Origin: Salinivibrio kushneri
GTDB lineage: Bacteria > Pseudomonadota > Gammaproteobacteria > Enterobacterales > Vibrionaceae
Length of the DNA: 64,000 bases
Assembly (NCBI RefSeq): GCF_005280275.1
Contig: NZ_CP040021.1
Coordinates: 1,823,001-1,887,000, forward strand
Reading direction: 5' to 3'
The notes beneath the pieces are model-generated. The model did no database searches. It saw only the letters and a list, made by a program, of their open reading frames with translations, and was not told the DNA's origin. The translations under genes were made by a program, and so were the position numbers. Below, piece by piece: positions 1 through 64,000 of this stretch (its first letter is position 1; every line of letters begins with the position of its first letter).

Positions 1-108
1 ATCAAAACGTTGCTGATGCCAGGTTTCCATAAAGAAGCCCCGCTCATCGCCAAAGACTGACGGCTCGATAATTTTGATGTCGGGGATGGTCGTTTCAATT
101 ACTTGCAT
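1..108 (-). CDS. rfbC: dTDP-4-dehydrorhamnose 3,5-epimerase, N-terminal part (copy A)
   Basis: This is the first 36 codons of RmlC, running off the left window edge. RmlC epimerises C3 and C5 of dTDP-4-dehydro-6-deoxyglucose, the third step to dTDP-L-rhamnose. The visible start MQVIETTIPDIK and the downstream motif GDERGFFMETWHQQRFD match the complete second copy at 20049-20615 almost residue for residue. The ATG at 108 lies 4 bases after the rfbD stop, the same spacing as in copy B, so the operon order rfbB-rfbA-rfbD-rfbC is the same. Whether the rest is intact cannot be seen. Confidence 0.9.
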   Translation of the reverse strand, partial: MQVIETTIPDIKIIEPSVFGDERGFFMETWHQQRFD

Positions 109-112
109 TCGG

Positions 113-994
113 TTAATCCTGGTAACAAATAAGGTTGCTAAGTGCGCGTTGCCAATCACTCGCTGGAATAGAAAAATGCGCCATGATTTTGCTGGTATTT
201 AAGCGCGAATTCGCGGGGCGTTTGGCAGGCGTTGGGTACTCAGCCGTTGAAATAGGTGTCACCGCGGGTACGGCTTCTAATATGCCTTGCTCGTAAGCAC
301 AGGTAAAAATCGTCGACGCAAATTCACACCAACTCACATGCGGCTCACCAGCAAAATGATAGACGCCATAGGCCACGTCATTTCCTGCATCAATACACTG
401 GGCGATATGGATCAACGCCTGGGCGATATCGCCCGCATACGTAGGGCCGCCTACCTGATCATCAACAATGCTTAAGCTATCTCGCTGAGACGCTAGGCGA
501 AGCATGGTTTTAACAAAGTTACCGCCATGCTCACCAAACACCCATGCCGTGCGGATAATAATGTGCTTTGAACACGCGGTTTGTATCGCCTGCTCACCAG
601 CCAGTTTACTCGCTCCATAAACACTTTGTGGCTCGGGGCAGTCTTGTTCGTGATAGGCGTCTTTTTTATCGCCCGCAAAGACATAATCGGTTGAAATATG
701 TAACAGCGCCGCGCCTTGCTGTTCAGCCGCTTCTGCTAGGTGTTGTGCGCCTTTTTGGTTAACGGCATAGGCACGGTCACGATCGCTCTCTGCTTTATCC
801 ACTGCTGTGTACGCCGCAGCATTAATAATCACCGTCGGCTTAAATTCACTGACCTGACTCATCACCGCGGAGCGATCGGTAATATCTAATTGATGCCTGT
901 CGCAAGCCAACATAGTGACTTGCTCATTATCCATCAATTGCTCGACCAGACAGTGACCGACTTGCCCTTGACTACCGGTTATTAGAACGCGCAT
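113..994 (-). CDS. rfbD: dTDP-4-dehydrorhamnose reductase (copy A)
   Basis: RmlD performs the last step of dTDP-L-rhamnose synthesis, NAD(P)H-dependent reduction of the 4-keto sugar in the cytoplasm. It is a short-chain dehydrogenase. The Rossmann motif TGSQGQVG sits at about residues 5-12, STDYVFAG in the middle, and the catalytic Tyr-Lys pair is in YGASKLAGE. Length is about 293 aa, usual for the family. I start at the ATG giving [11 protein letters not shown] rather than the upstream in-frame ATG, because the shorter form matches RmlD; it overlaps the rfbA stop by 23 bases. A second copy at 20620-21501 is close but differs at many scattered positions. Confidence 0.95.
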
Positions 995-1880
995 CAGACT
1001 GCCCTTTTGCTGTTGACTCACTGACCAATTTTGCTAAATATTGGCCGTAATCGTTTTTCATCATCGGCTCGGCCAACGCCAGTAATTGCTCGTCACTTAG
1101 CCAGCCCTGTCGCCACGCAATCTCTTCTAAACAGGCGACTTTTAGCCCTTGCACATTTTCAATGGTTTGCACAAAAGACGATGCCTCGTGCAAACTTTCA
1201 TGGGTACCGGTGTCCAGCCAAGCAAAACCACGGCCCAATAGCTCGACATTAAGCGCGTCATCATGTAAGTACATTTCATTAATCGCTGTAATCTCAAGCT
1301 CACCACGGGCTGACGGTTTGACTCGCTTTGCCATCTCAACCACACGGTTATCATAAAAATACAACCCTGTGACCGCGTACTGGGATTTTGGCGCTGACGG
1401 TTTTTCTTCAATCGATATGGCCTTCATTGTCTCGTCAAACTCAACCACACCAAAACGCTCAGGATCTTTGACTTGATAACCAAAAACGGTAGCGCCAGAT
1501 TCTCGCGCTGCAGCACGTTTAAGTGTATTTGAAAAAGACTGACCGTAAAAAATGTTATCGCCCAGCACTAAGCAGACATTATCATCACCGATGAAGTCTT
1601 CACCAATGATAAACGCCTGAGCCAATCCGTCCGGGCTTGGCTGAACGGCATACTCCAGATGGATACCAAAATCAGACCCATCCCCCAAAAGACGCTTAAA
1701 CGCGGCGTTATCTTCAGGCGTAGTAATGATCAAAATGTCGCGAATGCCTGCCAACATCAAGGTTGACAGCGGATAAAACACCATCGGCTTGTCATAAATC
1801 GGCAACAGCTGTTTGGAGACGCCGCGCGTGAGTGGATACAAACGCGATCCTGACCCGCCAGCAAGGATAATTCCTTTCAT
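972..1880 (-). CDS. rfbA: Glucose-1-phosphate thymidylyltransferase (copy A)
   Basis: RmlA joins glucose-1-phosphate and dTTP to give dTDP-glucose, the first step to dTDP-rhamnose. The N-terminal nucleotidyltransferase signature [11 protein letters not shown] follows MKGIILA, and VLGDNIFYG and EEKPSAPKS are further family motifs. About 302 aa, normal length. The start is set at the ATG of MKGIILAGG; the longer reading MDLGLFF has no counterpart in the family. It overlaps the start of rfbD. Copy B (21479-22390) is almost identical in protein sequence. The spacer before it (1881-1957) is nearly identical between copies. Confidence 0.96.
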
Positions 1881-1957
1881 AAAAAACAGTCCTAGATCCA
1901 AGCTCCCAGACCCAAACGCCCGCGAGCAAAAAGCAAAGATTTGAAAAAGTGTGGAAG

Positions 1958-3028
1958 CTAGTTCGCGCCTAGCCGCTCGCGTGTGTAAGAGCCATCAAGG
2001 ACTCTCTGCCACCATTCACGGTTGGTCAGATACCATTCCACCGTTTTGCGGATCCCGGATTCAAAGGTTTCTTGTGGCGTCCAACCAAGCTCGCGTTCAA
2101 TTTTGCCAGCATCAATCGCATAGCGAACATCGTGGCCAGGGCGATCTTGAACATATGTAATCAGCGATGCATGTTGTGTCCCTTCCAGATAGCCCCGTTT
2201 ATGCATGGGAACAAGCTCATCCATAATGGCACAAATCGTTTTCACGACCTCGATGTTCTGCTTCTCATTGTGGCCGCCGATATTATAGGTTTCGCCTACT
2301 GCGCCTTTCGTCACCACTTGATACAGCGCACGAGCATGATCATCAACAAACAGCCAATCACGCACCTGTAAGCCATTACCATAAACAGGTAACGATTTAC
2401 CCTCCAAGGCATTAAGAATCATAAGCGGGATCAGTTTTTCTGGAAAATGATACGGGCCATAATTGTTGGAGCAGTTCGTCACTATTGTTGGCAAGCCGTA
2501 AGTACGTTGCCAAGCACGTACTAAATGGTCACTCGATGCTTTCGACGCTGAATAAGGACTTGATGGCGCATAAGGAGTCGTCTCAGTGAACAGCTCATCG
2601 GTGCCGTGCAAATCGCCATACACTTCATCGGTGGAGATATGATGAAAGCGAAATGCCGCTTGACGTTTATCATCCAGCCCATTCCAATATTGGCGGCACA
2701 CCTCGAGCAAGGTATAGGTACCGATAATATTGGTCTCCACAAATGCTGCCGGCCCATCAATGGAACGATCAACATGTGACTCAGCCGCTAAATGCATTAC
2801 CGCGTCCGGCTGATGGGTTGTAAATACTCGTTCAAGCGCCTCACGATCGCAAATATCAACCTGCTCAAACGCATATCTCGGGTTATCTTCCCATCCGGTG
2901 AGGGATTCCAAATTGCCGGCGTAGGTTAGCTTATCAACATTGACGACCGAGTTTGTCGTGTGGTCGATAATATGCCGAATTACCGCCGAGCCAATAAACC
3001 CGGCGCCCCCCGTTACCAAAATCTTCAT
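1958..3028 (-). CDS. rfbB: dTDP-glucose 4,6-dehydratase (copy A)
   Basis: RmlB converts dTDP-glucose to dTDP-4-dehydro-6-deoxyglucose using bound NAD. The extended SDR fold shows TGGAGFIGS near the N-terminus, [11 protein letters not shown], the [11 protein letters not shown] signature and the catalytic YSASKASSD. At 356 aa it is full length. The start MKILVTGG is preferred to an ATG eleven codons upstream. It is the first gene of rhamnose operon copy A, reading leftwards. A second copy lies at 22468-23538 and differs mainly at synonymous sites. The upstream region holds a CTAG repeat rather than an obvious shared promoter. Confidence 0.96.
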
Positions 3029-3120
3029 GATTGTCCTTTGTTTTTGCAGTCGTGCTAGCAAACCGCACCACCCAAATTGTTTCGGAATTATCTTACAAAG
3101 TATTAGGTTAGAGCAAGGAG

Positions 3121-3412
3121 CAGGACAAAATCCCAGAAGTTTGAAAACAGATGAAGGGGGACGGATTACCGAAGTCTATCGTACTGCAGACAAAGTTCCT
3201 AGGACCTAGGATCCTAGGTCCTAGGAACAGCTTTCCGCTCTTTCCCGTACTCCGTAAGCTAAGCGCTCCGTATTCCCATTCACGAATACCGATGACTGAA
3301 TACAGAGTACAGAAAAAGCACGAGCCCCAATACGAGCACCCGCGTGTTCTTTCCCGGCTCTTCCCATCTCCCCCAGCATTCCGTATTCTGTCGTCCTTAT
3401 TTACCAATTTTG
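3121..3412. repeat. Composite CTAG/hairpin intergenic repeat, unit R1
   Basis: Fills the 406-base gap between the divergent rfbB and galE. It contains a perfect 32-bp palindrome at 3196-3227 whose half is TTCCTAGGACCTAGGA. Next is an ~83-bp imperfect hairpin at 3237-3319 (outer arms GCTCTTTCCCGTACTCCGTA and the complement of TACAGAGTACAGAAAAAGC), then a GC-rich tail with TACGAGCACCCGCGTG. The same modules recur at 4.5, 10.0, 40.7, 43.4, 44.9, 49.0 and 61.5 kb. No protein is convincingly encoded here. Confidence 0.85.
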
Positions 3413-3434
3413 ATAACAAATTAGGCAGCACATC

Positions 3435-4448
3435 ATGAAGGTACTCGTCACCGGTGGCACGGGGTATATTGGCAGCCACACTTGCATTCAACTGATTGAA
3501 CAAGGCCATACGCCTATCGTTATCGATAACCTGTGCAATAGTAAAGAAATGGTGCTCGATCGCATTGAGCAAGTCACTGGCGCGCGACCGGCTTTTATGC
3601 AAGGTGATATTCGCGACAGTGCGTTCTTAAAACATGTGTTTACTGAATACAGCATTGATAGCGTGATCCACTTTGCCGGACTCAAAGCGGTCGGCGAGTC
3701 GGTTGAAAAGCCACTGAAATATTACGATAACAATGTCTCCGGGACCTTAAACTTGGTGCGTGAGATGCACGCGGCTAATGTCACATCACTGATTTTTAGC
3801 TCATCCGCCACGGTTTATGGCGATCCTACGTCGGTGCCAATTAAAGAAGACTTCCCCACCGCCGCCACTAACCCTTACGGACGCAGCAAGTTAATAGTGG
3901 AAGAGTGCTTACAGGACTTTCAACATGCCAATCCGGATTGGAGCATTACTCTGCTGCGTTACTTTAATCCGGTTGGTGCGCATGAGTCGGGATTACTAGG
4001 CGAAGATCCGCAAGGCACACCAAATAACTTGCTGCCTTTTGTGGCACAAGTGGCAGTGGGCCGACGCGAGAAGCTGGGCGTGTTTGGCAATGATTATTCT
4101 ACCCCCGACGGCACCGGCGTGCGTGATTATATTCACGTAGTGGATCTGGCCGATGGACATTTAGCCGCGCTAGATAAGATGGCCTCTCAACCTGGCACTC
4201 ATATCTTTAACCTCGGTACCGGCCAAGGCAACAGTGTATTAGAAATGGTGCATGCGTTTGAAGCCGCGGCTAAGCGCTCAATTCCCTACGAAATCAAACC
4301 TCGCCGCGCCGGCGACATTGCTGAGTGCTACGCTGATCCCACTTATGCCAAAACAATATTAGGCTGGACCGCCACTCGCGATCTGCAAACTATGGTCGAA
4401 GACACCTGGCGCTGGCAGTCGAATAACCCGGATGGGTATGGGGATTAG
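3435..4448 (+). CDS. galE: UDP-glucose 4-epimerase
   Basis: GalE interconverts UDP-glucose and UDP-galactose, and often UDP-GlcNAc and UDP-GalNAc, with tightly bound NAD in the cytoplasm. The protein begins MKVLVTGGTGYIGSH (NAD-binding glycine motif). It carries SSSATVYGDP with the catalytic Ser and NPYGRSK with the Tyr-x3-Lys pair. At 337 aa it matches E. coli GalE (338). It opens the plus-strand block leading into yjbEFGH and wecA, but a CTAG repeat of more than 200 bp separates it from yjbE, so co-transcription is uncertain. Its likely role here is supplying galactose-type sugars to the capsule. Confidence 0.96.
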   Translation: MKVLVTGGTGYIGSHTCIQLIEQGHTPIVIDNLCNSKEMVLDRIEQVTGARPAFMQGDIRDSAFLKHVFTEYSIDSVIHFAGLKAVGESVEKPLKYYDNNVSGTLNLVREMHAANVTSLIFSSSATVYGDPTSVPIKEDFPTAATNPYGRSKLIVEECLQDFQHANPDWSITLLRYFNPVGAHESGLLGEDPQGTPNNLLPFVAQVAVGRREKLGVFGNDYSTPDGTGVRDYIHVVDLADGHLAALDKMASQPGTHIFNLGTGQGNSVLEMVHAFEAAAKRSIPYEIKPRRAGDIAECYADPTYAKTILGWTATRDLQTMVEDTWRWQSNNPDGYGD

Positions 4449-4690
4449 AGACTAGAAAGATCCTAGGGTCCTAGGATACGGAATACGGAAAAGCGTATCG
4501 TGCCTAACTCTCTCGATAAAGTTCCTAGGACCTAGGATCCTAGGACCTGCTTTCTGCTCTTCCCCGTATTCTGTAAGCGCAGCGCTCCGTATTCAAACAC
4601 CCGAATACCGATGACTGAATACAGAGTACAGAAAGAGCAAGACCACCAATGCAAGCACATCGCTGCTCTTTCCCCTAGGACCTAGGACCT
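4449..4690. repeat. Composite CTAG/hairpin intergenic repeat, unit R2
   Basis: Starts right after the galE TAG stop. In order: GACTAGAAAG, a short CCTAGG array, GATACGGAATACGG, the conserved phrase AAAAGCGTATCGTGCC, a second array around 4522-4549 that contains the palindrome TCCTAGGATCCTAGGA, and the ~83-bp hairpin module (4556-4638) ending in GTACAGAAAGAGC. A third small CCTAGG pair follows at 4674-4690. The module order matches R1 and the 40.6-kb unit. Confidence 0.85.
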
Positions 4691-4783
4691 TTTTACGCTT
4701 TCCCGCACATTTAAGATGAAATATCTGTGATGCGCGCGGTATTTATTTTACTTCTCACCGCATAGCTATTAGAGTTTAATGGT

Positions 4784-4805
4784 GTCTGCGTTTGCAGACG
4801 TTTTT
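4784..4805 (+). terminator. Hairpin plus T-run ahead of yjbE (possible attenuator)
   Basis: GTCTGC-gttt-GCAGAC followed by GTTTTT, about 30 bases before the yjbE start. It could end readthrough from galE or act as a leader attenuator for yjbEFGH. Seen in sequence; function inferred. Confidence 0.45.
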
Positions 4806-4834
4806 GTATTGATGCAAAAATCATGGAGAGACGA

Positions 4835-5149
4835 ATGAAAAAAATTGCAACAGGCTTGATTGCTATGCTGTTCGCAGCGAGCACAATGGCCGCGACAGAA
4901 GCCGCGCCTGGCGCTGCGAGTGGTAGTAGTGCTGGTGCCGGTGCTGGAGCAAGTGCTGGGGCGGGTGCTAGCGCAGGTGCAGGTGCTGCCGGTGCAGGTG
5001 CTGCCGGTGCGGCTGCGACAGGTGGTATCGCTGCTGGTACCGTTGCTGCTGGTGTTGCCGCGGCGGCAGCCGTTGGTGCAGCGGTTGCTGCTGCTGACAG
5101 CAGCGACAGTGGAGCGTCGAACTCGACTTCAGTAAGCGCCGAGCAGTAA
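4835..5149 (+). CDS. yjbE: YjbE/GfcA-like small Ala/Gly-rich secreted protein
   Basis: A 104-aa protein with a signal peptide (MKKIATGLIAMLFAAST-MAA). The rest is low-complexity Ala/Gly/Ser (repeats of GAGAS and GAAGA, then an Ala/Val-rich hydrophobic stretch) ending in an acidic Ser-rich tail. Its place as first gene before yjbF, yjbG and yjbH homologues is the layout of E. coli yjbEFGH and gfcABCD, where the first gene encodes a short low-complexity protein. Start chosen at the ATG preceded by GGAGAG rather than four codons earlier. Its biochemical role is unknown; the operon affects exopolysaccharide or group 4 capsule in E. coli. Homology rests mostly on context. Confidence 0.7.
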   Translation: MKKIATGLIAMLFAASTMAATEAAPGAASGSSAGAGAGASAGAGASAGAGAAGAGAAGAAATGGIAAGTVAAGVAAAAAVGAAVAAADSSDSGASNSTSVSAEQ

Positions 5150-5168
5150 GTCTGCGTATCACGCAATG

Positions 5169-5196
5169 GCCACAAGTCCGCTTGTGGCTATTTTTC
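5169..5196 (+). terminator. Hairpin with T-run between yjbE and yjbF
   Basis: GCCACAAG-tccg-CTTGTGGC followed by TATTTTTC: a strong rho-independent terminator shape placed inside the operon, 30 bases before yjbF. It probably lets yjbE be transcribed in excess over yjbFGH (inference). Confidence 0.65.
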
Positions 5197-5226
5197 TATT
5201 ACAGGAACGCCCGCCCTCGACCACCT

Positions 5227-5916
5227 ATGATTAAAACCAATCAAGCGATTTTGACAATATGTATCGCGCTTGTGTCTGTCGGATGCACGCAGCGAGTAAA
5301 AGATCTGAATGACTCGTTTAAATTCGCCTATCATGGTTTCCCAGATGCAAAGAAGAGCTGGGAGGAAATTAACGCACTCCCTTATGCCAGTCTTTATGCA
5401 CAACTCGATAGCGGCCCACAAGGCTTTATGGTGCTTGCATTTGTGGAGCCAAGCCAACATCCAAGTCCAAATTTAAAGTGGTTGTCAGGCGAGAATGAAA
5501 TGATCGTCACCCGCAACAGTCGAATTGTTAAAACCGTCAACTTTGCAGAGGGTAATCTAACGGCCACCCAAGTGGATACACCTGACCCATTAAGTGTTGG
5601 GCTATCCACTATTAAGATGCCACACAGGTGGTCACGTACCATTGATTGGCAACCAGGTAACCATAGTGGTTATCGCGCTGAATCTATTTTTAAGCGTGGT
5701 AAAATGCAAGCTATCTCGATTAACGGCACGCAGGTAGAAACAATTAAGTACCATGAATTCGTCACTTTTCCCACGCTTGATACCCAGTTTACCAACCATT
5801 ACTGGGTGACGGTAGAAACAGGCAAAGTGATTAAGTCTTACCAACATCTTGCCCCTGATTTACCTGCAGTGACGCTTACTCACCTAAAGTCCTTCCAGGG
5901 AGGCTCGCATGATTAA
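5227..5916 (+). CDS. yjbF: YjbF/GfcB family lipoprotein
   Basis: About 229 aa with a lipoprotein signal peptide whose lipobox is SVGC, giving a lipidated Cys near residue 19. The mature part (SFKFAYHGFPDAKKSWEEI, then ALPYASLYAQL and a C-terminal TFPTLDTQFTNHYW region) fits the YjbF/GfcB lipoprotein family of capsule-associated operons. Start at MIKTNQ, since the longer reading has no signal peptide. Its last 8 bases overlap yjbG, suggesting translational coupling. Likely a periplasmic outer-membrane lipoprotein working with YjbG and YjbH in polysaccharide secretion; the exact activity is not known. Confidence 0.85.
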   Translation: MIKTNQAILTICIALVSVGCTQRVKDLNDSFKFAYHGFPDAKKSWEEINALPYASLYAQLDSGPQGFMVLAFVEPSQHPSPNLKWLSGENEMIVTRNSRIVKTVNFAEGNLTATQVDTPDPLSVGLSTIKMPHRWSRTIDWQPGNHSGYRAESIFKRGKMQAISINGTQVETIKYHEFVTFPTLDTQFTNHYWVTVETGKVIKSYQHLAPDLPAVTLTHLKSFQGGSHD

Positions 5917-6652
5917 CCGACATTTATTATGGCGCAGTCTTTGGGCTGTAACCGTCATGGTGACCACACCAGGCCTTGCGAATACTCTCACAGCAAACGC
6001 TGATATTGCCCTTTCTTTTCCTCAGCCACCTCGCCTATCTGACGCGGTATTGACCATCACTCAAACGCAGCAGCGGTCATTAGACGATATCTATTGGCCT
6101 GCAGCTGGCCTGTACCGCTTGGAAACGAAGAGAGCAAAAGGGATTCGAGATTTACAGCCCATCCGTGAGCAAATAAGCGGTAATACCGGTGAACAACGTC
6201 AGCGATGGCAAGCCCTCTACCATTCGCTCAACAAAATGGCTGTTGGCGAGCGTGTATCCGTCCCAGTAGACCCAGACATCACACGTATCACCCCAAATAA
6301 AAACCCGAAATTAAATGGTAATTGGCACTTACAACTGCCTAAGCGTCCACAGCACGTTATGGTACTCGGTAATGTCAGTCAACCGGGCTCTTACCCTTGG
6401 CATGAAAGGCTCTCGGCAAAAAGCTATCTACAGCAAGCAGAGCCGGGTTCATGGCACGACTCCACGGTGTGGGTGGTGAGTCCGTCGGGCGAGAGAGCGC
6501 AATACCCTATCGCCTATTGGAATGGGCAGCATCGCGATATCTTGCCGGGCTCAGTGATCTACCGTCCTCTAAATTATAAACCCACAAAAGATCAAATCAT
6601 CGATCCTAACCAACACGTGCTGACTTATCTGCAAAATAGGTTTATTGAATAA
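5909..6652 (+). CDS. yjbG: YjbG/GfcC family capsule biosynthesis protein
   Basis: A 247-aa exported protein with signal peptide (hydrophobic segment LLWRSLWAVTVMVTTPGLA). GfcC proteins are soluble periplasmic proteins with tandem beta-grasp domains resembling Wza domains. The segment HVMVLGNVSQPGSYPW around residues 145-165 is the SLBB-like signature, and IYWPAAGLYRL earlier is also typical. It overlaps yjbF by 8 bases, and its TAA stop overlaps the yjbH ATG (TAATG), so the three are tightly coupled. Role inferred: periplasmic part of a capsule or exopolysaccharide secretion system. Confidence 0.86.
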   Translation: MINRHLLWRSLWAVTVMVTTPGLANTLTANADIALSFPQPPRLSDAVLTITQTQQRSLDDIYWPAAGLYRLETKRAKGIRDLQPIREQISGNTGEQRQRWQALYHSLNKMAVGERVSVPVDPDITRITPNKNPKLNGNWHLQLPKRPQHVMVLGNVSQPGSYPWHERLSAKSYLQQAEPGSWHDSTVWVVSPSGERAQYPIAYWNGQHRDILPGSVIYRPLNYKPTKDQIIDPNQHVLTYLQNRFIE

Positions 6653-8835
6653 TGCGGTTTTTTTCTTCTCCCTCTCATCGCTTTTGGTTCTGCACCGTCG
6701 CATTGGCAGTGAGCAGTGCAGTATCAGCCGACAACTTCGATCACCCAGAACTAGTGCATTCACAAACCGACTTTGGCGGTGTGGGCTTGATGCAAATGCC
6801 TACCGCACGCACCGCACCAGAAGGTGAGTTTACTTTAGGCAGCACGTATAACGAAGATTATATCCATTTCAATACGTCGCTACAGTTGTTTCCTTGGTTA
6901 GAAACGACGGTTCGCTATACCCAAGTTCATGATCTGCTTTATAGCGATGATCCCGGCTTTAGCGGCGATACTAAATATACCGACAAAAGTTTGGATGCCA
7001 AACTACGCCTGTGGAAAGAAAGTTTCTGGCTCCCCGAACTGGCTGTCGGTGTGCGTGACATTGGCGGTACCGGATTGTTTGATGGTGAGTATATTGTCGG
7101 TTCAAAACGCGCTGGGCCGTTTGATTTTTCGCTTGGCATTGGCTGGGGCTATATGGGGAACCGCGCCAACCTCAAAGGGGATAAAAATCAATCATTCGAT
7201 TGCGGACGCGACACAAGTTTTTCCGGTAGAGGTGGCAATGTTGACATTGATCGTATGTTTACCGGTTGTACCGCTTTATTCGGTGGCCTGGAGTATCAAA
7301 CTCCTTACGCGCCGCTGAGTCTAAAACTTGAATATGACGGAAACGACTATCAAGGCGACTTTGTTAGTACAGAAACAGGCATCCCTATGGAAGTGAACAG
7401 CCCTTGGAATATAGGTGCCGTGTATCGATTAGGGGATTGGGGGGCAGCACGCTTAGCTTATGAACGTGGTGCAGCCATTACAGCAGGTATAAGCCTGAAC
7501 ACCAATTTTAACCAAGTCAGTTCCTTCTGGTTAGACGATAAAGCGCCAAGTTATAATCCGGCAGCCAAGCGCGACGACTTAAGTGAAGAGCAGTGGCAAA
7601 CCCTGAGCGCCTCGCTCGCCAGTGTTGCCGGGTATAAAGATAACGAAGTACACTTTGATGGTGACACAGTCACTGTCATTGGCGAGCAAAGAAAGTACCG
7701 CAACCAAGATCATGCACAAACGCGCGCGGCCACTCTGATTGCCAATACAGGTATTGACGCCAAACAATACCGGATTATTGACCAGGCTGAGCGCCAACCC
7801 ATCACTGAAACCGTGATTGATGCCAACACCTATGCCACCGTCGCCACGAACAGCTATGTGGGCGCAAACCCTGACGATGCACGCACCCGCAGGCAACCTC
7901 AACCCACACGGGGCTCCCTGAAAGCCATGGACCGCAAAAGGTTTGAAGCCGGCCTCGCGCCTGTATTTGTACAATCGTTTGGGGGGTCAGAAAATTTTTA
8001 CATGTATTCACTGGGCGTGGCTGGCAACGCCGCCGCCCGGTTGGGCGATCATTTTATGGCCTCGTCCAGCGTGTATGTCAATATTGCCGACACTTATGAC
8101 AAATTTAAATACACAGTCCCGCCCGATGGCACCGACCTTAAGCGGGTGCGCACGCTTAACCGCCAATATCTCGAAGACACGGTTAGAGTAACAAATATGC
8201 AACTAACCTATCTCGATCACTGGGGCAACAACTGGTATATCCAAACCTACGGCGGCTACTTAGAGACCATGTTTGCCGGTGCGGGCGGCGAAGTACTTTA
8301 TCGCCCAATGGATAGCCAATTTGCGGTAGGACTTGATGCCAATTACGTGAAACAACGCGAACCGGGTTCAGCGTTTGGACTATTTAAAAACGAGTACCAA
8401 CCCGCAGAAAATGGTAATCGTGCCTTCCGTGTGCAAACCGGTTCGACCACGGGCCACGCGACCCTTTACTGGCAAAACCCGCTTGGCTTATTTCACGGAA
8501 CCCTGGCGAAAATCAGCGCCGGTCGCTATCTCACCGAAGATGTGGGGGTCACCGTGGATGTGGCTAAGCAATTTGATAGTGGGATCACCGTGGGTGCCTA
8601 TGCCAGCAAAACCGATTTATCCGCTGATGAATACGGCGAAGGCAGCTTTACCAAAGGCTTTTATGTCTCTATTCCGTTTGATTTGCTCTCAGTGAAACCA
8701 ACCACGTCACGTGGCAGGCTATCATGGCAGCCACTTCAGCGTGATGGCGGACAAAAACTTAACCGCAAATATTCGCTTTATGAGTTAACGGATGATCGCG
8801 CCCCCTGGTTTGCGCGTCCGGCAACTACCGACTAG
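6652..8835 (+). CDS. yjbH: YjbH/GfcD family outer-membrane beta-barrel protein
   Basis: A 727-aa protein with a signal peptide and a beta-barrel-like sequence: alternating aromatic/polar strands and family motifs such as GGVGLMQMPTAR near residues 43-54 and ETTVRYTQV. Length matches E. coli YjbH/GfcD (about 700 aa), a predicted outer-membrane polysaccharide secretin. The middle (about 330-390) is a soluble-looking region linking two barrel-like halves. It is the last gene of the coupled yjbFGH set, before wecA. The function as a polysaccharide outlet is a family-level inference. Confidence 0.88.
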   Translation: MRFFSSPSHRFWFCTVALAVSSAVSADNFDHPELVHSQTDFGGVGLMQMPTARTAPEGEFTLGSTYNEDYIHFNTSLQLFPWLETTVRYTQVHDLLYSDDPGFSGDTKYTDKSLDAKLRLWKESFWLPELAVGVRDIGGTGLFDGEYIVGSKRAGPFDFSLGIGWGYMGNRANLKGDKNQSFDCGRDTSFSGRGGNVDIDRMFTGCTALFGGLEYQTPYAPLSLKLEYDGNDYQGDFVSTETGIPMEVNSPWNIGAVYRLGDWGAARLAYERGAAITAGISLNTNFNQVSSFWLDDKAPSYNPAAKRDDLSEEQWQTLSASLASVAGYKDNEVHFDGDTVTVIGEQRKYRNQDHAQTRAATLIANTGIDAKQYRIIDQAERQPITETVIDANTYATVATNSYVGANPDDARTRRQPQPTRGSLKAMDRKRFEAGLAPVFVQSFGGSENFYMYSLGVAGNAAARLGDHFMASSSVYVNIADTYDKFKYTVPPDGTDLKRVRTLNRQYLEDTVRVTNMQLTYLDHWGNNWYIQTYGGYLETMFAGAGGEVLYRPMDSQFAVGLDANYVKQREPGSAFGLFKNEYQPAENGNRAFRVQTGSTTGHATLYWQNPLGLFHGTLAKISAGRYLTEDVGVTVDVAKQFDSGITVGAYASKTDLSADEYGEGSFTKGFYVSIPFDLLSVKPTTSRGRLSWQPLQRDGGQKLNRKYSLYELTDDRAPWFARPATTD

Positions 8836-8891
8836 AGTTTGAGTGCTGTATAGAACAAAAATTCCTGTCAGCTTAAAACAAGGAAGAGATT

Positions 8892-9986
8892 GTGATTAAC
8901 TCATTCGTCGACTTGGCTTTGCTTCTATTTTTCTCGACCAGCTCATTGTTTGTGCTCAGAAAACTTGCTAGGCGTATTGATCTTGTGGATAAACCGGATA
9001 TGCGTAAACACCATGCTGGCGCTGTTCCACTCGTGGGTGGGTTGGCTGTGTGTTTGTCGCTGGTCTACTTTATATTTAATAACCCTGACGTCATCCCCCA
9101 TAGTGGCTTATATGCCACCTGTATGTTGGTCCTTGTCACAATCGGGGTATTAGATGATAAATTTGATATCGACTTTAAACTGCGGATCGGCGTGCAAGCT
9201 GCTCTCGCAGTGGTCATGATGGTGATGGGGGATATCGAACTTAGCCGTTTAGGTAATATTTTTGCCACTGGACGTATTCAACTCGAGACCTTGGGTTATG
9301 GACTCACAGTGCTTGCGGTAATTGGCGCTATCAATGCATTTAACATGGTAGATGGTATTGATGGGCTACTAGGCGGACTCGCCACTGTGACTTTTGTTAG
9401 CTTGGGGTTACTGCTGTTCTTGAACGGTCATCAATCAATGGCCTATTTATGTCTTGTCCTCACCGTGATTATGGCGCCGTATCTGCTATTTAATCTGGGG
9501 GTATTAGGTCGTGAGCGAAAAGTTTTTATGGGCGATGCCGGCAGCATGCTGATTGGCTTTACCGTCATTTGGTTTTTACTGCTTGCCAGCCAACACCCAA
9601 CTAATGCCGCGATACGCCCTGTAACCGGACTATGGCTTATTGCCCTGCCCTTGATGGATATGACCGCGATTATGTTCCGGCGCGTTAAGCGCGGCGACTC
9701 GCCTTTTAAGCCGGACCGAGAGCATTTACACCACATTTTTCAACGCATGGGTTTATCTCCGCGCCAAACACTGGGCGCTATTTGCTTGCTCGCAACAGCA
9801 TTAGCCAGCATCGGCATGATTGGTGAGTTATTCAATATTCATGAAACCATCATGTTCATCGGTTTTTTAGTCTGTTTCGTCCTTTATTGCATGATGCTCC
9901 GACACATCTGGCGAGTAACCTCTTTTATCCGCGCAAAGTTGGGAAAAAATGAATTTGGTGAAAAGGTTGGAGAGGTTAGAAGCTAG
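8892..9986 (+). CDS. wecA: Undecaprenyl-phosphate N-acetylhexosamine-1-phosphate transferase (WecA family)
   Basis: An integral membrane enzyme of the MraY/WecA family that moves a HexNAc-1-phosphate, in E. coli GlcNAc-1-P, from UDP-sugar to undecaprenyl phosphate and so starts O-antigen, ECA or capsule units. Multiple membrane segments are visible, with family motifs VLDDKFDID (Asp pair), NAFNMVDGIDG, MGDAGSM and HLHHIFQRMG. 364 aa. The start is a GTG with AAGGAAGAG 6 bases upstream. The TAG stop lies inside the CTAG repeat that follows. It is probably the priming enzyme for the whole locus, as no WbaP-like alternative is present. Confidence 0.93.
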   Translation: MINSFVDLALLLFFSTSSLFVLRKLARRIDLVDKPDMRKHHAGAVPLVGGLAVCLSLVYFIFNNPDVIPHSGLYATCMLVLVTIGVLDDKFDIDFKLRIGVQAALAVVMMVMGDIELSRLGNIFATGRIQLETLGYGLTVLAVIGAINAFNMVDGIDGLLGGLATVTFVSLGLLLFLNGHQSMAYLCLVLTVIMAPYLLFNLGVLGRERKVFMGDAGSMLIGFTVIWFLLLASQHPTNAAIRPVTGLWLIALPLMDMTAIMFRRVKRGDSPFKPDREHLHHIFQRMGLSPRQTLGAICLLATALASIGMIGELFNIHETIMFIGFLVCFVLYCMMLRHIWRVTSFIRAKLGKNEFGEKVGEVRS

Positions 9987-10160
9987 AGGCTAGAGGCTAG
10001 AGGCTAGAAAGACCCTAGGGTCCTAGGTCCTAGGTCCTAGGTCCTAGGAAAAGATAACGGAATACTGAATACGGAAAAAGCGTATCGTGCCTGGCCTTGC
10101 TCTTCTCCGTATTCTGTAAGCGAAGCGCTCCGTATTCAAGATCCCGAATACCGATCACGG
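9978..10160. repeat. Composite CTAG repeat, unit R3, cut by ISAs1
   Basis: Begins within the wecA end: four tandem copies of a ~10-bp GCTAGAGGCT unit, then a CCTAGGT array (about 10012-10048), GATAACGGAATACTG, the phrase AAAAAGCGTATCGTGCC, and the left arm and centre of the hairpin module (from 10099). The module stops in CGAATACCGATCACGG where the insertion sequence begins. The missing right end appears to be the fragment at 11781-11825. Confidence 0.8.
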
Positions 10161-11429
10161 AAAACGCATGAACATCCGCGTCACGAAAGGCTTCCCAGCA
10201 CGGTCGCCAGGTACTCTTGGTCCATCGCGCACATCATTCGCTTGCGTTGAATCCCGGCTTTAAAACTCTTCTCTTGCTTTAATAAATTCAGAACCATTTG
10301 CCTTATTCGTGCAAAGACTTCCGCTCGGTCATCCACCCTAATTCGGCAGGTATCTTCTTTTAACCCAACATCCAGTTGCCAGTGCATTGATTCAATTAAC
10401 CAATGCGAGCGAGTGGCATCATGAAGCTCTTTCGCTGTCAGCGCTTTTGAGCTTATATAATAGCGCACGGAGATATCTGATTCTTCGGCGTGCTTTCCTT
10501 CTTGTCGAACACTCACCATGATGCCCATCGTTTTTAATTCTGGCCAATCATAAGCCAAATCACCTAATACACTTAAATCGGTATTAATCAGTGCACATCG
10601 TGTTTCCAAACGCCCATGCGATTTCTCTTGTGATGAATAGCTATCGCCATCAAAATGTTGAAGCATTGAGGGGCGGTAATAATTATCAAACGCTTCATCT
10701 AACCTGCCTTGATTTCCTTTAACAGCAAGCAAATAATCAGCATTTTTATCGATGATTTTCTGTGCAATTTTTCGCTGACAACCCATGGCATCAATGGTAA
10801 TCAAACAACCTGAAATATCTAGCAATTCTAGTAGTTTAGGGATGGCAGTGATCTCGTTCGTCTTACTGTCTACTTTTGACTGTCCGAGGCATACACCATT
10901 TGCGGTTGCGAACGCATTAACCATATGAATAGCAGCTTGGTCTGTTGCTCTGTTATACGATCCTTTCAGTGTTTTTCCATCAATGGCAACCACTTCGCCA
11001 TCCGTTAATTCATGACACGATTTCATCCATTCTATAAAGGCTTTTTGTAATGCCTTTGGACTGATGGTTCCCATCACTCTTGCGATCGTATCTGCCGACG
11101 GTGACGTTTTACCTGAAAAGCCAAAACGTAATAAGAAATCGCGCTGCTTACGGCCATAATCACTAATGCCTTTCCAGGTATCATGACCAGAAAGAACCGC
11201 ACAGATCGTTATCAAAATAATATCTGATAACGTATGTTCAACTTTTCCTTCTTGGCGAATATCTTTGATGGAAACGAAATGCATAAATGGACTTTTTTCT
11301 TCTGTCATTTTTAATCTCCTAAACGTTAGGAGACCATTAAATCGCACTGAAAATGATCAACAAATTGATCCTTTATTTTCACTAGTTTTAATTAATAAAG
11401 ATGGTACAACGCACGGTTTTCATCCCCAA
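10159..11429 (-). mobile_element. ISAs1-family insertion sequence, apparently intact
   Basis: Contains a full-length transposase gene read on the minus strand. The end next to the transposase stop reads CACGGAAAACGCATGAAC; the other end reads CGCACGGTTTTCATCC, weakly complementary around a GTTTTC core. The same transposase-stop end is conserved in two broken copies at 17.2 and 19.7 kb, which supports the left boundary. The right boundary is estimated. I could not identify a target-site duplication. Confidence 0.75.
10181..11308 (-). CDS. ISAs1-family transposase (H-repeat type)
   Basis: A 375-aa DDE transposase of the ISAs1/H-repeat family. N-terminal DIRQEGKVEHTLSDIILI is the family's helical domain. 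The catalytic core shows VVAIDGKTLKGSY, LITIDAMGCQ and DYLLAVKGNQ; the C-terminus has HWLIESMHWQLDV with the last acidic residues. Start chosen at the ATG with AGGAGAT upstream (MTEEKSPF), not the longer reading. No internal stop, so it may be active. Two decayed copies of the same gene lie at 17.2 and 19.7 kb in the same orientation. Confidence 0.92.
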   Translation of the reverse strand: MTEEKSPFMHFVSIKDIRQEGKVEHTLSDIILITICAVLSGHDTWKGISDYGRKQRDFLLRFGFSGKTSPSADTIARVMGTISPKALQKAFIEWMKSCHELTDGEVVAIDGKTLKGSYNRATDQAAIHMVNAFATANGVCLGQSKVDSKTNEITAIPKLLELLDISGCLITIDAMGCQRKIAQKIIDKNADYLLAVKGNQGRLDEAFDNYYRPSMLQHFDGDSYSSQEKSHGRLETRCALINTDLSVLGDLAYDWPELKTMGIMVSVRQEGKHAEESDISVRYYISSKALTAKELHDATRSHWLIESMHWQLDVGLKEDTCRIRVDDRAEVFARIRQMVLNLLKQEKSFKAGIQRKRMMCAMDQEYLATVLGSLS

Positions 11430-11456
11430 GTGACAATTTAGTCATTAAGTTGCTAG

Positions 11457-11753
11457 CCCAGGCGTGGCGCGGATCTTCATGCGTTTTCCCTGGGCCGCAT
11501 TAGCATCGACAACAATGTGACAGAGCGAGACATCCGCCCGTTCGCCACGGGTCGAAAGAACTGGATGTTCTCGACATCTGTCGGTGGAGCAAAAGCGAGT
11601 GCCAATCTGTATAGCTTGGTGATGACATGTCGTGCCAATGACATCAATCCCTACTATTACTTCCGACACCTGTTCGATGAATTACCCAAGCGCTCGCCAT
11701 CGGACGATATGTCAGATCTAATGCCATGGTGTGTGGATCTCAGTGATGAGTAG
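11457..11753 (+). pseudogene. IS66-family transposase, C-terminal remnant
   Basis: An open frame of 98 codons with no proper start encodes GRISIDNNVTERDIRPF, TGRKNWMF and SLVMTCRANDINPYYY, ending in DLMPWCVDL. This is the conserved C-terminus of IS66 TnpC transposases, including the end of the DDE core. The rest of the gene is missing on the left, where the ISAs1 element sits. The following TAACCGCTTAC at 11770-11780, read on the other strand as GTAAGCGGTTA, fits an IS66 terminal inverted repeat. An inactive remnant. Confidence 0.85.
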
Positions 11754-11780
11754 CCACTCACCGGTTTATTAACCGCTTAC

Positions 11781-11825
11781 AGAGCGCCGATGCGAGCACG
11801 GGGCTGCTCTTATCCGTATTCAAGC
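11781..11825. repeat. Right-hand fragment of the CTAG/hairpin composite repeat
   Basis: AGAGCGCCGATGCGAGCACG, then GGGCTGCTCTTATCCGTATTC, resembles the tail module of intact units (GCGCGCACGAGGCTGCTTG at 40.8 kb; CGTGCTCGCATCGGGG at 43.5 kb). With the truncated unit R3 on the other side it suggests both insertion sequences landed in one composite repeat. Confidence 0.6.
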
Positions 11826-11827
11826 TT

Positions 11828-12832
11828 TTATATTTGGTAGAAGTCTTTATACCACGCTACAAACTGCGCGACGCCTTCTTTCACACTCACTTTCGGCTGA
11901 TAAGCCGTGGCGGCGAACAAATCTTGGGTATCAGCATAAGTTTGATACACATCACCCGGCTGCATACCACGAAAGTTTTTCTTTGCTTCTATCCCCAACT
12001 CAGATTCAATGGCCTGGATGAAGTCCATTAAGTTAATCGGACTACCATGACCAATGTTATAAAGTGCATAAGGCGCTGAACTACTGTTTGGGTGGCCTTG
12101 CTCGACTGTCCATGTACTATCACGCTGAGGTATCACATCAGCAACACGCACTACGCCTTCGACGATGTCATCGATATAGGTGAAGTCACGCCACATATCA
12201 CCGTGATTATTAATGTCGATGGTATCGCCATCGAGAATCTTTTTAGTGAAGATAAACGGTGCCATATCAGGCCGTCCCCACGGGCCATAAACCGTAAAAA
12301 AACGCAAACCAGTGGTAGGAATATCGTAGAGATGCGAATAGCTGTGTGCCATCAGCTCGTTCGACTTTTTGGTGGCTGCGTAGAGCGAAACCGGATGATC
12401 CACTGAATCACAGCTACTAAACGGTACTTTGCTGTTTAGCCCGTACACTGAGCTCGATGAGGCATACACTAAGTGATCAACCTTAACGCTCCGACACCCC
12501 TCTAGAATATTCAAGTGCCCAACAAGATTTGAATCCGCGTAGGCATGCGGATTTTCCAACGAATAGCGCACTCCCGCTTGCGCCGCGAGATGGATAACGC
12601 GGTCAAACTTTTCTTGCTCAAACAGCTCTGCAACCGCGGTGCGATCGGCAATATCAAGCGACAAAAATCTAAAACTGGCTTGAGGGATACTATTCAACCT
12701 TGCCTGCTTAAGTGATACATCATAATAATCGTTGAGGTTATCTATCCCGACTACCTGATGCCCCTGCGTTAGCAGCTTTTGTGCTACCGCACTACCTATA
12801 AAGCCGGCCACGCCGGTGACAAGGTATTTCAT
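11828..12832 (-). CDS. NAD-dependent epimerase, probably UDP-glucuronate 4-epimerase
   Basis: An extended SDR sugar-nucleotide epimerase, 334 aa. It has TGVAGFIGS at the N-terminus, the family signature LNDYYDVSLKQARL (typical of UDP-glucuronate 4-epimerases), HLAAQAGVRYS, catalytic SSSSVYG, and Tyr-x3-Lys in YAATKKSNE. Expected reaction: UDP-glucuronate to UDP-galacturonate, using product of the Ugd encoded at 43.6 kb. It is the last gene of the long minus-strand capsule array. Gene names vary between species, so none is given. Confidence 0.85.
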   Translation of the reverse strand: MKYLVTGVAGFIGSAVAQKLLTQGHQVVGIDNLNDYYDVSLKQARLNSIPQASFRFLSLDIADRTAVAELFEQEKFDRVIHLAAQAGVRYSLENPHAYADSNLVGHLNILEGCRSVKVDHLVYASSSSVYGLNSKVPFSSCDSVDHPVSLYAATKKSNELMAHSYSHLYDIPTTGLRFFTVYGPWGRPDMAPFIFTKKILDGDTIDINNHGDMWRDFTYIDDIVEGVVRVADVIPQRDSTWTVEQGHPNSSSAPYALYNIGHGSPINLMDFIQAIESELGIEAKKNFRGMQPGDVYQTYADTQDLFAATAYQPKVSVKEGVAQFVAWYKDFYQI

Positions 12833-12911
12833 TACATTTCCTCGGGTTGCGCTATCAAGTACTAACCTACGTGACGCTATAACAGTTAAATCTACTCAGC
12901 TTATTATATAT

Positions 12912-13655
12912 TTATCTTATAATACGTAATACGCCATTTATTGCATAATGGGAAAAATAATAAAGTGCTTGAAATAGATTAAGATTTTCCACTTCACGAT
13001 ACAACTTCCAATTATAAAGTGCCGCTTTTAATTTATTTGATGAAATCGAGTCCTTTCTTACCCGGTATTTTGCTAAAGGTTGAGCGATACCATAAGCGAT
13101 GCCGCATTTTTTTAGAATGCGAAGCCATAAGCCGAAATCTTGCCTTTTTCTAATGAGAGGCATATAGACTTTACCTATTTTCTTCGTATCATACATAGCG
13201 GTTAAGCAGCCAATGACACAACATTTGAGTAACTCATGATAGCTAACATTCTCTGGTACAGAGACCGTACCGATATCAACACCTTCCTCATCAATTTTAT
13301 GATAGGCAGAAAATGAAAATGCGATATCGTCCTGCTGCATAAAAACCAACTGTTTTTCTAATTTATCCGGCAACCACAAATCGTCGCTATCCAAAAACGC
13401 AATATAACGCCCTTGAGCAGCCTCAATACCGGCATTACGCGCTACCGCTGCGCCTGAGTTTTCTTTTAACTGTATTAGCTTAATTCGTGAATCTTTTTCT
13501 GTATAGGATTTAATGACTGAAACCGAATTATCACTAGAGCAATCATCAACAATTATCATTTCCCAATCAGTTAACGTTTGATAACGTATAGAGTCAATTG
13601 TGTCAGAAATATAATGGATAGAGTTGTAAGAGGGGGTTATAATTGAAACCTTCAT
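12912..13655 (-). CDS. Family 2 glycosyltransferase
   Basis: A 247-aa GT-A fold transferase: MKVSIITPSYNS at the start, MIIVDDCSSDNS for nucleotide binding, NSGAAVARNAGIEAA, and the metal-binding AFLDSDDLW around residue 90. It probably adds one sugar of the repeat unit at the inner membrane. The longer reading frame starts inside the wzy-like gene upstream; I use the ATG of MKVSII, leaving a 32-base gap. Donor and acceptor cannot be told from sequence. The gene is AT-rich like its neighbours. Confidence 0.88.
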   Translation of the reverse strand: MKVSIITPSYNSIHYISDTIDSIRYQTLTDWEMIIVDDCSSDNSVSVIKSYTEKDSRIKLIQLKENSGAAVARNAGIEAAQGRYIAFLDSDDLWLPDKLEKQLVFMQQDDIAFSFSAYHKIDEEGVDIGTVSVPENVSYHELLKCCVIGCLTAMYDTKKIGKVYMPLIRKRQDFGLWLRILKKCGIAYGIAQPLAKYRVRKDSISSNKLKAALYNWKLYREVENLNLFQALYYFSHYAINGVLRIIR

Positions 13656-13687
13656 CAGAGAAAAGCCTTTCACCAATACAAAAAACA

Positions 13688-14971
13688 CTACCTAAAACTT
13701 AAATAGTTTGCACAACGGTAAGTTTTCGAAATGTAATAATATTTCACAAAGAAACCTAAAAAGCCATAATAAAAGGGGATAAATATAATTTGATCAGTGA
13801 TGACAGATGAAAGTGAAGTTATAGGTAATACAATCAAAAAAACATTCATTGCCATTGACAAACTAAACATGTGCCAGTCGTATAAAGAAAGTGCCGCCTT
13901 AGCTACTCTGAGTGTCATTATTAAAAAAAATATCCCAAGAAAAACATATAGCATCACACCTATCGCTCCATATCTATAAACATAAAGCGCATAAAAAGAC
14001 TCTAGTAAGGGCACATAACCTTTACCTATACCACTACCAATGATATTCGCTGTGCTTGAATTATTAACGACCCAAATAAACTGGCTCACTCTAATATTTG
14101 CCGATCCTTGTTCAGATCCCAAGTCAATACCATTACTTAATAGGTGTTTAATTCCAATGTAGGCATAAGAAAGCTGGTCTTCTATTAGACTAGGAAACAT
14201 CAAAACAACAATCATAGACGATAAAATAATCGTCAGACCTGAAAAAAAAACTCTCCTTCTGTAAGGAAAACCTACATAAAAAATATAAACAAAGGAAACA
14301 AAAAAAACCGCTACTGCCAGAGACAAAATCAATGTTCGACTCTGTGACAAAAGGAGCGCCAAAATAGTGGTAAAAAATGCAAGGGAATACCATTTTGATA
14401 CAGACAATGCCAGAAAAAGAAATAACAAACAGCCTAGCAACATAAATGTAGCAAAAAAGTATGTAATACCAAATGGACTCAACGCTTTCCCTTCTAATAC
14501 GGGTCTCGGTGCTGTATACAAAACATGAGTAATAACGTCAAGCCCAGCAGTCGCTTCTAGTACACCAATCGATGCTACAATAAGCAATAGTATAATAAAG
14601 GGTTTTACAAGGTATATTTTAAAGTCTCTCAATGAATCAAACCATACATAACCGCTCGTAAATGCTAACAATCCCAATACTGGCTTAATTAACTCAATAA
14701 AGTCACGCATTACAATACGACCGGAATCAACTATCAATGATAGGAAAGTCAACCCTATAAAAAAAATAAAATAAGAAAATGCTAATTTCGTTGCAAAGCG
14801 AGGTAATAACTTTTTTTTAAGGCAAATAAAAATAAAAAAACAAGTGCTAATAATCAATGGAATAAAAGTTCCTAAATATACGCCAGATTTTGTATATGTA
14901 GGAAAGGTCGGAAAAAGAACAAATAAAAAAATAAACAGAGGGTATAGAGATTTATGTTTTATTACATCCAT
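13688..14971 (-). CDS. Wzy-like O-antigen/capsule polymerase
   Basis: A 427-aa polytopic membrane protein with about 10-12 hydrophobic segments and a larger periplasmic loop containing GSEQGSANIRVSQFIWVV, followed by GSGIGKGY. This layout is that of the Wzy_C/O-antigen ligase-polymerase superfamily, where loop Arg residues matter. No other polymerase candidate is present, so it likely joins repeat units on undecaprenyl diphosphate in the periplasm. Sequence similarity in this family is low, so a WaaL-type ligase cannot be excluded. AT-rich, typical of acquired O-antigen genes. Confidence 0.78.
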   Translation of the reverse strand: MDVIKHKSLYPLFIFLFVLFPTFPTYTKSGVYLGTFIPLIISTCFFIFICLKKKLLPRFATKLAFSYFIFFIGLTFLSLIVDSGRIVMRDFIELIKPVLGLLAFTSGYVWFDSLRDFKIYLVKPFIILLLIVASIGVLEATAGLDVITHVLYTAPRPVLEGKALSPFGITYFFATFMLLGCLLFLFLALSVSKWYSLAFFTTILALLLSQSRTLILSLAVAVFFVSFVYIFYVGFPYRRRVFFSGLTIILSSMIVVLMFPSLIEDQLSYAYIGIKHLLSNGIDLGSEQGSANIRVSQFIWVVNNSSTANIIGSGIGKGYVPLLESFYALYVYRYGAIGVMLYVFLGIFFLIMTLRVAKAALSLYDWHMFSLSMAMNVFLIVLPITSLSSVITDQIIFIPFYYGFLGFFVKYYYISKTYRCANYLSFR

Positions 14972-15020
14972 CTATAGTCCTTAACAACCTTACGGATGCA
15001 GTAGTACATTGTTAATGCCA

Positions 15021-15887
15021 TTACAAAAATCGCCTTCCATAGTTTTTAATCATAAAAAAACTAGGGATACAATCTCTAATAATTTTAAATCTAAACGCAG
15101 CTAGATACTTAAAACAAGAACGGGGTTGTTTTTTGTATAGCCGAATAAGTAAAGGAATGATAGATATACGATACTTACCTTCTCCATGCTTGCCCAACTC
15201 TTCATTATATCTAATAACAACGCCCAACCTGTCTAGCAACCTAGGTATGCTATCTTCAACGGTCAAGCCTGAGTTATGCTCCTTGACAGAGTAAAATGTT
15301 CGCTCACTTACAAAAATATCTTTAGCATGAATTCCTGTTTTAAGAGAGAACATAACATCATTTGATGCTGAGACCTCATCAAATGAGAGGCAGTTTTGCT
15401 TTATAAACTTTCTCCGGTAGATTTTTGACCAAGGCACATGAAATTTATATCTAATCGCATCACATCCATCGCTGATGTACGATTTTACTAGTCTTGAATA
15501 ACGAACACTTCTTGAACCCTCACTACCATCTACCTTGTGGCTTTGTGGTGAGAAGAAGTAAATATCATACGATGAACTCATACTTTCTATTTCATGTAGA
15601 AATGTACGTAAGATTTTTTCATCAACTTCATCATCTGCATCAACAAACGTCACATAATCCCTTGAAGCCAAGTCTAGACCTATATTTCTAGCCGCTCCAG
15701 CACCACGATTAGACTCAAAGCGTTTAACTAATAAATTACTTTGATTACTATCAACCGCATCATTAACGTTCTCTTTCCCGGAATCATCGATGATAATTAC
15801 TTCATATAAGTCTTTATTTGAAAAGATGGGGATAAGGTTTTTCAAATTTTCGTTTGAGTTATAAGCTGGTATAATAATAGTTAGCAT
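15021..15887 (-). CDS. Family 2 glycosyltransferase
   Basis: 288 aa, GT-A fold: MLTIIIPAYNSNENL start, VIIIDDSGKENV, NRGAGAARNIGLDLA and the DxD-type VTFVDADDEVDE near residue 75-86. After the catalytic domain comes KFHVPWSKIYRRKF, a segment common in this family. Likely one of the repeat-unit transferases. It lies upstream of the wzy-like gene in the same orientation with a 49-base gap. Specificity unknown. Confidence 0.88.
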   Translation of the reverse strand: MLTIIIPAYNSNENLKNLIPIFSNKDLYEVIIIDDSGKENVNDAVDSNQSNLLVKRFESNRGAGAARNIGLDLASRDYVTFVDADDEVDEKILRTFLHEIESMSSSYDIYFFSPQSHKVDGSEGSRSVRYSRLVKSYISDGCDAIRYKFHVPWSKIYRRKFIKQNCLSFDEVSASNDVMFSLKTGIHAKDIFVSERTFYSVKEHNSGLTVEDSIPRLLDRLGVVIRYNEELGKHGEGKYRISIIPLLIRLYKKQPRSCFKYLAAFRFKIIRDCIPSFFMIKNYGRRFL

Positions 15888-15896
15888 TTAACGTTC

Positions 15897-16160
15897 TCAT
15901 AGTGAATATGATAGCTCATAAGCTCGAGCCATAAAGGTCGTTTTATCGACTTTATTGTTATTAAAACAATTCAAGTTTGAATCCCAGTAACTATCAATAT
16001 TTCTACGAATGTACTCTTCGTAGTCCTGATTGTTTATGCCTCGAAAGCCTAAAGAAGAAAACGTCTTATATGTAAGGTAGTTTGAACGCCGAGACATTGT
16101 AATATACACTATATACTTATCTTCACAAGAAAGTAAATCTAAAGAGTCTTGTGAGGTATT
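15897..16160 (-). pseudogene. Unrecognised 3' gene fragment
   Basis: A 70-codon ORF (MYITMSRRSNYLTY...ELSYSL) whose frame stays open upstream to a TAG at 16161 without a good start or ribosome-binding site. This suggests the 3' end of a longer gene lost by rearrangement rather than a true small gene. I do not recognise the family. It sits between two glycosyltransferase genes, so it is probably the end of another polysaccharide gene. The next ~125 bases to 16285 hold no gene that I can see, only AT-rich sequence with the palindrome AATGCATTATAATGCATT. Confidence 0.4.
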
Positions 16161-16285
16161 CTAATTGGTGTTTTAGGATGGGAATAGGAGCCATTGCGCA
16201 CTCAGGAAAAATCTTTCTTCACTCTCTTTGACTAACATCCTAACCATTACATACTCGCAATGCATTATAATGCATTTCTAGCATT

Positions 16286-17167
16286 TTATTTCTTAAAAAT
16301 CCCATAAACAATACCTACCATACTGACAATTCTTAACAACCAACCAAAAACAAACACCCTATATTTATCATAAGCTGAAAGCTTTATGTTTCTCATTTTA
16401 GATTGGCGTAACAAAAAAAATGGATTTGGAGGGAGAAAAAATAATAACAATCGTTTTGTTAAGTTAGACATCAAAACTCCATTAACTTTCCAAATATTAA
16501 ACCAGCCAGCTGCAACCCGAAATTGTTTTTTAAGAAGGTTTTTAGTATCACGTGAGGCTTTCCTTACTTTCCAGTCTGATAGAAAAACAATATTAAAACC
16601 CAGAGAAGTTGCTCTAGACGTCCATAAAATATCGCCACCACTTCTAACGCCTTCTTTAAAAAGACCAACGTTATTTACTGTCTCTTTACTTACTGCTAGA
16701 CAGGCTGTTGTAGCCACACCTGAATGCTCAATTTTTTTTTGGTTATTAATGTTTACAATTGAGTCATAAATATCCCCTATCGTACGTTTTCCTTTATGAT
16801 AAAATTCTATGTTAGCAGCATAAATATTATTATTTTTAAACTCATTAATTGATCGTAACCATTCAGAAGCTGGAAAACATGTCGCATCAAGGAATATATA
16901 CCAGTCAGAATCAGATGATTCTAGCCCTCGATTTCGAGCCGAATAAGGGCTATTAATATTTTCGGTTTCGTTAATCATACTAAGCTCAAACGAATATTTT
17001 TTTATTGGTACAAATTCCTTACCTGCATTATTTACACAAACTACATTGAGAGATACATTAGCCGATGTGAAGCATGATTTATATGACTCATCTATCGCAT
17101 CCAAAACTTCGGATAGGTCATCATTGAAATATGGTATTATTATTGAATATTCTAATCTTTCTGACAT
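16286..17167 (-). CDS. Family 2 glycosyltransferase
   Basis: 293 aa. YSIIIPYFNDDLSEVL is the N-terminal strand and loop of GT2, followed by NSPYSARNRGLESS and YIFLDATCFPASEWL, with Asp in place of the usual DxD (FLDA). A C-terminal hydrophobic region with RLLLFFLPPNPFFLL suggests membrane association. It resembles GT2 enzymes with weak metal-binding motifs, so activity is less certain than for the neighbours. It lies directly downstream of the ISAs1 fragment. The gene is strikingly AT-rich. Confidence 0.82.
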   Translation of the reverse strand: MSERLEYSIIIPYFNDDLSEVLDAIDESYKSCFTSANVSLNVVCVNNAGKEFVPIKKYSFELSMINETENINSPYSARNRGLESSDSDWYIFLDATCFPASEWLRSINEFKNNNIYAANIEFYHKGKRTIGDIYDSIVNINNQKKIEHSGVATTACLAVSKETVNNVGLFKEGVRSGGDILWTSRATSLGFNIVFLSDWKVRKASRDTKNLLKKQFRVAAGWFNIWKVNGVLMSNLTKRLLLFFLPPNPFFLLRQSKMRNIKLSAYDKYRVFVFGWLLRIVSMVGIVYGIFKK

Positions 17168-17182
17168 AACTTCTCTTTATTT

Positions 17183-17486
17183 ACGGAAAATGCATTAATT
17201 TGCGGAAAACACATAAAAATTCGCGTCACGAAAGGCTTCCCAGCACGGTCGCTAGGTACTCTTAGTCCATCGCGCACATCATTCGCTTTCGTTGAATGCC
17301 GGCTTTAAAACTCTTTTCTTGCTTTAATAAATTCAAAACCATTTGCCTTATTCGTACAAAAGCTTCCGCTCGGTCATCGACTCTTATTCGGCAAGCATCT
17401 TCTTGTAATCCAACATCAAGTTTCCAATGCATTGATTCAATTAAACAGTGCGAGCGCGTGGCATCATGAAGCTCTTTCGCTGTAGG
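17183..17486 (-). pseudogene. ISAs1-family transposase, 3' fragment
   Basis: Encodes the last ~76 residues of the transposase (KELHDATRSHCLIESMHW to RKRMMCAMD) and the IS end (GCGGAAAACACATAAA). The frame is nearly identical to the intact copy at 10.2 kb, then stops matching abruptly at CTTTCGCTGTA near 17486. The rest of the element has been deleted, probably with neighbouring DNA. The catalytic core is gone, so it is inactive. Confidence 0.88.
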
Positions 17487-17507
17487 TGTTGTTAAAAACA
17501 ACTAAGC

Positions 17508-18491
17508 TTAACCAACGATATCTCGGCAAGCTGATTTAATTCCGTTGGCATTTTTATATCCTCCATCAACTAATAGCTTAATTATGGCTACTAGCCTCGC
17601 GAAAAATGATTTCTTCGCTATAGCTAGTCTCGCCGCCGATACTTTTACATTATTAGAGTAATTTGATTTAAGTTTAGTTAAAGATGTCTTGTGCTCATCA
17701 GGGGCTAATTCTATTGCCCTACTGAGCCCGGCGATAAAAATTTCTAACTGCTCTAACTGCTGACTTCGAGCTACGATTGTATCTTGCCGAAATAGTCTTT
17801 TCCATGTTTCGATTCTAACCTGATTACGCGTCACTTTAGTCGTACGGTTAGCAATAAACTGTGACTCATTCGTTTCATGGCGACGATAATACTGCAAAGG
17901 CGTCGTATCTATCACTTTAGCATTTAAGCCATCGGCAAACTGAATCAGCCAGTTGTCATGCCCTTTAAATCCTGAAGGGATTGGCATACAAAGTTCTAAC
18001 AAATCTCTCCGCACGGCACAACAGCTGCCCATCACAAACCTATTCATGCTAAAACCTGCAGAGCGTATTTGTCCTATCTTGGTTAAACCAACTTCATTTA
18101 GCTTTCCGTCGGTAAGTTTGGCATCGTTCATTAGCGCTAATGCGTGGGGATTACGCTTGGCGATTTCGAATATGTATGCAATTTTGTTAGGGAACCAAAC
18201 ATCATCTTGATCACTAAGGAAAACCAAATCCCCTGTTGTTTTCGCTAGCGCAGCGTTAAAATTACCACAATAACCCAGATTTTTTTTATTACGATGAAAT
18301 TCAACAGAGAACGGAGCCTTTTTAGCAAAATCGCTTACAATAAATTCGGTTTGATCTGTTGAACAGTCATCTGTAATAATCAATTCATCTGGTTGCATCG
18401 TCTGGTCAAGAAAGCTTTGCAGTTGTTCTTCTATATATTCGGCACCGTTATAGGTTGCCATAGCTATGGAGATTCTCTTGAGACGTCTCAT
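17508..18491 (-). CDS. Family 2 glycosyltransferase, rhamnosyltransferase-like
   Basis: 327 aa. ISIAMATYNGAEYIEEQL, ELIITDDCSTDQTE and VFLSDQDDVWFPNK (the DQDD metal/nucleotide motif) are typical of the GT2 subgroup that includes many rhamnosyl- and related transferases. This makes it a candidate user of the dTDP-rhamnose made by rfbBADC (inference). Its ATG overlaps the stop of the GT4 gene upstream by 4 bases, showing coupled translation. The 3' end lies 21 bases from the ISAs1 fragment; the C-terminus looks complete. Confidence 0.88.
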   Translation of the reverse strand: MRRLKRISIAMATYNGAEYIEEQLQSFLDQTMQPDELIITDDCSTDQTEFIVSDFAKKAPFSVEFHRNKKNLGYCGNFNAALAKTTGDLVFLSDQDDVWFPNKIAYIFEIAKRNPHALALMNDAKLTDGKLNEVGLTKIGQIRSAGFSMNRFVMGSCCAVRRDLLELCMPIPSGFKGHDNWLIQFADGLNAKVIDTTPLQYYRRHETNESQFIANRTTKVTRNQVRIETWKRLFRQDTIVARSQQLEQLEIFIAGLSRAIELAPDEHKTSLTKLKSNYSNNVKVSAARLAIAKKSFFARLVAIIKLLVDGGYKNANGIKSACRDIVG

Positions 18492-19630
18492 TTTTCCAAA
18501 ACCTTCGATATTACTCCTTCACAACCTTCTATGTATTTTTGAACAGAAAACTCGGACATGACACGATCTTTTGCATTTTTTCTAAGCTGGTTACTAAATG
18601 CTTCATCATCGATTAAAAGCTCGATAGCTTTACAAAGTTCTAAAAAATCACCAGGCATAACTAATAATCCAGTCTTTTTATGCAAGATAAACTCTTTATT
18701 TCCATCTATATTGGTTGCAATAATACTGGCTTCTAGACAAGCAGCCTCTAGATTAACTCGCGCAAAGGGCTCTATACGTGACGTCATACAAAAGACATCC
18801 ATTGCTTTAAAAGCGGGTCTAGGGTCATTTTGAAATGGAAAATGTAGTATTTGTTTCCCTAAGTATGGTTGGACTCTTGTCTGTTCTGCATACCCTTCAA
18901 ATTCGTTCACATCACCACCCACCACAATAAAAACCAAGTCGTTTCTTTTATCAATTAGATGTTTGGCTGAAAGTAAAAAAACATCCAACCCCTTTCGCTC
19001 ATTGATATTTCCTAAATAACCAACAATCTTTTTTCCTGTGCCATTTTTAAACCTAAGATCAGAGATTGGTTTATTACAAAATGCATCACAATCAATTCCG
19101 TTATACACTTTCTCAACGTTGGCAGAAGGTGATTGTAAGCGTTCTAGCACTAACTGTCGGATACTTTCAGAAACGCAAATAAAGTGATCTGCATTATCAA
19201 AAACCGATCGTGTAATCTTTTCCCTTTTTCCCGAACCAGGGAAGATGTAATTCTTACCCTCCCTAACATGTACTATATTTTTTATTCCAAAGAATCGTGA
19301 CAAGATAACTGGCCAACTATTTGATATAGTATTTACATAAATCAAATCTGGTGCTTTTCTTTTGATCAAATAAGCCATTTTAATGAATTCAAAAAGACGC
19401 CCAATCTTTCTTAGCACCTTATAGAATAAAGAACAGTGCTTACATAAAAAATAGGGCTTCAACACAGTGATTTTCAAACCCTTATCTTGAGCAGCTGATA
19501 CAAGATCACCTCGTCCAATTGTGACAATTTCAATGTCATATTTATCTTGAATTCCATCAGCCAATATTAATATACTCCGTGGAGCTCCGTACATTTTCGA
19601 CTCATGTGAAAAGAAAATAATTTTTTTCAT
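18488..19630 (-). CDS. Family 4 glycosyltransferase (GT-B fold)
   Basis: 380 aa. The N-terminal domain opens KIIFFSHESKMYGAPRSIL. The C-terminal Rossmann domain has KVYNGIDCDAF, IVGYLGNINERKGLDVFL and the donor-binding SRIEPFARVNLEAACLEA, the E-x7-E motif of GT4. It retains configuration and uses a nucleotide sugar at the cytoplasmic membrane face. It is the first gene after rfbC copy B, separated by an ISAs1 relic, and overlaps the next transferase by 4 bases. Substrate unknown. Confidence 0.9.
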   Translation of the reverse strand: MKKIIFFSHESKMYGAPRSILILADGIQDKYDIEIVTIGRGDLVSAAQDKGLKITVLKPYFLCKHCSLFYKVLRKIGRLFEFIKMAYLIKRKAPDLIYVNTISNSWPVILSRFFGIKNIVHVREGKNYIFPGSGKREKITRSVFDNADHFICVSESIRQLVLERLQSPSANVEKVYNGIDCDAFCNKPISDLRFKNGTGKKIVGYLGNINERKGLDVFLLSAKHLIDKRNDLVFIVVGGDVNEFEGYAEQTRVQPYLGKQILHFPFQNDPRPAFKAMDVFCMTSRIEPFARVNLEAACLEASIIATNIDGNKEFILHKKTGLLVMPGDFLELCKAIELLIDDEAFSNQLRKNAKDRVMSEFSVQKYIEGCEGVISKVLEK

Positions 19631-19658
19631 TTATACCTACTTTTTAAAGATGCTTACT

Positions 19659-20050
19659 CACGGAAAACGCATGATCATCCTCGTCATGAAGGGCTTCCCA
19701 GCACGTTCGCTAGGTACTATTGATTCAATGCATACGTCATTCGCTTTCGTTGATTACCCGCTTGGAAACTCTTCTTTTTCTTTAATAAATTCAAAGCTAT
19801 TTATCTTATTCGAGCAAAAGATTCCGTTTTGTTATTTACTATTGTTCGACATATATCTTATTTAACCGGACATCAATTTTCCAGGATATCGGTTCAATTA
19901 ACTAATACGAGCACCTGGCACCATGAAGCTTTTTCACTTTGAGTGCTTTTGAGCTTATATAATAGCACAGTAAAATATCTGACTATTCGGTACATCTTTT
20001 CCTTAGTAACTACTTATCATGATTCCCATCGTCTTTAATTCAAGTCAATT
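19659..20050 (-). pseudogene. Decayed ISAs1-family element
   Basis: The IS end CACGGAAAACGCATGATC and ~380 bp of the transposase 3' part align with the intact copy, including GGGCTTCCCAGCACG, TTTCTTTAATAAATTCAAAG and GAGCTTATATAATAGC. Many substitutions, frameshifts and stops are present. Similarity ends where the rfbC coding end begins. It is older than the 17.2-kb fragment. It fills the 418-base gap between the GT4 gene and rfbC. Confidence 0.8.
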
Positions 20051-20615
20051 ATAAGCTAAATTTTAAGCTACCATTTCTATTAAGCTCGGATAACGTAGAA
20101 CCGTTCTTATCCTTATGAGAAAGTTGTGGTTTGGTTGCTATTGGCCACTGAATACCTAGCTCAGGATCGTCCCACTGCAAGGTCACTTCACCAGTTGGAT
20201 TATAAAAATCCGTGCATTTATAGACAAATTCCGCTTCTTCGCTAGTCACATAAAACCCATGCGCAAAGCCTTCGGGTACCCACAACTGGCGTTTATTCTC
20301 AGCGGATAAATAAATCCCCTCCCACTGCCCAAAGGTCGGGGAGCCTTGGCGTAGGTCAACGGCCACATCAAACACTTCGCCACTCACCACGCGAACAAGC
20401 TTTCCTTGTGTGTTTTGGGTTTGGTAATGCAACCCGCGCAAAATACCCTGCGCTGATTTAGAATGATTATCTTGCACAAACGACGTGGGTTTGCCTGCGA
20501 CTTGTTCATCAAAACGTTGCTGGTGCCAAGTTTCCATGAAAAACCCCCGCTCATCACCAAAGACTGACGGCTCAATGATTTTCACATCGGGGATAGTCGT
20601 TTCAATTACTTGCAT
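20049..20615 (-). CDS. rfbC: dTDP-4-dehydrorhamnose 3,5-epimerase (copy B)
   Basis: RmlC, a cupin-fold epimerase, 188 aa from MQVIETTIPDVK. Conserved parts are GDERGFFMETW, FVQDNHSKSAQGILRGLHYQ (catalytic His in LRGLHYQ), VDLRQGSPTFG and YKCTDFYNP. Start chosen by matching copy A and the family; the longer frame reads into rfbD. The last codons (GSLKFSL) abut the ISAs1 relic, so the C-terminus may have been altered slightly by the insertion, but the length is normal (183-190 aa in relatives). Confidence 0.94.
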   Translation of the reverse strand: MQVIETTIPDVKIIEPSVFGDERGFFMETWHQQRFDEQVAGKPTSFVQDNHSKSAQGILRGLHYQTQNTQGKLVRVVSGEVFDVAVDLRQGSPTFGQWEGIYLSAENKRQLWVPEGFAHGFYVTSEEAEFVYKCTDFYNPTGEVTLQWDDPELGIQWPIATKPQLSHKDKNGSTLSELNRNGSLKFSL

Positions 20616-20619
20616 TCGG

Positions 20620-21501
20620 TTAATCCTGATAACGAATAAGGTTGCCGAGCGCGTGTTGCCAATCACTCGCTGGAATTGAAAAGTGAGTCATAATTTTGCT
20701 GGTGTTTAAACGTGAATTCGCGGGCCGTGTCGCAGGAGTTGGGTACTCAGCCGTTGAAATAGGTGTCACCGTGGGTGTTGTTTTTAACACACCTTGCTCA
20801 TGAGCACGGGTAAAAATCGTCGACGCAAACTCACACCAACTCACATGCGGCTCGCCGGCAAAATGATAGACGCCATAGGCCACGTCGTTTCCTGCATCAA
20901 TACACTGGGCGATATAGATCAACGCCTTGGCGAGATCGCCCGCATACGTCGGGCCACATACCTGATCATCAACAATGCTCAAAGCATCGCGCTGAGACGC
21001 CAAGCGCAGCATGGTTTTAACAAAATTACCGCCATGCTCACCAAACACCCATGCCGTGCGGATAATAATGTGCTTTGAACACGCGGTTTGTATCGCCTGC
21101 TCTCCGGCCAGTTTACTCGCGCCATAAACACTTTGTGACTCGGGGCAGTCTTGCTCGTGGTAAGCGCCTTCTTTATCGCCGGCAAAGACATAATCGGTCG
21201 AAATATGTAACAGCGCCGCCCCTTGCTGTTCCGCCGCGTCTGCTAAATATTTTGCGCCCTTTTGGTTAATGGCATAGGCAAGGTCACGATCGCTTTCTGC
21301 TCCATCAACGGCGGTATACGCCGCGGCATTGATAATCACCGTCGGCTTAAATTCACTGACCTTGTTTAACACTGCCGTACGATCGGTAATATCTAATTGA
21401 TGCCTGTCGCAAGCCAATATAGTGACTTGCTCATTCCCCCTCAATTGCTCAACCAGGCAGTGACCGACTTGCCCTTGACTACCGGTTATTAGAATGCGCA
21501 T
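20620..21501 (-). CDS. rfbD: dTDP-4-dehydrorhamnose reductase (copy B)
   Basis: Second RmlD, 293 aa from [13 protein letters not shown], with STDYVFAGD and the catalytic YGASKLAGE. Compared with copy A it carries scattered replacements, for example EQLRGNEQ for EQLMDNEQ. In one conserved stretch it reads [11 protein letters not shown] where copy A has [11 protein letters not shown]; the DDQ-x-G/x-PT region is well conserved in the family, so the Cys is unusual. Overlaps the rfbA end by 23 bases and precedes rfbC by 4. Confidence 0.94.
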
Positions 21502-22390
21502 CAGGCTGCCCTTTTTTTGCTCCGGATTCACTGATCAGTTTTGCTAAATACTGGCCGTAATCATTTTTCATCATCGGCTCGGCCATCGCCAGTAGTTGCT
21601 CGTCACTTAGCCAGCCCTGTCGCCAGGCGATCTCTTCTAAACAGGCGACTTTTAACCCTTGCACATTTTCAATGGTTTGCACAAACGACGATGCCTCATG
21701 CAAACTCTCATGGGTACCAGTATCAAGCCACGCAAAACCACGGCCTAAGAGTTCAACGTTGAGTGCATCATCATGTAAGTACATTTCATTAATCGCCGTG
21801 ATCTCTAACTCACCACGGGCCGAAGGCGTCACCCGTTTCGCCATGTCGACCACTCGGTTATCATAAAAATACAACCCGGTGACCGCGTACTGGGATTTTG
21901 GCGCTGACGGTTTTTCTTCAATCGATATGGCCTTCATTGTCTCGTCAAATTCAACCACACCAAAACGCTCAGGATCTTTGACTTGATAGCCAAAAACGGT
22001 CGCACCTGATTCACGTGCGGCGGCACGCTTAAGTGTCTTGGAAAAAGACTGACCGTAAAAAATGTTATCGCCCAGCACTAAGCAGACATTGTCATCGCCG
22101 ATAAATTGTTCACCAATGATAAACGCCTGCGCTAATCCGTCAGGACTTGGCTGTACCGCATACTCCAGATGAAGTCCAAAATCAGACCCATCCCCCAAAA
22201 GACGCTTAAACGCGGCATTGTCTTCTGGCGTCGTAATAATCAAAATGTCGCGAATGCCAGCCAACATCAAGGTGGATAGTGGATAAAACACCATCGGCTT
22301 GTCATAAATGGGCAAAAGCTGTTTCGATACACCGCGTGTTAGCGGATACAAACGCGAACCTGACCCGCCAGCAAGGATAATTCCTTTCAT
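21479..22390 (-). CDS. rfbA: Glucose-1-phosphate thymidylyltransferase (copy B)
   Basis: Second RmlA, 303 aa, with [11 protein letters not shown] at the N-terminus, [11 protein letters not shown] and the C-terminal [11 protein letters not shown]. It differs from copy A at only a few residues (for example EQFIGDD for EDFIGDD, VTPSARG for VKPSARG). Start at MKGIILAGG. The 77-base spacer to rfbB is nearly identical to that of copy A, with about two differences, although coding parts have diverged more at synonymous positions. Confidence 0.95.
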
Positions 22391-22467
22391 AAAAAACAGT
22401 CCTAGATCCAAGCTCCCAGGCCCACACGCCCGCGAGCAAAAAGCAAAGATTTGAAAAAGTGTGGAAG

Positions 22468-23538
22468 CTAGTTCGCGCCTAGCCGCTCGCGTGTGTAAGA
22501 GCCATCAAGCACGCGCTGCCACCATTCACGGTTGACCAAGTACCATTCCACCGTTTTGCGAATACCCGATTCGAAGGTTTCTTGTGGCGTCCAACCCAGC
22601 TCGCGTTCAATTTTAGTCGCATCGATCGCATAACGAACATCGTGACCAGGGCGATCGGAAACACACGTAATCAATGAGGCATGTCGCGTATTGCGTGGAT
22701 AGCCCCGTTCATGCATGGGTACAAGCTCGTCCATAATGGCACAAATCGTTTTCACGACTTCGATATTCTGCTTCTCGTTATGGCCGCCGATGTTATAGGT
22801 TTCACCCACTGTGCCTTTCGTCACCACCTGATACAGCGCCCGAGCATGATCATCAACAAACAGCCAATCACGTACCTGTAAGCCATTGCCGTAAACAGGT
22901 AACGGTTTACCTTCCAAGGCATTAAGAATCATGAGTGGGATCAGTTTTTCCGGGAAATGATAAGGGCCATAATTGTTAGAGCAGTTCGTCACTATTGTTG
23001 GCAAGCCGTATGTTGTTTGCCAGGCTCGCACTAAATGGTCACTTGATGCTTTGGATGCAGAGTAAGGGCTCGATGGCGCATAGGGAGTGGCTTCAGTGAA
23101 CAAATCATCGGTGCCGTGTAAATCACCGTACACTTCATCGGTGGAAATATGATGAAAGCGAAACGCCGCTTGGCGTTCAGCATCGAGGCTATTCCAGTAG
23201 CACCGAGCGGCTTCTAACAAGGTATAGGTACCGACAATGTTGGTCTCGATAAATGCCGCTGGCCCATCAATGGAACGATCCACATGGGACTCAGCTGCTA
23301 AATGCATTACCGCGTCCGGCTGATGGGTTGTAAAGACTCGTTCAAGCGCTTCACGATCGCCAATATCAACCTGCTCGAACGCATACCTCGGGTTATCTTC
23401 CCAACCGGCGAGGGATTCCAAATTACCGGCGTAGGTTAGCTTATCAACATTGACGACCGAGTCTGTCGTGTGCCCGATAATATATCGAATCACCGCAGAG
23501 CCAATAAATCCAGCCCCACCTGTCATGAGTATAACCAT
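22468..23538 (-). CDS. rfbB: dTDP-glucose 4,6-dehydratase (copy B)
   Basis: Second RmlB, 356 aa, beginning [14 protein letters not shown], with [22 protein letters not shown] and YSASKASSD. Copy A begins MKILVTGG; the N-terminal change may mark the edge of the duplicated block. Divergence elsewhere is mostly synonymous plus small patches such as [15 protein letters not shown] against [15 protein letters not shown]. Upstream, 23539-23769 is AT-rich and contains a near-palindrome AACGTAAACTTTTACGTT but no gene. Confidence 0.95.
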
Positions 23539-23769
23539 AAATAATATTACTTATGTTAAAAACATTGTGGTACGTATTTGATACGTGTGCTACCTGTAAT
23601 AGAGAACGTAAACTTTTACGTTAAGAGTATGGGTACCATTTGAAAGTCTCTATCGTCATCTGACAACCTATAAAATAATTACAATTAATACGTTTTTATA
23701 TCAATTTCAACGACTTTAAAAAACGAAGAAAAAGACCATATCCTTTAGACAGAATCCTATACTCTGGAT

Positions 23770-24486
23770 TTATTGTGCCTTTTGCATAAAAGTATGTACC
23801 CAGATCAATAACCCAATTGTTTTTTTATGAGGATAAACTTTAAAGTGGTGGTTCTCAACTCTAGTATTGAACGGATACACATATTCGTTTAAAGTACACT
23901 TTTCTCTAACGTAAGGCAAGGATATCTGATCTCTGCCTGCAGACATTTCGAAACAATCCCACCATAAGTTCATAGCTTCAATGACGTCCTTCTGATGATG
24001 CTTCCGAATAATGACATTGTTTTCAGTAAGACCTGCACTGTCTTTAAAACCCGCTTCTAAATACCGTTCATACTCTTGAAGCAGTTTATCTTTACTTCTT
24101 ACTTTACCCAACATTATACATGCATCAATTTCTTCGTAAACACTATTCCTTAATGGATGTTTTAGTAACCCAACATCCTTGCCAGATGCCAAAAAATCTT
24201 CAAAAAGATCTTTAATACGTTTCATGACTCTAATATTACTATCCACATATATGGAAACATCATAATCTTGCAAATATTTGTGGGGGAGCATCTTGATATG
24301 CCTATTGGCCTTAATAGGCTCAAATGTATTTATAATGGAGCAGTCAATTTCTCTTGTAACCCACCCCTTAACTTTAAAGTCTTTTCTATTTGTGAAAACT
24401 ATGTAATCAATATCACCTTCAATTTCTGCTGGAGGGAAAATAAAATCATAGTCACCCATTAAAACTGTGTAAACGACTTTATTCAC
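23770..24486 (-). CDS. DUF616/TOD1-MUCI70-type glycosyltransferase-like protein
   Basis: 238 aa. VVYTVLMGDYDF at the start, DIDYIVFTNRKDF, RHIKMLPHKYL, the Asp-containing VSIYVDSNIRV (possible DxN-type metal site), LLKHPLRNSVYEEI and LTENNVIIRKH are features I associate with the DUF616 family, the bacterial relatives of plant TOD1/MUCI70 putative glycosyltransferases. Its start overlaps the upstream transferase stop by 4 bases. Probably adds a sugar to the repeat unit; activity and donor are unknown. Assignment by motif memory, not a search. Confidence 0.7.
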   Translation of the reverse strand: MNKVVYTVLMGDYDFIFPPAEIEGDIDYIVFTNRKDFKVKGWVTREIDCSIINTFEPIKANRHIKMLPHKYLQDYDVSIYVDSNIRVMKRIKDLFEDFLASGKDVGLLKHPLRNSVYEEIDACIMLGKVRSKDKLLQEYERYLEAGFKDSAGLTENNVIIRKHHQKDVIEAMNLWWDCFEMSAGRDQISLPYVREKCTLNEYVYPFNTRVENHHFKVYPHKKTIGLLIWVHTFMQKAQ

Positions 24487-25355
24487 TTAACAAACCCGCC
24501 AGCAATCTTCTTTACAATAGAGAATAAAACAAACCGGAACCAAATTGAAAACTTAACTGGACTGAAAAACTGTGCTTGCCACGGCCCTTGCCAACGTTTA
24601 TCAATCTCCACTCTCAATGCATTTTTATCCATTGGTTCAAACTCAGATAATAGGTTGAGAAATACTTTATGATCCTTAGATTCGAAACGGCTTTCTTTTT
24701 TACTTTTTATTGCAGCCTCTAGCCCAAACATCACTGCGAGACGAACCAGATCGTTTTGCAAACAAAGCTGACGATATACTTGATACATGAGATCGTACTG
24801 GAATATTGCTCTGGAAACACAAGGAATTCTTCTATCTCTTTGAACGATTTTCATACCACGATGATACCCAAACTGGATAGCCTGAAGAATCGAGGGATTA
24901 GGAGAGTGCACCGCTACCGGTGCCGGTTTATCCCACACAATTCTCGATCTTCCAGGGTAGACCGGACTTGGATCTACAAAAAGGTTATCATTTAAGTCTG
25001 GCCACCTACAGCGATTGCTAAAGACGTGCATACCGATAATCGCTTTTTGAGAGCACCAATCAAGCACCGAAAACGCCACATGATCTAGTTCTAAATCGTC
25101 CTCAAAGATCTGGATCATTTCACTAAGGGTTTTAGTTGAATTAATAACCATATCCCCATCAACTTTAACAAAATATTGATAGTTATCGGAATTATCTTCT
25201 ATTGTTTTGTAGAGCCGAATATGGGCCTTCTTATTAGGCAAGTTTTTAATATGGACAACGTCAAAATCTACATTAACCTGATTATCTATCGCATGCTGTA
25301 CATCTTCTAGCTCATTTTCTCCCGCAGACATTATTATCACTAAAACTTTAGTCAT
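24483..25355 (-). CDS. Putative GT-A glycosyltransferase
   Basis: 290 aa. LVIIMSAGENELEDVQHAI, then DNYQYFVKVDGDMVIN, where VDGDM looks like the DxD nucleotide/metal motif of GT-A enzymes at about residues 66-70. The remainder (SNRCRWPDLNDNLF, MKIVQRDRRIP) matches no family I can name. It is translationally coupled to the DUF616 gene. A role in repeat-unit assembly is inferred from context. Upstream, 25356-25587 is a 232-base AT-rich gap without a visible gene. Confidence 0.65.
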   Translation of the reverse strand: MTKVLVIIMSAGENELEDVQHAIDNQVNVDFDVVHIKNLPNKKAHIRLYKTIEDNSDNYQYFVKVDGDMVINSTKTLSEMIQIFEDDLELDHVAFSVLDWCSQKAIIGMHVFSNRCRWPDLNDNLFVDPSPVYPGRSRIVWDKPAPVAVHSPNPSILQAIQFGYHRGMKIVQRDRRIPCVSRAIFQYDLMYQVYRQLCLQNDLVRLAVMFGLEAAIKSKKESRFESKDHKVFLNLLSEFEPMDKNALRVEIDKRWQGPWQAQFFSPVKFSIWFRFVLFSIVKKIAGGFVK

Positions 25356-25587
25356 AAACTTAGTTACCTTAAATAACGCACCCAGATTAAATAAAAACCA
25401 TATAAAAATTATCTAATAAAAGTTTTATATGCAGAAAGTCTCTAGTTTATTGAAACAATCAGTTATCAACTCTACACTTTTTATAAGTTCATTTTCTAAA
25501 AACGCAACACACACAACTCGAAAATCTGCTCCAATAGAACACTAACTTACGTGAAAGATGTCCAGTTGTAAGCAATAATGAATCAGA

Positions 25588-26379
25588 TTATCCTATTTCT
25601 TTTCTTCCAATGTTGAATGTTGTTGGATTTTTGCTTAGAGTTCCATATGCCTCTTTGTAGCCTGCAAGTTTTGCTAGTATTCTTGTCTTCAAATTATTAC
25701 CACCATAAGGATATGATAGTTTCTCTATACTGCAACCGAGTTTTTTTTCCAAGATAATCTTTGACACTCTTAATTCGTTGTAAACAACCCAAGAACTCTT
25801 ATTTGGCAAAAATATATGAGAGACACAATGGGAGCCTATCTCAACTAAAGGATGCTGTGCAATTTCTTTTAGTTCTTGCCAATCAAGAAAAACATTTTTT
25901 TGAAATTCCTCCCGATTAACTTTGTTCTCTTCAAAGAAATGCTCTACAAAGTTATCTCTTTCATCAAGTGATAGAAGCTTTAGCCTCCTATGTAAGACCT
26001 CAAAGAACGACTCTTTCTCTGAGCTGCTTTTTAATGACAAGTCAGCACCTTCATAGCTAAAGCAATCATATTCCTCTAAAAAATTACTTAGTTCTACCTC
26101 ATAAGGGTAAACGCTCCTATCTGTGAACCCCGTTGTTATAAATAAAAGAAGCTCCACTCGGTACTTTTCAACCAACGGCAAGAGGTTTTTTATACTTTTG
26201 TAACCATCATCGGCAGACAGCAATACATTATTATTTTCGCACAAATATTTTTCTACATCATTTGCAGTATCGATGTTCTTCCTATTTGCTGCAACCTGTC
26301 CTTTGATGACAAACGGGGTATCATGTAGATATATGATATTACTAGGGTATCTGTCCGGTTTCACTAACGCTTTACTCAT
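25588..26379 (-). CDS. Polysaccharide deacetylase family protein
   Basis: 263 aa carbohydrate esterase 4 fold. The metal/catalytic Asp motif appears as LLSADDGYKS (residues 53-62, usual TFDDG), the zinc-binding His-x3-His is in GSHCVSH (His184, His188), and SYPYGG follows at 222-227. These keep the Asp-His-His triad expected for N- or O-deacetylation of a sugar. No signal peptide is visible, so it may act in the cytoplasm on a lipid-linked intermediate or nucleotide sugar. De-N-acetylation would expose an amine for the nearby sulfotransferase (inference). AT-rich gene. Confidence 0.85.
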   Translation of the reverse strand: MSKALVKPDRYPSNIIYLHDTPFVIKGQVAANRKNIDTANDVEKYLCENNNVLLSADDGYKSIKNLLPLVEKYRVELLLFITTGFTDRSVYPYEVELSNFLEEYDCFSYEGADLSLKSSSEKESFFEVLHRRLKLLSLDERDNFVEHFFEENKVNREEFQKNVFLDWQELKEIAQHPLVEIGSHCVSHIFLPNKSSWVVYNELRVSKIILEKKLGCSIEKLSYPYGGNNLKTRILAKLAGYKEAYGTLSKNPTTFNIGRKEIG

Positions 26380-26468
26380 TAAGTTAATTTCTAGGTTTAT
26401 CTATTGATTATGTCAGACTTTTTATAAGTGTTGACTTTTCACCCAAAAAAGTTTTTTACCCTTAAAAA

Positions 26469-27284
26469 TTAATATTTATTCATCCAGCCACTTAAGTTTC
26501 TCCCGGTGATCTTCTCAAGTTCTTTTATATCTTCAATGTAAACGTCAATGATTTCATTTTTTATGGTTGTCGGTATATCCTCAAGTGTCTCTTTGTATGC
26601 TTTTTTCGATATTTTACCTTTCACTCTCACTGCGAGGTTTAGCAGCCTATTTTTTTCCTCCAGCTTCTTTTGAAATCTTGATTTGTAAGGGCGTGCGACA
26701 TTTACTTTCTTGTCTAAAATAGATGGTGAAAATGAACTATCAACGCCAATAAATTCACATGTTTGTTGATAAAAATTCTTTGGATCATCATTAAGATCAT
26801 CGAAGAATAATATTTTAATGTTTTTTTCAGAAAAAAACTCTAAGTATCTTTTGTAGTGGTGAGCATAGAAACCAGGTTCAATCCAGTTAGTAAAGAGATC
26901 GTAATTCTCAAAGATTTCTTCAAACTTGAAATTGAAACGATCTTTTTTCTTTTCATGCCAGTAGTGGGAAAATGCCCGCTCTAAAGGGTTTCTTGCCGTA
27001 AAGATAATTTTCGTGTCCGGGTTATAGTTAAATATCCGCTCAGGAGCTTTTGAGTCTCTCAAATAACTTGGGGTTGGTTCAAAAATCTTCAATTCAGACT
27101 CTTCTAGATCATCTGTACCAAAGTGTCCATCAAACCATGCTTGCCCGCGGTGAAAAAACATATTCATGTAGTGAATAGAATCTTTGGGAGACGTTACGAT
27201 TTGCGGGTGTTCTTTGAGCGCTCTATAAAGCCATGTAGTTCCACTCTTTTGTGGCCCAATATGAAAAACATTTGCTCTTTTCAT
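26469..27284 (-). CDS. PAPS-dependent sulfotransferase domain protein
   Basis: 271 aa. The 5'-phosphosulfate loop is GPQKSGTTWLY (residues 10-20) with the catalytic Lys13. The 3'-phosphate-binding motif is TARNPLERAFSHYWH (Arg98, Ser106). Both match the Sulfotransfer_1 family, including NodH-like and heparan-type carbohydrate enzymes. It transfers sulfate from PAPS to a hydroxyl or amine, here presumably on the capsule repeat unit. GAGGTAAC stands before the ATG. PAPS-making genes cysD, cysN and cysC lie just upstream in the same array, which strongly supports the role. Confidence 0.9.
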   Translation of the reverse strand: MKRANVFHIGPQKSGTTWLYRALKEHPQIVTSPKDSIHYMNMFFHRGQAWFDGHFGTDDLEESELKIFEPTPSYLRDSKAPERIFNYNPDTKIIFTARNPLERAFSHYWHEKKKDRFNFKFEEIFENYDLFTNWIEPGFYAHHYKRYLEFFSEKNIKILFFDDLNDDPKNFYQQTCEFIGVDSSFSPSILDKKVNVARPYKSRFQKKLEEKNRLLNLAVRVKGKISKKAYKETLEDIPTTIKNEIIDVYIEDIKELEKITGRNLSGWMNKY

Positions 27285-27292
27285 GTTACCTC

Positions 27293-28642
27293 TTACCTTA
27301 CAATAACTACAAATACAGATATGTTTACCAAGACTAAGATTAGGTAGTAAAAAATACTATTGAATCTTTCATCGGTTTTAATAAAAACACAATACTGGAT
27401 AATGATATTTATAAATAATAATGATATCGATGTTCCAATAGCAGCACCTATCGCCCCATAAATAGGAATCAAAACATAGTTAGAACCTACAAGCAACAAC
27501 AGGGAGCCTAAAGTAGTATAAAGCGATATATTTGCATGTCCTGCCATCATTAATAGTCGTCCATTAGGGCCAAATGCTATCGCATTAATAAAAGATAAAG
27601 ATAAGACTATAAGTACAGGGTAACTTTCTTGGTATGCTCCAAATGTGGAAAGTAATTTTTCTCCAAAAATAATATATATAGAAAAAATCAAGCTTGCAAC
27701 TGAAACTGAAAAGTACTTATTGAAACAATACTCTTTTATAAGTCCTTTCTTATCATTTAACGACAATGCATATTTTAAGCGTGGAGAGATTAGAGGTGAC
27801 ACTAGCTCATTACCAAGCCGTACTAATAGAGCAAGTTTAGCAGCCACGGCGTATTCTGCAGTTTGGTCCGTCGAGAGAAAAAAACCAATCATTAATAGAT
27901 CGATTTTCTCTACACCTTGATGTACTAGTTTAGTGAGCATCAACTTGCACGAGTAAACGTAGTCAGATTTAACAACGGGTATTGATATTTCTCTTGTAGG
28001 AAATTTTATTCTCTCAGTAACAAGAAGCCCTACACTGATTAAGGTAGGTAGAGTCAAATAAACGATAAAAAACATCATAGACTCTACTCTAAAAATCACT
28101 AACCCGAATAGTATTAACGCTTTCACTAATGTACTTGTTAATGATATCTTTAGCGCTACTTCCGGACATTTGTTTGCTTGGAAAAATGATGTGTAAAGCG
28201 TTAGAGATAAAGAAAATAAAGCATTAATGGATAGCAAACAAATCCAAAACCATTCGTTAGAGAAGCCACTTTTGCTGAAAATAGCCCAACCAATAATAAA
28301 GACGCACTCAATCAAAAGAAGTGCAACAATACTTATCGAATGAAAACGATCTAGCAGCGTGCCACCTAATAATACGGTTCTGGGTTGAGTAAAATTCGCC
28401 ACTTTATAGATGATAGTTTTATCAAAGCCAAGCGTTACGAGTATCAAGATATAAAAGAATATAGCTTGAAAAAAAACCATCTCACCGTAGACACTTTTAC
28501 TGAAAACTTGATTTATTAAATATACACTAAAAAAACCTATTCCCATCGAAGCTATTTTATTAGCTAGACCCCAGCTAATAACACTTTTATACTTATGTAA
28601 CATTGCAGTCATATTTTTTATCATGACGATATTACATTCCAT
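27293..28642 (-). CDS. Wzx-type polysaccharide flippase
   Basis: 449 aa with about 12-14 hydrophobic segments, beginning GLANKIASMGIGFFSVYLINQVF, the usual first helix of the MATE/MOP flippase family (PST group). DQTAEYAVAAKLALLVRLGNEL in the middle is a typical family loop. It would move lipid-linked repeat units across the inner membrane. Several ATGs occur in the first 14 codons; the longest is given, but the start may be up to 13 codons later. It follows cysN by 41 bases and precedes the sulfotransferase by 8. Confidence 0.88.
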   Translation of the reverse strand: MECNIVMIKNMTAMLHKYKSVISWGLANKIASMGIGFFSVYLINQVFSKSVYGEMVFFQAIFFYILILVTLGFDKTIIYKVANFTQPRTVLLGGTLLDRFHSISIVALLLIECVFIIGWAIFSKSGFSNEWFWICLLSINALFSLSLTLYTSFFQANKCPEVALKISLTSTLVKALILFGLVIFRVESMMFFIVYLTLPTLISVGLLVTERIKFPTREISIPVVKSDYVYSCKLMLTKLVHQGVEKIDLLMIGFFLSTDQTAEYAVAAKLALLVRLGNELVSPLISPRLKYALSLNDKKGLIKEYCFNKYFSVSVASLIFSIYIIFGEKLLSTFGAYQESYPVLIVLSLSFINAIAFGPNGRLLMMAGHANISLYTTLGSLLLLVGSNYVLIPIYGAIGAAIGTSISLLFINIIIQYCVFIKTDERFNSIFYYLILVLVNISVFVVIVR

Positions 28643-28683
28643 CTATGTAATAATTCAATTGAAGTAGCAAATACTTATTTAAA

Positions 28684-30096
28684 TTAGGAAACACTCAAAC
28701 AACCCCACTCGGGATAGTACTGACGGATATACGCATTCAAGGCTTTTTCTGCCTCGGTGTAAGTGCGTGTGGTTTGTTCACTATTTTCATTGAGGCTCTT
28801 TACCATGCCGGCGCCGACGGTAAGATTGCTATAGCGGTCAATCAACACAAAGGCACCGGTTTTGGGTAAAAACTGATAGCTGTCTAGTGGCGTGCTCTCG
28901 GTAAGTGTAAAGTCGGCAAGGCCAATTTCGTTCAACGCGAGACTTTCGCTATTTGGCGCATGGGTTTCGAGTGTATTGACATCAATTTTGTGCTGAATGT
29001 CGGTGATCTTGCCTGTCGCCATATGGGTGGCGAATTTCACCCATAAGTCTTTATGTGTGCGCAGAGGCGCTTCATCCATCCACACTACATGGGCGCTAAA
29101 CTGGTTAGTCACGCTAGGTTCGTGACCGGTGTGCACCAACATATCGCCGCGTGAGATATCTATCTCATCTTCAAGTGTTAAGGTAATGGCGTTGTCGGGG
29201 TAAGCGCAGTCTAATTCACCATCGTAGGTATAGATAGAGGCAACCACCGATTGTTTGCCGGATGGCAACACGGTGACATTATCGCCGACTCGCACTGTGC
29301 CAGAAGTTAAGGTGCCGCAGTAACCACGGAAGTTAAGGTTAGGGCGGTTAACATATTGCACCGGAAAGCGCATATGCTCGGTATCTTTGTCTTGTGCGAC
29401 CTTGACCGTCTCGAGCAGCTTCATCAAGGTGGCGCCGGGGTACCAGTCCATTTGCTCACTAGGGGTCACCACATTGTCGCCTTTCAGCGCCGAAATAGGC
29501 ACAAAGCGAATGTCATCAATCGCAAAGTGCTTCGCCATGTCACGGTAATCGGCTTTAATTTGCTGATACACGGCTTGGTCGTAATCTACCAAGTCCATTT
29601 TATTCACCGCGACAATGATGTGCTTGATACCCAGCAAACTACAAATATAACTGTGGCGTCGGGTCTGGGTTTGAATGCCATGACGGGCATCTACCATGAC
29701 AATCGCCAGTTCACATGTCGACGCGCCAGTGACCATGTTACGGGTATATTGTTCGTGCCCTGGCGTATCAGCAATGATGAACTTACGTTTGTCCGTTGAA
29801 AAATAGCGATAGGCAACATCAATGGTAATGCCCTGCTCGCGCTCGGATTGCAAGCCATCAACCAGCAAGGCCAAGTCAAACGCTTCATCGGTGGTGTTGA
29901 ACTTTTGCGAGTCTTTTTCAATCGCCGCCATCTGATCTTCATAAATCAGCTTGCTGTCATACAGCAACCGACCAATCAGCGTAGATTTACCATCATCGAC
30001 GCTGCCGCAGGTTAAAAAGCGCAGTAAATCCTTGTTTTCATGCACCTGCAAATAGGCTTCAATATCTTTGGCGATTAAATCTGAAGAGTGTGACAT
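28684..30096 (-). CDS. cysN: Sulfate adenylyltransferase subunit 1 (GTPase)
   Basis: 470 aa EF-Tu-like GTPase that, with CysD, makes adenosine 5'-phosphosulfate from ATP and sulfate. G1 GSVDDGKS at 31-38, G3 DTPGHEQ at 110-116, G4 NKMD at 165-168, then beta-barrel domains. No C-terminal APS kinase fusion (unlike NodQ); a separate cysC is present. It lies 3 bases after the DHH gene and before wzx. In most vibrios cysN follows cysD directly; here three genes intervene, so the order is unusual. Confidence 0.95.
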
Positions 30097-30099
30097 GGG

Positions 30100-31068
30100 T
30101 TATTGCTTCCTATAATACTGGTTCAGCGTGTCGATGAAAGAGGTTAACTCTGATTTGGGTAACTGATTAATCCCGGCCGCGGCTTTGCGACCACCACCGG
30201 TGGGGAATTGCCCACAAACTTCATCGGCACCATGGCGCTGACTGAGCGGGGCGCGCACGCTGACGGTGTAATCTTGCTCGTTCGGGTTAAGTGTTAATAC
30301 CGCATGCGCTTTATCGGGTGCTTGATTGGCTAACTGGTTGCCAAGCACACCACTGATGCGTCTCGCCCACGCCGCATTCGGTAAACAGTAAATGGTGCTT
30401 TCTATGGACGTATGCTCGGGGGCCAATGCCTGCGCCTTGGCCATATCATCGGCATACCCGCCTTGTAGTTGATAATACGGTGACGTGCGATCGGTTTGTA
30501 AGGCAAACGGCGAGTCGTAGGCCATTAACGCGTGATACAACTCCGCAGGCGCAAAGTGTAAATCATCGACGCTGGCGCCGTACCCATTATAATTAATCAA
30601 TACCCCCAGCTCGTTTAAAAACGCTTGTTGGTCGGTCGCGATACCGTGTTTCTCACAGAGCGCATCGGCTGCAGCAACCATGTTATCGCCATACGCCGCT
30701 GCTATTGCCCAAGCCACATAGCGCTCTCCAAGGTGCTGATTAATCAGCAAGCTGGTGCAGGTGTTGGCATCGGTATTAATAAGTGCAGTTAAGTTATCAG
30801 CGACCGGCACTTCCCCGGTACGATGGTGATCGCAATAAAAAACTGGGATGTCACGCTTAATTAGCGCTTCAAGGGCGGTTTTGTTCTTATCCATCGAGAT
30901 ATCGAGCACAGTGACACTTGAGACATCAGTTTGTTGCGCGACTTGATCAAGCAGTTGAATATCACGTTTAACGCCCGTGACGGGCGTACTAGCCTGGGGC
31001 GCCGCTTTTCGCAACTGCAACAACGCGAGAATGCCGTCGGCATCACCATTAAATACATCGTAATGCAT
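30100..31068 (-). CDS. DHH-family phosphoesterase, candidate PAP phosphatase
   Basis: 322 aa. DVFNGDADGILAL (Asp9, Asp11) and VFYCDHHRTG (Asp80-His81-His82) are the metal-binding motifs of DHH phosphoesterases, and TGGGRKAAAG (290-299) is the C-terminal DHHA1 substrate loop. Known DHH relatives such as NrnA cleave oligoribonucleotides and also remove the 3'-phosphate of pAp. Its position between cysC and cysN, with 3-base gaps on both sides, suggests it recycles PAP left by the sulfotransferase, the job CysQ does elsewhere. That function is inference; the family call is firm. Confidence 0.85.
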   Translation of the reverse strand: MHYDVFNGDADGILALLQLRKAAPQASTPVTGVKRDIQLLDQVAQQTDVSSVTVLDISMDKNKTALEALIKRDIPVFYCDHHRTGEVPVADNLTALINTDANTCTSLLINQHLGERYVAWAIAAAYGDNMVAAADALCEKHGIATDQQAFLNELGVLINYNGYGASVDDLHFAPAELYHALMAYDSPFALQTDRTSPYYQLQGGYADDMAKAQALAPEHTSIESTIYCLPNAAWARRISGVLGNQLANQAPDKAHAVLTLNPNEQDYTVSVRAPLSQRHGADEVCGQFPTGGGRKAAAGINQLPKSELTSFIDTLNQYYRKQ

Positions 31069-31071
31069 GAC

Positions 31072-31704
31072 TTAGTTGGCTCCCTTTGGTGCTCGAATAA
31101 ACCCGTGAGTGTCGAGATAGCTCACCACCTGCTGGGCACAGGTTTCAATATCTGCTTGGTTGGTATGCAAATGTATATCAGGCGCGGCGGGTGGTTCATA
31201 AGCCGAATCAATACCGGTAAAGTCAGGAATATCGCCTGCACGCGCTTTTTTGTATAAACCTTTCGGATCGCGGGCCTCACACACGGCAAGCGGCGTATCG
31301 ACAAACACTTCAATAAAAGCGGCATCGCCAACACGAGCGCGCACTTTTTCCCTATCGGCCCGAAACGGAGAGATAAAGGCAGTGAGCACAATCATGCCGG
31401 CATCAACAAATAAGTTAGCCACTTCGCCTATGCGACGGATGTTTTCTTCTCGGTCTGCAGCGCTAAAACCTAAGTCCTGGTTGAGGCCATGGCGCATATT
31501 GTCGCCATCCAGCAGATAGCTGTGTGCACCAGCGGCCAATAATTGATGCTCAACGGCATTGGCAATAGTGGATTTGCCCGAGCCGCTGAGCCCAGTAAAC
31601 CATAGCACCATAGGGGTTTGGTGTTTTTGTTTCGCCCGCGCTTGTACGCTCACACTACTGTTATGCCAGGTTATATTGGTAGCTGGCGTCGAGGTTTTTG
31701 TCAT
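31072..31704 (-). CDS. cysC: Adenylyl-sulfate kinase
   Basis: About 210 aa. APS kinase phosphorylates APS to PAPS. The P-loop [11 protein letters not shown] lies near residues 36-46, followed by [19 protein letters not shown] (APS binding), [13 protein letters not shown] and [12 protein letters not shown]. All family motifs are intact. I start at the ATG (MTKTSTP); a GTG three codons earlier overlaps the permease stop and is possible. PAPS from this enzyme feeds the capsule sulfotransferase at 26.5 kb and may also feed sulfate assimilation. Confidence 0.94.
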
Positions 31705-31709
31705 AGCAC

Positions 31710-33431
31710 TCACACAGAATCAAAAGGAAATACAATCGGAATTAATACGGTCACGATCGCGATATACACTAACGTGACCGGCCAGCCCACACGGATAAAG
31801 TCGGCGGGGCGATACTCTCCCGCGCTCATTACCATTAAGTTGGTTTGATAGCCAAAGGGGCTGATAAAACACGCACTCGCGCCATACGCAACCGCCATCA
31901 CCCAAGGCATGGCATCCAGTTGCAGCCCATCGGCAACGCTGAGTGCAATGGGCACCATCAAGGCGGCCGCGGCGGTGTTGGTCATGGTCTCGGTGAGCAG
32001 TACCGTTAACAGTATTAAGCTCAGTAACACAGCGACCGTCGGCACACCGTTAATATGAGACAAAAAAGATTTTGTCACAGACTGTGCCAAGCCGCTGCTT
32101 TGTACCGCAGAGGCGAGCGATAAGGCACAAACTAAAATCGTTAATAACTCGAACGGAAAGCGTCGACGTAACTGACTGCTATCGGCAACCTTGCTCCCTA
32201 CCATCAGCACCAGGTATAACGTCAGGCTTTCTATTAGGCTCATTATGCCCAACGCACCTGCCGCTATCGCCGCGAGAAAGCCCGCGATGGCCGCTGTGTT
32301 TTGCACCACAGAAAGCGGCTGAAAGGTTTTGTAGTCTGATAACAAAAAGAAGTTGCGGCTGATGTTCTGTCGCCGCTCAAAGTCGGGCCCGACCGCCAGC
32401 ATCAGCTTGTCGCCACTTTGAATCGGGTTATTACCCAACTTACCACTGACGGTTTTCCCTTCTCGTGATAAACCAATCACCGCCGCATCAAACCGAGCAC
32501 GAAACCCCACTTGCTTAAGCGTTTTGCCGATCAAGATTGATTCTGGACTGACCAAGACTTCCCGCAAATTCGTCGCGGGGAGGTCACCCTTGTTAAAGGT
32601 GTGTAACCCCGGTAACGCAGTAATTTGATGTACGCGCCGTACATCGCCACTGAATAGCAATTTATCGTTGGCTTGGATGACATCGTCGGGTTTAACCGGG
32701 GAAATTAAGCTATCCCCTCTCACGATTTCAGCGAGAAACAAACCATCAAGTGCACGTAACCCGTTTTTGATGACCGTTTTACCAACCAACGGGCTGCTGG
32801 GCGCCACAGCGGCCTCAATAAAATATTGGCTCTCGAGTGACTCGTCAGTGGTTTGTTGTGGCAACCAACGGCTTACTATCATTACAACAGCGCCACAGCC
32901 CGCGACAAGTGCCGCGCCAATCGGTAAAAAGTCAAATATCGCGATGTTAGGGCCACCTTGTGCGGTGACTAAGCCACTGACCACCAAGTTAGTACTGGTA
33001 CCGACCAATGTTAGCGTCCCACCTAAAATGGAAAAATACGATAGCGGGATCAATAAACGCTGGGGCGCATGCAGTTGCGACTTCATTACCGCCCGCATCA
33101 TGGTCGCGACTACCGCGGTGTTATTTAGGACAGACGAGGCAATAGTACTTAATGCGCCCATTTTTATTAAGCTCGGCAGATACTGGCTATGAGCAATATG
33201 TTTTGCCAAAAAACGCAGCAACACGGTGCGCTCTAACACAATTGCAGCGAGTAACAATAAAACTAGAGTAACGATACCCGAGTTTGTGACGTGGTTCAGT
33301 ACCGTTTGAGTATTGATCTCGCCACCGACTAGCAATACCGCAGTTGCGGCGACAAACATATGGCTTACGCGTTGCTTGGTGGCCACCAGCGCCGTAATCA
33401 ACCCCACCAACACGGTGGCTGTGAGTAACAT
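31710..33431 (-). CDS. SLC13-family permease, putative sulfate importer
   Basis: 573 aa. Two membrane halves, each with several helices ([17 protein letters not shown] near residue 55; [22 protein letters not shown] near 480), flank two cytoplasmic TrkA-C/RCK_C domains ([34 protein letters not shown]). This is the SLC13/DASS layout found next to cysDNC in vibrios, where sulfate uptake is inferred. It is only 12 bases from cysD and overlaps the cysC region. Transport of sulfate is an inference from context. Confidence 0.88.
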
Positions 33432-33443
33432 TGACCGAACTCT

Positions 33444-34358
33444 CTAGAAGTATCCTTCGCGTTTCTTTTTCTCCATCGAGCCGGCGCTGTCATGGTCAAT
33501 CGTCCGTCCTTGGCGCTCAGACGTGGTCGTCAGCAGCATTTCTTGAATCACTTCGGTCAAGGTGGTCGCTTCTGATTCCACGGCACCGGTCAATGGATAG
33601 CAACCGAGCGTTCTAAACCGTACCATTTTGTGCTCAGGCACTTCACCCTCTCCAAGTGGCATCCGTTCATCATCGACCATAATCAACGTGCCGTCTCGTT
33701 CTACGACAGGGCGTGGCTTGGACAAATACAAACCTGGGATCTCGATGTTTTCCAGGTAGATATATTGCCAGATATCAAGCTCCGTCCAATTTGATAGCGG
33801 GAAGACTCGAATACTCTCGCCCTTTTTCACTTTGCCGTTATAAATATTCCAAAGCTCGGGTCGCTGATTTTTTGGGTCCCAGCGGTGATGCTCATCACGG
33901 AAGGAATACACACGCTCTTTGGCTCGTGACTTTTCTTCATCACGGCGAGCGCCACCAAACGCCGCATCGAAGCCATGCTGGTCAAGCGCCTGCTTTAACC
34001 CTTGGGTTTTCATAATATCGGTGTGCACTGAGCTGCCATGCGTGAACGGGCTGATGCTCATCGCCAGTCCTTCTGGGTTTTGGTGCACGATCAACTTCAT
34101 GCCCGCTTGCTCTGCCATTCTATCGCGAAACTGATACATCTCTTGAAATTTCCATGTAGTATCTACATGCATTAAAGGAAACGGGGGCACCCCTGGCGCA
34201 AAGGCTTTTTTCGCCAAATGCAGCATCACGGAAGAATCTTTGCCCACGGAATACAGCATCACTGGGTTATCAAACTCCGCCGCCACTTCACGCATGATAT
34301 GAATAGCCTCGGCTTCAAGCTGTTTAAGATGCGTCATTTTTTCTGGTGATACAGACAT
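33444..34358 (-). CDS. cysD: Sulfate adenylyltransferase subunit 2
   Basis: 304 aa PP-loop ATP pyrophosphatase that catalyses APS formation with CysN. The PP-loop is [14 protein letters not shown] (37-42 SVGKDS), followed by [32 protein letters not shown] and the C-terminal [20 protein letters not shown], all canonical. AAGGAAACACC precedes the ATG. It is the first of the five-gene PAPS block and lies about 50 bases from wzz. A second, housekeeping cysDNC may exist elsewhere; this window cannot show that. Confidence 0.96.
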
Positions 34359-34389
34359 GGTGTTTCCTTGAATACTTAAAATTTTTTTA

Positions 34390-34422
34390 GAGGCTAAGGT
34401 CCTAGGTCCTAGGACTCTAGAC
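34390..34422. repeat. Short CTAG array overlapping the wzz stop
   Basis: GAGGCTAAGGTCCTAGGTCC then TAGGACTCTAGACT. The wzz TAG stop (34409-34411) and its last codons (Ser-Leu-Glu-Ser) are encoded inside the array. Confidence 0.8.
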
Positions 34423-35389
34423 TTTCATCTTCATCCTTCCTAAACGCAAATCTTACCAGCACAATCGCGACCCCAAGCATACCGCCAAGCAGCGTTGCCA
34501 GCACACAGATCAATGCGCGTTTAGGGCCGGCTTTTTCTTCAGGGACAATGGCCGGGTCGACGGTTTTGAACACAAATTCGTCTTGCACTTCCGCAAGCAT
34601 CAAGCTTTTGGTTTGCTCTTCAATCAGCTGGTAGAACACATTCTGCATTTGAGTGAGGTTGGTGTTTTCTAGCTGTTGGCGTAAGTAGCCAATGTTGGTT
34701 TTGGTTTCGGCCAGTTTCTCTTTTTTCACATGGGCGTTGATGTCATTCACTAACAGCTCCACCACTTGCTCCGCAAACACCGGCGACTGTGACTCAAAGC
34801 TGATAGTGATTAAGCCGTTGTCTTTTTGTTTATTGGTTTCTAGCTTGGATGAAAACGCTTTATATAATTGCCAATCTGTCGGCATGGCTGGTTGATCTGC
34901 TGGCGCATCGTCCGGCTTTAGCCAAGTTTTTGTCTCTGGGTTGTAACGGTCTGCGTTAATTAGCCATTGATTGGTTTCTGCATCCCACCCTTCAGTGGCC
35001 GCCAACGGCACAGCCAACTGGTGCTTATGTACAAACTCACTAATAAACTGTCGTGATTGCAACGTCGCCAGCGCAATTTGCGTTTCACTGCCGCCACCAC
35101 TGCCAAGGTTAACCCCGGCTAGCGAGGCCAAACCGCCCAATTGCCCGGCCATGCTGGCTAAACCATTACCGCCAGATTCATTGGCAGGCGCCAGTAAAGC
35201 CTCGGATTTGTAGGTATTGGGAAGATAAAGTGAGTACCCCACTCCACTCACGGCAAACACAAAGGTAATCGCAATGATCAACCACTTGCCTTGCCATAAT
35301 GCGGCAAAGAGCTCGCGGAGGTCGATTTCGTCATCGGCCGCCATTGGGGGGATGGGGGGAGATTGGTAGTGTTGTGGTGTATTTTCCAT
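34409..35389 (-). CDS. wzz: Wzz-family polysaccharide chain-length regulator
   Basis: 326 aa. N-terminal [18 protein letters not shown] leads into the first membrane helix (about 34-54). The periplasmic region begins [16 protein letters not shown], has coiled coil around [22 protein letters not shown], and the second helix near 290-315 is preceded by [16 protein letters not shown] (Pro-rich motif). It lacks a C-terminal tyrosine-kinase domain and is therefore Wzz rather than Wzc. It sets the polymer length made by Wzy. The extreme C-terminus DEDESLES is encoded by a CTAG array, so its ancestral end may have been different. Confidence 0.92.
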
Positions 35390-35397
35390 TCGTTAAA

Positions 35398-35456
35398 AGG
35401 TCCTAGGATCCTAGGTCCTAGATCCTAGGAATAGCACCTAGGTCTAGGTTGTAGGA
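35398..35456. repeat. CTAG array between wzz and the four-helix-bundle gene
   Basis: Runs of TCCTAGGATCCTAGGTCCTA, then GATCCTAGGAATAGCACCTAGG. It lies 9 bases upstream of the wzz ATG, within what should be its leader, so it is probably transcribed. Confidence 0.8.
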
Positions 35457-35517
35457 TTATCTTCAAAATATTAAAAAATTTTTAAGAAAACGCGCTGCTT
35501 TTCTGCTGGGATGGCTA

Positions 35518-35916
35518 TCAATCGCTCACTGCTTGATAGTTATATCCACCCGCTTCCTCACGTACCATCCCTTTACGGCGTTTAATGAGCGCGGCTAGCA
35601 TAGCAGCAATTTCTTTCGCTTCTTGGACGAAGTCCATCCCTGTTTGCTTGTCTATAAACCCAGCTTCGATACCGATATATATTTGGGTGATAAGCTCACC
35701 AGCAGACCCTTTGGCAATATAAAAAAATCTTGCTGATTCCGCGGGCGTTTCACGTTCTTCACCTTCTGCAATATTAGAGGCAACGGATAATGCACTTCGC
35801 ATTATTTGGTCTTTGTAACCGTAATTTTTGCATGCGTCGAACGTTTTATATATCGATGAAGAAAGTCGACAGCTACGCTTCCAAACTTCAAGCCTTTCAA
35901 AATCAAGTTGGCGCAT
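35518..35916 (-). CDS. Four-helix-bundle protein (S23/IVS family)
   Basis: 132 aa. LDFERLEVWKRSCRLSSSIY, RSALSVASNIAEGEER and RFFYIAKGSAGELITQIYI are the signature of the family first described from 23S rRNA intervening sequences, a four-helix bundle that forms pentamers. The biochemical role is not known. Members occur in Vibrio polysaccharide loci between wza and wzz homologues, as here. It is flanked on both sides by CTAG arrays (35398-35456, 35948-35980), which suggests it may travel as a cassette. No catalytic motif. Confidence 0.85.
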   Translation of the reverse strand: MRQLDFERLEVWKRSCRLSSSIYKTFDACKNYGYKDQIMRSALSVASNIAEGEERETPAESARFFYIAKGSAGELITQIYIGIEAGFIDKQTGMDFVQEAKEIAAMLAALIKRRKGMVREEAGGYNYQAVSD

Positions 35917-35947
35917 CTAATCCTATTTCATTACCTATGCTTTATCA

Positions 35948-35980
35948 CCCTAGAACCTAGGACCTAGGCCCTAGGATCCT
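35948..35980. repeat. CTAG array between the SLBB gene and the four-helix-bundle gene
   Basis: CCCTAGAACCTAGGACCTAG then GCCCTAGGATCCTC. Five CTAG in about 30 bases; it starts about 10 bases after the export gene stop. Confidence 0.8.
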
Positions 35981-35988
35981 CTGCCGCT

Positions 35989-38763
35989 TTAATCCTTAAC
36001 CGCTTTCCAAGCTACACCCATTTGATAGAGGATTTGGGTGGCGGTGGAGGCGGTGCTGAGGCCATCTAGGTAGTCGGTATCGATTGGGACGATGATGGTG
36101 TCGCCGGGTTCAAGTTGTTTTTGACTACGGCTAAACCAGTAGCTGTTGTTGGGCATCATCACTGAGCCGTCGGCGCGGACGACGTAGATGCGATCGGTGT
36201 CGGCTTGTTGCTTGGTGCCACCGGCGGATTCGATGTAATCGCTGACGGTCATGCCCGGTTCAAAAAGCTGATTTGAGGTGAATTGCACTTCGCCCATAAT
36301 GCTGACCACAGGGTTTTTCGGCGGTACGTAGAGCTTATCGCCGTTTTCGATCATAATGTTGGCAACATCGTCACCTTCAAGTGCGCGAGGCAGTGAAATC
36401 ACCATGCGACCGACGGCTTCAGCGTTTTGTAGCTCTTCGGCGAGGGACAATGCCTCTGACGGACTTGTGGTGTACTGAGCGCTACTAGTTTGACGGCGCA
36501 GGGCTAAACTACTGATTTCTCGTTGCAATTGACGGTTGAGCATTTTTAAGCGCTCTTCTTCTTGGCGCTTGAGTCGCTCACGGCTAAATACCGCGCCTTT
36601 AGGGTAGGCGAATTCGGTCAGGCCACCGGCGCGTTCAATCACATCTTGAATGGTCTCGCCACGTTCAAAGGCATACACACCAGGGAAACGCACTTCGCCT
36701 TGTAGTTCAACAGTATTGTCTTTGTGCCAGTTGGGCTTGGTTTTTATATTAATTCTGTCTTGACGGTGAATGGCAAAGCGCGGGCCTTCGCCTTTCAATG
36801 CTTCTTTTAAGTCAATAGGGTAATGCCTCACAGTCAGCCGATCATCCACCACTTGGCGGCGAGTGATTTCGGCTTGGCGCAAGTAAGCGGCTTCTGTCAA
36901 TCCGCCTGCGGCGTCAAGCAGCTGCTCAAACGACGCATTGGCCGGCAGTGGATATACCCCCGGATATTTTACCGCACCACTCACTTCGACGATGGCAGCG
37001 TTGGATTCTATATTAGCTTGATCCTTTAAACGCTCAATGATGGGCTCGAGCTCTTGCTCTCGGAGTGAAGTTTGGCCTTCTTCGTCACGCTCTGCGAGTG
37101 TTTTAGCCAGTTTAGCTTGGTTTTGCTTGTTCTGCGTTTGGATTTCAGCGCCGGTTGCCTGATCGATATAGACATCGTCTTGTCGCGTTTCATCAAACTG
37201 TGATGGGTTAGTATTACTGTGCCTTTTGCTCAACGTATCTTGGCTCTGGACTTCTCGAGTATCTTGAGCAAGTTCGATGTATTGCGTTTTATCCCAGAAT
37301 TTACTGTCGATACCGTTATTAAACACAAACACCTGATCATCTTGTTGCAGGCGCAGGTTATCGGAAGACTCTGGTTGGTCAATGGCTCTACCCAATTTAA
37401 ACTGCAACACCTCAGTGTTGCGCTCCGCGTCGATTTCGCGGACCACTAGCGCATAATTAAGATCGGCGGTGGGTTTTAAATCGCGTTGCGCATTGCTAAC
37501 CAGGTCGGCGATGGTCATCCCCGGCTCGAAATTGTATGCCCCTTGGCGAACGACCTCGCCACGAAGCACCACGGCGTTGTCGAGCGCGTCGTTACTTTTG
37601 GCGATTTTAATGTCATCGCCGTTTTTTACGATAAAGGATTGCCCTTTGGCGGTGCTCATATCGAGGCTAAATTGCTGAATACCCGATTCGGTCACGCGTT
37701 TAACGCTAACGCTCGACAAATATCCTTCTGGTAGTGCACCGCCTGCCATATTGATTGCTTTCGAGAGCGTGGTCGAGCCGTTTAGCTCATACAACGCGGG
37801 GCGTAATACTTCCCCCTCAATGGCGACTTGAGCACCACGCGCGGGCACAAACAAGGTGTCGCCTTTGAGTAGACGCACATCATTGCTGCTATCCCCAGAG
37901 AGAAGTAAGTCGTATAAATCTAAGGTTTCAATCACTTTGCCATTGCGCTTTAACTGAATATCACGCAATGAGCCACTGGTTTTAATCCCGCCACTGGCCA
38001 ACAAGGCTTGGGTCACCGTGGTTAAGCCATTGACGGTGTAAGCACCGGGTTGTTTCACATCGCCCGCAAGATACACCTGCATGGTGCGCATGGCACCGAT
38101 ATCGACGGTAACATTCACCCCAATGACTCGCTGCTCGAACATGGCCTTGATTTGTTCGCGCACCTCACCGAAAGTCTCGCCAGCGACTTGCATCGGGCCG
38201 TATTTCGGGAAGTGGATGTCGCCATCGCGCTTGACCGTTAGTTCATACTGCTGATTTTCCTTACCAAAGACTTGAATATCGAGGGTATCACCCGGGCCGA
38301 TTTGGTAATCGTTTGGCAGTGGTAAATCAAAAATCGACGCCATGGAGGCGGGTTTGCCATCAAAAAAGGCATAACCGAACGGTTTGAGCGCGCCGTCTCT
38401 ATCCGTGCGACTTTCTCGCTGTAACCTATCTTCCGCTACGGTATCCGTCCCTCCGATACGCTCGGGATATTGTGGCGCTTTCTTGGCGTTGCGTTGTCCG
38501 TTATCACTGCTGCTTGTCGATAGGCTATCAAGATCCAGCCCGTACTGGCGTGCAAGCTGCTCTTGTTGTGCACGAGGCAATTGTTTTAGCTGCTGCAGCT
38601 GACTGGCCGTAGGGGTCGCCGCGTCGGCACTCGGTGCGATGAGGATAGATGCAGCCATTAGTAGTGCTGATGTGGTAGACAATACTGCGGGCGCATAACG
38701 CGTGAGGGCGCGTATAACGGCAGCATCCAATGGCTGACCGATTGAAGATAAAAGCATTAACAT
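35989..38763 (-). CDS. Wza-like SLBB-domain polysaccharide export protein (OtnA/WbfF type)
   Basis: 924 aa, more than twice the length of E. coli Wza. A signal-like hydrophobic N-terminus precedes a poly-export domain (YQIGPGDTLDIQVFGKENQ). Six SLBB-like units can be picked out by their VxG-x-V-x-PG-x-Y pattern: VYLAGDVKQPGAYTV, VAIEGEVLRPALYEL, VVLRGEVVRQGAYNF, VEVSGAVKYPGVYPL, VELQGEVRFPGVYAF and VSIMGEVQFTSNQLF. A charged coiled-coil segment precedes the last one. This is the long OtnA/WbfF type of Vibrio capsule loci, presumed outer-membrane/periplasmic translocon. No Wzb phosphatase or Wzc kinase gene accompanies it. Confidence 0.9.
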   Translation of the reverse strand: MLMLLSSIGQPLDAAVIRALTRYAPAVLSTTSALLMAASILIAPSADAATPTASQLQQLKQLPRAQQEQLARQYGLDLDSLSTSSSDNGQRNAKKAPQYPERIGGTDTVAEDRLQRESRTDRDGALKPFGYAFFDGKPASMASIFDLPLPNDYQIGPGDTLDIQVFGKENQQYELTVKRDGDIHFPKYGPMQVAGETFGEVREQIKAMFEQRVIGVNVTVDIGAMRTMQVYLAGDVKQPGAYTVNGLTTVTQALLASGGIKTSGSLRDIQLKRNGKVIETLDLYDLLLSGDSSNDVRLLKGDTLFVPARGAQVAIEGEVLRPALYELNGSTTLSKAINMAGGALPEGYLSSVSVKRVTESGIQQFSLDMSTAKGQSFIVKNGDDIKIAKSNDALDNAVVLRGEVVRQGAYNFEPGMTIADLVSNAQRDLKPTADLNYALVVREIDAERNTEVLQFKLGRAIDQPESSDNLRLQQDDQVFVFNNGIDSKFWDKTQYIELAQDTREVQSQDTLSKRHSNTNPSQFDETRQDDVYIDQATGAEIQTQNKQNQAKLAKTLAERDEEGQTSLREQELEPIIERLKDQANIESNAAIVEVSGAVKYPGVYPLPANASFEQLLDAAGGLTEAAYLRQAEITRRQVVDDRLTVRHYPIDLKEALKGEGPRFAIHRQDRINIKTKPNWHKDNTVELQGEVRFPGVYAFERGETIQDVIERAGGLTEFAYPKGAVFSRERLKRQEEERLKMLNRQLQREISSLALRRQTSSAQYTTSPSEALSLAEELQNAEAVGRMVISLPRALEGDDVANIMIENGDKLYVPPKNPVVSIMGEVQFTSNQLFEPGMTVSDYIESAGGTKQQADTDRIYVVRADGSVMMPNNSYWFSRSQKQLEPGDTIIVPIDTDYLDGLSTASTATQILYQMGVAWKAVKD

Positions 38764-38803
38764 AGTGAGCGAGATCCGTGCTTGTTATTATCCATGAAAG
38801 CAG

Positions 38804-40162
38804 CTAAAAACGTAGCTGGTATTTTAGCCAAAAGCGTGTATTGGCGTCTGCCACATTAGGCGCATCGTCATCGGTTTGGCTGGCACCTAACGTGACCATG
38901 GCCATTGCCACCGGCAGACGATAGCTGGCTTCAATCTCGTGCCAGTTGTGGGTGGTTTGTTCCCGATCGGCCAGCATGAGTTTAACCGCATGATCGTTAC
39001 TAAACTGGGTATACACCGCCACCGACCGACTGTTATCTAATCCATATGTGGTGCTGTTGCCACCGAGCTGATCCGAGGACAGTTGTTGATCCACCGCAGG
39101 AGTATTGGCTAACGAGGACTCAAAACCGTCGTAGGTGGTTTGCTCCTCAAACACCAGACGCACGCTTTGTTGCGCGATCTCGGTTTGACCACTCCAGCCA
39201 ACTAAGCTGGTTGCCAGCTCTTGGCCTTGGTAGTTGCTGGCCAGTTCGGTGTAGATTGCGTGGGAGATCGGCCAATCAAAAGCGGGTAAGGCGAGTTTGG
39301 TATCCCATGCCCATTGCTCGCTGATTCGCCGCTCGCCGTTTGGATCTTGCCATTTTTGATAGCTGATCCCGTGTTGAAACTGACGAATCGGCTTACTGAC
39401 CAGACGAGCAGCCCAGTGGGTGTCGTAACCGGTTTTGTCCGGTAATTGGTATACAGTTTCGAGCGACCAGTATCCTAATACGGGAAGATGCTCGCCTAAG
39501 TAACTGACTGAGGCGCTGGGCGCGGAGGACGATTGATTGCCCCAAATGAGATTATGTTGCCAGCCTTGTCCCCACCAGCGATCGATTTGGCCAATTGTGA
39601 ATAACCAACGACCATCGTTCAATGCTAAATAGGAGCCCTGCCAGGTGTACTCTTTATCGCCATTCGCCTCTCGGCGGTATTGGTTAGCGACTTTAAAGGC
39701 AAAGCGATTGCTCATGTATTGATACGCCGAGCCTATTAGCCATTCATGCCGAGGGGTGTCGCCGTAGTCTAATGCGTTGGCGGGATCATTGGCCCAATAC
39801 AAGTCAAATTCAATCGGCGCACGGTTAAATTTCGCGGCATGCGCGCGGTAGCGGACGTGATTGCGGGCAGTAGTGAGCATATTATCACGCGCTGTCATCA
39901 ATGCCGATTGGCCCGCGGTGTCGTGTTTACGCGGCTCGGTGTCATCGTAAAAACTTGACCAGCGTAACGGGTAGTGGTTAATCGGCCCCTTGAGCTCACC
40001 GGCATCGGATAAGGCGGTAAGATCAGCGCGCAGAAAAGGGTCATTGGCCTCAAGCCATGGCGACGCCACCACCGGTGTGCTCATCAGCAGTACCAGCATT
40101 GCCAAGGTTTGACCGTAACCAAGCTGAGACGATGCAAAGTTCATCCATTTTGAACATGTCAT
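38804..40162 (-). CDS. wzi: Wzi-family capsule assembly outer-membrane protein
   Basis: 452 aa with signal peptide (LAMLVLLMSTPVVASPWLEANDPFLRADL). DPFLRADLTALSDAG near the mature N-terminus and WWGQGWQHNLIWGNQ in the barrel are Wzi family hallmarks, followed by alternating strand patterns ending in FWLKYQLRF, a C-terminal Phe typical of outer-membrane barrels. Wzi binds capsule at the cell surface. It is the first gene of the long minus-strand array and is preceded by an ops element, so RfaH probably aids its transcription. Start uncertain by a few codons (a second Met is seven codons in). Confidence 0.88.
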   Translation of the reverse strand: MTCSKWMNFASSQLGYGQTLAMLVLLMSTPVVASPWLEANDPFLRADLTALSDAGELKGPINHYPLRWSSFYDDTEPRKHDTAGQSALMTARDNMLTTARNHVRYRAHAAKFNRAPIEFDLYWANDPANALDYGDTPRHEWLIGSAYQYMSNRFAFKVANQYRREANGDKEYTWQGSYLALNDGRWLFTIGQIDRWWGQGWQHNLIWGNQSSSAPSASVSYLGEHLPVLGYWSLETVYQLPDKTGYDTHWAARLVSKPIRQFQHGISYQKWQDPNGERRISEQWAWDTKLALPAFDWPISHAIYTELASNYQGQELATSLVGWSGQTEIAQQSVRLVFEEQTTYDGFESSLANTPAVDQQLSSDQLGGNSTTYGLDNSRSVAVYTQFSNDHAVKLMLADREQTTHNWHEIEASYRLPVAMAMVTLGASQTDDDAPNVADANTRFWLKYQLRF

Positions 40163-40262
40163 AGATTATTTAACAACGCTGCAATATTAGCAAAAGGTAG
40201 ATAAAAGAGAGGGTTAAAAAGAAACATATCAAAATTGTTTAATTAACACTTGTCATTTAGGT

Positions 40263-40273
40263 ACGCTACCGCC
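40263..40273 (-). promoter_or_regulatory. ops element in a JUMPStart-like leader
   Basis: On the minus strand the sequence reads GGCGGTAGCGT, an exact ops match, about 100 bases before wzi. It is preceded by CAGATGGTTACCGCGCCCAG and by an arm (GCCC) that can pair with the GGGC next to ops, as in JUMPStart leaders. ops pauses RNA polymerase and recruits RfaH, which prevents premature termination in long operons. The array downstream is about 28 kb. The stretch 40310-40584 further upstream contains no gene and probably the promoter, which I cannot locate precisely. Confidence 0.85.
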
Positions 40274-40584
40274 CGGAGGTGTCGCTCCCCTGGGCGCGGT
40301 AACCATCTGTTTTAAGATACTTTTTACAAGTTGAGAGCCACTTTTCAGTAAAACACCATCATCTCTGTGATCTCTGTCGCTAAGAGTTGCGCTTGCCAAA
40401 TCGATGAGTGCTTTCTGTACAAAACGTAGTTTTAACCTAGTACGTAGCGCAGTTTACACATTTTAGCGGTCAGATAAAGTTTCAGTTTTTGTAAAAACTG
40501 CTTTAAAGATAACGTGCTACGGGGCATCTGTGTTTGTTTGTAGTATGTTATCTCCTAAAAAGAAGGGGTAGATCACGGAATGGG

Positions 40585-40836
40585 GGAGAGACTAGAAAAG
40601 GTCCTAGGTCCTAGGTCCTAGACGAGAGATTACGGAATACGGAAAAAGCGTATCGTGCCAGCTCTGGTAGATAGAGTTCTTAGGATCTAGGATCCTAGGT
40701 TCTAGGAATTACTTCCCGCTCTTCCCGTACTCTGTAAGCGAAGCGCTCCGTATTCCAATTCCCGAATACCGATTACGGAATACAGAGTACAGAAAGAGCA
40801 AGAGCCTCGGTGCGCGCACGAGGCTGCTTGTTCCCA
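40585..40836. repeat. Composite CTAG/hairpin repeat, best-preserved unit
   Basis: All modules in order: GAGACTAGAAAAG; CCTAGGT array (40601-40622); GATTACGGAATACGGAAAAA, then GCGTATCGTGCC; degenerate CTAG array (40676-40707); hairpin module 40718-40799 with outer arms GCTCTTCCCGTACTCTGTA and the complement of TACAGAGTACAGAAAGAGC; tail hairpin AGCCTCG-gtgcgcgca-CGAGGCT (40803-40825). It separates the rjg-like gene from the capsule promoter region. Confidence 0.9.
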
Positions 40837-40837
40837 C

Positions 40838-42175
40838 CTACTTGAGCCTCGCAAATAGTTCCCGCTGACTGTCTGGTTCGCCATGAATCAAGTGGATCTG
40901 CTTGGGGGGCGGTTGGATGCCTTGCACGAATTTGACCAAGTCGTTTTGATCGGCGTGGGCGGAGTAACCAGAGATTGTGTGGATTTGGGCGTTGACGGTG
41001 ACTTGCGAGTTGTCTATCCACACTTGTTTGTTGCCTTGCTGGATACCGCGGCCGAGGGTGTGTTGGGCTTGGTAGCCGGCAAAAATCACATCGGTGCGTT
41101 TGTCTTCAAGTAATGCGGCAAGGTAGTTCATGATGCGTCCGCCTTGGCACATGCCGGAGGCGGCGACAACAATGGCCGGCTCACTGGTTTGTTTTAGGCG
41201 ATTCACTAGTGCTATGTGCTGGCTGTGTTCATCAATGGTGATGCATTGTTCAAACGCTAACGGATGGCGGTGTTGGTTCAGTTTGGTTTTGGCCTCTTTG
41301 CTCCACAGCTTTTTGAACTGGCGATAGTGACGCGTCACCTTTTGCGCCATCGGCGAGTCGAGAATGATGGGGAGTGCCTTATCAAGCTGTTTTTGATGAA
41401 TAAGCTGCTCAATATCAAACAACAACTCTTGGGTGCGGCCGACACTGAACGCGGGGATCAAAATTGCGCCACCGTCTTCTAATGACCGTTGAATAATCGC
41501 CTCGAGGCGCTGGGCACGGGTGGCGACGGACTCATGGGTTTTATCGCCGTAAGTGGACTCTAAAAACAAGATATCAGCACGGGTTGGCGGGGTTGGGTCC
41601 GGCAGCAAGGGAGTATCACTGGGCCCTAAATCTCCTGAGAACACCACCCGTTGTTGGTCCGGCAGTTTTAATTCGACATAGGCCGAGCCCAAAATATGCC
41701 CGGCCGGTTGCAAGCGCAAGTAGGTCGCTGGCTGCCCTTGTTGCTTGGGCTTTAGCCGATGCCAGCGGTTGTAAGGCAGTGTCACCATCAACTGGCGGAT
41801 GCGCTCAAGTACCCGCTGACGATCACCGTAATTCATATTAAGTTGCAGTTTTAAGGTGTCATCAATTAATAGCGGAACCAAAGCAGCGGTGGCTTCGGTG
41901 CAATAAATGGGGCCGTTAAAGCCCGACGCCAGTAGCCAAGGCAGTAAACCGCAGTGGTCAATATGGGCATGGGTAAGGATCAACGCATCAATGCGTTTGC
42001 CATTAAGATTTACCCTCGCCTCTCGCATTTCATCTCCTTGGTATTGCCCGCAATCAATCAGCAAGCGTAAACCGCTTGGTTTTATATCCACTTGGTGACA
42101 CGAGCCAGTCACGGTTTGATAGCCACCATGGTGAGTGACATTGAGGGTGTCGGTGTTTAGTGAGGTGTTGGGCAT
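40838..42175 (-). CDS. rjg: Metallo-beta-lactamase-fold RNase-like protein (rjg homologue)
   Basis: 445 aa. LTHAHIDHCGLLPWL carries the HxHxDH zinc motif, SGDLGPSDTPLLPDP and SGYSAHADQNDL supply later metal ligands. The inserted beta-CASP region (ESTYGDKTHE, SFSVGRTQELLFDIE) places it with CPSF73/YsgC-like RNA-processing exonucleases. In vibrios the homologous rjg marks the right junction of the O-antigen/capsule region, fitting its place beside wzi. Nucleolytic role is family knowledge. AAGGACGTAACC precedes the ATG. The C-terminus ends right at a composite repeat. Confidence 0.87.
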   Translation of the reverse strand: MPNTSLNTDTLNVTHHGGYQTVTGSCHQVDIKPSGLRLLIDCGQYQGDEMREARVNLNGKRIDALILTHAHIDHCGLLPWLLASGFNGPIYCTEATAALVPLLIDDTLKLQLNMNYGDRQRVLERIRQLMVTLPYNRWHRLKPKQQGQPATYLRLQPAGHILGSAYVELKLPDQQRVVFSGDLGPSDTPLLPDPTPPTRADILFLESTYGDKTHESVATRAQRLEAIIQRSLEDGGAILIPAFSVGRTQELLFDIEQLIHQKQLDKALPIILDSPMAQKVTRHYRQFKKLWSKEAKTKLNQHRHPLAFEQCITIDEHSQHIALVNRLKQTSEPAIVVAASGMCQGGRIMNYLAALLEDKRTDVIFAGYQAQHTLGRGIQQGNKQVWIDNSQVTVNAQIHTISGYSAHADQNDLVKFVQGIQPPPKQIHLIHGEPDSQRELFARLK

Positions 42176-42190
42176 GGTTACGTCCTTGTT

Positions 42191-42358
42191 GAGGGAAGAG
42201 GCTAAAGATTGAAAATAGGGAAGAGACGCTTCGCTTCTAGAAACTAGAAACTAGAAACGAGGGAGAGACTAGACGGTTCGCTTCTAGAAACTAGGAAAAG
42301 ATCAAAGCGGGCCCTAGGATGTTTTCTAGCCTCTAGTCTCTAGTCTCTAGTCTCTAGC
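42191..42358. repeat. CTAG repeat of the TCTAGAGACTAG type
   Basis: GAGACGCTTCGCTTCTAGAA, then AACTAGAAACTAGAAACGAG, a second CGGTTCGCTTCTAGAAACTAG, GGGCCCTAGGATG, and four tandem copies of a 7-bp TCTAGTC unit ending at the hydrolase stop. This type has CTAG units but no hairpin module. The TAG stop of the hydrolase gene (42354-42356) is part of the array. Confidence 0.8.
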
Positions 42359-43298
42359 CTCTTATCATCTTATCCATCATCTGTTCTATCAACGGGCTTG
42401 GGTGGCCGTTATCGTCGGTGAGAAAATAGGTATGACCCCAGTGGGGATCGAACTGGTCATTAAAGGCGTCGCAGTCGGTTACCGTCACTTTGTTGTCGGG
42501 AAGCGCGTCAAGGTTTTCAGGGCCTGTCATGCCGAGGCGGCGAGTGACGGTGCGGTGGCGTACGTTCACCACCTTTGAGGCAGCCATGGCTAAATCATCG
42601 GCGGCATAGTAAATATGCACTTGTTTGGCGGCATCGAGGACGGCTCTCCCTGGCTGGTGCGGCTCTAGCGCTTGGTTATCAACATCGGCGGCCATCATAA
42701 AGATATGCCGAAACCATTGTGGCATGGTGTCGAGTCCAGCATGTTGGTGCCAATGGTGAAAGGTGCTGATGAGCGTGCGATTCCCCATGGAGTGCGCGAG
42801 TAGGTTCATGCGCCGTTTGCACGGATCAGTTTGTTGCTCGGGGGCGCGACGCCAGTCATCAAACATCGCCAGTAAACGACTAAACGCCAAGCCTGACGCG
42901 GTGGCAGCAAGTTGATCATCCCAGTAATCATCAATAACACCGAGCTGGCCATCTTCATCACAAGGCCAGATAATCGGTACCACCAGTATGGCGTTGGGTG
43001 ACAGGCGATCACATTGATGTTGTAAGGTCTGTGCCATCGGGAAAATATGGCTTTCCATTTGGTTGTTATAACCATGAAGCAAAAAGAGTATCTGGGTATG
43101 TACGGGCAAGGCTTTCAGTTTGGCCATAAACGACGCAGCGGTGATCTCTTGGTATTCACCCTGCCCGGCGCGTTGGCAAAAATACACCCACTTTGAGATA
43201 TCGGTGTTTTGGTTATCAAAACTGAGCCAACGGCCGGCCTCACTGTGCGAGCCTTGTTCGGGAATACGGCTGGTAATAAATAACATGGCATCATCCAT
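42354..43298 (-). CDS. Alpha/beta hydrolase (DUF900-type)
   Basis: 314 aa. ILFLLHGYNNQMES gives the oxyanion His-Gly motif, LLAHSMGNRTLIS the nucleophile elbow G/A-H-S-M-G with catalytic Ser, and the C-terminal WGHTYFL may contain the catalytic His. This resembles the DUF900/COG4782 hydrolases of unknown substrate. No signal peptide, so cytoplasmic. It lies between the rjg-like gene and ugd, with CTAG repeats on both sides, so its link to polysaccharide synthesis is only positional. A start four codons later has the better ribosome-binding site. Confidence 0.8.
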   Translation of the reverse strand: MDDAMLFITSRIPEQGSHSEAGRWLSFDNQNTDISKWVYFCQRAGQGEYQEITAASFMAKLKALPVHTQILFLLHGYNNQMESHIFPMAQTLQHQCDRLSPNAILVVPIIWPCDEDGQLGVIDDYWDDQLAATASGLAFSRLLAMFDDWRRAPEQQTDPCKRRMNLLAHSMGNRTLISTFHHWHQHAGLDTMPQWFRHIFMMAADVDNQALEPHQPGRAVLDAAKQVHIYYAADDLAMAASKVVNVRHRTVTRRLGMTGPENLDALPDNKVTVTDCDAFNDQFDPHWGHTYFLTDDNGHPSPLIEQMMDKMIRG

Positions 43299-43391
43299 CG
43301 GTTATGAATGTGCGGATGAGGATAAGCGAGGTAGATAGTTGCGTTGTATGGTTTTTAGAGGATTTTGCGAGGGAGGGAGCGGAAAGAGAGT

Positions 43392-43617
43392 AAGATCCTA
43401 GGGTCCTAGGTCCTAGGTCCTAGGGAAAGATTATGGAATACGGAATACGGAAAGAGACTAGACGCTTCGCTTCTAGAGACTAGAAAAAGCAGCCTCGTGC
43501 TCGCATCGGGGCCTTTGCTCTTTCCGTACTCTGTATTCCGTCATCGGTATTCGGGAATTGGAATACAGAGCGCTTCGCTTACGGAGTACCGAAAAGAGCA
43601 GACCGAGCCCGTATTGT
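43392..43617. repeat. Composite CTAG/hairpin repeat, hairpin inverted
   Basis: CCTAGG array (43397-43423), GATTATGGAATACGGAATAC, GAGACTAGACGCTTCGCTTC, tail module CAGCCTCGTGCTCGCATCGG, then the hairpin module 43517-43599 in the opposite orientation to that at 40.7 kb (TATTCGGGAATTGGAATAC and AGCGCTTCGCTTACGG now follow the GTACTCTGTATTCCG arm). Confidence 0.88.
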
Positions 43618-43626
43618 GGTTTTCCC

Positions 43627-44793
43627 TCAATCCGCTCCGAACAAATCGCGGGTGTAGACTTTGCTTTCTACATCACGGATCTCGTCGACCATACGGTTGG
43701 CAACGATCACGTCGGCGCGTTGTTTGAAGGTATCCAAGTCTTTGATCACGTCTGAGTTAAAGAAGGTATTTTCTTCAAGCACTGGCTCATATACCACCAC
43801 GTCAATGCCTTTGGCTTTAATGCGTTTCATGATCCCTTGAATGGCTGAGGCACGGAAGTTATCTGAGCCGGATTTCATCACCAAGCGATAGACGCCGACG
43901 ACTTTAGGTTCACGCTTTATGATCGCATTAGCAATAAAGTCTTTGCGGGTAGTGTTGGCGTCAACGATGGCTTGAATGATGTTATTGGGCACGTCTTGGT
44001 AATTGGCCAATAGTTGACGGGTGTCTTTTGGCAGGCAGTAACCACCGTAGCCAAACGAGGGGTTGTTGTAGTGATCGCCAATCCGTGGATCCAGCCCTAC
44101 CCCTTCGATGATCTGGCGCGCGTCTAAACCGTGGGATTCGGCGTAGCTGTCCAGCTCGTTAAAATACGCCACGCGCATCGCCAAGTAGGTGTTAGAGAAC
44201 AGCTTGACCGCTTCGGCTTCGGTGGAGTGGGTAAACAAGACCGAGATACCCGATTTGACTGCGCCTTGTTGCAACAGCGTGGCGAACTGGCGCGCGCGCT
44301 CGGATTGCTCACCGACAATTATTCGTGATGGATATAAATTATCGTAAAGTGCTTTGCCTTCACGTAAGAACTCAGGGGAGAAGAGGATATTTTCGCAACC
44401 CATCTTGCGTTTAATCTCAGCGGTATAACCGACCGGCACAGTCGATTTGATCACCATCACCGCCTCTGGGTTAATCTCCATCACATCTTTAATCACCGCC
44501 TCGACTGAACTGGTATTAAAGTAGTTAGTTTCGGGATCGTAGTCTGTGGGAGTAGCAATCACCACAAAGTCCGCGCCTTGGTAGGCCTGCTCTTTGTCTA
44601 AAGTGGCAGTGAAGTGAAGTGGTTTTTCGGCAAGAAATTGCTCTATTTCAGCATCGACAATCGGGGATTGTTGATTGTTAAGAAGATTGACCTTTTCTTC
44701 CACAATGTCGAGTGCGACCACTTCGTTGTGTTGCGCCAGTAGCATAGCGTTTGACAGGCCCACATAACCTGTTCCAGCAACTGCAATTTTCAT
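43627..44793 (-). CDS. ugd: UDP-glucose 6-dehydrogenase
   Basis: 388 aa. Oxidises UDP-glucose twice to UDP-glucuronate with NAD. The N-terminal [18 protein letters not shown] is the Rossmann motif, KSTVPVGYT and [15 protein letters not shown] follow, and [14 protein letters not shown] holds the catalytic Cys. Length equals the short Ugd class of E. coli (388 aa). AAGGGAAATCCG precedes the ATG. It feeds the UDP-glucuronate 4-epimerase at 11.8 kb and glucuronic-acid residues of the capsule. Composite repeats isolate it on both sides, so it is likely its own transcription unit. Confidence 0.96.
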
Positions 44794-44825
44794 CGGATTT
44801 CCCTTAAGTTATGTCTAGAAAAAGG

Positions 44826-45114
44826 GTATCACGTGGGGGCTCTAGGGGAAAGATCCTAGGGCCTTTAGGGGAAAGGTCCTAGATCCTAGATCCTAGGTCC
44901 TAGGTCCTAGGGAATAGATTATGGATGACGGGAAAGGGACGAGACGCTTCGCTTCTAGAAACTAAAGGCTAGAGACTAGATAAAGCAGACCGTGCTCGCA
45001 TTGGAGTTCTTGCTCTTTCTGTATTCCGTATTCAGTACTCCGCATTCGGGAAATTGAATACGGAGCGCTTCGCTTACAGATAACGGAAAAGAGCAAGAAA
45101 AGCTCTAGATCCTA
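44826..45114. repeat. Composite CTAG/hairpin repeat, hairpin inverted
   Basis: Fills the 318-base gap between ugd and the lipoprotein gene. CTAG arrays at 44847-44911 (GATCCTAGGTCCTAGGTCCT), GATTATGGATGACGG, GAGACGCTTCGCTTCTAG, tail module GACCGTGCTCGCATTGG, hairpin module 45012-45094 in the inverted orientation, and GCTCTAGATCCTAAGG. The lipoprotein gene's TAG stop is inside the last CTAG-type unit. Confidence 0.86.
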
Positions 45115-46596
45115 AGGATTACTCGTCGATATTTGATAATGATCGATGATTTTCTTTTGTCGAGCCAGTTGCTCTCTCTCGTAGGTGGTCAAGAGCACGG
45201 GCAATGGATCCACACTTAGGTCACTATTATCAGTAATACTTGGATTGGTGTGTTCTGCCAGTAGCGCTGCCAAAGCTTGATCGTTTTCTGTGTACATCAC
45301 GCTGATATCATAATTAGATAATGTACCTGCACCATTTACTAGTGAATCAATAGTATTGTTGTCGAACAATGGGACGGTTTGCTGAGCATTTGCTTCAGCA
45401 TAGATAACGTGTGTGACTGTTGTCGAACCGTCTGCAACTTGATAAGCAATACGTTGAATCCCCGCTTGGCCGCCAGCACCGTTGCCATAGGCTGTTAACG
45501 TTCCACTTCCATCGATATTCGCGTTTGTCTGTTGTGGAGCTGTGATGCTATCTGCCAGATCCGTACGACCTAATCCCGCGCTTAGTTGTGTATCAGACAA
45601 TTGTTGCGCGGTCGATAGTTGCCATTGATCACCTGAAGCGTCCACGCTTCCTTCTGCGGTTAAAAAGTAATCCAGATTGTTACTGTCTGGATCATAGCGG
45701 TAGGTGATGGTATCGCTCGCGCTGTGAGGCAAGTTTTGCCAAATATAGGGAGTTTGCTGGTAGTCAGCATAGAGGGCGGCGGAGGTTAGGTTGTAGGTGT
45801 TTGCGGGAGCTGTCCAGCTGTTGCTTTCGATTAACTTGTCAAGTTCCTCTGTGGCATTATCGGACAGATTAAAGAATTTGTAATCTGTGATTTCTCGCGG
45901 CGTCTCTACATCTGAAATATCAGTGTTATTGGGGTCGCCTGCAGCTTTTTGAGCATATCCTACCCCTAATGCACTCCTGAATGCTCTGCTGACCGTTTTA
46001 GCGCCAAAGTTTGATGAAAGCGCTCGCTTATCTGGCGTTGTGATACCAACGCTATGCGCATCAGAGCCATTCGAAACATCAACCCTGACATTTGAATACT
46101 CTCGTTCATCCGGCTTGGTTGCGCCTGAGGTTACGCATCTATCATCATTACTGACGCTGTCGACAGGGTAACCAAACAGTACAGACTGACTTAGTGCATT
46201 TTTCTGATAGGATATCGCACTGATATCACCTTTCTCTGCCAGAACAAACGTAACATAGCCCTCTTCTGGGACAATTGACTGATTAATCCTTAATTTATTC
46301 GAGCCGATATCATAAGTATCAGTCACGCCACCTTGTTCATCTTGTATGAGAATCGTTCCGGTTGTATCGATACCACTTATAATCCGATCTTTAGTCGCCA
46401 GTATCTGTTTTCCATCTTGCTTTTCACCATAAACTGCACACCTGCTGTTAGCGTCTGATTTCGCATAAAGAGCAGCAAACTCAAAGGTATACTTAGGGGT
46501 TGGCTTGGGTTGGCTGCCGCCGCTGTCGTCACTGCCGCCGCCGCAACCGGATAAGGTTAGAGGGATAAGGATCGCTAAAAGTTGCTTGTTAAACAT
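45112..46596 (-). CDS. Hypothetical lipoprotein
   Basis: 494 aa. A lipoprotein signal peptide with lipobox LSGC near residues 15-18 (MFNKQLLAILIPLTLSGC), then a Gly/Ser/Asp and Pro-rich linker. The mature part has no motif that I recognise; it is rich in Asn, Asp, Thr and Tyr and looks beta-rich. Probably anchored in the outer membrane. It stands alone between ugd and tRNA-Ser. The 3' end, including the stop, is built from repeat sequence. A link to the capsule is not shown. The 210 bases upstream probably hold its promoter. Confidence 0.8.
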   Translation of the reverse strand: MFNKQLLAILIPLTLSGCGGGSDDSGGSQPKPTPKYTFEFAALYAKSDANSRCAVYGEKQDGKQILATKDRIISGIDTTGTILIQDEQGGVTDTYDIGSNKLRINQSIVPEEGYVTFVLAEKGDISAISYQKNALSQSVLFGYPVDSVSNDDRCVTSGATKPDEREYSNVRVDVSNGSDAHSVGITTPDKRALSSNFGAKTVSRAFRSALGVGYAQKAAGDPNNTDISDVETPREITDYKFFNLSDNATEELDKLIESNSWTAPANTYNLTSAALYADYQQTPYIWQNLPHSASDTITYRYDPDSNNLDYFLTAEGSVDASGDQWQLSTAQQLSDTQLSAGLGRTDLADSITAPQQTNANIDGSGTLTAYGNGAGGQAGIQRIAYQVADGSTTVTHVIYAEANAQQTVPLFDNNTIDSLVNGAGTLSNYDISVMYTENDQALAALLAEHTNPSITDNSDLSVDPLPVLLTTYEREQLARQKKIIDHYQISTSNP

Positions 46597-46805
46597 AGTT
46601 GATACTCTTTGGGTCTTGGTGCCAATCTAACGGCAAGTGTTTGCCTTTGAATGCATGATGGCGTGGGTGATGCAAAAAGTGAGCCGAAGCTACTTTACTA
46701 TCCACTGCGACTAGGTTAGCGTTTTTAGATAAGGGATAAAAGCAACTTGGGCAATTGCTGTGAGGGTAAAATCGCTTGAGATCATTGTTCGGTGAGCGAT
46801 ACATA

Positions 46806-46836
46806 GCAAAAAACCGCCACGAGGGCGGTTTTTTTA
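46806..46836 (-). terminator. Rho-independent terminator of tRNA-Ser
   Basis: CCGCC-acga-GGGCGG flanked by A-run and T-run (AAAAAACCGCC, GGGCGGTTTTTTT), located 5-35 bases beyond the tRNA 3' end. Works in either direction in principle. Confidence 0.9.
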
Positions 46837-46840
46837 ATGA

Positions 46841-46928
46841 TGGCGGTGAGAGAGGGATTCGAACCCTCGATACGTTGCCGTATACACGCTTTCCAGGCGT
46901 GCTCCTTCAGCCACTCGGACACCTCACC
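46841..46928 (-). tRNA. tRNA-Ser (anticodon GGA)
   Basis: 88 bases including an encoded CCA. Acceptor GGTGAGG pairs with CTCTCACC, anticodon stem-loop CACGC-CTGGAAA-GCGTG with GGA (complement at 46892-46894), long variable arm TATACGGCAACGTA typical of class II serine tRNAs, and T-arm GAGGGTTCGAATCCCTC. Reads UCC/UCU codons. Followed on its own strand by a strong terminator. Serine tRNA genes are frequent integration sites, but no att-like duplicate is visible nearby. The 284 bases to the next gene show nothing else. Confidence 0.97.
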
Positions 46929-47212
46929 ATACTGTGTGCTACGCGAGCTATTTACTGAGTGGGCTTGACCTACCCGCTGTCGCGTTAACGGGGCGTACTA
47001 TAGAGAGTTGCCGCTTTGCGGTCAAGTTGTTGGTGATAGGTTTAGGTTTAAATGGCTATTCCATCACCAAAAGCATCACTATGTCTGGAAAAGCTGAGTT
47101 AATCTCCCGATTCAGTCCCAACGTGTTGAGCAACAGTGTACGAGCGATGGAAGCACGCGAGTGCGAAAGCTGTTAGACTCATGGCATTGATCAAAATACA
47201 AATAAGAGTGTT

Positions 47213-47791
47213 ATGACGTTATCAGACTTTCTCACCCAGCATGCCGATAGCGAGCAGCTACTTAACGAAATGCAAACTCGTGGTGTAGTCACCGCGATGG
47301 CGGCCGCGCCTCATGTTATTAGTCCTAGCGAGTGGCTTCCTGTGATGTGGGGTGGCGAGGAACAAGCGCCGTTTGAGAATCATGAGCAGTTTGAGCAGTA
47401 CGCCAATTTGATTGTGGATATTTGGAATGAACAGCGTCAGCAGTTGTTGGAGAAAACCTGGCAATGGCCGGAAGGCTGTTTGCTGGATGACGCTGAGATT
47501 GTCAATCAAGCGACGCGCGATTTCGCCGAAGGGTTACTACAAGGCTGGAGCCTGACTCGTGATGATTGGGAAACGCTGATGCCAGAAAACACCGATGGTA
47601 ATGCCCTACTTGGTGGCGTGGTGCTGTCTATTAGCTTGCTTTACGACCCAGAAACCGCACTTTCTACCATGGAAGCACAAGGCGCGGAAGAGCTAGCGCA
47701 GTTTGAGGAAATCTTTAACGCCATGCCTACCATGTTGTGTGGTTTAACCCTCCACGGCGCGGGGTTGGCGGAAGATCAGGAAGGGGCATAA
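47213..47791 (+). CDS. UPF0149 (YecA/YgfB) family protein
   Basis: 192 aa, acidic. EWLPVMWGGEEQAPF, CLLDDAEIVNQATRDFAEGLLQGW and the all-helical pattern are those of UPF0149 proteins. YecA-type members often carry a C-terminal SEC-C zinc motif; this one lacks it and ends in GAGLAEDQEGA. Function unknown. It starts with a weak AAGAGTGTT leader and is a single plus-strand gene between tRNA-Ser and a repeat. Confidence 0.8.
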   Translation: MTLSDFLTQHADSEQLLNEMQTRGVVTAMAAAPHVISPSEWLPVMWGGEEQAPFENHEQFEQYANLIVDIWNEQRQQLLEKTWQWPEGCLLDDAEIVNQATRDFAEGLLQGWSLTRDDWETLMPENTDGNALLGGVVLSISLLYDPETALSTMEAQGAEELAQFEEIFNAMPTMLCGLTLHGAGLAEDQEGA

Positions 47792-47793
47792 AA

Positions 47794-47935
47794 GTAGGGT
47801 CCCAGGTCCTAGACGATAGTATACAGGGCCTTGAATACAGAGCGCTTCGCTTACGGAGTACGGAAAAAGCAGAAATCAGTGCCTAGGACCTAGGCACTTA
47901 GTTCTCCGTATTCCGTCAAATGATTCGATTGGCGA
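47794..47935. repeat. CTAG repeat with near-perfect 21-bp palindrome
   Basis: GGGTCCCAGGTCCTAGACG, then GAATACAGAGCGCTTCGCTT with ACGGAGTACGG (half of the hairpin module), then AGTGCCTAGGACCTAGGCAC, whose ends (AGTGCC/GGCACT) are complementary so that the CCTAGG pair forms a hairpin, then CTCCGTATTCCGTC. Confidence 0.8.
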
Positions 47936-47971
47936 CGATGGCGCAAGCCCTTACCCTGCAAGGAGGTGAAA

Positions 47972-48385
47972 ATGACGGATACACACCTGGAGCGCTGGCA
48001 ACTTCGACTTCAAAACCTGATTAAAGCACAACGTCGGCTTGAAAACGCTTGCGGGCAAGAAAGCTATAACGAACTTGAGCTGGCAGGCCTCGTGCAAACC
48101 TTTGAGTTTACTTTTGAGCTCACGTGGAAAACCTTAAAAGACTTATTAAGCTACGAAGGGTTTGATGTTGCATCGCCGCGCAGTGTCATTCGCACAGCGT
48201 TAGAAGCCAACCATCTGTCGTCGGATCAGTGTGAAACCTTGCTTGACGCGCTAGTAAAACGAAACTTGCTTTCGCACACCTACGACGAGCAAAATGCCCT
48301 CGAAGCGCAAAGACTGATCGTTAAACATTATGCCCCTGTTATTGCCGAGATCATGCGGTATTTGGAGAATAAAAGTGGACAATAA
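47972..48385 (+). CDS. hepT: HepT-like HEPN toxin (HI0074 family)
   Basis: 137 aa all-helical protein of the nucleotidyltransferase substrate-binding family. It contains RNLLSHTY, an exact RX4HXY motif, the active site of HEPN RNases of the HepT type. EFTFELTWKTLKDLL and PRSVIRTALEANHL are typical of HI0074. A textbook AAGGAGGTGAAA precedes the ATG; a GTG two codons earlier is less likely. It overlaps the MntA-like gene by 11 bases. Known MntA/HepT pairs form a type VII toxin-antitoxin in which MntA AMPylates the Tyr of this motif. Function here inferred. Confidence 0.87.
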   Translation: MTDTHLERWQLRLQNLIKAQRRLENACGQESYNELELAGLVQTFEFTFELTWKTLKDLLSYEGFDVASPRSVIRTALEANHLSSDQCETLLDALVKRNLLSHTYDEQNALEAQRLIVKHYAPVIAEIMRYLENKSGQ

Positions 48386-48695
48386 TGCCACGTTCTTGAT
48401 GGAGATAGGGTTAAAACCCCATCAATTTCAACTGCTCCAAGATATGGTATTCAGCCACCCTGGCGTCCAACACGCCTGGATCTTTGGCTCTCGCGCAACC
48501 GGCACATTTAGGGATAATTCTGATATCGACATCATGCTTGAGGGCAACACATTAACATTCAATGATGTAGCAATAATACAAGATAAACTCGAGCAATCGA
48601 CGCTTCCCTACACCGTTGATATCGTACTCAAACATCAAACTCAATCGTCTGAGCTCATCACACGTATTCGCGAAGAAGCCAAGCAAGTAAAGTAA
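48375..48695 (+). CDS. mntA: MntA-like nucleotidyltransferase antitoxin
   Basis: 106 aa minimal nucleotidyltransferase. IFGSRATGTFRDNSDIDIML holds the GS-X10-DXD motif of MNT proteins (Gly-Ser, then Asp-x-Asp), with a third acidic residue expected near VDIVL. Start is set at GTG 48375, overlapping hepT; an ATG at 48399 (MEIGLKPHQ) is an alternative. It pairs with the HEPN protein upstream as an MntA-HepT unit. 48696-48895 beyond it is a gene-free stretch, and repeats follow. Confidence 0.87.
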   Translation: MDNNATFLMEIGLKPHQFQLLQDMVFSHPGVQHAWIFGSRATGTFRDNSDIDIMLEGNTLTFNDVAIIQDKLEQSTLPYTVDIVLKHQTQSSELITRIREEAKQVK

Positions 48696-48895
48696 TCCAA
48701 AGGAACTCCTAGCGACGATGACACGGGCCTCTACACGATGTTGGAAAGGTGTAGAGTGCCAGCGGGCGCCTATCAGGGTCAGTGTTAATTTTAACCTCCC
48801 ATGTCGGAGGCGACGTGCAACGGGCGCGCTTTGGCTTGGGTATTCATGATTAACACCGCACCGGCGCTTGTCCGACCTACGCGATGTTCAGGATT

Positions 48896-49170
48896 TTTGA
48901 ATACAGAGCGCTTCGCTTACGGAGTACGGGAGACGAGACGCTTCGCTTCTAGAGGCTAGATAAAGCAGATCATGCTCGCATTGAGGCTATTGCTTTTTCT
49001 GTACTCTGTATTCCGTAATCAGTATTCGGGATCTTGAATACAGAGTGCTTCGCTTACGGAGTACGGGAAGAGCAGAAATCAGTGCCTAGGTCCTAGGCTC
49101 CTAGGACCTAGACACTTAGGTCTCCGTATTCCGTCATCTTTTCCTAGGATCTAGGAGCCTAGGCCCCAGG
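48896..49170. repeat. Composite CTAG/hairpin repeat downstream of mntA and nadA
   Basis: Between the convergent mntA and nadA genes (482-base gap). AATACAGAGCGCTTCGCTTA, CGGGAGACGAGACGCTTCGC, TCTAGAGGCTAG, tail module CATGCTCGCATTGAGG, a full inverted hairpin module (48992-49073), and CTAG arrays at 49086-49113 and 49142-49163. The first 200 bases of the gap (48696-48895) contain no gene and no repeat module that I recognise. Confidence 0.85.
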
Positions 49171-49177
49171 AACCACT

Positions 49178-50233
49178 TTACCCCTTCATTTCAGCGGCAA
49201 AGTTGAGCATGCGGTTGAGCGGGATTAACGCTTTTTCGCGCACCGTGTCGTCAACGTGGATCTCATGCTCTTCGCCGCCGTTTTCAAGCGCGTTTTCAAT
49301 CGCTTTGAGGCCGTTCATCGCCATCCATGGGCAATGGGCGCAGCTTCGACAGGTCGCACCGGCGCCGGCGGTGGGGGCTTCGACAAGCTCTTTTTCCGGC
49401 ACCATTTGCTGCATCTTATAAAAAATGCCTTTATCGGTGGCCACGATCAGCTTTTCGTTCGGCAGCGTTTGTGCCGCTTTAATCAGCTGGCTGGTTGAGC
49501 CGACGGCATCCGCCATTTTGACCACACTGGCAGGCGATTCTGGGTGAACGAGAATCGCGGCATCAGGATAAAGGTGTTTCATTTTTTCCAGCGCTTGGGC
49601 AGAGAATTCATCATGCACCACGCATTCGCCTTGCCATAAGACCATGTCAGCGCCAGTTTCTTTTTCGATGTAGGCGCCAAGGTGGCGATCTGGGGCCCAG
49701 ATAATTGGCTTATCTTGGCTATCAAGGTGTTCAACAATCTCTAACGCAATGCTGGACGTCACCACCCAATCGGCACGCGCTTTAACGGCGGCTGAGGTGT
49801 TGGCGTATACCACCACAGTATGATCCGGATGGGCATCACAAAACGCGGTAAATTCGTCCGCTGGGCAGCCTAAATCTAGCGAGCATTCCGCATTAAGTGT
49901 CGGCATTAGCACGGTTTTCTCTGGGGTGAGAATTTTGGCGGTTTCCCCCATAAAGCGTACACCGGCGACAATCAAGGTACTTGCTGAGTGTTGGTTACCA
50001 AAGCGGGCCATTTCTAACGAGTCTGCGACACATCCGCCGGTTTCTTCCGCGAGGGCTTGGATCTCTGGATCCGTGTAATAGTGAGCAACAAGCACCGCGT
50101 CTTTTTCTTCTAACAATTGTTTGATGCGTGCAACGTGTTGTTTTTTCTCTTCGTCACTCAATGCCACAGGTTTCGGCGGAAAGGGGTAGACCCTTTGCGA
50201 CGTTTCAATCACTTGGCTCATGGGATTACTCAT
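49178..50233 (-). CDS. nadA: Quinolinate synthase A
   Basis: 351 aa. Condenses iminoaspartate with dihydroxyacetone phosphate to quinolinate, the precursor of NAD, in the cytoplasm. It binds one [4Fe-4S] cluster; candidate ligands are in [19 protein letters not shown] and [27 protein letters not shown] at the N-terminus is diagnostic. GGAAGTAAGC precedes the ATG. Downstream of cpoB as in E. coli and vibrios, but separated from it by a CTAG repeat, so co-transcription with tol-pal is doubtful. Confidence 0.96.
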
Positions 50234-50279
50234 GCTTACTTCCAGTCCGGGGCTTCCAGTCCGGGTAGTATAACGTGAG

Positions 50280-50396
50280 TGGAGCTAGAGTCCTAGAGCG
50301 AGGTCTTAGAGCCTAGTTCCTGGTTCCTAGGTCCTAGGAATAGATTACGGGATACGGAGACCTAAGTGCCTAGGTCCTAGGATCCTAGGACCTTAT
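50280..50396. repeat. CTAG arrays between nadA and cpoB
   Basis: GAGCTAGAGTCCTAGAGCG, GTTCCTAGGTCCTAGGAA (a near-perfect palindrome), GATTACGGGATACGGAG, then AAGTGCCTAGGTCCTAGGAT and CCTAGGACC. The hairpin module is absent. The cpoB stop follows 5 bases later. Confidence 0.82.
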
Positions 50397-50399
50397 TGC

Positions 50400-51131
50400 C
50401 TACATCGCGTTTTTGGCTTGTTTGGCGCTGGTTGAGTCTGGGTAGGTATCAATCACTTGCTGGAAGTATTGATTGGCTTGGTCGCCATTACCTTGTTTTT
50501 GTGCTATCAAGCCCAGTTTCAGCAAGGCATCCGGGCGTTTGTTGGAGTCTTTAAACTCACTCACTGCCGTGAATTCTTGGCTGGCTTGTTCAAACTTACG
50601 TTTGGAGAAATAAAGCTGACCGAGCCAATAGTGGGCATTGGCGGTGTAGACCGACTCTGGGTATTGTGAAAGAAACGCTTTAAATGCTTGGGTAGCCCCT
50701 TGGTAATCTTTCTCTTTTAAGATCAGATTAACGGCGGCTTCATAGGCTGCATTTTCGGTTTGATCCGCAGTGTAGTTCGCGGCTGACTTGTCCTCAGCCT
50801 TTTTTTCAGGCTCTGCAGGTGCTGATTGCTTCGCCGTTCTTAGGGTATCGATTTCTCGATAGAGGTCGCGCTGACGCTCAACCATTTGTTGAATGTCATA
50901 GCTGTTGCGCTCAACGTTGCCGCGTAAATTGCTCAGCTCTTGCGCCATTTGGTCAAGCTGACGCTGCATATCCAGCTGCATTTGGTTACGAGCTTGGAGC
51001 ATGCGCTCTAAACGATCGACGGCGGTGCCACCCGCCCCTACTTCTGTCACCGGAGCAGGTGTGGCAGCCACGGGGGCTGCCACACTCACCAGTAACGCCA
51101 GCGCGAGGGTTCGCACAGAGTTACTGTTCAT
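50400..51131 (-). CDS. cpoB: Cell division coordinator CpoB (YbgF)
   Basis: 243 aa periplasmic protein with signal peptide (TLALALLVSVAAPVAATPA), a trimerising coiled coil (RLERMLQARNQMQLDMQRQL, then ELSNLRGNVERN) and C-terminal TPR repeats (AYEAAVNLILKEKDYQGA; AHYWLGQLYFSKRKFEQA). It links Tol-Pal outer-membrane constriction with PBP1B peptidoglycan synthesis. Last gene of the tol-pal cluster. I use the second Met: AGGA lies 7 bases before it, too close to the first. Confidence 0.94.
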   Translation of the reverse strand: MNSNSVRTLALALLVSVAAPVAATPAPVTEVGAGGTAVDRLERMLQARNQMQLDMQRQLDQMAQELSNLRGNVERNSYDIQQMVERQRDLYREIDTLRTAKQSAPAEPEKKAEDKSAANYTADQTENAAYEAAVNLILKEKDYQGATQAFKAFLSQYPESVYTANAHYWLGQLYFSKRKFEQASQEFTAVSEFKDSNKRPDALLKLGLIAQKQGNGDQANQYFQQVIDTYPDSTSAKQAKNAM

Positions 51132-51165
51132 TGTCATATCCTTTATCCATTACCAAAAGGCTGGA

Positions 51166-51684
51166 TTAGTATACCAATACCGCACGACGGTTTTTGGCGT
51201 AAGCTTCTTCGCTTTGGCCAAGTACCAACGGTTTTTCTTCGCCGTAGCTCACGATAGAGATCTGGCTCGCCGGTACGCCCAGCGCTTGTAGGTATTTAGA
51301 AACCGCTTCGGCACGACGCTCGCCCAGGGCAATGTTGTACTCAGGCGTACCGCGCTCATCTGCGTGACCTTCTACTACCACTTCCATGGCTGGGTTCGCA
51401 CGCAGGTAAGTCGCGTGGGCATCCAACATGTCTTCGTATTGTGGCAGTACTGATGAGTCGTCAAAGTTGAAGTAAACGGTTTGCGACTGACGCAGTTCTT
51501 GGTTACGGATTTGTTGCTCTGTCATTGAGCCTTGGCCGTCAACAGGAGAAACAACGGTGGTGCCGTTTTGGTTAGTTGATTGGCCAGAACCACTGCCGGT
51601 TGAGCTATCGTGTGAGCTACACGCAGCCAGTGTAAACATCGGCAGTGCCACCGCCAGACCTTTCAGTACTTTATTGATTTGCAT
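51166..51684 (-). CDS. pal: Peptidoglycan-associated lipoprotein Pal
   Basis: 172 aa outer-membrane lipoprotein: signal peptide with lipobox LAAC, Ser/Gly linker, then the OmpA-like domain from [18 protein letters not shown] through [22 protein letters not shown] (peptidoglycan-binding Asp and Arg) to the end RRAVLVY. It anchors the outer membrane to the cell wall and works with TolB during division. 49 bases after tolB and 34 before cpoB. Confidence 0.97.
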
Positions 51685-51733
51685 TCTATTTTCCTTTTCT
51701 AGAAAGTTAGCGCACGTTGTTTAAAATTAAAAA

Positions 51734-53155
51734 CTACAGGTAAGGTGACCAGGCTGGTGCACGCACGCGCCCGTTGGTTGCCGGTAACCGCGCTTTAAAG
51801 CGGCCGTCTACAGAGACGAGTGACAACACATTCTTACGTCCATATACCGAGCTGTAAATCACCATGCTGCCATTAGGCGCAATGCTTGGCGACTCATCCA
51901 ACAAGGTTTTGGTTAGGATTTGCACCGCCCCGCTGTTTAAGTCTTGCTTTGCAATGTTATAGCCAGACGATGATTGATTGACCATAATCAAATGACGGCC
52001 ATCCGGTGTCAGTTGCCCACCCATGTTCTGATTGCCTTGCCACGTGATCCGTCGGCTAGTTCCGTCGTCTAAATTTACGCGATAAATCTGTGGTTTGCCA
52101 CCCCGGTCAGAGGTATAGATCAGCGAGTTACCATCAGGATCCCAAAATGGCTCGGTGCTGTTGGCACGGCCATGGGTAATTTGCGTCAATTTTTTGCTGT
52201 TCAAATCGAAGGTGTATACCTGCAAGCTGCCCGTCTTGGAGAGTACCAAGGCTAACTTACTGCCATCAGGGGAAAACTGTGGCGATCCATTGTGACGAGG
52301 GTATGACGCAATTTTCTCACGTTGGCCGGTGTAAATGTTCATGATAAAGATTTCCGCCTGGCCATTTTCAAAACTGACGTAGGCGAGCTTGCGACCATCC
52401 GGTGACCAAGACGGTGACATCAATGGCTGTTTGGAACGCAGGATCAAGCGCTCGTTATAACCGTCATAGTCTGACAAACGCAGCTGGTAGGGGTAGTCGT
52501 TTTCTTTATCAATCACCACATAAGCGATACGCGTTAAGAACGCGCCTTTCTCGCCGGTGAGCTGCTCATAGACAATATTGGAAATGCGATGCGCATAGCG
52601 GCGCAAGTCGCTCTCGTTGACCGTGGCGCGGTTGTTGACCAGCAAGTGATCATCGGTTTGCACTAGCTTGCCATCGGCACCTAAGCCTTTGCTTTCACCG
52701 CCGGTGAGTTGCCCTCGAACGATATCAATCAGCTGATAGTCAATCTGATAACGACCGTCAGATGTGGGAGTAATGGTGCCTGTGACCACCGCATCCACCC
52801 CCAGCGAGGTCCAAGCGTTGTAATCTACATCCGCATCACTATATGGGGTTTGCGGCATGTCACTGACCGCCAGCGGGTTGAACTTACCGCTGCGGCGTAA
52901 GTCAGAACCGACTACCCCGGAAATGTCCTCGGGTAGTTCGCCTTGCCCTTTCCATTGAAATGGGATCACGCCAATCGGGCGTGCGGTATTCACCCCTTCG
53001 GTGATCACCAATTTCAGCGCAGCGTGTGCCGGTTGCGTCAGTATCGACAGACAGGCTAAAAGCATCACCACTGCGGTGATACGCCATGTTCGCAAACGAT
53101 CCTGACTTTTGCTTGTCACACTGCTTGTGCCACCGCAGGGGCTCACTTCCATCAT
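51734..53155 (-). CDS. tolB: Tol-Pal system protein TolB
   Basis: 473 aa periplasmic six-bladed beta-propeller. [17 protein letters not shown] is the N-terminal domain, and the WD40-like blades repeat [30 protein letters not shown] and [16 protein letters not shown]. The start has AGGATACCAAAC upstream, giving an N-terminus of about 22 extra polar residues ([16 protein letters not shown]...) before the signal peptide helix [20 protein letters not shown]; relatives start nearer that helix, so a GTG 12 codons later is possible. Mutants elsewhere leak outer-membrane contents. Confidence 0.96.
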
Positions 53156-53172
53156 GTTTGGTATCCTGTCGT

Positions 53173-54228
53173 TTAGTTAGGTCTAACGGTCAACTCGATA
53201 TCACGTAATTTGGCAATAATATCGCCATCTTCCGGCATCGGAAACTGAGACACAGACGCCACCGCGGTCTTAGTCGCGCGGCATAGTCGCGTATTGCCCG
53301 CCTTTTCTTCCACATTAAGCAGAAGGCCGGTCGGTGACAAGCGCATATTCACCACGCACTCTTGGCCACTTAGGCCATCGTCTACGATAAGCCGTTGCTG
53401 GATCATCTGTGTAAAAATGGCGCCGTACCGCGCCACTTCGTCTTGAATAAATTGCCCGCGCGCGCTTTGTCGCTGGCTGGCTTCTGACTCAAGGCCTGAG
53501 AACAAATCGTTCAGCGCCGCCTCTTGCTCTTGTTGTCGTCGCTTCGCCTCCTGGGCTTTGCGCTCTGCCTCTTGGCGCGCTTGTTCGGCTTTGCGCGCCT
53601 CTTCTTCCGCTTTTTTACGTTCAGCAAGCTTGCGCTGTCGCTCAGCTTCGGCTTTTTTCGCTTCTTCCTCAGCTTTACGTTGCGTGGCAAGCTTTTCTTG
53701 CCGTGCTTTTTCCGCTTTCTCCGCCGCGAGTTCCGCTTTGCGCTTCTCTTCTAACTTGCGCTGGCGTTCGCGTTCGGCCCGCTCGGCTTTTTGTTTGGCA
53801 ATACGCGCTTGCTCTTCCGCTTTGGCCTGTTGCTCGGCAATCCGCTTTTGCTCTTCCCGAGCCTGGCGCTCAGCTTCTAGCTTTTGTCGCTTCACTTCGC
53901 GAAGGCGCTGCTCTTCTTGCTCACGCTGCTGCTCAAGGCGTTTCGCTTGCTGCTCTAACCGTTTGAGTCGCTCTGCTTCTTCACGCTTTGCCTGGTTACG
54001 TTGCTCACGAATTTTCTTCGCCTGTGCATTGACCACGGCCGGATCAATCACTGTGGCATCAATCGCACGCCCTGCTTTAGGGGTTGGCGTTGAGTCAGAA
54101 CTAAAGTCTGCGCCCCACAACAGCACAATCACTAACACCACATGCAACAAGGCTGATATCGCCAGCGCGGGTATCAGCGAGTCTTTGCCTGACTTTTGGT
54201 GGGTTGGTTTATCGTTTGGCTCGTTCAT
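53173..54228 (-). CDS. tolA: Tol-Pal system protein TolA
   Basis: About 351 aa. Domain I has one N-terminal membrane helix ([20 protein letters not shown]). Domain II is a long Lys/Glu/Ala/Arg/Gln helix with many KAEEEARK-like units (about 75-235). Domain III at the C-terminus contains a Cys pair ([18 protein letters not shown]). TolA spans the periplasm and couples the TolQR motor to TolB/Pal. I start at the ATG (MNEPNDKPT); a GTG 3 codons earlier is adjacent to the tolR stop. Confidence 0.96.
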
Positions 54229-54237
54229 CACCCTCAC

Positions 54238-54684
54238 CTACGACTCGTACGGCTCGGTCATTAAGCCCACTGACGACACGCCAGCTTGGTTTAATGCATC
54301 AAGCGTCAGGATGATTTCTGAATAAGGCACCCGGCCATCACCGCCCACTAACACGGGCGATTTGGGGTTGAGCTGCAGCTCAGCTTTAACGCGCACCAGA
54401 ATTTCTTCCAAGCTCAAACCGCGCGTCATATCGCCATTATTGACACTGAGTCCGAGTTGGCCGTCTTTATCCACTTCCACAATGATAAAGGCGCCGCTGT
54501 CTTCCTCTTCTGCTAGCTCTGCCGCGGTTTTCGCTTGTGCCGTTTGTGGCAGATCCACATCCACGCCCTGCGTCACGAAGGGGGCGGTCACCATAAAAAT
54601 AATCAGCAGTACCAGCATCACATCAATGTAGGGGACGACATTGATTTCCGCCGTCATCTTGCGCCGCTTAGGTTGATACGCCAT
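54238..54684 (-). CDS. tolR: Tol-Pal system protein TolR
   Basis: 148 aa. A single membrane helix ([21 protein letters not shown]) carries the key Asp (YID) for proton flow; a periplasmic ExbD-like domain follows ([19 protein letters not shown]). It forms the stator with TolQ energising TolA. The Gln-Ala linker [18 protein letters not shown] is normal. Spaced 3 bases from tolQ and 9 or fewer from tolA, a coupled operon. Confidence 0.97.
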
Positions 54685-54687
54685 GGA

Positions 54688-55374
54688 TCACTCCTGGGTT
54701 GCCGCAAACGCTTGACGATGAAGAATGCTAGAGAACTCTTCCATAAAGTTCATGTAGTTGTGCTCAAGTTTGCCCACTTTAGCCGTCAGACGGTTGTACG
54801 CCATCACCGCTGGGATCGCGGCGAACAGGCCCATTGCGGTTGCCACCAAGGCTTCAGCAATCCCGGGCGCTACCATCGCCAGCGTGGCCTGCTTTACCGC
54901 GCCCAAAGCGATAAAGGCGTGCATAATGCCCCACACGGTGCCAAATAGGCCGATGTAGGGGCTGATTGAGCCCACGGTGGCCAAAAATGGCAGATGGGTT
55001 TCCAGCTCTTCCACCTGTTTTGATAGCGACACACGCATCGCCCGCGAGGTGCCTTCCATCACCGCTTCAGGCACTTTGTCATTGCTGCGATGCAAACGCG
55101 CGAATTCTTTAAAGCCGGCGTAAAAAATCTTCTCGCTGCCGGTCAAATTGTCTTTGCGCGCTTGCACTTCTTGGAACAGTTGAGAAAGATCGATCCCAGA
55201 CCAAAATCTGTCTTCAAAGCGTTCCGCTTTGCTAAACGCTTGCTGCATGACCTTGGAGCGTTTGATGATCATCGCCCAAGACACCACTGACATACCCAGT
55301 AATATCAGCATCACTCCCTTGACAAGCAAACTTGCTTGCAAAAACAGGTCGAGAATGGAAAGTTCAGCGGTCAC
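54688..55374 (-). CDS. tolQ: Tol-Pal system protein TolQ
   Basis: 228 aa MotA/ExbB-type protein with three membrane helices ([57 protein letters not shown]). The Thr/Ser-lined second and third helices form the proton channel with Tol[12 protein letters not shown] is a strongly conserved motif. Overlaps ybgC by 4 bases (ATGA), so translation is coupled. Confidence 0.97.
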
Positions 55375-55778
55375 GTCATCATCTCCGATTTAATCTGTGT
55401 TGGAATCGATTTGGGTTTCATGTTTTTTGGGTCGACACAGGCTATCTTAACCGTCGCCGCACACAATGCTTTTTGATCAGAATTCACCAAGCTTTGACAA
55501 AACGTCATGCTGGCGCGCCCCATGGCTGACACTGTAGTGACAACCTCCAGCGCGTCATCAAGCCGAGCGCCACGGTGAAAATCAATGTCCATGTGGCGTA
55601 CCACAAAGGCCGTATGCTCGGCAAAGAGCGCTTGTTGATTGACACCGATCTCACGCAACAGTTCAGTGCGTGCCCGCTCAAAGTAATTGAGGTAATTGGC
55701 GTGGTAAACCACTCCCCCGGCGTCCGTGTCTTCATAATACACACGGATGGGCCAGCGAAACGGCGTTGATTCTGTCAT
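55371..55778 (-). CDS. ybgC: Acyl-CoA thioester hydrolase YbgC
   Basis: 135 aa hot-dog-fold thioesterase. [26 protein letters not shown] contains the catalytic Asp and the Tyr/His positions of the YbgC/4HBT family. It acts on short-chain acyl-CoA and in E. coli interacts with acyl carrier protein. Start chosen at [13 protein letters not shown], by likeness to E. coli MNTTLFRWPVRV; a start 4 codons earlier is possible. First gene of tolQRAB-pal. Confidence 0.93.
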
Positions 55779-55936
55779 GTCTTTACCCATGATCGGTTTT
55801 CGATAGGCAATTACTATACCTAAGTTGTGGATGTATAGAAATGCCGAGACCGCGCGGCTGGCGCATTGGTCGCCCATCAAGCAGTCGAGAAGTGATGTGC
55901 TGCAAAAAACGCGCAATTACTCACGCTAGAGTGATG

Positions 55937-55962
55937 AAAAAAGCACCGCTTGGGTGCTTTTG
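55937..55962 (-). terminator. Terminator after the cyd operon
   Basis: AAAAGCACC-gctt-GGGTGCTTTT: on the minus strand the stem is followed by TTTTTTC. It lies between ybgE and ybgC and separates the cyd and tol-pal units. Confidence 0.85.
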
Positions 55963-56008
55963 TCATTCATTTGTCATTTTGCACTTGCTCACCGAGCGGT
56001 TGACTCAA

Positions 56009-56305
56009 CTAGCGTAGCCACATCAAGGCGAGCAAAAGAAGGGAGACGCCCCACCCCAATGGCGGCCAGGTGAGCCATCGGCTCCACTTGCCTTGCGCGG
56101 TGAAACCGACGGCATGGATCACCCCGACACAGGTCGCGTAGAGCAGCCCCACGCCCATCGGAAACGTCACCCCACCCATGCGCTGAGCAAAGGCTTCTGG
56201 CGCCCACATCACTTGGCCGCCCCAGCACAGCGCGCTGGCCAATGAGAGCAGCCGCCAAAGGCCAGTAAAGTGCTGGCCTAAAGGCGCAGGTTGGCGCTCA
56301 CTCAT
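56009..56305 (-). CDS. ybgE: Cyd operon protein YbgE
   Basis: 98-aa membrane protein with three hydrophobic segments (LWRLLSLASALCWGGQVMW; FPMGVGLLYATCVGVIHAVGF; WPPLGWGVSLLLLALMWL), the YbgE family pattern. It accompanies cydAB-X in gammaproteobacteria; its exact role is not established. The ATG (MSERQPAP) overlaps the cydX stop by 8 bases (ATGAGTGA). The longer frame reads into cydX out of frame and is rejected. Confidence 0.88.
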   Translation of the reverse strand: MSERQPAPLGQHFTGLWRLLSLASALCWGGQVMWAPEAFAQRMGGVTFPMGVGLLYATCVGVIHAVGFTAQGKWSRWLTWPPLGWGVSLLLLALMWLR

Positions 56306-56405
56306 TGTCGTGATCCATCGCTTCGGTGTGCTCCAACCATAAGGCATTGATAATGCCAAAGGCGCATGCCAGCAGCACACCAAGAATCCACGTGAAATAC
56401 CACAT
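56298..56405 (-). CDS. cydX: Cytochrome bd-I accessory subunit CydX
   Basis: A 35-aa single-helix protein read by hand: MWYFTWILGVLLACAFG, then INALWLEHTEAMDHDNE. It matches CydX (MWYFxWILG start, Glu/His-rich end), a small subunit that stabilises the haem b595/d site of cytochrome bd. Located between cydB and ybgE in the canonical order; 15 bases after cydB. Confidence 0.93.
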   Translation of the reverse strand: MWYFTWILGVLLACAFGIINALWLEHTEAMDHDNE

Positions 56406-56420
56406 ATGCAAGCTCCTTAA

Positions 56421-57557
56421 TCAGTACAGTGAATGGGTGTTGTCTTCAATATATTGCGCGTCTAAGCGGCCAAACATCTTAATGTAGCACCACAGGGTGT
56501 AAGCCAAGATAATCGGCACAAACACTGCGGCGACGATGGTCATGATCGACAAGGTCAGCTCGCTAGAGGTGGCATCCCACATGGTCAAGCTGTGGCCGGG
56601 GAAAGTGCTCGATGGCATCACAAAGGGGAACATCGCGATCCCCGCGGTCAAAATCACGCCCGCCACGGCTAAACTCGAGAACAAGAAAGCCCAACCTCCG
56701 CGCTCAAGACGTGACGCCAGCATTGCCAACAATGGCATGACAGCGCCGACCAGTGGTGCTAACCAGAGGATTGGCATCGCTTGATAGTTACGCATCCAAG
56801 CGCCGCTTTGTACCGCGACCTCTTTCGCCAGTGGGTTAGAGGCTGCTTGATTCGCCGCCTCACTGACCACCACAAAGCCATCTATATTTTGTACCCAGAA
56901 GCCTGCTGCCACAAAGAGTACGGTGGTCAATAATGCACACAGTTGCGCGACATTACGTGCGCGTACATGCAGCGCATCGGTGGTTTTTAGTTGCAACCAG
57001 GTTGCGCCTTGCAACACCACCATAAACAGGCTCACCAGCCCACACACCAAGGCGAAGGGATTAAGCAGCGCAAAAAAGCCGCCTGTGTAGGTTGGGATCA
57101 AGAGATCGCTAAGCTGGAACGGCACCCCTTGTAAGAGGTTACCAAAGGCGACCCCGAAAATGACCGGTGGCACAAAGCCCCCCAGCACCAAGCCCCAATC
57201 CCATGCGGTGCGCCAGCGTGGGTCATCGATTTTTGAGCGATAGTCAAAGCCCATGGGACGGAAGAAAAGCGCCGCCAGTGTGACCACCATCGCGATATAA
57301 AAACCAGAAAAGGAAACCGCATACACCAACGGCCAAGCGGCGAATAATGCCCCGCCTGCGGTCACTAACCAGACTTGGTTGCCTTCCCAATGGGGCGCGA
57401 CAGCGTTAATCATTACCCGACGTTCACTGTCGGTTTTGCCGATCAGGGTGAGCAAGGCGCCCACCCCCATGTCAAAGCCATCAGTGACGGTAAAGCCGAT
57501 CAGTAACACACCGATCAGCACCCACCAGATCAGGCGTAACGTTTCATAATCAAACAT
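56421..57557 (-). CDS. cydB: Cytochrome bd ubiquinol oxidase subunit II
   Basis: 378 aa with about eight or nine membrane helices. FDYETLRLIWWVLIGVLLIGF, VTDGFDMGVGALLTLIGKTD and HWEGNQVWLVTAGGALFAAWP are diagnostic. Together with CydA it forms a quinol oxidase with high oxygen affinity used under low oxygen. It ends with HTNPSLY-like tail DNTHSLY. 11 bases after cydA. Confidence 0.97.
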   Translation of the reverse strand: MFDYETLRLIWWVLIGVLLIGFTVTDGFDMGVGALLTLIGKTDSERRVMINAVAPHWEGNQVWLVTAGGALFAAWPLVYAVSFSGFYIAMVVTLAALFFRPMGFDYRSKIDDPRWRTAWDWGLVLGGFVPPVIFGVAFGNLLQGVPFQLSDLLIPTYTGGFFALLNPFALVCGLVSLFMVVLQGATWLQLKTTDALHVRARNVAQLCALLTTVLFVAAGFWVQNIDGFVVVSEAANQAASNPLAKEVAVQSGAWMRNYQAMPILWLAPLVGAVMPLLAMLASRLERGGWAFLFSSLAVAGVILTAGIAMFPFVMPSSTFPGHSLTMWDATSSELTLSIMTIVAAVFVPIILAYTLWCYIKMFGRLDAQYIEDNTHSLY

Positions 57558-57568
57558 GCTCTCTCTCC

Positions 57569-59155
57569 TTATGCTTCAATCTGGCGGCTGAAATCCGCTT
57601 CTGGATTGCCTTTTTGTTCAAAATGGTAGCGGCCGGTTTTGAGGCTGCTGGGCCCAAGGCGGGCAAACTTGAACATCAGATAAAGCTCAGCGACGAGGAA
57701 AACGGTGTAGAGCGAGCAAATCGCCACCATCGAGAAAATAATATCGCCAGCGGCCAGATTCGATGCGGCCACGTGCACGGGGAGGATTTCCCCCACCGCC
57801 CAAGGCTGGCGACCGTATTCGGCAACAAACCAACCCGCTTCGCAGGCGATCCATGGCAGAGGAATACCAATCAGCGCAAGCTTCAGTAGCCATGGTTTTT
57901 CATCGATACGCTGGCGACAGGTTTGCCAGAACGCCATGCCAAAAATAAACAGCATCGCAAAGCCGCACGCTACCATGATCCTAAAGCTCCAGAACAAAGG
58001 CGCCACTTGCGGAATAGAGTCTTGCGCGGCTTGCTGAATTTGCCCTTCAGTCGCATCCACCACCTTGTCGGTGTACGGCTTAAGGAGCAGGCCATAACCG
58101 AGGTCGTTTTTCACTTCATTGAACGCGGCTTTGGTTTCCGGTGATTTCTCGCCGGCACGCAGTTTTTCCAGCAATGCGTACGCCTGCATACCATTGCGGA
58201 TGCGGGTTTCATGCTCAGCAATCAAATCGGTTAAGCCTGTCACTTCTTTATCCAGTGAGCGCGTGGCAATGATCCCCATCGCATAAGGGATTTTGATCGC
58301 ATAATCGGTCTGCATGGTCTCTTGATTCGGCAAGCCCACCACGGTAAACGCCGCTGGCGCTTCTTCGGTGTGCCACTCGGCCTCAATCGCTGCCAGTTTG
58401 ACCTTTTGTACATCACCCAGCTCGTAACCGGACTCATCACCCAGCACAATCACGGATAAAATGGCCGCCATACCAAACGAGGCCGCGATCGCAAACGAAC
58501 GGCGGGCAAAGGCTATATCACGGCCTTTGAGCAGGTAGTAAGCACTGATACCAAGGATGAACATCGCCCCTGTGGTATAGCCAGCGGCAACGGTGTGAAC
58601 AAACTTCACCTGCGCCACGGGGTTGAAGACCACATCGGCAAAGCTCACCATCTCCATGCGCATGGTTTCAAAGTTAAACTCTGAACCCACGGGGTTTTGC
58701 ATCCAGCCGTTGGCGACCAAAATCCATAGCGCGGAAAAGTTAGAGCCTAACGCCACCAGCCAGGTAGTGACCAAGTGTTGACGCTTACTGAGACGATCCC
58801 AACCAAAGAAGAACAGGCCCACAAAAGTGGATTCAAGGAAGAAGGCCATCAGCCCTTCAATGGCAAGCGGGGCCCCAAAAATATCCCCGACATAGTGGGA
58901 ATAGTAGGCCCAGTTGGTTCCGAATTGAAACTCCATGGTGAGGCCAGTGGCCACCCCAAGCGCAAAGTTAATTCCAAACAGCTTGCCCCAAAACTTGGTC
59001 ATGTCTTTGTAGATTTGCTTGTCGGTCATCACGTATAACGATTCCATGATGGCCAGCAAAAATGCCATGCCCAGAGTTAAAGGAACAAACAGGAAGTGAT
59101 ACATCGCGGTCAGCGCAAACTGCAGCCGCGATAAATCGACGATATCGGTAATCAT
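57569..59155 (-). CDS. cydA: Cytochrome bd ubiquinol oxidase subunit I
   Basis: 528 aa. Begins [20 protein letters not shown], followed by [18 protein letters not shown] (His and Glu haem ligands in this region). The quinol-binding Q-loop includes [20 protein letters not shown] and [14 protein letters not shown]. Start selected at the ATG with GGAG upstream, 26 codons inside the longer frame, because it gives the canonical N-terminus. First gene of cydABX-ybgE. The AT-rich upstream region suits ArcA/FNR control. Confidence 0.97.
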
Positions 59156-59579
59156 GGTCACTCCTTTACACCGTTTTCGGTGCCGATACTGGCGTATCGC
59201 TCGTTTTACTCTCTCACCCAACACGGCAGTCAAAACAACTGGCTGGCGCGGGGAAAGCTACACACTTCTTAATTGACTGCTTGCATGTTACACAGTTGAA
59301 ACACCAAGGTTATTCTATAGTTAAATTTTATCTAATTAAGGTATAACTAATATTATAGGTACAACAATGGGGTGTTAATCGCGTTTTGCTCGGTTTGTCG
59401 ACTCGGCTGCAAAAACAATAAGGCGAACCAACCAAGATACAAAACTGTGATTAACCGCGAAGAAACTGGGTGAGACGGCGGCATTAACGGAAGCCACTTC
59501 TCATTGTCTCGTCACCAGCAACCGCTAGCAGATGGGGTTACGATAAGGGTTCACGTGCTACATAACCTTAATCTAGATC
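59156..59579 (-). promoter_or_regulatory. cyd operon upstream region
   Basis: A 424-base gene-free stretch. On the minus strand 59300-59360 is very AT-rich (GTTATACCTTAATTAGATAA, then TTTAACTATAGAAT), with direct GTTA-like elements resembling ArcA boxes and a possible -10 TATAGAAT near 59312-59319. Anaerobic regulation is expected from E. coli cyd but is not proved here. Nothing else is visible in the stretch. Confidence 0.4.
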
Positions 59580-59611
59580 AAAAAAACCCATTGGTTGTCG
59601 GCCAATGGGGC
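59580..59611 (-). terminator. Terminator after ruvB
   Basis: CCCATTGG-ttgtcgg-CCAATGGG with an A-run on the plus strand (TTTTTTT on the transcribed minus strand). It ends the ruvCAB transcript about 70 bases after ruvB. Confidence 0.88.
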
Positions 59612-59678
59612 TGTTTTAGAAAAAAACGTCTTGATCTTGATTAAGGTTTGCGAGGATTTTTCGCTCAGTCTTAGCCGA

Positions 59679-60692
59679 CTAAGTTTTCGGCAAATCAAAG
59701 CCAAAGTGCAAATAGGCACGCTGGCTGGCAATTCGGCCACGTGGTGTGCGTTGCAGGTAGCCTTGTTGAATCAAATAAGGCTCAATCACATCTTCGATGG
59801 TGTCTTTCTCTTCGCCAATCGCCGCCGCTAAGTTATCAAGCCCCACCGGCCCGCCATCGAACTTCTCAATAATAGCATTGAGTAGCTTGCGATCCATGTA
59901 GTCAAACCCTTGGCTGTCGACATCGAGCATATCGAGCGCGCGTTTGGCTATGTCAGCACTGATATCTCCCGTGCCTTTTACTTCGGCATAATCACGCACA
60001 CGGCGGAGCAAGCGGTTGGCAATGCGTGGCGTACCACGAGAACGACGAGCCACTTCCATCGCCCCTTCCTCGTCGGTTGATAATGCCAAGCAATGGGCGC
60101 TGCGTTTCACGATACCGGTTAGATCCCCCACGCTGTAATACTCTAAACGCTGAGTAATACCAAACCGGTCACGCAAGGGCGATGTCAACGAGCCGGCGCG
60201 GGTGGTGGCACCAATCAGGGTAAACGGCGGTAAATCGATTTTGATTGAGCGCGCGGCAGGCCCTTCACCAATCATAATATCTAGCTGATAGTCTTCCATC
60301 GCCGGGTACAAGACTTCTTCTACCACTGGGCTTAAGCGATGGATTTCATCAATAAATAATACATCGTGAGGCTCAAGGTTGGTGAGCAAGGCGGCCAGAT
60401 CGCCGGCTTTTTCTAACACGGGGCCTGACGTGGTGCGAATATTGACGTCCATTTCATTGGCAACAATATTGGCCAAGGTGGTTTTACCCAGACCTGGCGG
60501 GCCAAAAATCAACAGATGATCGAGCGCCTCTTGGCGTTTACGCGCAGCATGGATAAAGATTTCCATTTGATCACGGACGTGATTTTGCCCCTGGTAGTCT
60601 TCCAATAACTTAGGACGAATCGCGCGGTCGATCACCTCTTCTTCCCGATCAGGGGTGGTTTGCGCCGAGATTAAACGATCAGCTTCTATCAT
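59679..60692 (-). CDS. ruvB: Holliday junction branch migration ATPase RuvB
   Basis: 337 aa AAA+ motor. Walker [12 protein letters not shown] (64-74), Walker [11 protein letters not shown], sensor [18 protein letters not shown] and the arginine finger, with a C-terminal winged helix ([19 protein letters not shown]). RuvB hexamers drive branch migration on the RuvA tetramer. 3 bases after ruvA. Ends at DLPKT, normal length. Confidence 0.98.
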
Positions 60693-60695
60693 GGG

Positions 60696-61325
60696 TTACA
60701 CCATTGAACGCAGCGCGTGACGGATCACGTCTTCGCTGCTCATATCATCAGTTGCAATTTGTTTAACCACTTTCTCCGCCTGCGCCGCTTTATAACCCAG
60801 TGCGACCAAGGCGCTTACCGCCTCATCCGCGGCAGACGATATGGTGGTTGGCGCTGCGCGTAGGGCTGCGCCCTCAGCCGTCGCAGCATCCGTGTGCGGG
60901 GTAAAGAGATCGAACGCTTCCCAATTTTTAAGCCGGTCACGCATTTCAACCACCAAACGTTCCGCGGTTTTCTTGCCCACGCCGGGGATTTTCACCAGGG
61001 TCGAGACATCATTGTGCTCGACACTGTCGACAAAGTGGTTAGCCGTCATCCCCGATAAAATCGCTAACCCCAGTTTAGGTCCCACGCCATTGGCCTTGAT
61101 CACTTCCCGAAACAGCGCTCGCTCACGTTTACCGCTAAAACCATAGAGAAGTTGCGCATCTTCACGCACCACAAAATGCGTGTACACGGTGGCAGTTTCG
61201 CCCACCTCCGGCAATTGATACAAGCAGTTCATCGGCATGCTCACTTCATAGCCGACGCCGTTCACATCGATCAAAATCTCAGGAGGTTGCTTTTCTATCA
61301 GGGTTCCCTGTAATCGGCCTATCAC
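60696..61325 (-). CDS. ruvA: Holliday junction DNA helicase RuvA
   Basis: 209 aa. N-terminal OB fold [19 protein letters not shown], then tandem helix-hairpin-helix motifs ([47 protein letters not shown]) and a C-terminal domain binding RuvB ([20 protein letters not shown]). It holds the four-way junction. Coupled to ruvB but separated from ruvC by a 279-base repeat region, unlike the tight ruvC-ruvA spacing seen in many relatives. Confidence 0.97.
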
Positions 61326-61380
61326 AATCGCATCTCTGTTTGTTACTTTGCCCCAAGGATAAAGAATAACTGGATCTATA

Positions 61381-61602
61381 TCCAGTCGGATTGAGGGGGA
61401 TACGGAATACGGAATACGGAATACGAAATACGGAATACGGAATACGGAATACGGATTACGGATTACGGATTACGGAAAAGCGTAACGTGCCTGTCCCTGT
61501 AGAAACAGTTCCTAGGGCCTAGGATCCTAGGACCTAGGCGCTACTTTCTGCTCTTCCCGTATTCTGTAAGCGAAGCGCTCTGTATTCGAAATCCCTAGGC
61601 GC
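61381..61602. repeat. Tandem GGAATAC/GGATTAC array plus CTAG composite repeat
   Basis: From 61397 to about 61480, ten or so copies of a 7-bp unit: GGAATAC repeated with one GAAATAC variant, then GGATTAC three times. Next come AAAAGCGTAACGTGCC, a CTAG palindrome array at 61510-61539 (CCTAGGATCCTAGG core) and half of the hairpin module with CTGTAAGCGAAGCGCTC. It breaks the ruvA-ruvC junction. The tandem part explains the origin of the GGAATACGG phrase of the other units. Confidence 0.88.
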
Positions 61603-61604
61603 TT

Positions 61605-62126
61605 TTACCGATACCGGCCGCGGCGGGCGGCGTTGGCTTTGCCGGCCATGGCGATGAGGGTGTGGTTGGTGTGAGCATGACAAATGGCAACCGCGAGAGC
61701 ATCGGCGGCATCGGCTTGCGGGGTGGCACTAAGTTTCAACATATGGGTGACCATATGCTGGACTTGCTTTTTATCCGCACTGCCTTTTCCCACTACGGCT
61801 TGCTTGATAAGCCTGGCGGCATATTCAGACACCGGTAAATCGGCGTTTACCGCCGCGACAATGGCACTGCCGCGTGCTTGACCCAGTTTCAGTGCTGAAT
61901 CCGCGTTACGGGCCATAAACACTTGCTCGATAGCAAAGTTATCTGGCTGAAATTGCGTGATGACTTCGCTCACGCCTGCGTAGATATGCTTCAGTCGACC
62001 GGGTAAGTCGTCTGTCTCGGTACGAATACAGCCACTACCGAGATATTCAAGATGCCGACCATGTTGGCGGATCACCCCATAACCGGTGATCCGCGAACCT
62101 GGGTCAATTCCCAGTATCACTGCCAT
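61605..62126 (-). CDS. ruvC: Crossover junction endodeoxyribonuclease RuvC
   Basis: 173 aa RNase H-fold resolvase that cuts Holliday junctions. Catalytic acids: Asp8 in [13 protein letters not shown], Glu in FAIEQVFMA, and the Asp pair near the end ([14 protein letters not shown]). The YEB-like N-terminus MAVILGID is normal. It directly follows yebC with no spacer. The C-terminal [11 protein letters not shown] is basic, as in relatives. Confidence 0.97.
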
Positions 62127-62873
62127 TTAGCTTAAACTCGCTGCCACTTCATCCGAGATATCACCGTTATGGTAGACTTCTTGCACATCGTCAAGGTCTT
62201 CTAGCATATCAATCAAACGCAACAGCTTGGGTGCAGTGTCTGCATCTAACTCCGCTTTGGTGGATGGTACCTGCGTCACTTCGGCACGTTCAGCCTCAAA
62301 CCCGGCTTTATCCAGTGCATCTTTCACATAGCCAAAGTCATTAGGCGTGGTGTACACATCCATTGAACCGTCGTCATAGGTGACCACATCGTCCGCGCCG
62401 CCTTCGAGTGCCGCTTCCATCACCGCATCTTCTTCAAGGCCGGAGGCGTAGGTAATCACCCCTTTTTTATCGAATAAGAAGCTGACTGAACCATCGGTAC
62501 CCAGGTTACCGCCAGACTTGGAAAACGCATGGCGCACGCCTGATACCGTGCGGTTGCGGTTATCGGTCATACACTCCACCATCACCGCCGTGCCCGCAGG
62601 GCCATAACCTTCATAGATGACGGTTTCCATGTTTTCGTCACCTTCGCCGCCCGCACCACGTGAAATCGCACGGTTGATGGTGTCGCGTGTCATGTTATTT
62701 GATAGCGCTTTATCCACCGCGGCACGCAAACGTGGGTTGGTTTCCGCTTCGGGGCCACCTTCTTTGGTTGCCACCACAATTTCTCGGATAAGCTTGGTGA
62801 AAATCTTACCGCGCTTCGCGTCTTGAGCGGCTTTACGGTGTTTAATGTTCGACCACTTACTGTGACCTGCCAT
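62127..62873 (-). CDS. yebC: YebC/PmpR family transcription-translation regulator
   Basis: 248 aa. [26 protein letters not shown] is the invariant N-terminus, followed by [15 protein letters not shown] and [17 protein letters not shown]. YebC proteins bind DNA in some species and relieve ribosome stalling on proline-rich stretches in others. It sits between aspS and ruvC, the standard order in gammaproteobacteria. Confidence 0.97.
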
Positions 62874-62920
62874 ATCGACTCTCCGTTTTTTGCGCTCCCC
62901 TCACGTGAAAGGAGTAATAA

Positions 62921-62958
62921 GAAAAACGCGCCTTGGCTTTTCAGTCTGAGGCGCGTTG
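62921..62958 (-). terminator. Terminator between aspS and yebC
   Basis: Stem AACGCGCCT / AGGCGCGTT with a 15-base loop; the minus strand continues TTTTTC. It ends aspS transcription about 100 bases after its stop and implies yebC-ruvC has its own promoter. Confidence 0.75.
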
Positions 62959-63056
62959 AGACATTGACCTTGCGCCTTGATACGACTGCCTGGTGACGGC
63001 AGCTATCGGTCGCAAGGATAAGACGGGCAAGACTACTTGTCCGTCATCAGGCGAAT

Positions 63057-64000
63057 TTATTCGCTGTGTTCGTTTTGCTCTGCCGCCGCGGTAATGCTGA
63101 GAGCCAGCTCTTCAAGCGCCGCGTCATTGGCCAGGCTTGGCGCATCAGTCATCAAGCAGGCCGCTGCAGTGGTTTTCGGGAAGGCAATCACGTCGCGAAT
63201 GTTTTCGGTGCCGGATAGCAACATCACCAGGCGATCCATACCAAACGCCAGACCCGCGTGTGGTGGGGTGCCGTATTGCAACGCATCCAACAAGAAGCCA
63301 AATTTCTTGCGCTGCTCTTGCTCATCAATGCCCAGCGTCTCAAACACCGCGGCTTGCATTTCTGGGTTATGGATACGGACCGAGCCACCGCCCACTTCGT
63401 AGCCATTAATCACCATGTCGTAGGCGTTAGAGTTCGCCGCCGCCGGGTTTACCACCAGCTCTTCAGGTGTCACGTCTGTCGGCGCAGTGAACGGGTGGTG
63501 CATCGCATGCAAGTTACCTTCGTCGTCTTCCTCAAACATTGGGAAGTCAATCACCCACAATGGTGCCCACGCTTGGGTGTCGGTCAGCTCAAGATCCAGG
63601 CCTAACTTCACACGCAGTGCGCCAAGCGCTTCGGTAACGACAGACTTTTTGTCTGCGCCGAATAGGATAATGTCACCGGTTTGCGCCTCGGTGCGTGACA
63701 GAATGCTTTCCACCACTTCGGCATTGAGGAACTTGGCCACCGGCGATTGAATGCCATCAAAACCGGCGTCGCGGTCGTTGACTTTCATCCACGCCAAGCC
63801 TTTGGCGCCGTAAATGCCAACAAAGTGGGTGTATTCATCAATCTGCTTGCGCGACAAGCTGGCACCGCCTGGCACACGAATCACGGCCACGCGGCCTTTT
63901 TCATCGTTTGCCGGGCCAGAGAACACTTTGAATTCAACATCTTTGACGATATCAGCGACATCGACGATTTCGAGCGGGTTACGCAAATCTGGCTTGTCGG
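63057..64000 (-). CDS. aspS: Aspartyl-tRNA synthetase, C-terminal part
   Basis: The C-terminal 313 codons plus stop; the gene runs off the right edge. The class II synthetase core is visible: [34 protein letters not shown] (motif 2/3 area), and motif 3 [18 protein letters not shown]. The insertion (GAD) domain typical of bacterial AspRS precedes it ([20 protein letters not shown]). It charges tRNA-Asp. Ends [14 protein letters not shown]. Confidence 0.97.

What the first reader, a model, noticed from the sequence alone, without database searches (positions are those of the whole stretch)
40585..40836. A dispersed composite repeat family rich in CTAG
Seen: at least fifteen intergenic sites (3.1, 4.5, 10.0, 11.8, 34.4, 35.4, 35.95, 40.6, 42.2, 43.4, 44.8, 47.8, 48.9, 50.3, 61.4 kb) share the same modules in varying combinations: CCTAGG arrays, GAGACTAGA units, GGAATACGG plus AAAAAGCGTATCGTGCC, an ~83-bp hairpin and a GC-rich tail. 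Known: CTAG is one of the rarest tetranucleotides in enteric and related genomes, so dense arrays need an active source or selection. It resembles REP/BIME or MITE families but I do not recognise it as a named element. It could be a nonautonomous mobile element, a nucleoid or methylation site, or an mRNA 3'-end structure.
Basis: partly seen in the sequence, partly recalled or inferred. Interest (0 to 1): 0.85.

Follow-up and report, generated by a model that had tools for sequence, protein, structure and literature searches.

The report
Heptamer-armed hairpins of IVP gene elements
The CTAG-rich repeats look like the hairpin-forming arms, mostly without their gene, of a small selfish-looking genetic element known so far mainly from ribosomal RNA genes; the same kind of seven-base arms flank that gene in many bacterial phyla.

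Summary
The repeats are real: 55 CCTAGG against 8.3 expected, built as 7-bp tandem units. In the 3.44-Mb genome all 27 CCTAGGNCCTAGG sites lie in one ~101-kb stretch of mainly surface-polysaccharide genes plus core-gene flank. One copy is complete: array, a PF05635 gene (four-helix-bundle 23S rRNA intervening-sequence protein, IVP), array, at 35,398-35,980, between wza and a wzz-like gene. Its arms hold a 25-bp inverted repeat (23 matches); the segment folds into a long stem (z -6.65).

This is general. Of 80 named IVP loci, 41 have exact period-7 repeats within 250 bp (3 of 80 far away); 59 of 78 have inverted-complementary flanks. An evenly drawn Pseudomonadota set gave 37 of 57 and 37 of 55. 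IVPs inside 23S rRNA genes carry such arms too. IVP-negative genomes show period 7 in 1 of 174 intergenic gaps.

Best reading: arms and ORF-less derivatives of IVS-type elements that also live between operon genes. No RAYT gene was found here. RNase III processing and IVP-driven mobility are inferred.

The parts
35518..35916 (-). IVP gene: PF05635 / TIGR02436 four-helix-bundle protein, 132 aa (stop codon included in the coordinates), between wza and a wzz-like gene of the capsule-export operon
   Evidence: Pfam E 7.6e-30; NCBIfam TIGR02436 E 1.2e-30; PDB 2gsc (XCC0516) E 1.9e-14 by sequence; the only PF05635 match in the genome
35398..35447 (.). arm downstream of the IVP gene (in operon direction): CTAG heptamer array; 35405-35429 is one half of the 25-bp inverted repeat
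   Evidence: TRF; CTAG spacing; inverted repeat 23 of 25 (coordinates read off)
35949..35980 (.). arm upstream of the IVP gene: CTAG heptamer array; 35956-35980 is the other half of the inverted repeat
   Evidence: TRF; inverted repeat; 35395-35980 folds as RNA at -192.5 kcal/mol, z -6.65
40588..40836 (.). ORF-less composite given as the finding: GAGACTAGA, left CTAG arm 40599-40621, GGAATACGG plus AAAAAGCGTATCGTGCC 40643-40659, right CTAG arm 40681-40707, ~85-bp hairpin 40717-40801, GC-rich tail
   Evidence: RNA fold of 40585-40836 z -4.91
3197..3321 (.). ORF-less copy: CTAG arm 3198-3226 and hairpin 3236-3321
4448..4690 (.). ORF-less copy: CTAG arms 4452-4475 and 4524-4548, conserved module 4488-4504, hairpin 4555-4640, CTAG doublet 4674-4690
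9971..10165 (.). ORF-less copy: AGAGGCT and CCTAGGT arrays, GGAATAC array, conserved module 10075-10091, hairpin incomplete at 10165 next to an ISAs1-type transposase gene
34397..34420 (.). CTAG array alone, overlapping the stop-codon end of the wzz-like gene
42237..42362 (.). CTAG arrays with units AAACTAG and TCTAGTC between rjg and a DUF900 gene; shorter intergenic region without arrays in four sister species
43396..43600 (.). ORF-less composite in the other orientation: CTAG array, GGAATAC array, GAGACTAGA units, hairpin 43515-43600; near-identical in sister species G005
44836..45095 (.). ORF-less composite: CTAG arrays and hairpin 45010-45095
47833..47894 (.). half hairpin and CTAG doublet, upstream of a HEPN/MNT gene pair
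48896..49163 (.). half hairpin, full hairpin 48990-49074 and CTAG arrays, downstream of the HEPN/MNT pair
50285..50393 (.). CTAG arrays between nadA and cpoB
61400..61599 (.). ORF-less composite: (ATACGGA)11, variant conserved module 61475-61491, CTAG arm 61511-61538, half hairpin 61550-61595; absent at ruvA|ruvC of sister species G001 (70-bp intergenic against 279)

Best explanation
The repeats are the arms, and ORF-less derivatives, of an IVS-type element. A complete element is a PF05635 (IVP) gene between two arms built of 7-bp tandem units that are usually inverted copies of each other, so that the transcript forms a long stem with the gene in its loop. In 23S rRNA genes this is the known intervening sequence; here and in many bacteria it sits between genes, often of one operon. 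Shown by sequence: the architecture, its recurrence, its turnover between sister species, and the ORF-less copies near IVP loci. Inferred: the stem is cut by RNase III, which uncouples the element from its neighbours and makes insertion tolerable; the IVP acts on its own arms and promotes their spread, mostly at short range; arms grow and shrink by slippage; the CTAG core is the variant fashionable in Vibrionaceae because CTAG pairs with itself in either orientation.
For: Own complete copy with 25-bp inverted repeat and z -6.65 fold. 80 named IVP loci: period-7 runs of 8 or more in 41 of 80 near, 3 of 80 far; other periods 0-8 apart from the harmonic 14 with 40. Inverted flanks above the 95th percentile of mismatched pairs in 59 of 78, direct 7 of 78, far 3 of 63. 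Evenly drawn Pseudomonadota set: 37 of 57 near against 4 of 57 far; inverted 37 of 55, direct 5 of 55. Intergenic-only control: IVP-adjacent gaps 29 of 94, same loci >700 bp away 22 of 144, IVP-negative genomes 1 of 174, own genome outside the region 1 of 101. IVPs inside 23S rRNA (L289/L290 of one genome, L301 Azospirillum plasmid) have heptamer arms. At wza|wzz the wzz gene is 91-95% identical among G000, G003, G005 but the IVPs 43-52%, with different arm units; the G003 and G005 IVPs group with other genera that share their arm type. PF05635 occurs in 14 of 25 array-positive and 2 of 36 array-negative genomes (Fisher 1.4e-5; same family only 13 of 23 and 1 of 14, p 0.004). The window's hairpin lies on both sides of the G003 IVP. 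7 of 28 distant arrays match best their own locus's IVP flank among 80 loci. IVP under purifying selection: dN/dS 0.03-0.04 in the two pairs compared.
Against: 9 of 80 and 9 of 57 loci show neither mark. Arms are direct rather than inverted in some (L099, L095, L088; L295). The window's own arms mix 7- and 8-bp steps and fail the strict run-of-8 test. 11 of 25 array-positive genomes have no PF05635 match, and the window's genome has one IVP for about a dozen ORF-less copies. No target-site duplication was defined. Reverse transcriptase (PF00078) is not found in 8 of 16 IVP-bearing genomes searched, this one included, so an RT route has no support here. Arm similarity tracks IVP identity only above ~60%. 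Binding, RNase III cleavage and movement were not observed.
Confidence: 0.72

Rival explanations
1. The arrays are ordinary slippage-born minisatellites that serve as short homologies; IVP genes and other cargo (capsule genes, a HEPN/MNT pair) are swapped through them by RecA, without any action of the IVP on the repeats.
For: V. vulnificus CTAG-type repeats on both sides of wzb are thought to recombine and delete wzb (PMC7247339, passages). Copy numbers differ between sister species. The HEPN/MNT pair lies between composite repeats and is missing in G001, G002, G004 and G007. Arms are not always inverted.
Against: Does not explain why the period is 7 and not another, why it is tied to PF05635 across phyla, or why flanks are mostly inverted (59 of 78 against 7 of 78 direct).
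Confidence: 0.2
2. The unit is a domesticated operon part: a stem plus IVP that sets differential stability of the mRNA halves, kept by selection at certain junctions.
For: Site labels cluster on the IVP tree (9 changes against 24.4 shuffled), e.g. wza|wzb or wzz and cysD|cysN; dN/dS 0.03-0.04 at the rjg site; strong folds; both neighbours co-oriented in 48 of 75 loci, against 85 of 179 control gene triples.
Against: IVP replaced by distant homologues between sister species with conserved neighbours; ORF-less copies scattered among unrelated genes; rRNA residents serve no operon. The co-orientation excess is modest and the ORF caller made errors.
Confidence: 0.25
3. REP/BIME family mobilised by a RAYT (Y1) transposase.
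For: Dispersed palindromic intergenic repeats.
Against: PF01797 search: 0 matches in this genome; over the cut-off in 1 of 8 genomes of the genus. Heptamer arrays are not REP-like.
Confidence: 0.02
4. CTAG arrays are binding or methylation sites of a chromosome-organising or modification protein.
For: Dense, palindromic, confined to ~101 kb.
Against: Equivalent arms elsewhere lack CTAG; confined to polysaccharide genes and their flank rather than spread over the chromosome; sister species lack single arrays.
Confidence: 0.04

Closest known systems
23S rRNA intervening sequences (IVS) with an S23p/IVP gene, e.g. Coxiella burnetii (PMC4990558; abstract and passages seen)
   Same: PF05635-type ORF inside a stem formed by terminal inverted repeats; ORF-less versions exist; described as selfish; here two rRNA-resident IVPs (one in duplicate) show the same heptamer arms
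   Different: the window's copy is in a protein-coding operon, not in rRNA; heptamer make-up of the arms was not mentioned in the passages seen
Vibrio vulnificus group 1 capsule operon repeats (PMC7247339, passages)
   Same: CTAG-containing direct repeats, or the octamer ACAGGACC, in the wza-hypothetical gene-wzb region; Grimontia hollisae has (CAGGACC)n beside an IVP at the same junction
   Different: described there only as substrates for deletion of wzb; no link to an IVP gene; whether its 'HP' gene is PF05635 was not tested
TAACTGA heptamer direct repeats of Beggiatoaceae, Cyanobacteria and Bacteroidetes (PMC4679880; abstract and passages)
   Same: 7-bp intergenic tandem arrays, patchy across phyla, absent in some close relatives; one IVP locus here (L159, Vibrio salinus) has a TAACTGA array as its arm
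   Different: read there as translational regulator sites; 'four helix', '23S rRNA' and 'intervening' have 0 hits in that text
IVP genes reported in cas operons (PMC3936711, passage) and in rRNA insertions of CPR bacteria (PMC11270868, passages)
   Same: PF05635 genes between operon genes or in rRNA; a cas6-IVP-cas4 case with heptamer arrays is L295
   Different: no heptamer arms mentioned in the passages seen
STRR heptanucleotide repeats of cyanobacteria (recalled; only a search listing)
   Same: 7-bp tandem arrays
   Different: relation to IVP not tested

Membership tests
23S rRNA IVS with IVP | PF05635 open reading frame | tested here: met
   35518-35916, Pfam E 7.6e-30, TIGR02436
23S rRNA IVS with IVP | terminal complementary sequences forming a stem around the ORF | tested here: met
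   25-bp inverted repeat, 23 matches; fold z -6.65
23S rRNA IVS with IVP | located inside a 23S rRNA gene | tested here: not met
   flanked by wza and a wzz-like gene; Rfam finds no rRNA in the window or in L097 around the IVP
23S rRNA IVS with IVP | excised by RNase III | not testable with these tools
   known for rRNA IVS (PMC4990558); needs RNA
REP/BIME with RAYT | Y1 (RAYT) transposase in the genome | tested here: not met
   PF01797: 0 matches in G000
MITE / non-autonomous DNA transposon | empty sites in relatives | tested here: met
   ruvA|ruvC 279 bp against 70 in G001; rjg|DUF900 178 against 33-62 in four species
MITE / non-autonomous DNA transposon | target-site duplication of fixed length | tested here: inconclusive
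   looked at by eye in the alignments; none clear
V. vulnificus-type capsule operon repeats | CTAG repeats on both sides of genes just downstream of wza | tested here: met
   arrays at 35,398-35,447 and 35,949-35,980; the enclosed gene here is the IVP
V. vulnificus-type capsule operon repeats | recombination deletes the enclosed gene | not testable with these tools
   needs strain populations
TAACTGA heptamer repeats | 7-bp tandem unit, intergenic | tested here: met
TAACTGA heptamer repeats | unit sequence TAACTGA | tested here: not met
   window units are CTAGNNN, GGAATAC and variants; 1 of 137 IVP loci (L159) has tandem TAACTGA

The most novel reading that the evidence does not exclude
A pan-bacterial class of stem-bounded elements in which a PF05635 protein recognises and maintains its own 7-bp arms, seeds ORF-less arrays in nearby intergenic regions, and lives in transcripts of any kind; 23S rRNA intervening sequences, V. 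vulnificus capsule repeats and some 'orphan' bacterial heptamer repeats would be facets of this one system.
Probability: 0.4. Interest if true: 0.9.

Novelty: new variant of a known kind. Interest (0 to 1): 0.78.

Why it matters
IVS elements have been known for over 25 years with origin and function unclear (PMC4990558 passage), and several bacterial heptamer repeat families have no explanation. If the arms belong to IVP genes, both puzzles become one testable system: a small protein, its own repeat, and an RNA stem. It would also explain part of the repeat load and gene turnover around surface-polysaccharide loci. In the searches made (open-licence papers only) I found no paper that links heptamer repeats to this protein family.

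Tried and rejected
REP/RAYT: no PF01797 match in the genome. CTAG as such being the signal: rejected because arms without CTAG take the same place. 'CTAG is rare': not borne out relative to trinucleotide expectation. Reverse transcriptase as partner: PF00078 not found in 8 of 16 IVP-bearing genomes. Duplex energies of 150-bp flanks were a noisy measure (matched median -72.1, far pairs mean -67.9, so far pairs come close); replaced by local alignment. The first near/far control used mostly coding DNA; the intergenic control lowers the contrast within IVP loci (29 of 94 near, 22 of 144 away), which I read as local ORF-less arrays because IVP-negative genomes give 1 of 174. In the 17-locus set of the window's order the 95th percentile is inflated by shared arms (t 50, 4 of 17 pass); with the threshold 23 of the named set 15 of 17 pass and 5 of 17 are also direct. 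The IVP tree has few columns and an unsettled bootstrap. Phage records: no match to the IVP. Rfam: no family covers the repeats. In one search only 2 of 6 pairs were compared, those of equal length.

Full report
Observation. The CTAG-rich repeats are there and far beyond chance: 55 CCTAGG against 8.3 expected. Their real unit is a heptamer: CTAG followed by three variable bases, with 7-bp steps (43) and fewer 8-bp steps (14) (TRF). The built-in control pattern (GATCNNN...) gives 0 in this genome. Modules GGAATAC/ATACGGA are heptamers too, up to 11 copies at 61.4 kb. In the whole genome all 27 CCTAGGNCCTAGG sites and all 20 CTAG heptad triplets lie between 1,783,124 and 1,884,538 of the large replicon. 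Ten larger ORFs sampled upstream of the window in that stretch are mostly glycosyltransferases, capsule synthesis and export genes (8 of 10 with such or sugar-modifying domains); the window itself adds capsule export genes and then core genes (nadA, cpoB, tolB, ruvABC, yebC).

The gene inside. The array pair at 35.4 and 35.95 kb encloses a 132-aa PF05635 gene, related by sequence to PDB 2gsc, XCC0516 (E 1.9e-14). It is the only one in the genome. On the transcribed strand the arms contain a 25-bp inverted repeat with 23 matches, and 586 nt from arm to arm fold at -192.5 kcal/mol, z -6.65. The finding's own composite folds at z -4.91.

Relatives. Of 24 genomes of the order searched, 14 have PF05635, 17 genes in all; 14 of the 17 lie within 30 kb of rjg on the same contig (compare; G003 is split over contigs, G018 is ~500 kb away, rjg was not searched in G060). 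Nearly all have heptamer-like repeats beside them, but the unit differs: CTAGAGA, CCTAGGN, CAGGACC, CCTGAAA, CCTGAAC, GAGTAGC, TTCTGTA/TTCCGTA, GGGACTA. That the family is Vibrionaceae follows from contigs of identical length: G020 = Grimontia hollisae (1,210,168 bp) and G010 = an Aliivibrio MAG (14,472 bp).

Generality. Exact period-7 runs of 8 or more occur within 250 bp in 41 of 80, against 3 of 80 at 2.25-2.5 kb; other periods score 0-8 except the harmonic 14 (40). Left and right flanks are inverted copies above the 95th percentile of mismatched pairs in 59 of 78, direct in 7 of 78, far flanks in 3 of 63. A second set, drawn evenly from Pseudomonadota (62 of 398 genomes with IVP; 57 loci examined), gave 37 of 57 near, 4 of 57 far, inverted 37 of 55, direct 5 of 55. 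Neither mark: 9 of 80 and 9 of 57. In intergenic gaps alone: IVP-adjacent 29 of 94; same loci beyond 700 bp 22 of 144; five IVP-negative genomes 1 of 174; own genome outside the region 1 of 101; inside the region 9 of 42. So heptamer arrays without the gene gather near IVP loci, as in the window; 7 of 28 such arrays match their own locus's IVP flank better than any of 79 others (0.35 expected).

Link to rRNA intervening sequences. Two IVP loci of one genome (L289, L290) and one on an Azospirillum plasmid (L301) lie within 23S rRNA genes (Rfam) and have arms made of degenerate heptamers. The former genome also has two IVPs outside rRNA (L265, L286). Seven further plasmid IVPs, mostly cyanobacterial, were read: 6 of 7 have a period-7 run of 8 or more, 3 are clearly inverted, one (cas6-IVP-cas4, L295) has direct arrays.

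Turnover. Between G000, G003 and G005 of one genus the wzz-like gene is 91-95% identical but the IVPs at wza|wzz only 43-52%, each with another arm unit; the G003 protein groups with G030 of another genus (76% identical, both TACGGAA-type arms) and the G005 protein with G016 (66%, both CTAGAGA-type arms) (the tree has few columns and an unsettled bootstrap). ORF-less copies come and go: ruvA|ruvC is 279 bp here and 70 bp in G001 with a clean break; rjg|DUF900 is 178 bp here, 33-62 bp in four species, and holds other composites in G004, G005 and G006. nadA|cpoB is not a clean case, since G001, G002 and G004 keep CTAG repeats there. The window's hairpin occurs on both sides of the G003 IVP, once whole and once half. 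Arm similarity rises with IVP identity (34% of pairs at 60-70% identity exceed the mark, 2-5% below 55%; Mantel 0 of 2000).

Association across genomes. PF05635 in 14 of 25 array-positive and 2 of 36 array-negative genomes (Fisher 1.4e-5), within the family 13 of 23 and 1 of 14 (p 0.004); relatedness is not corrected for. 11 of 25 array-positive genomes lack the gene, G055 with 21 arrays among them.

Mechanism. Shown: stem-forming arms, gene under purifying selection (dN/dS 0.03-0.04 in two pairs), unit replacement, ORF-less copies. From the literature: rRNA IVS stems are cut by RNase III (PMC4990558, abstract and passages). Inferred: the same cut frees the IVP segment from mRNAs; the IVP promotes spread of its arms. 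Against an RT partner: none found in 8 of 16 IVP-bearing genomes. Against RAYT. Why seven is not explained.

Known and new. CTAG-type and ACAGGACC repeats beside wzb are known in V. vulnificus (PMC7247339 passages), IVP genes in cas operons and CPR rRNA (PMC3936711, PMC11270868 passages), TAACTGA heptamers in several phyla (PMC4679880). My paper searches showed none that joins them. I file the finding as a new variant of a known kind: IVS-type elements outside rRNA, with heptamer arms and ORF-less dispersal.

Noticed in passing
window 47966-48695: A HEPN (HI0074) / MNT nucleotidyltransferase pair, toxin-antitoxin-like, lies between two composite repeats; no blastn match to it in the fetched stretches of G001, G002, G004, G007, where in G001 and G002 its neighbours UPF0149 and nadA are nearly adjacent; present in G005.
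   Followed up: partly
window 10165-11830: The composite at 10.0 kb ends inside its hairpin next to an ISAs1-family transposase gene; a transposase-like fragment (by eye) and a tail-like stretch follow at 11.4-11.8 kb, as if insertions had split one copy.
   Followed up: no
window 40263-40273 (-): An exact GGCGGTAGCGT (ops/JUMPstart motif, recalled) upstream of the wzi-wza operon.
   Followed up: no
window 51102-51265 (-): Rfam CpoB/ybgF RNA thermometer (RF02782) and a tRNA at 46844-46928.
   Followed up: no
window 48740-48890: Part of the spacer before nadA looks like inserts found in G005 at rjg|DUF900 and nadA|cpoB (by eye): possibly a second dispersed repeat family.
   Followed up: no
L156 (Pseudomaricurvus sp. 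HS19): A (GGACTAG)n array of about 580 bp near an IVP gene with different arms.
   Followed up: no
L093, L112, L128, L131, L145, L148, L157, L168, L232: The cysD|cysN junction holds IVP genes again and again, in Pseudomonas, Halopseudomonas, Modicisalibacter, an Opitutales MAG and others (gene names by eye).
   Followed up: partly
G055 (locus L044): A genome of another family with 21 CTAG heptad arrays but no PF05635 match (92% complete).
   Followed up: no
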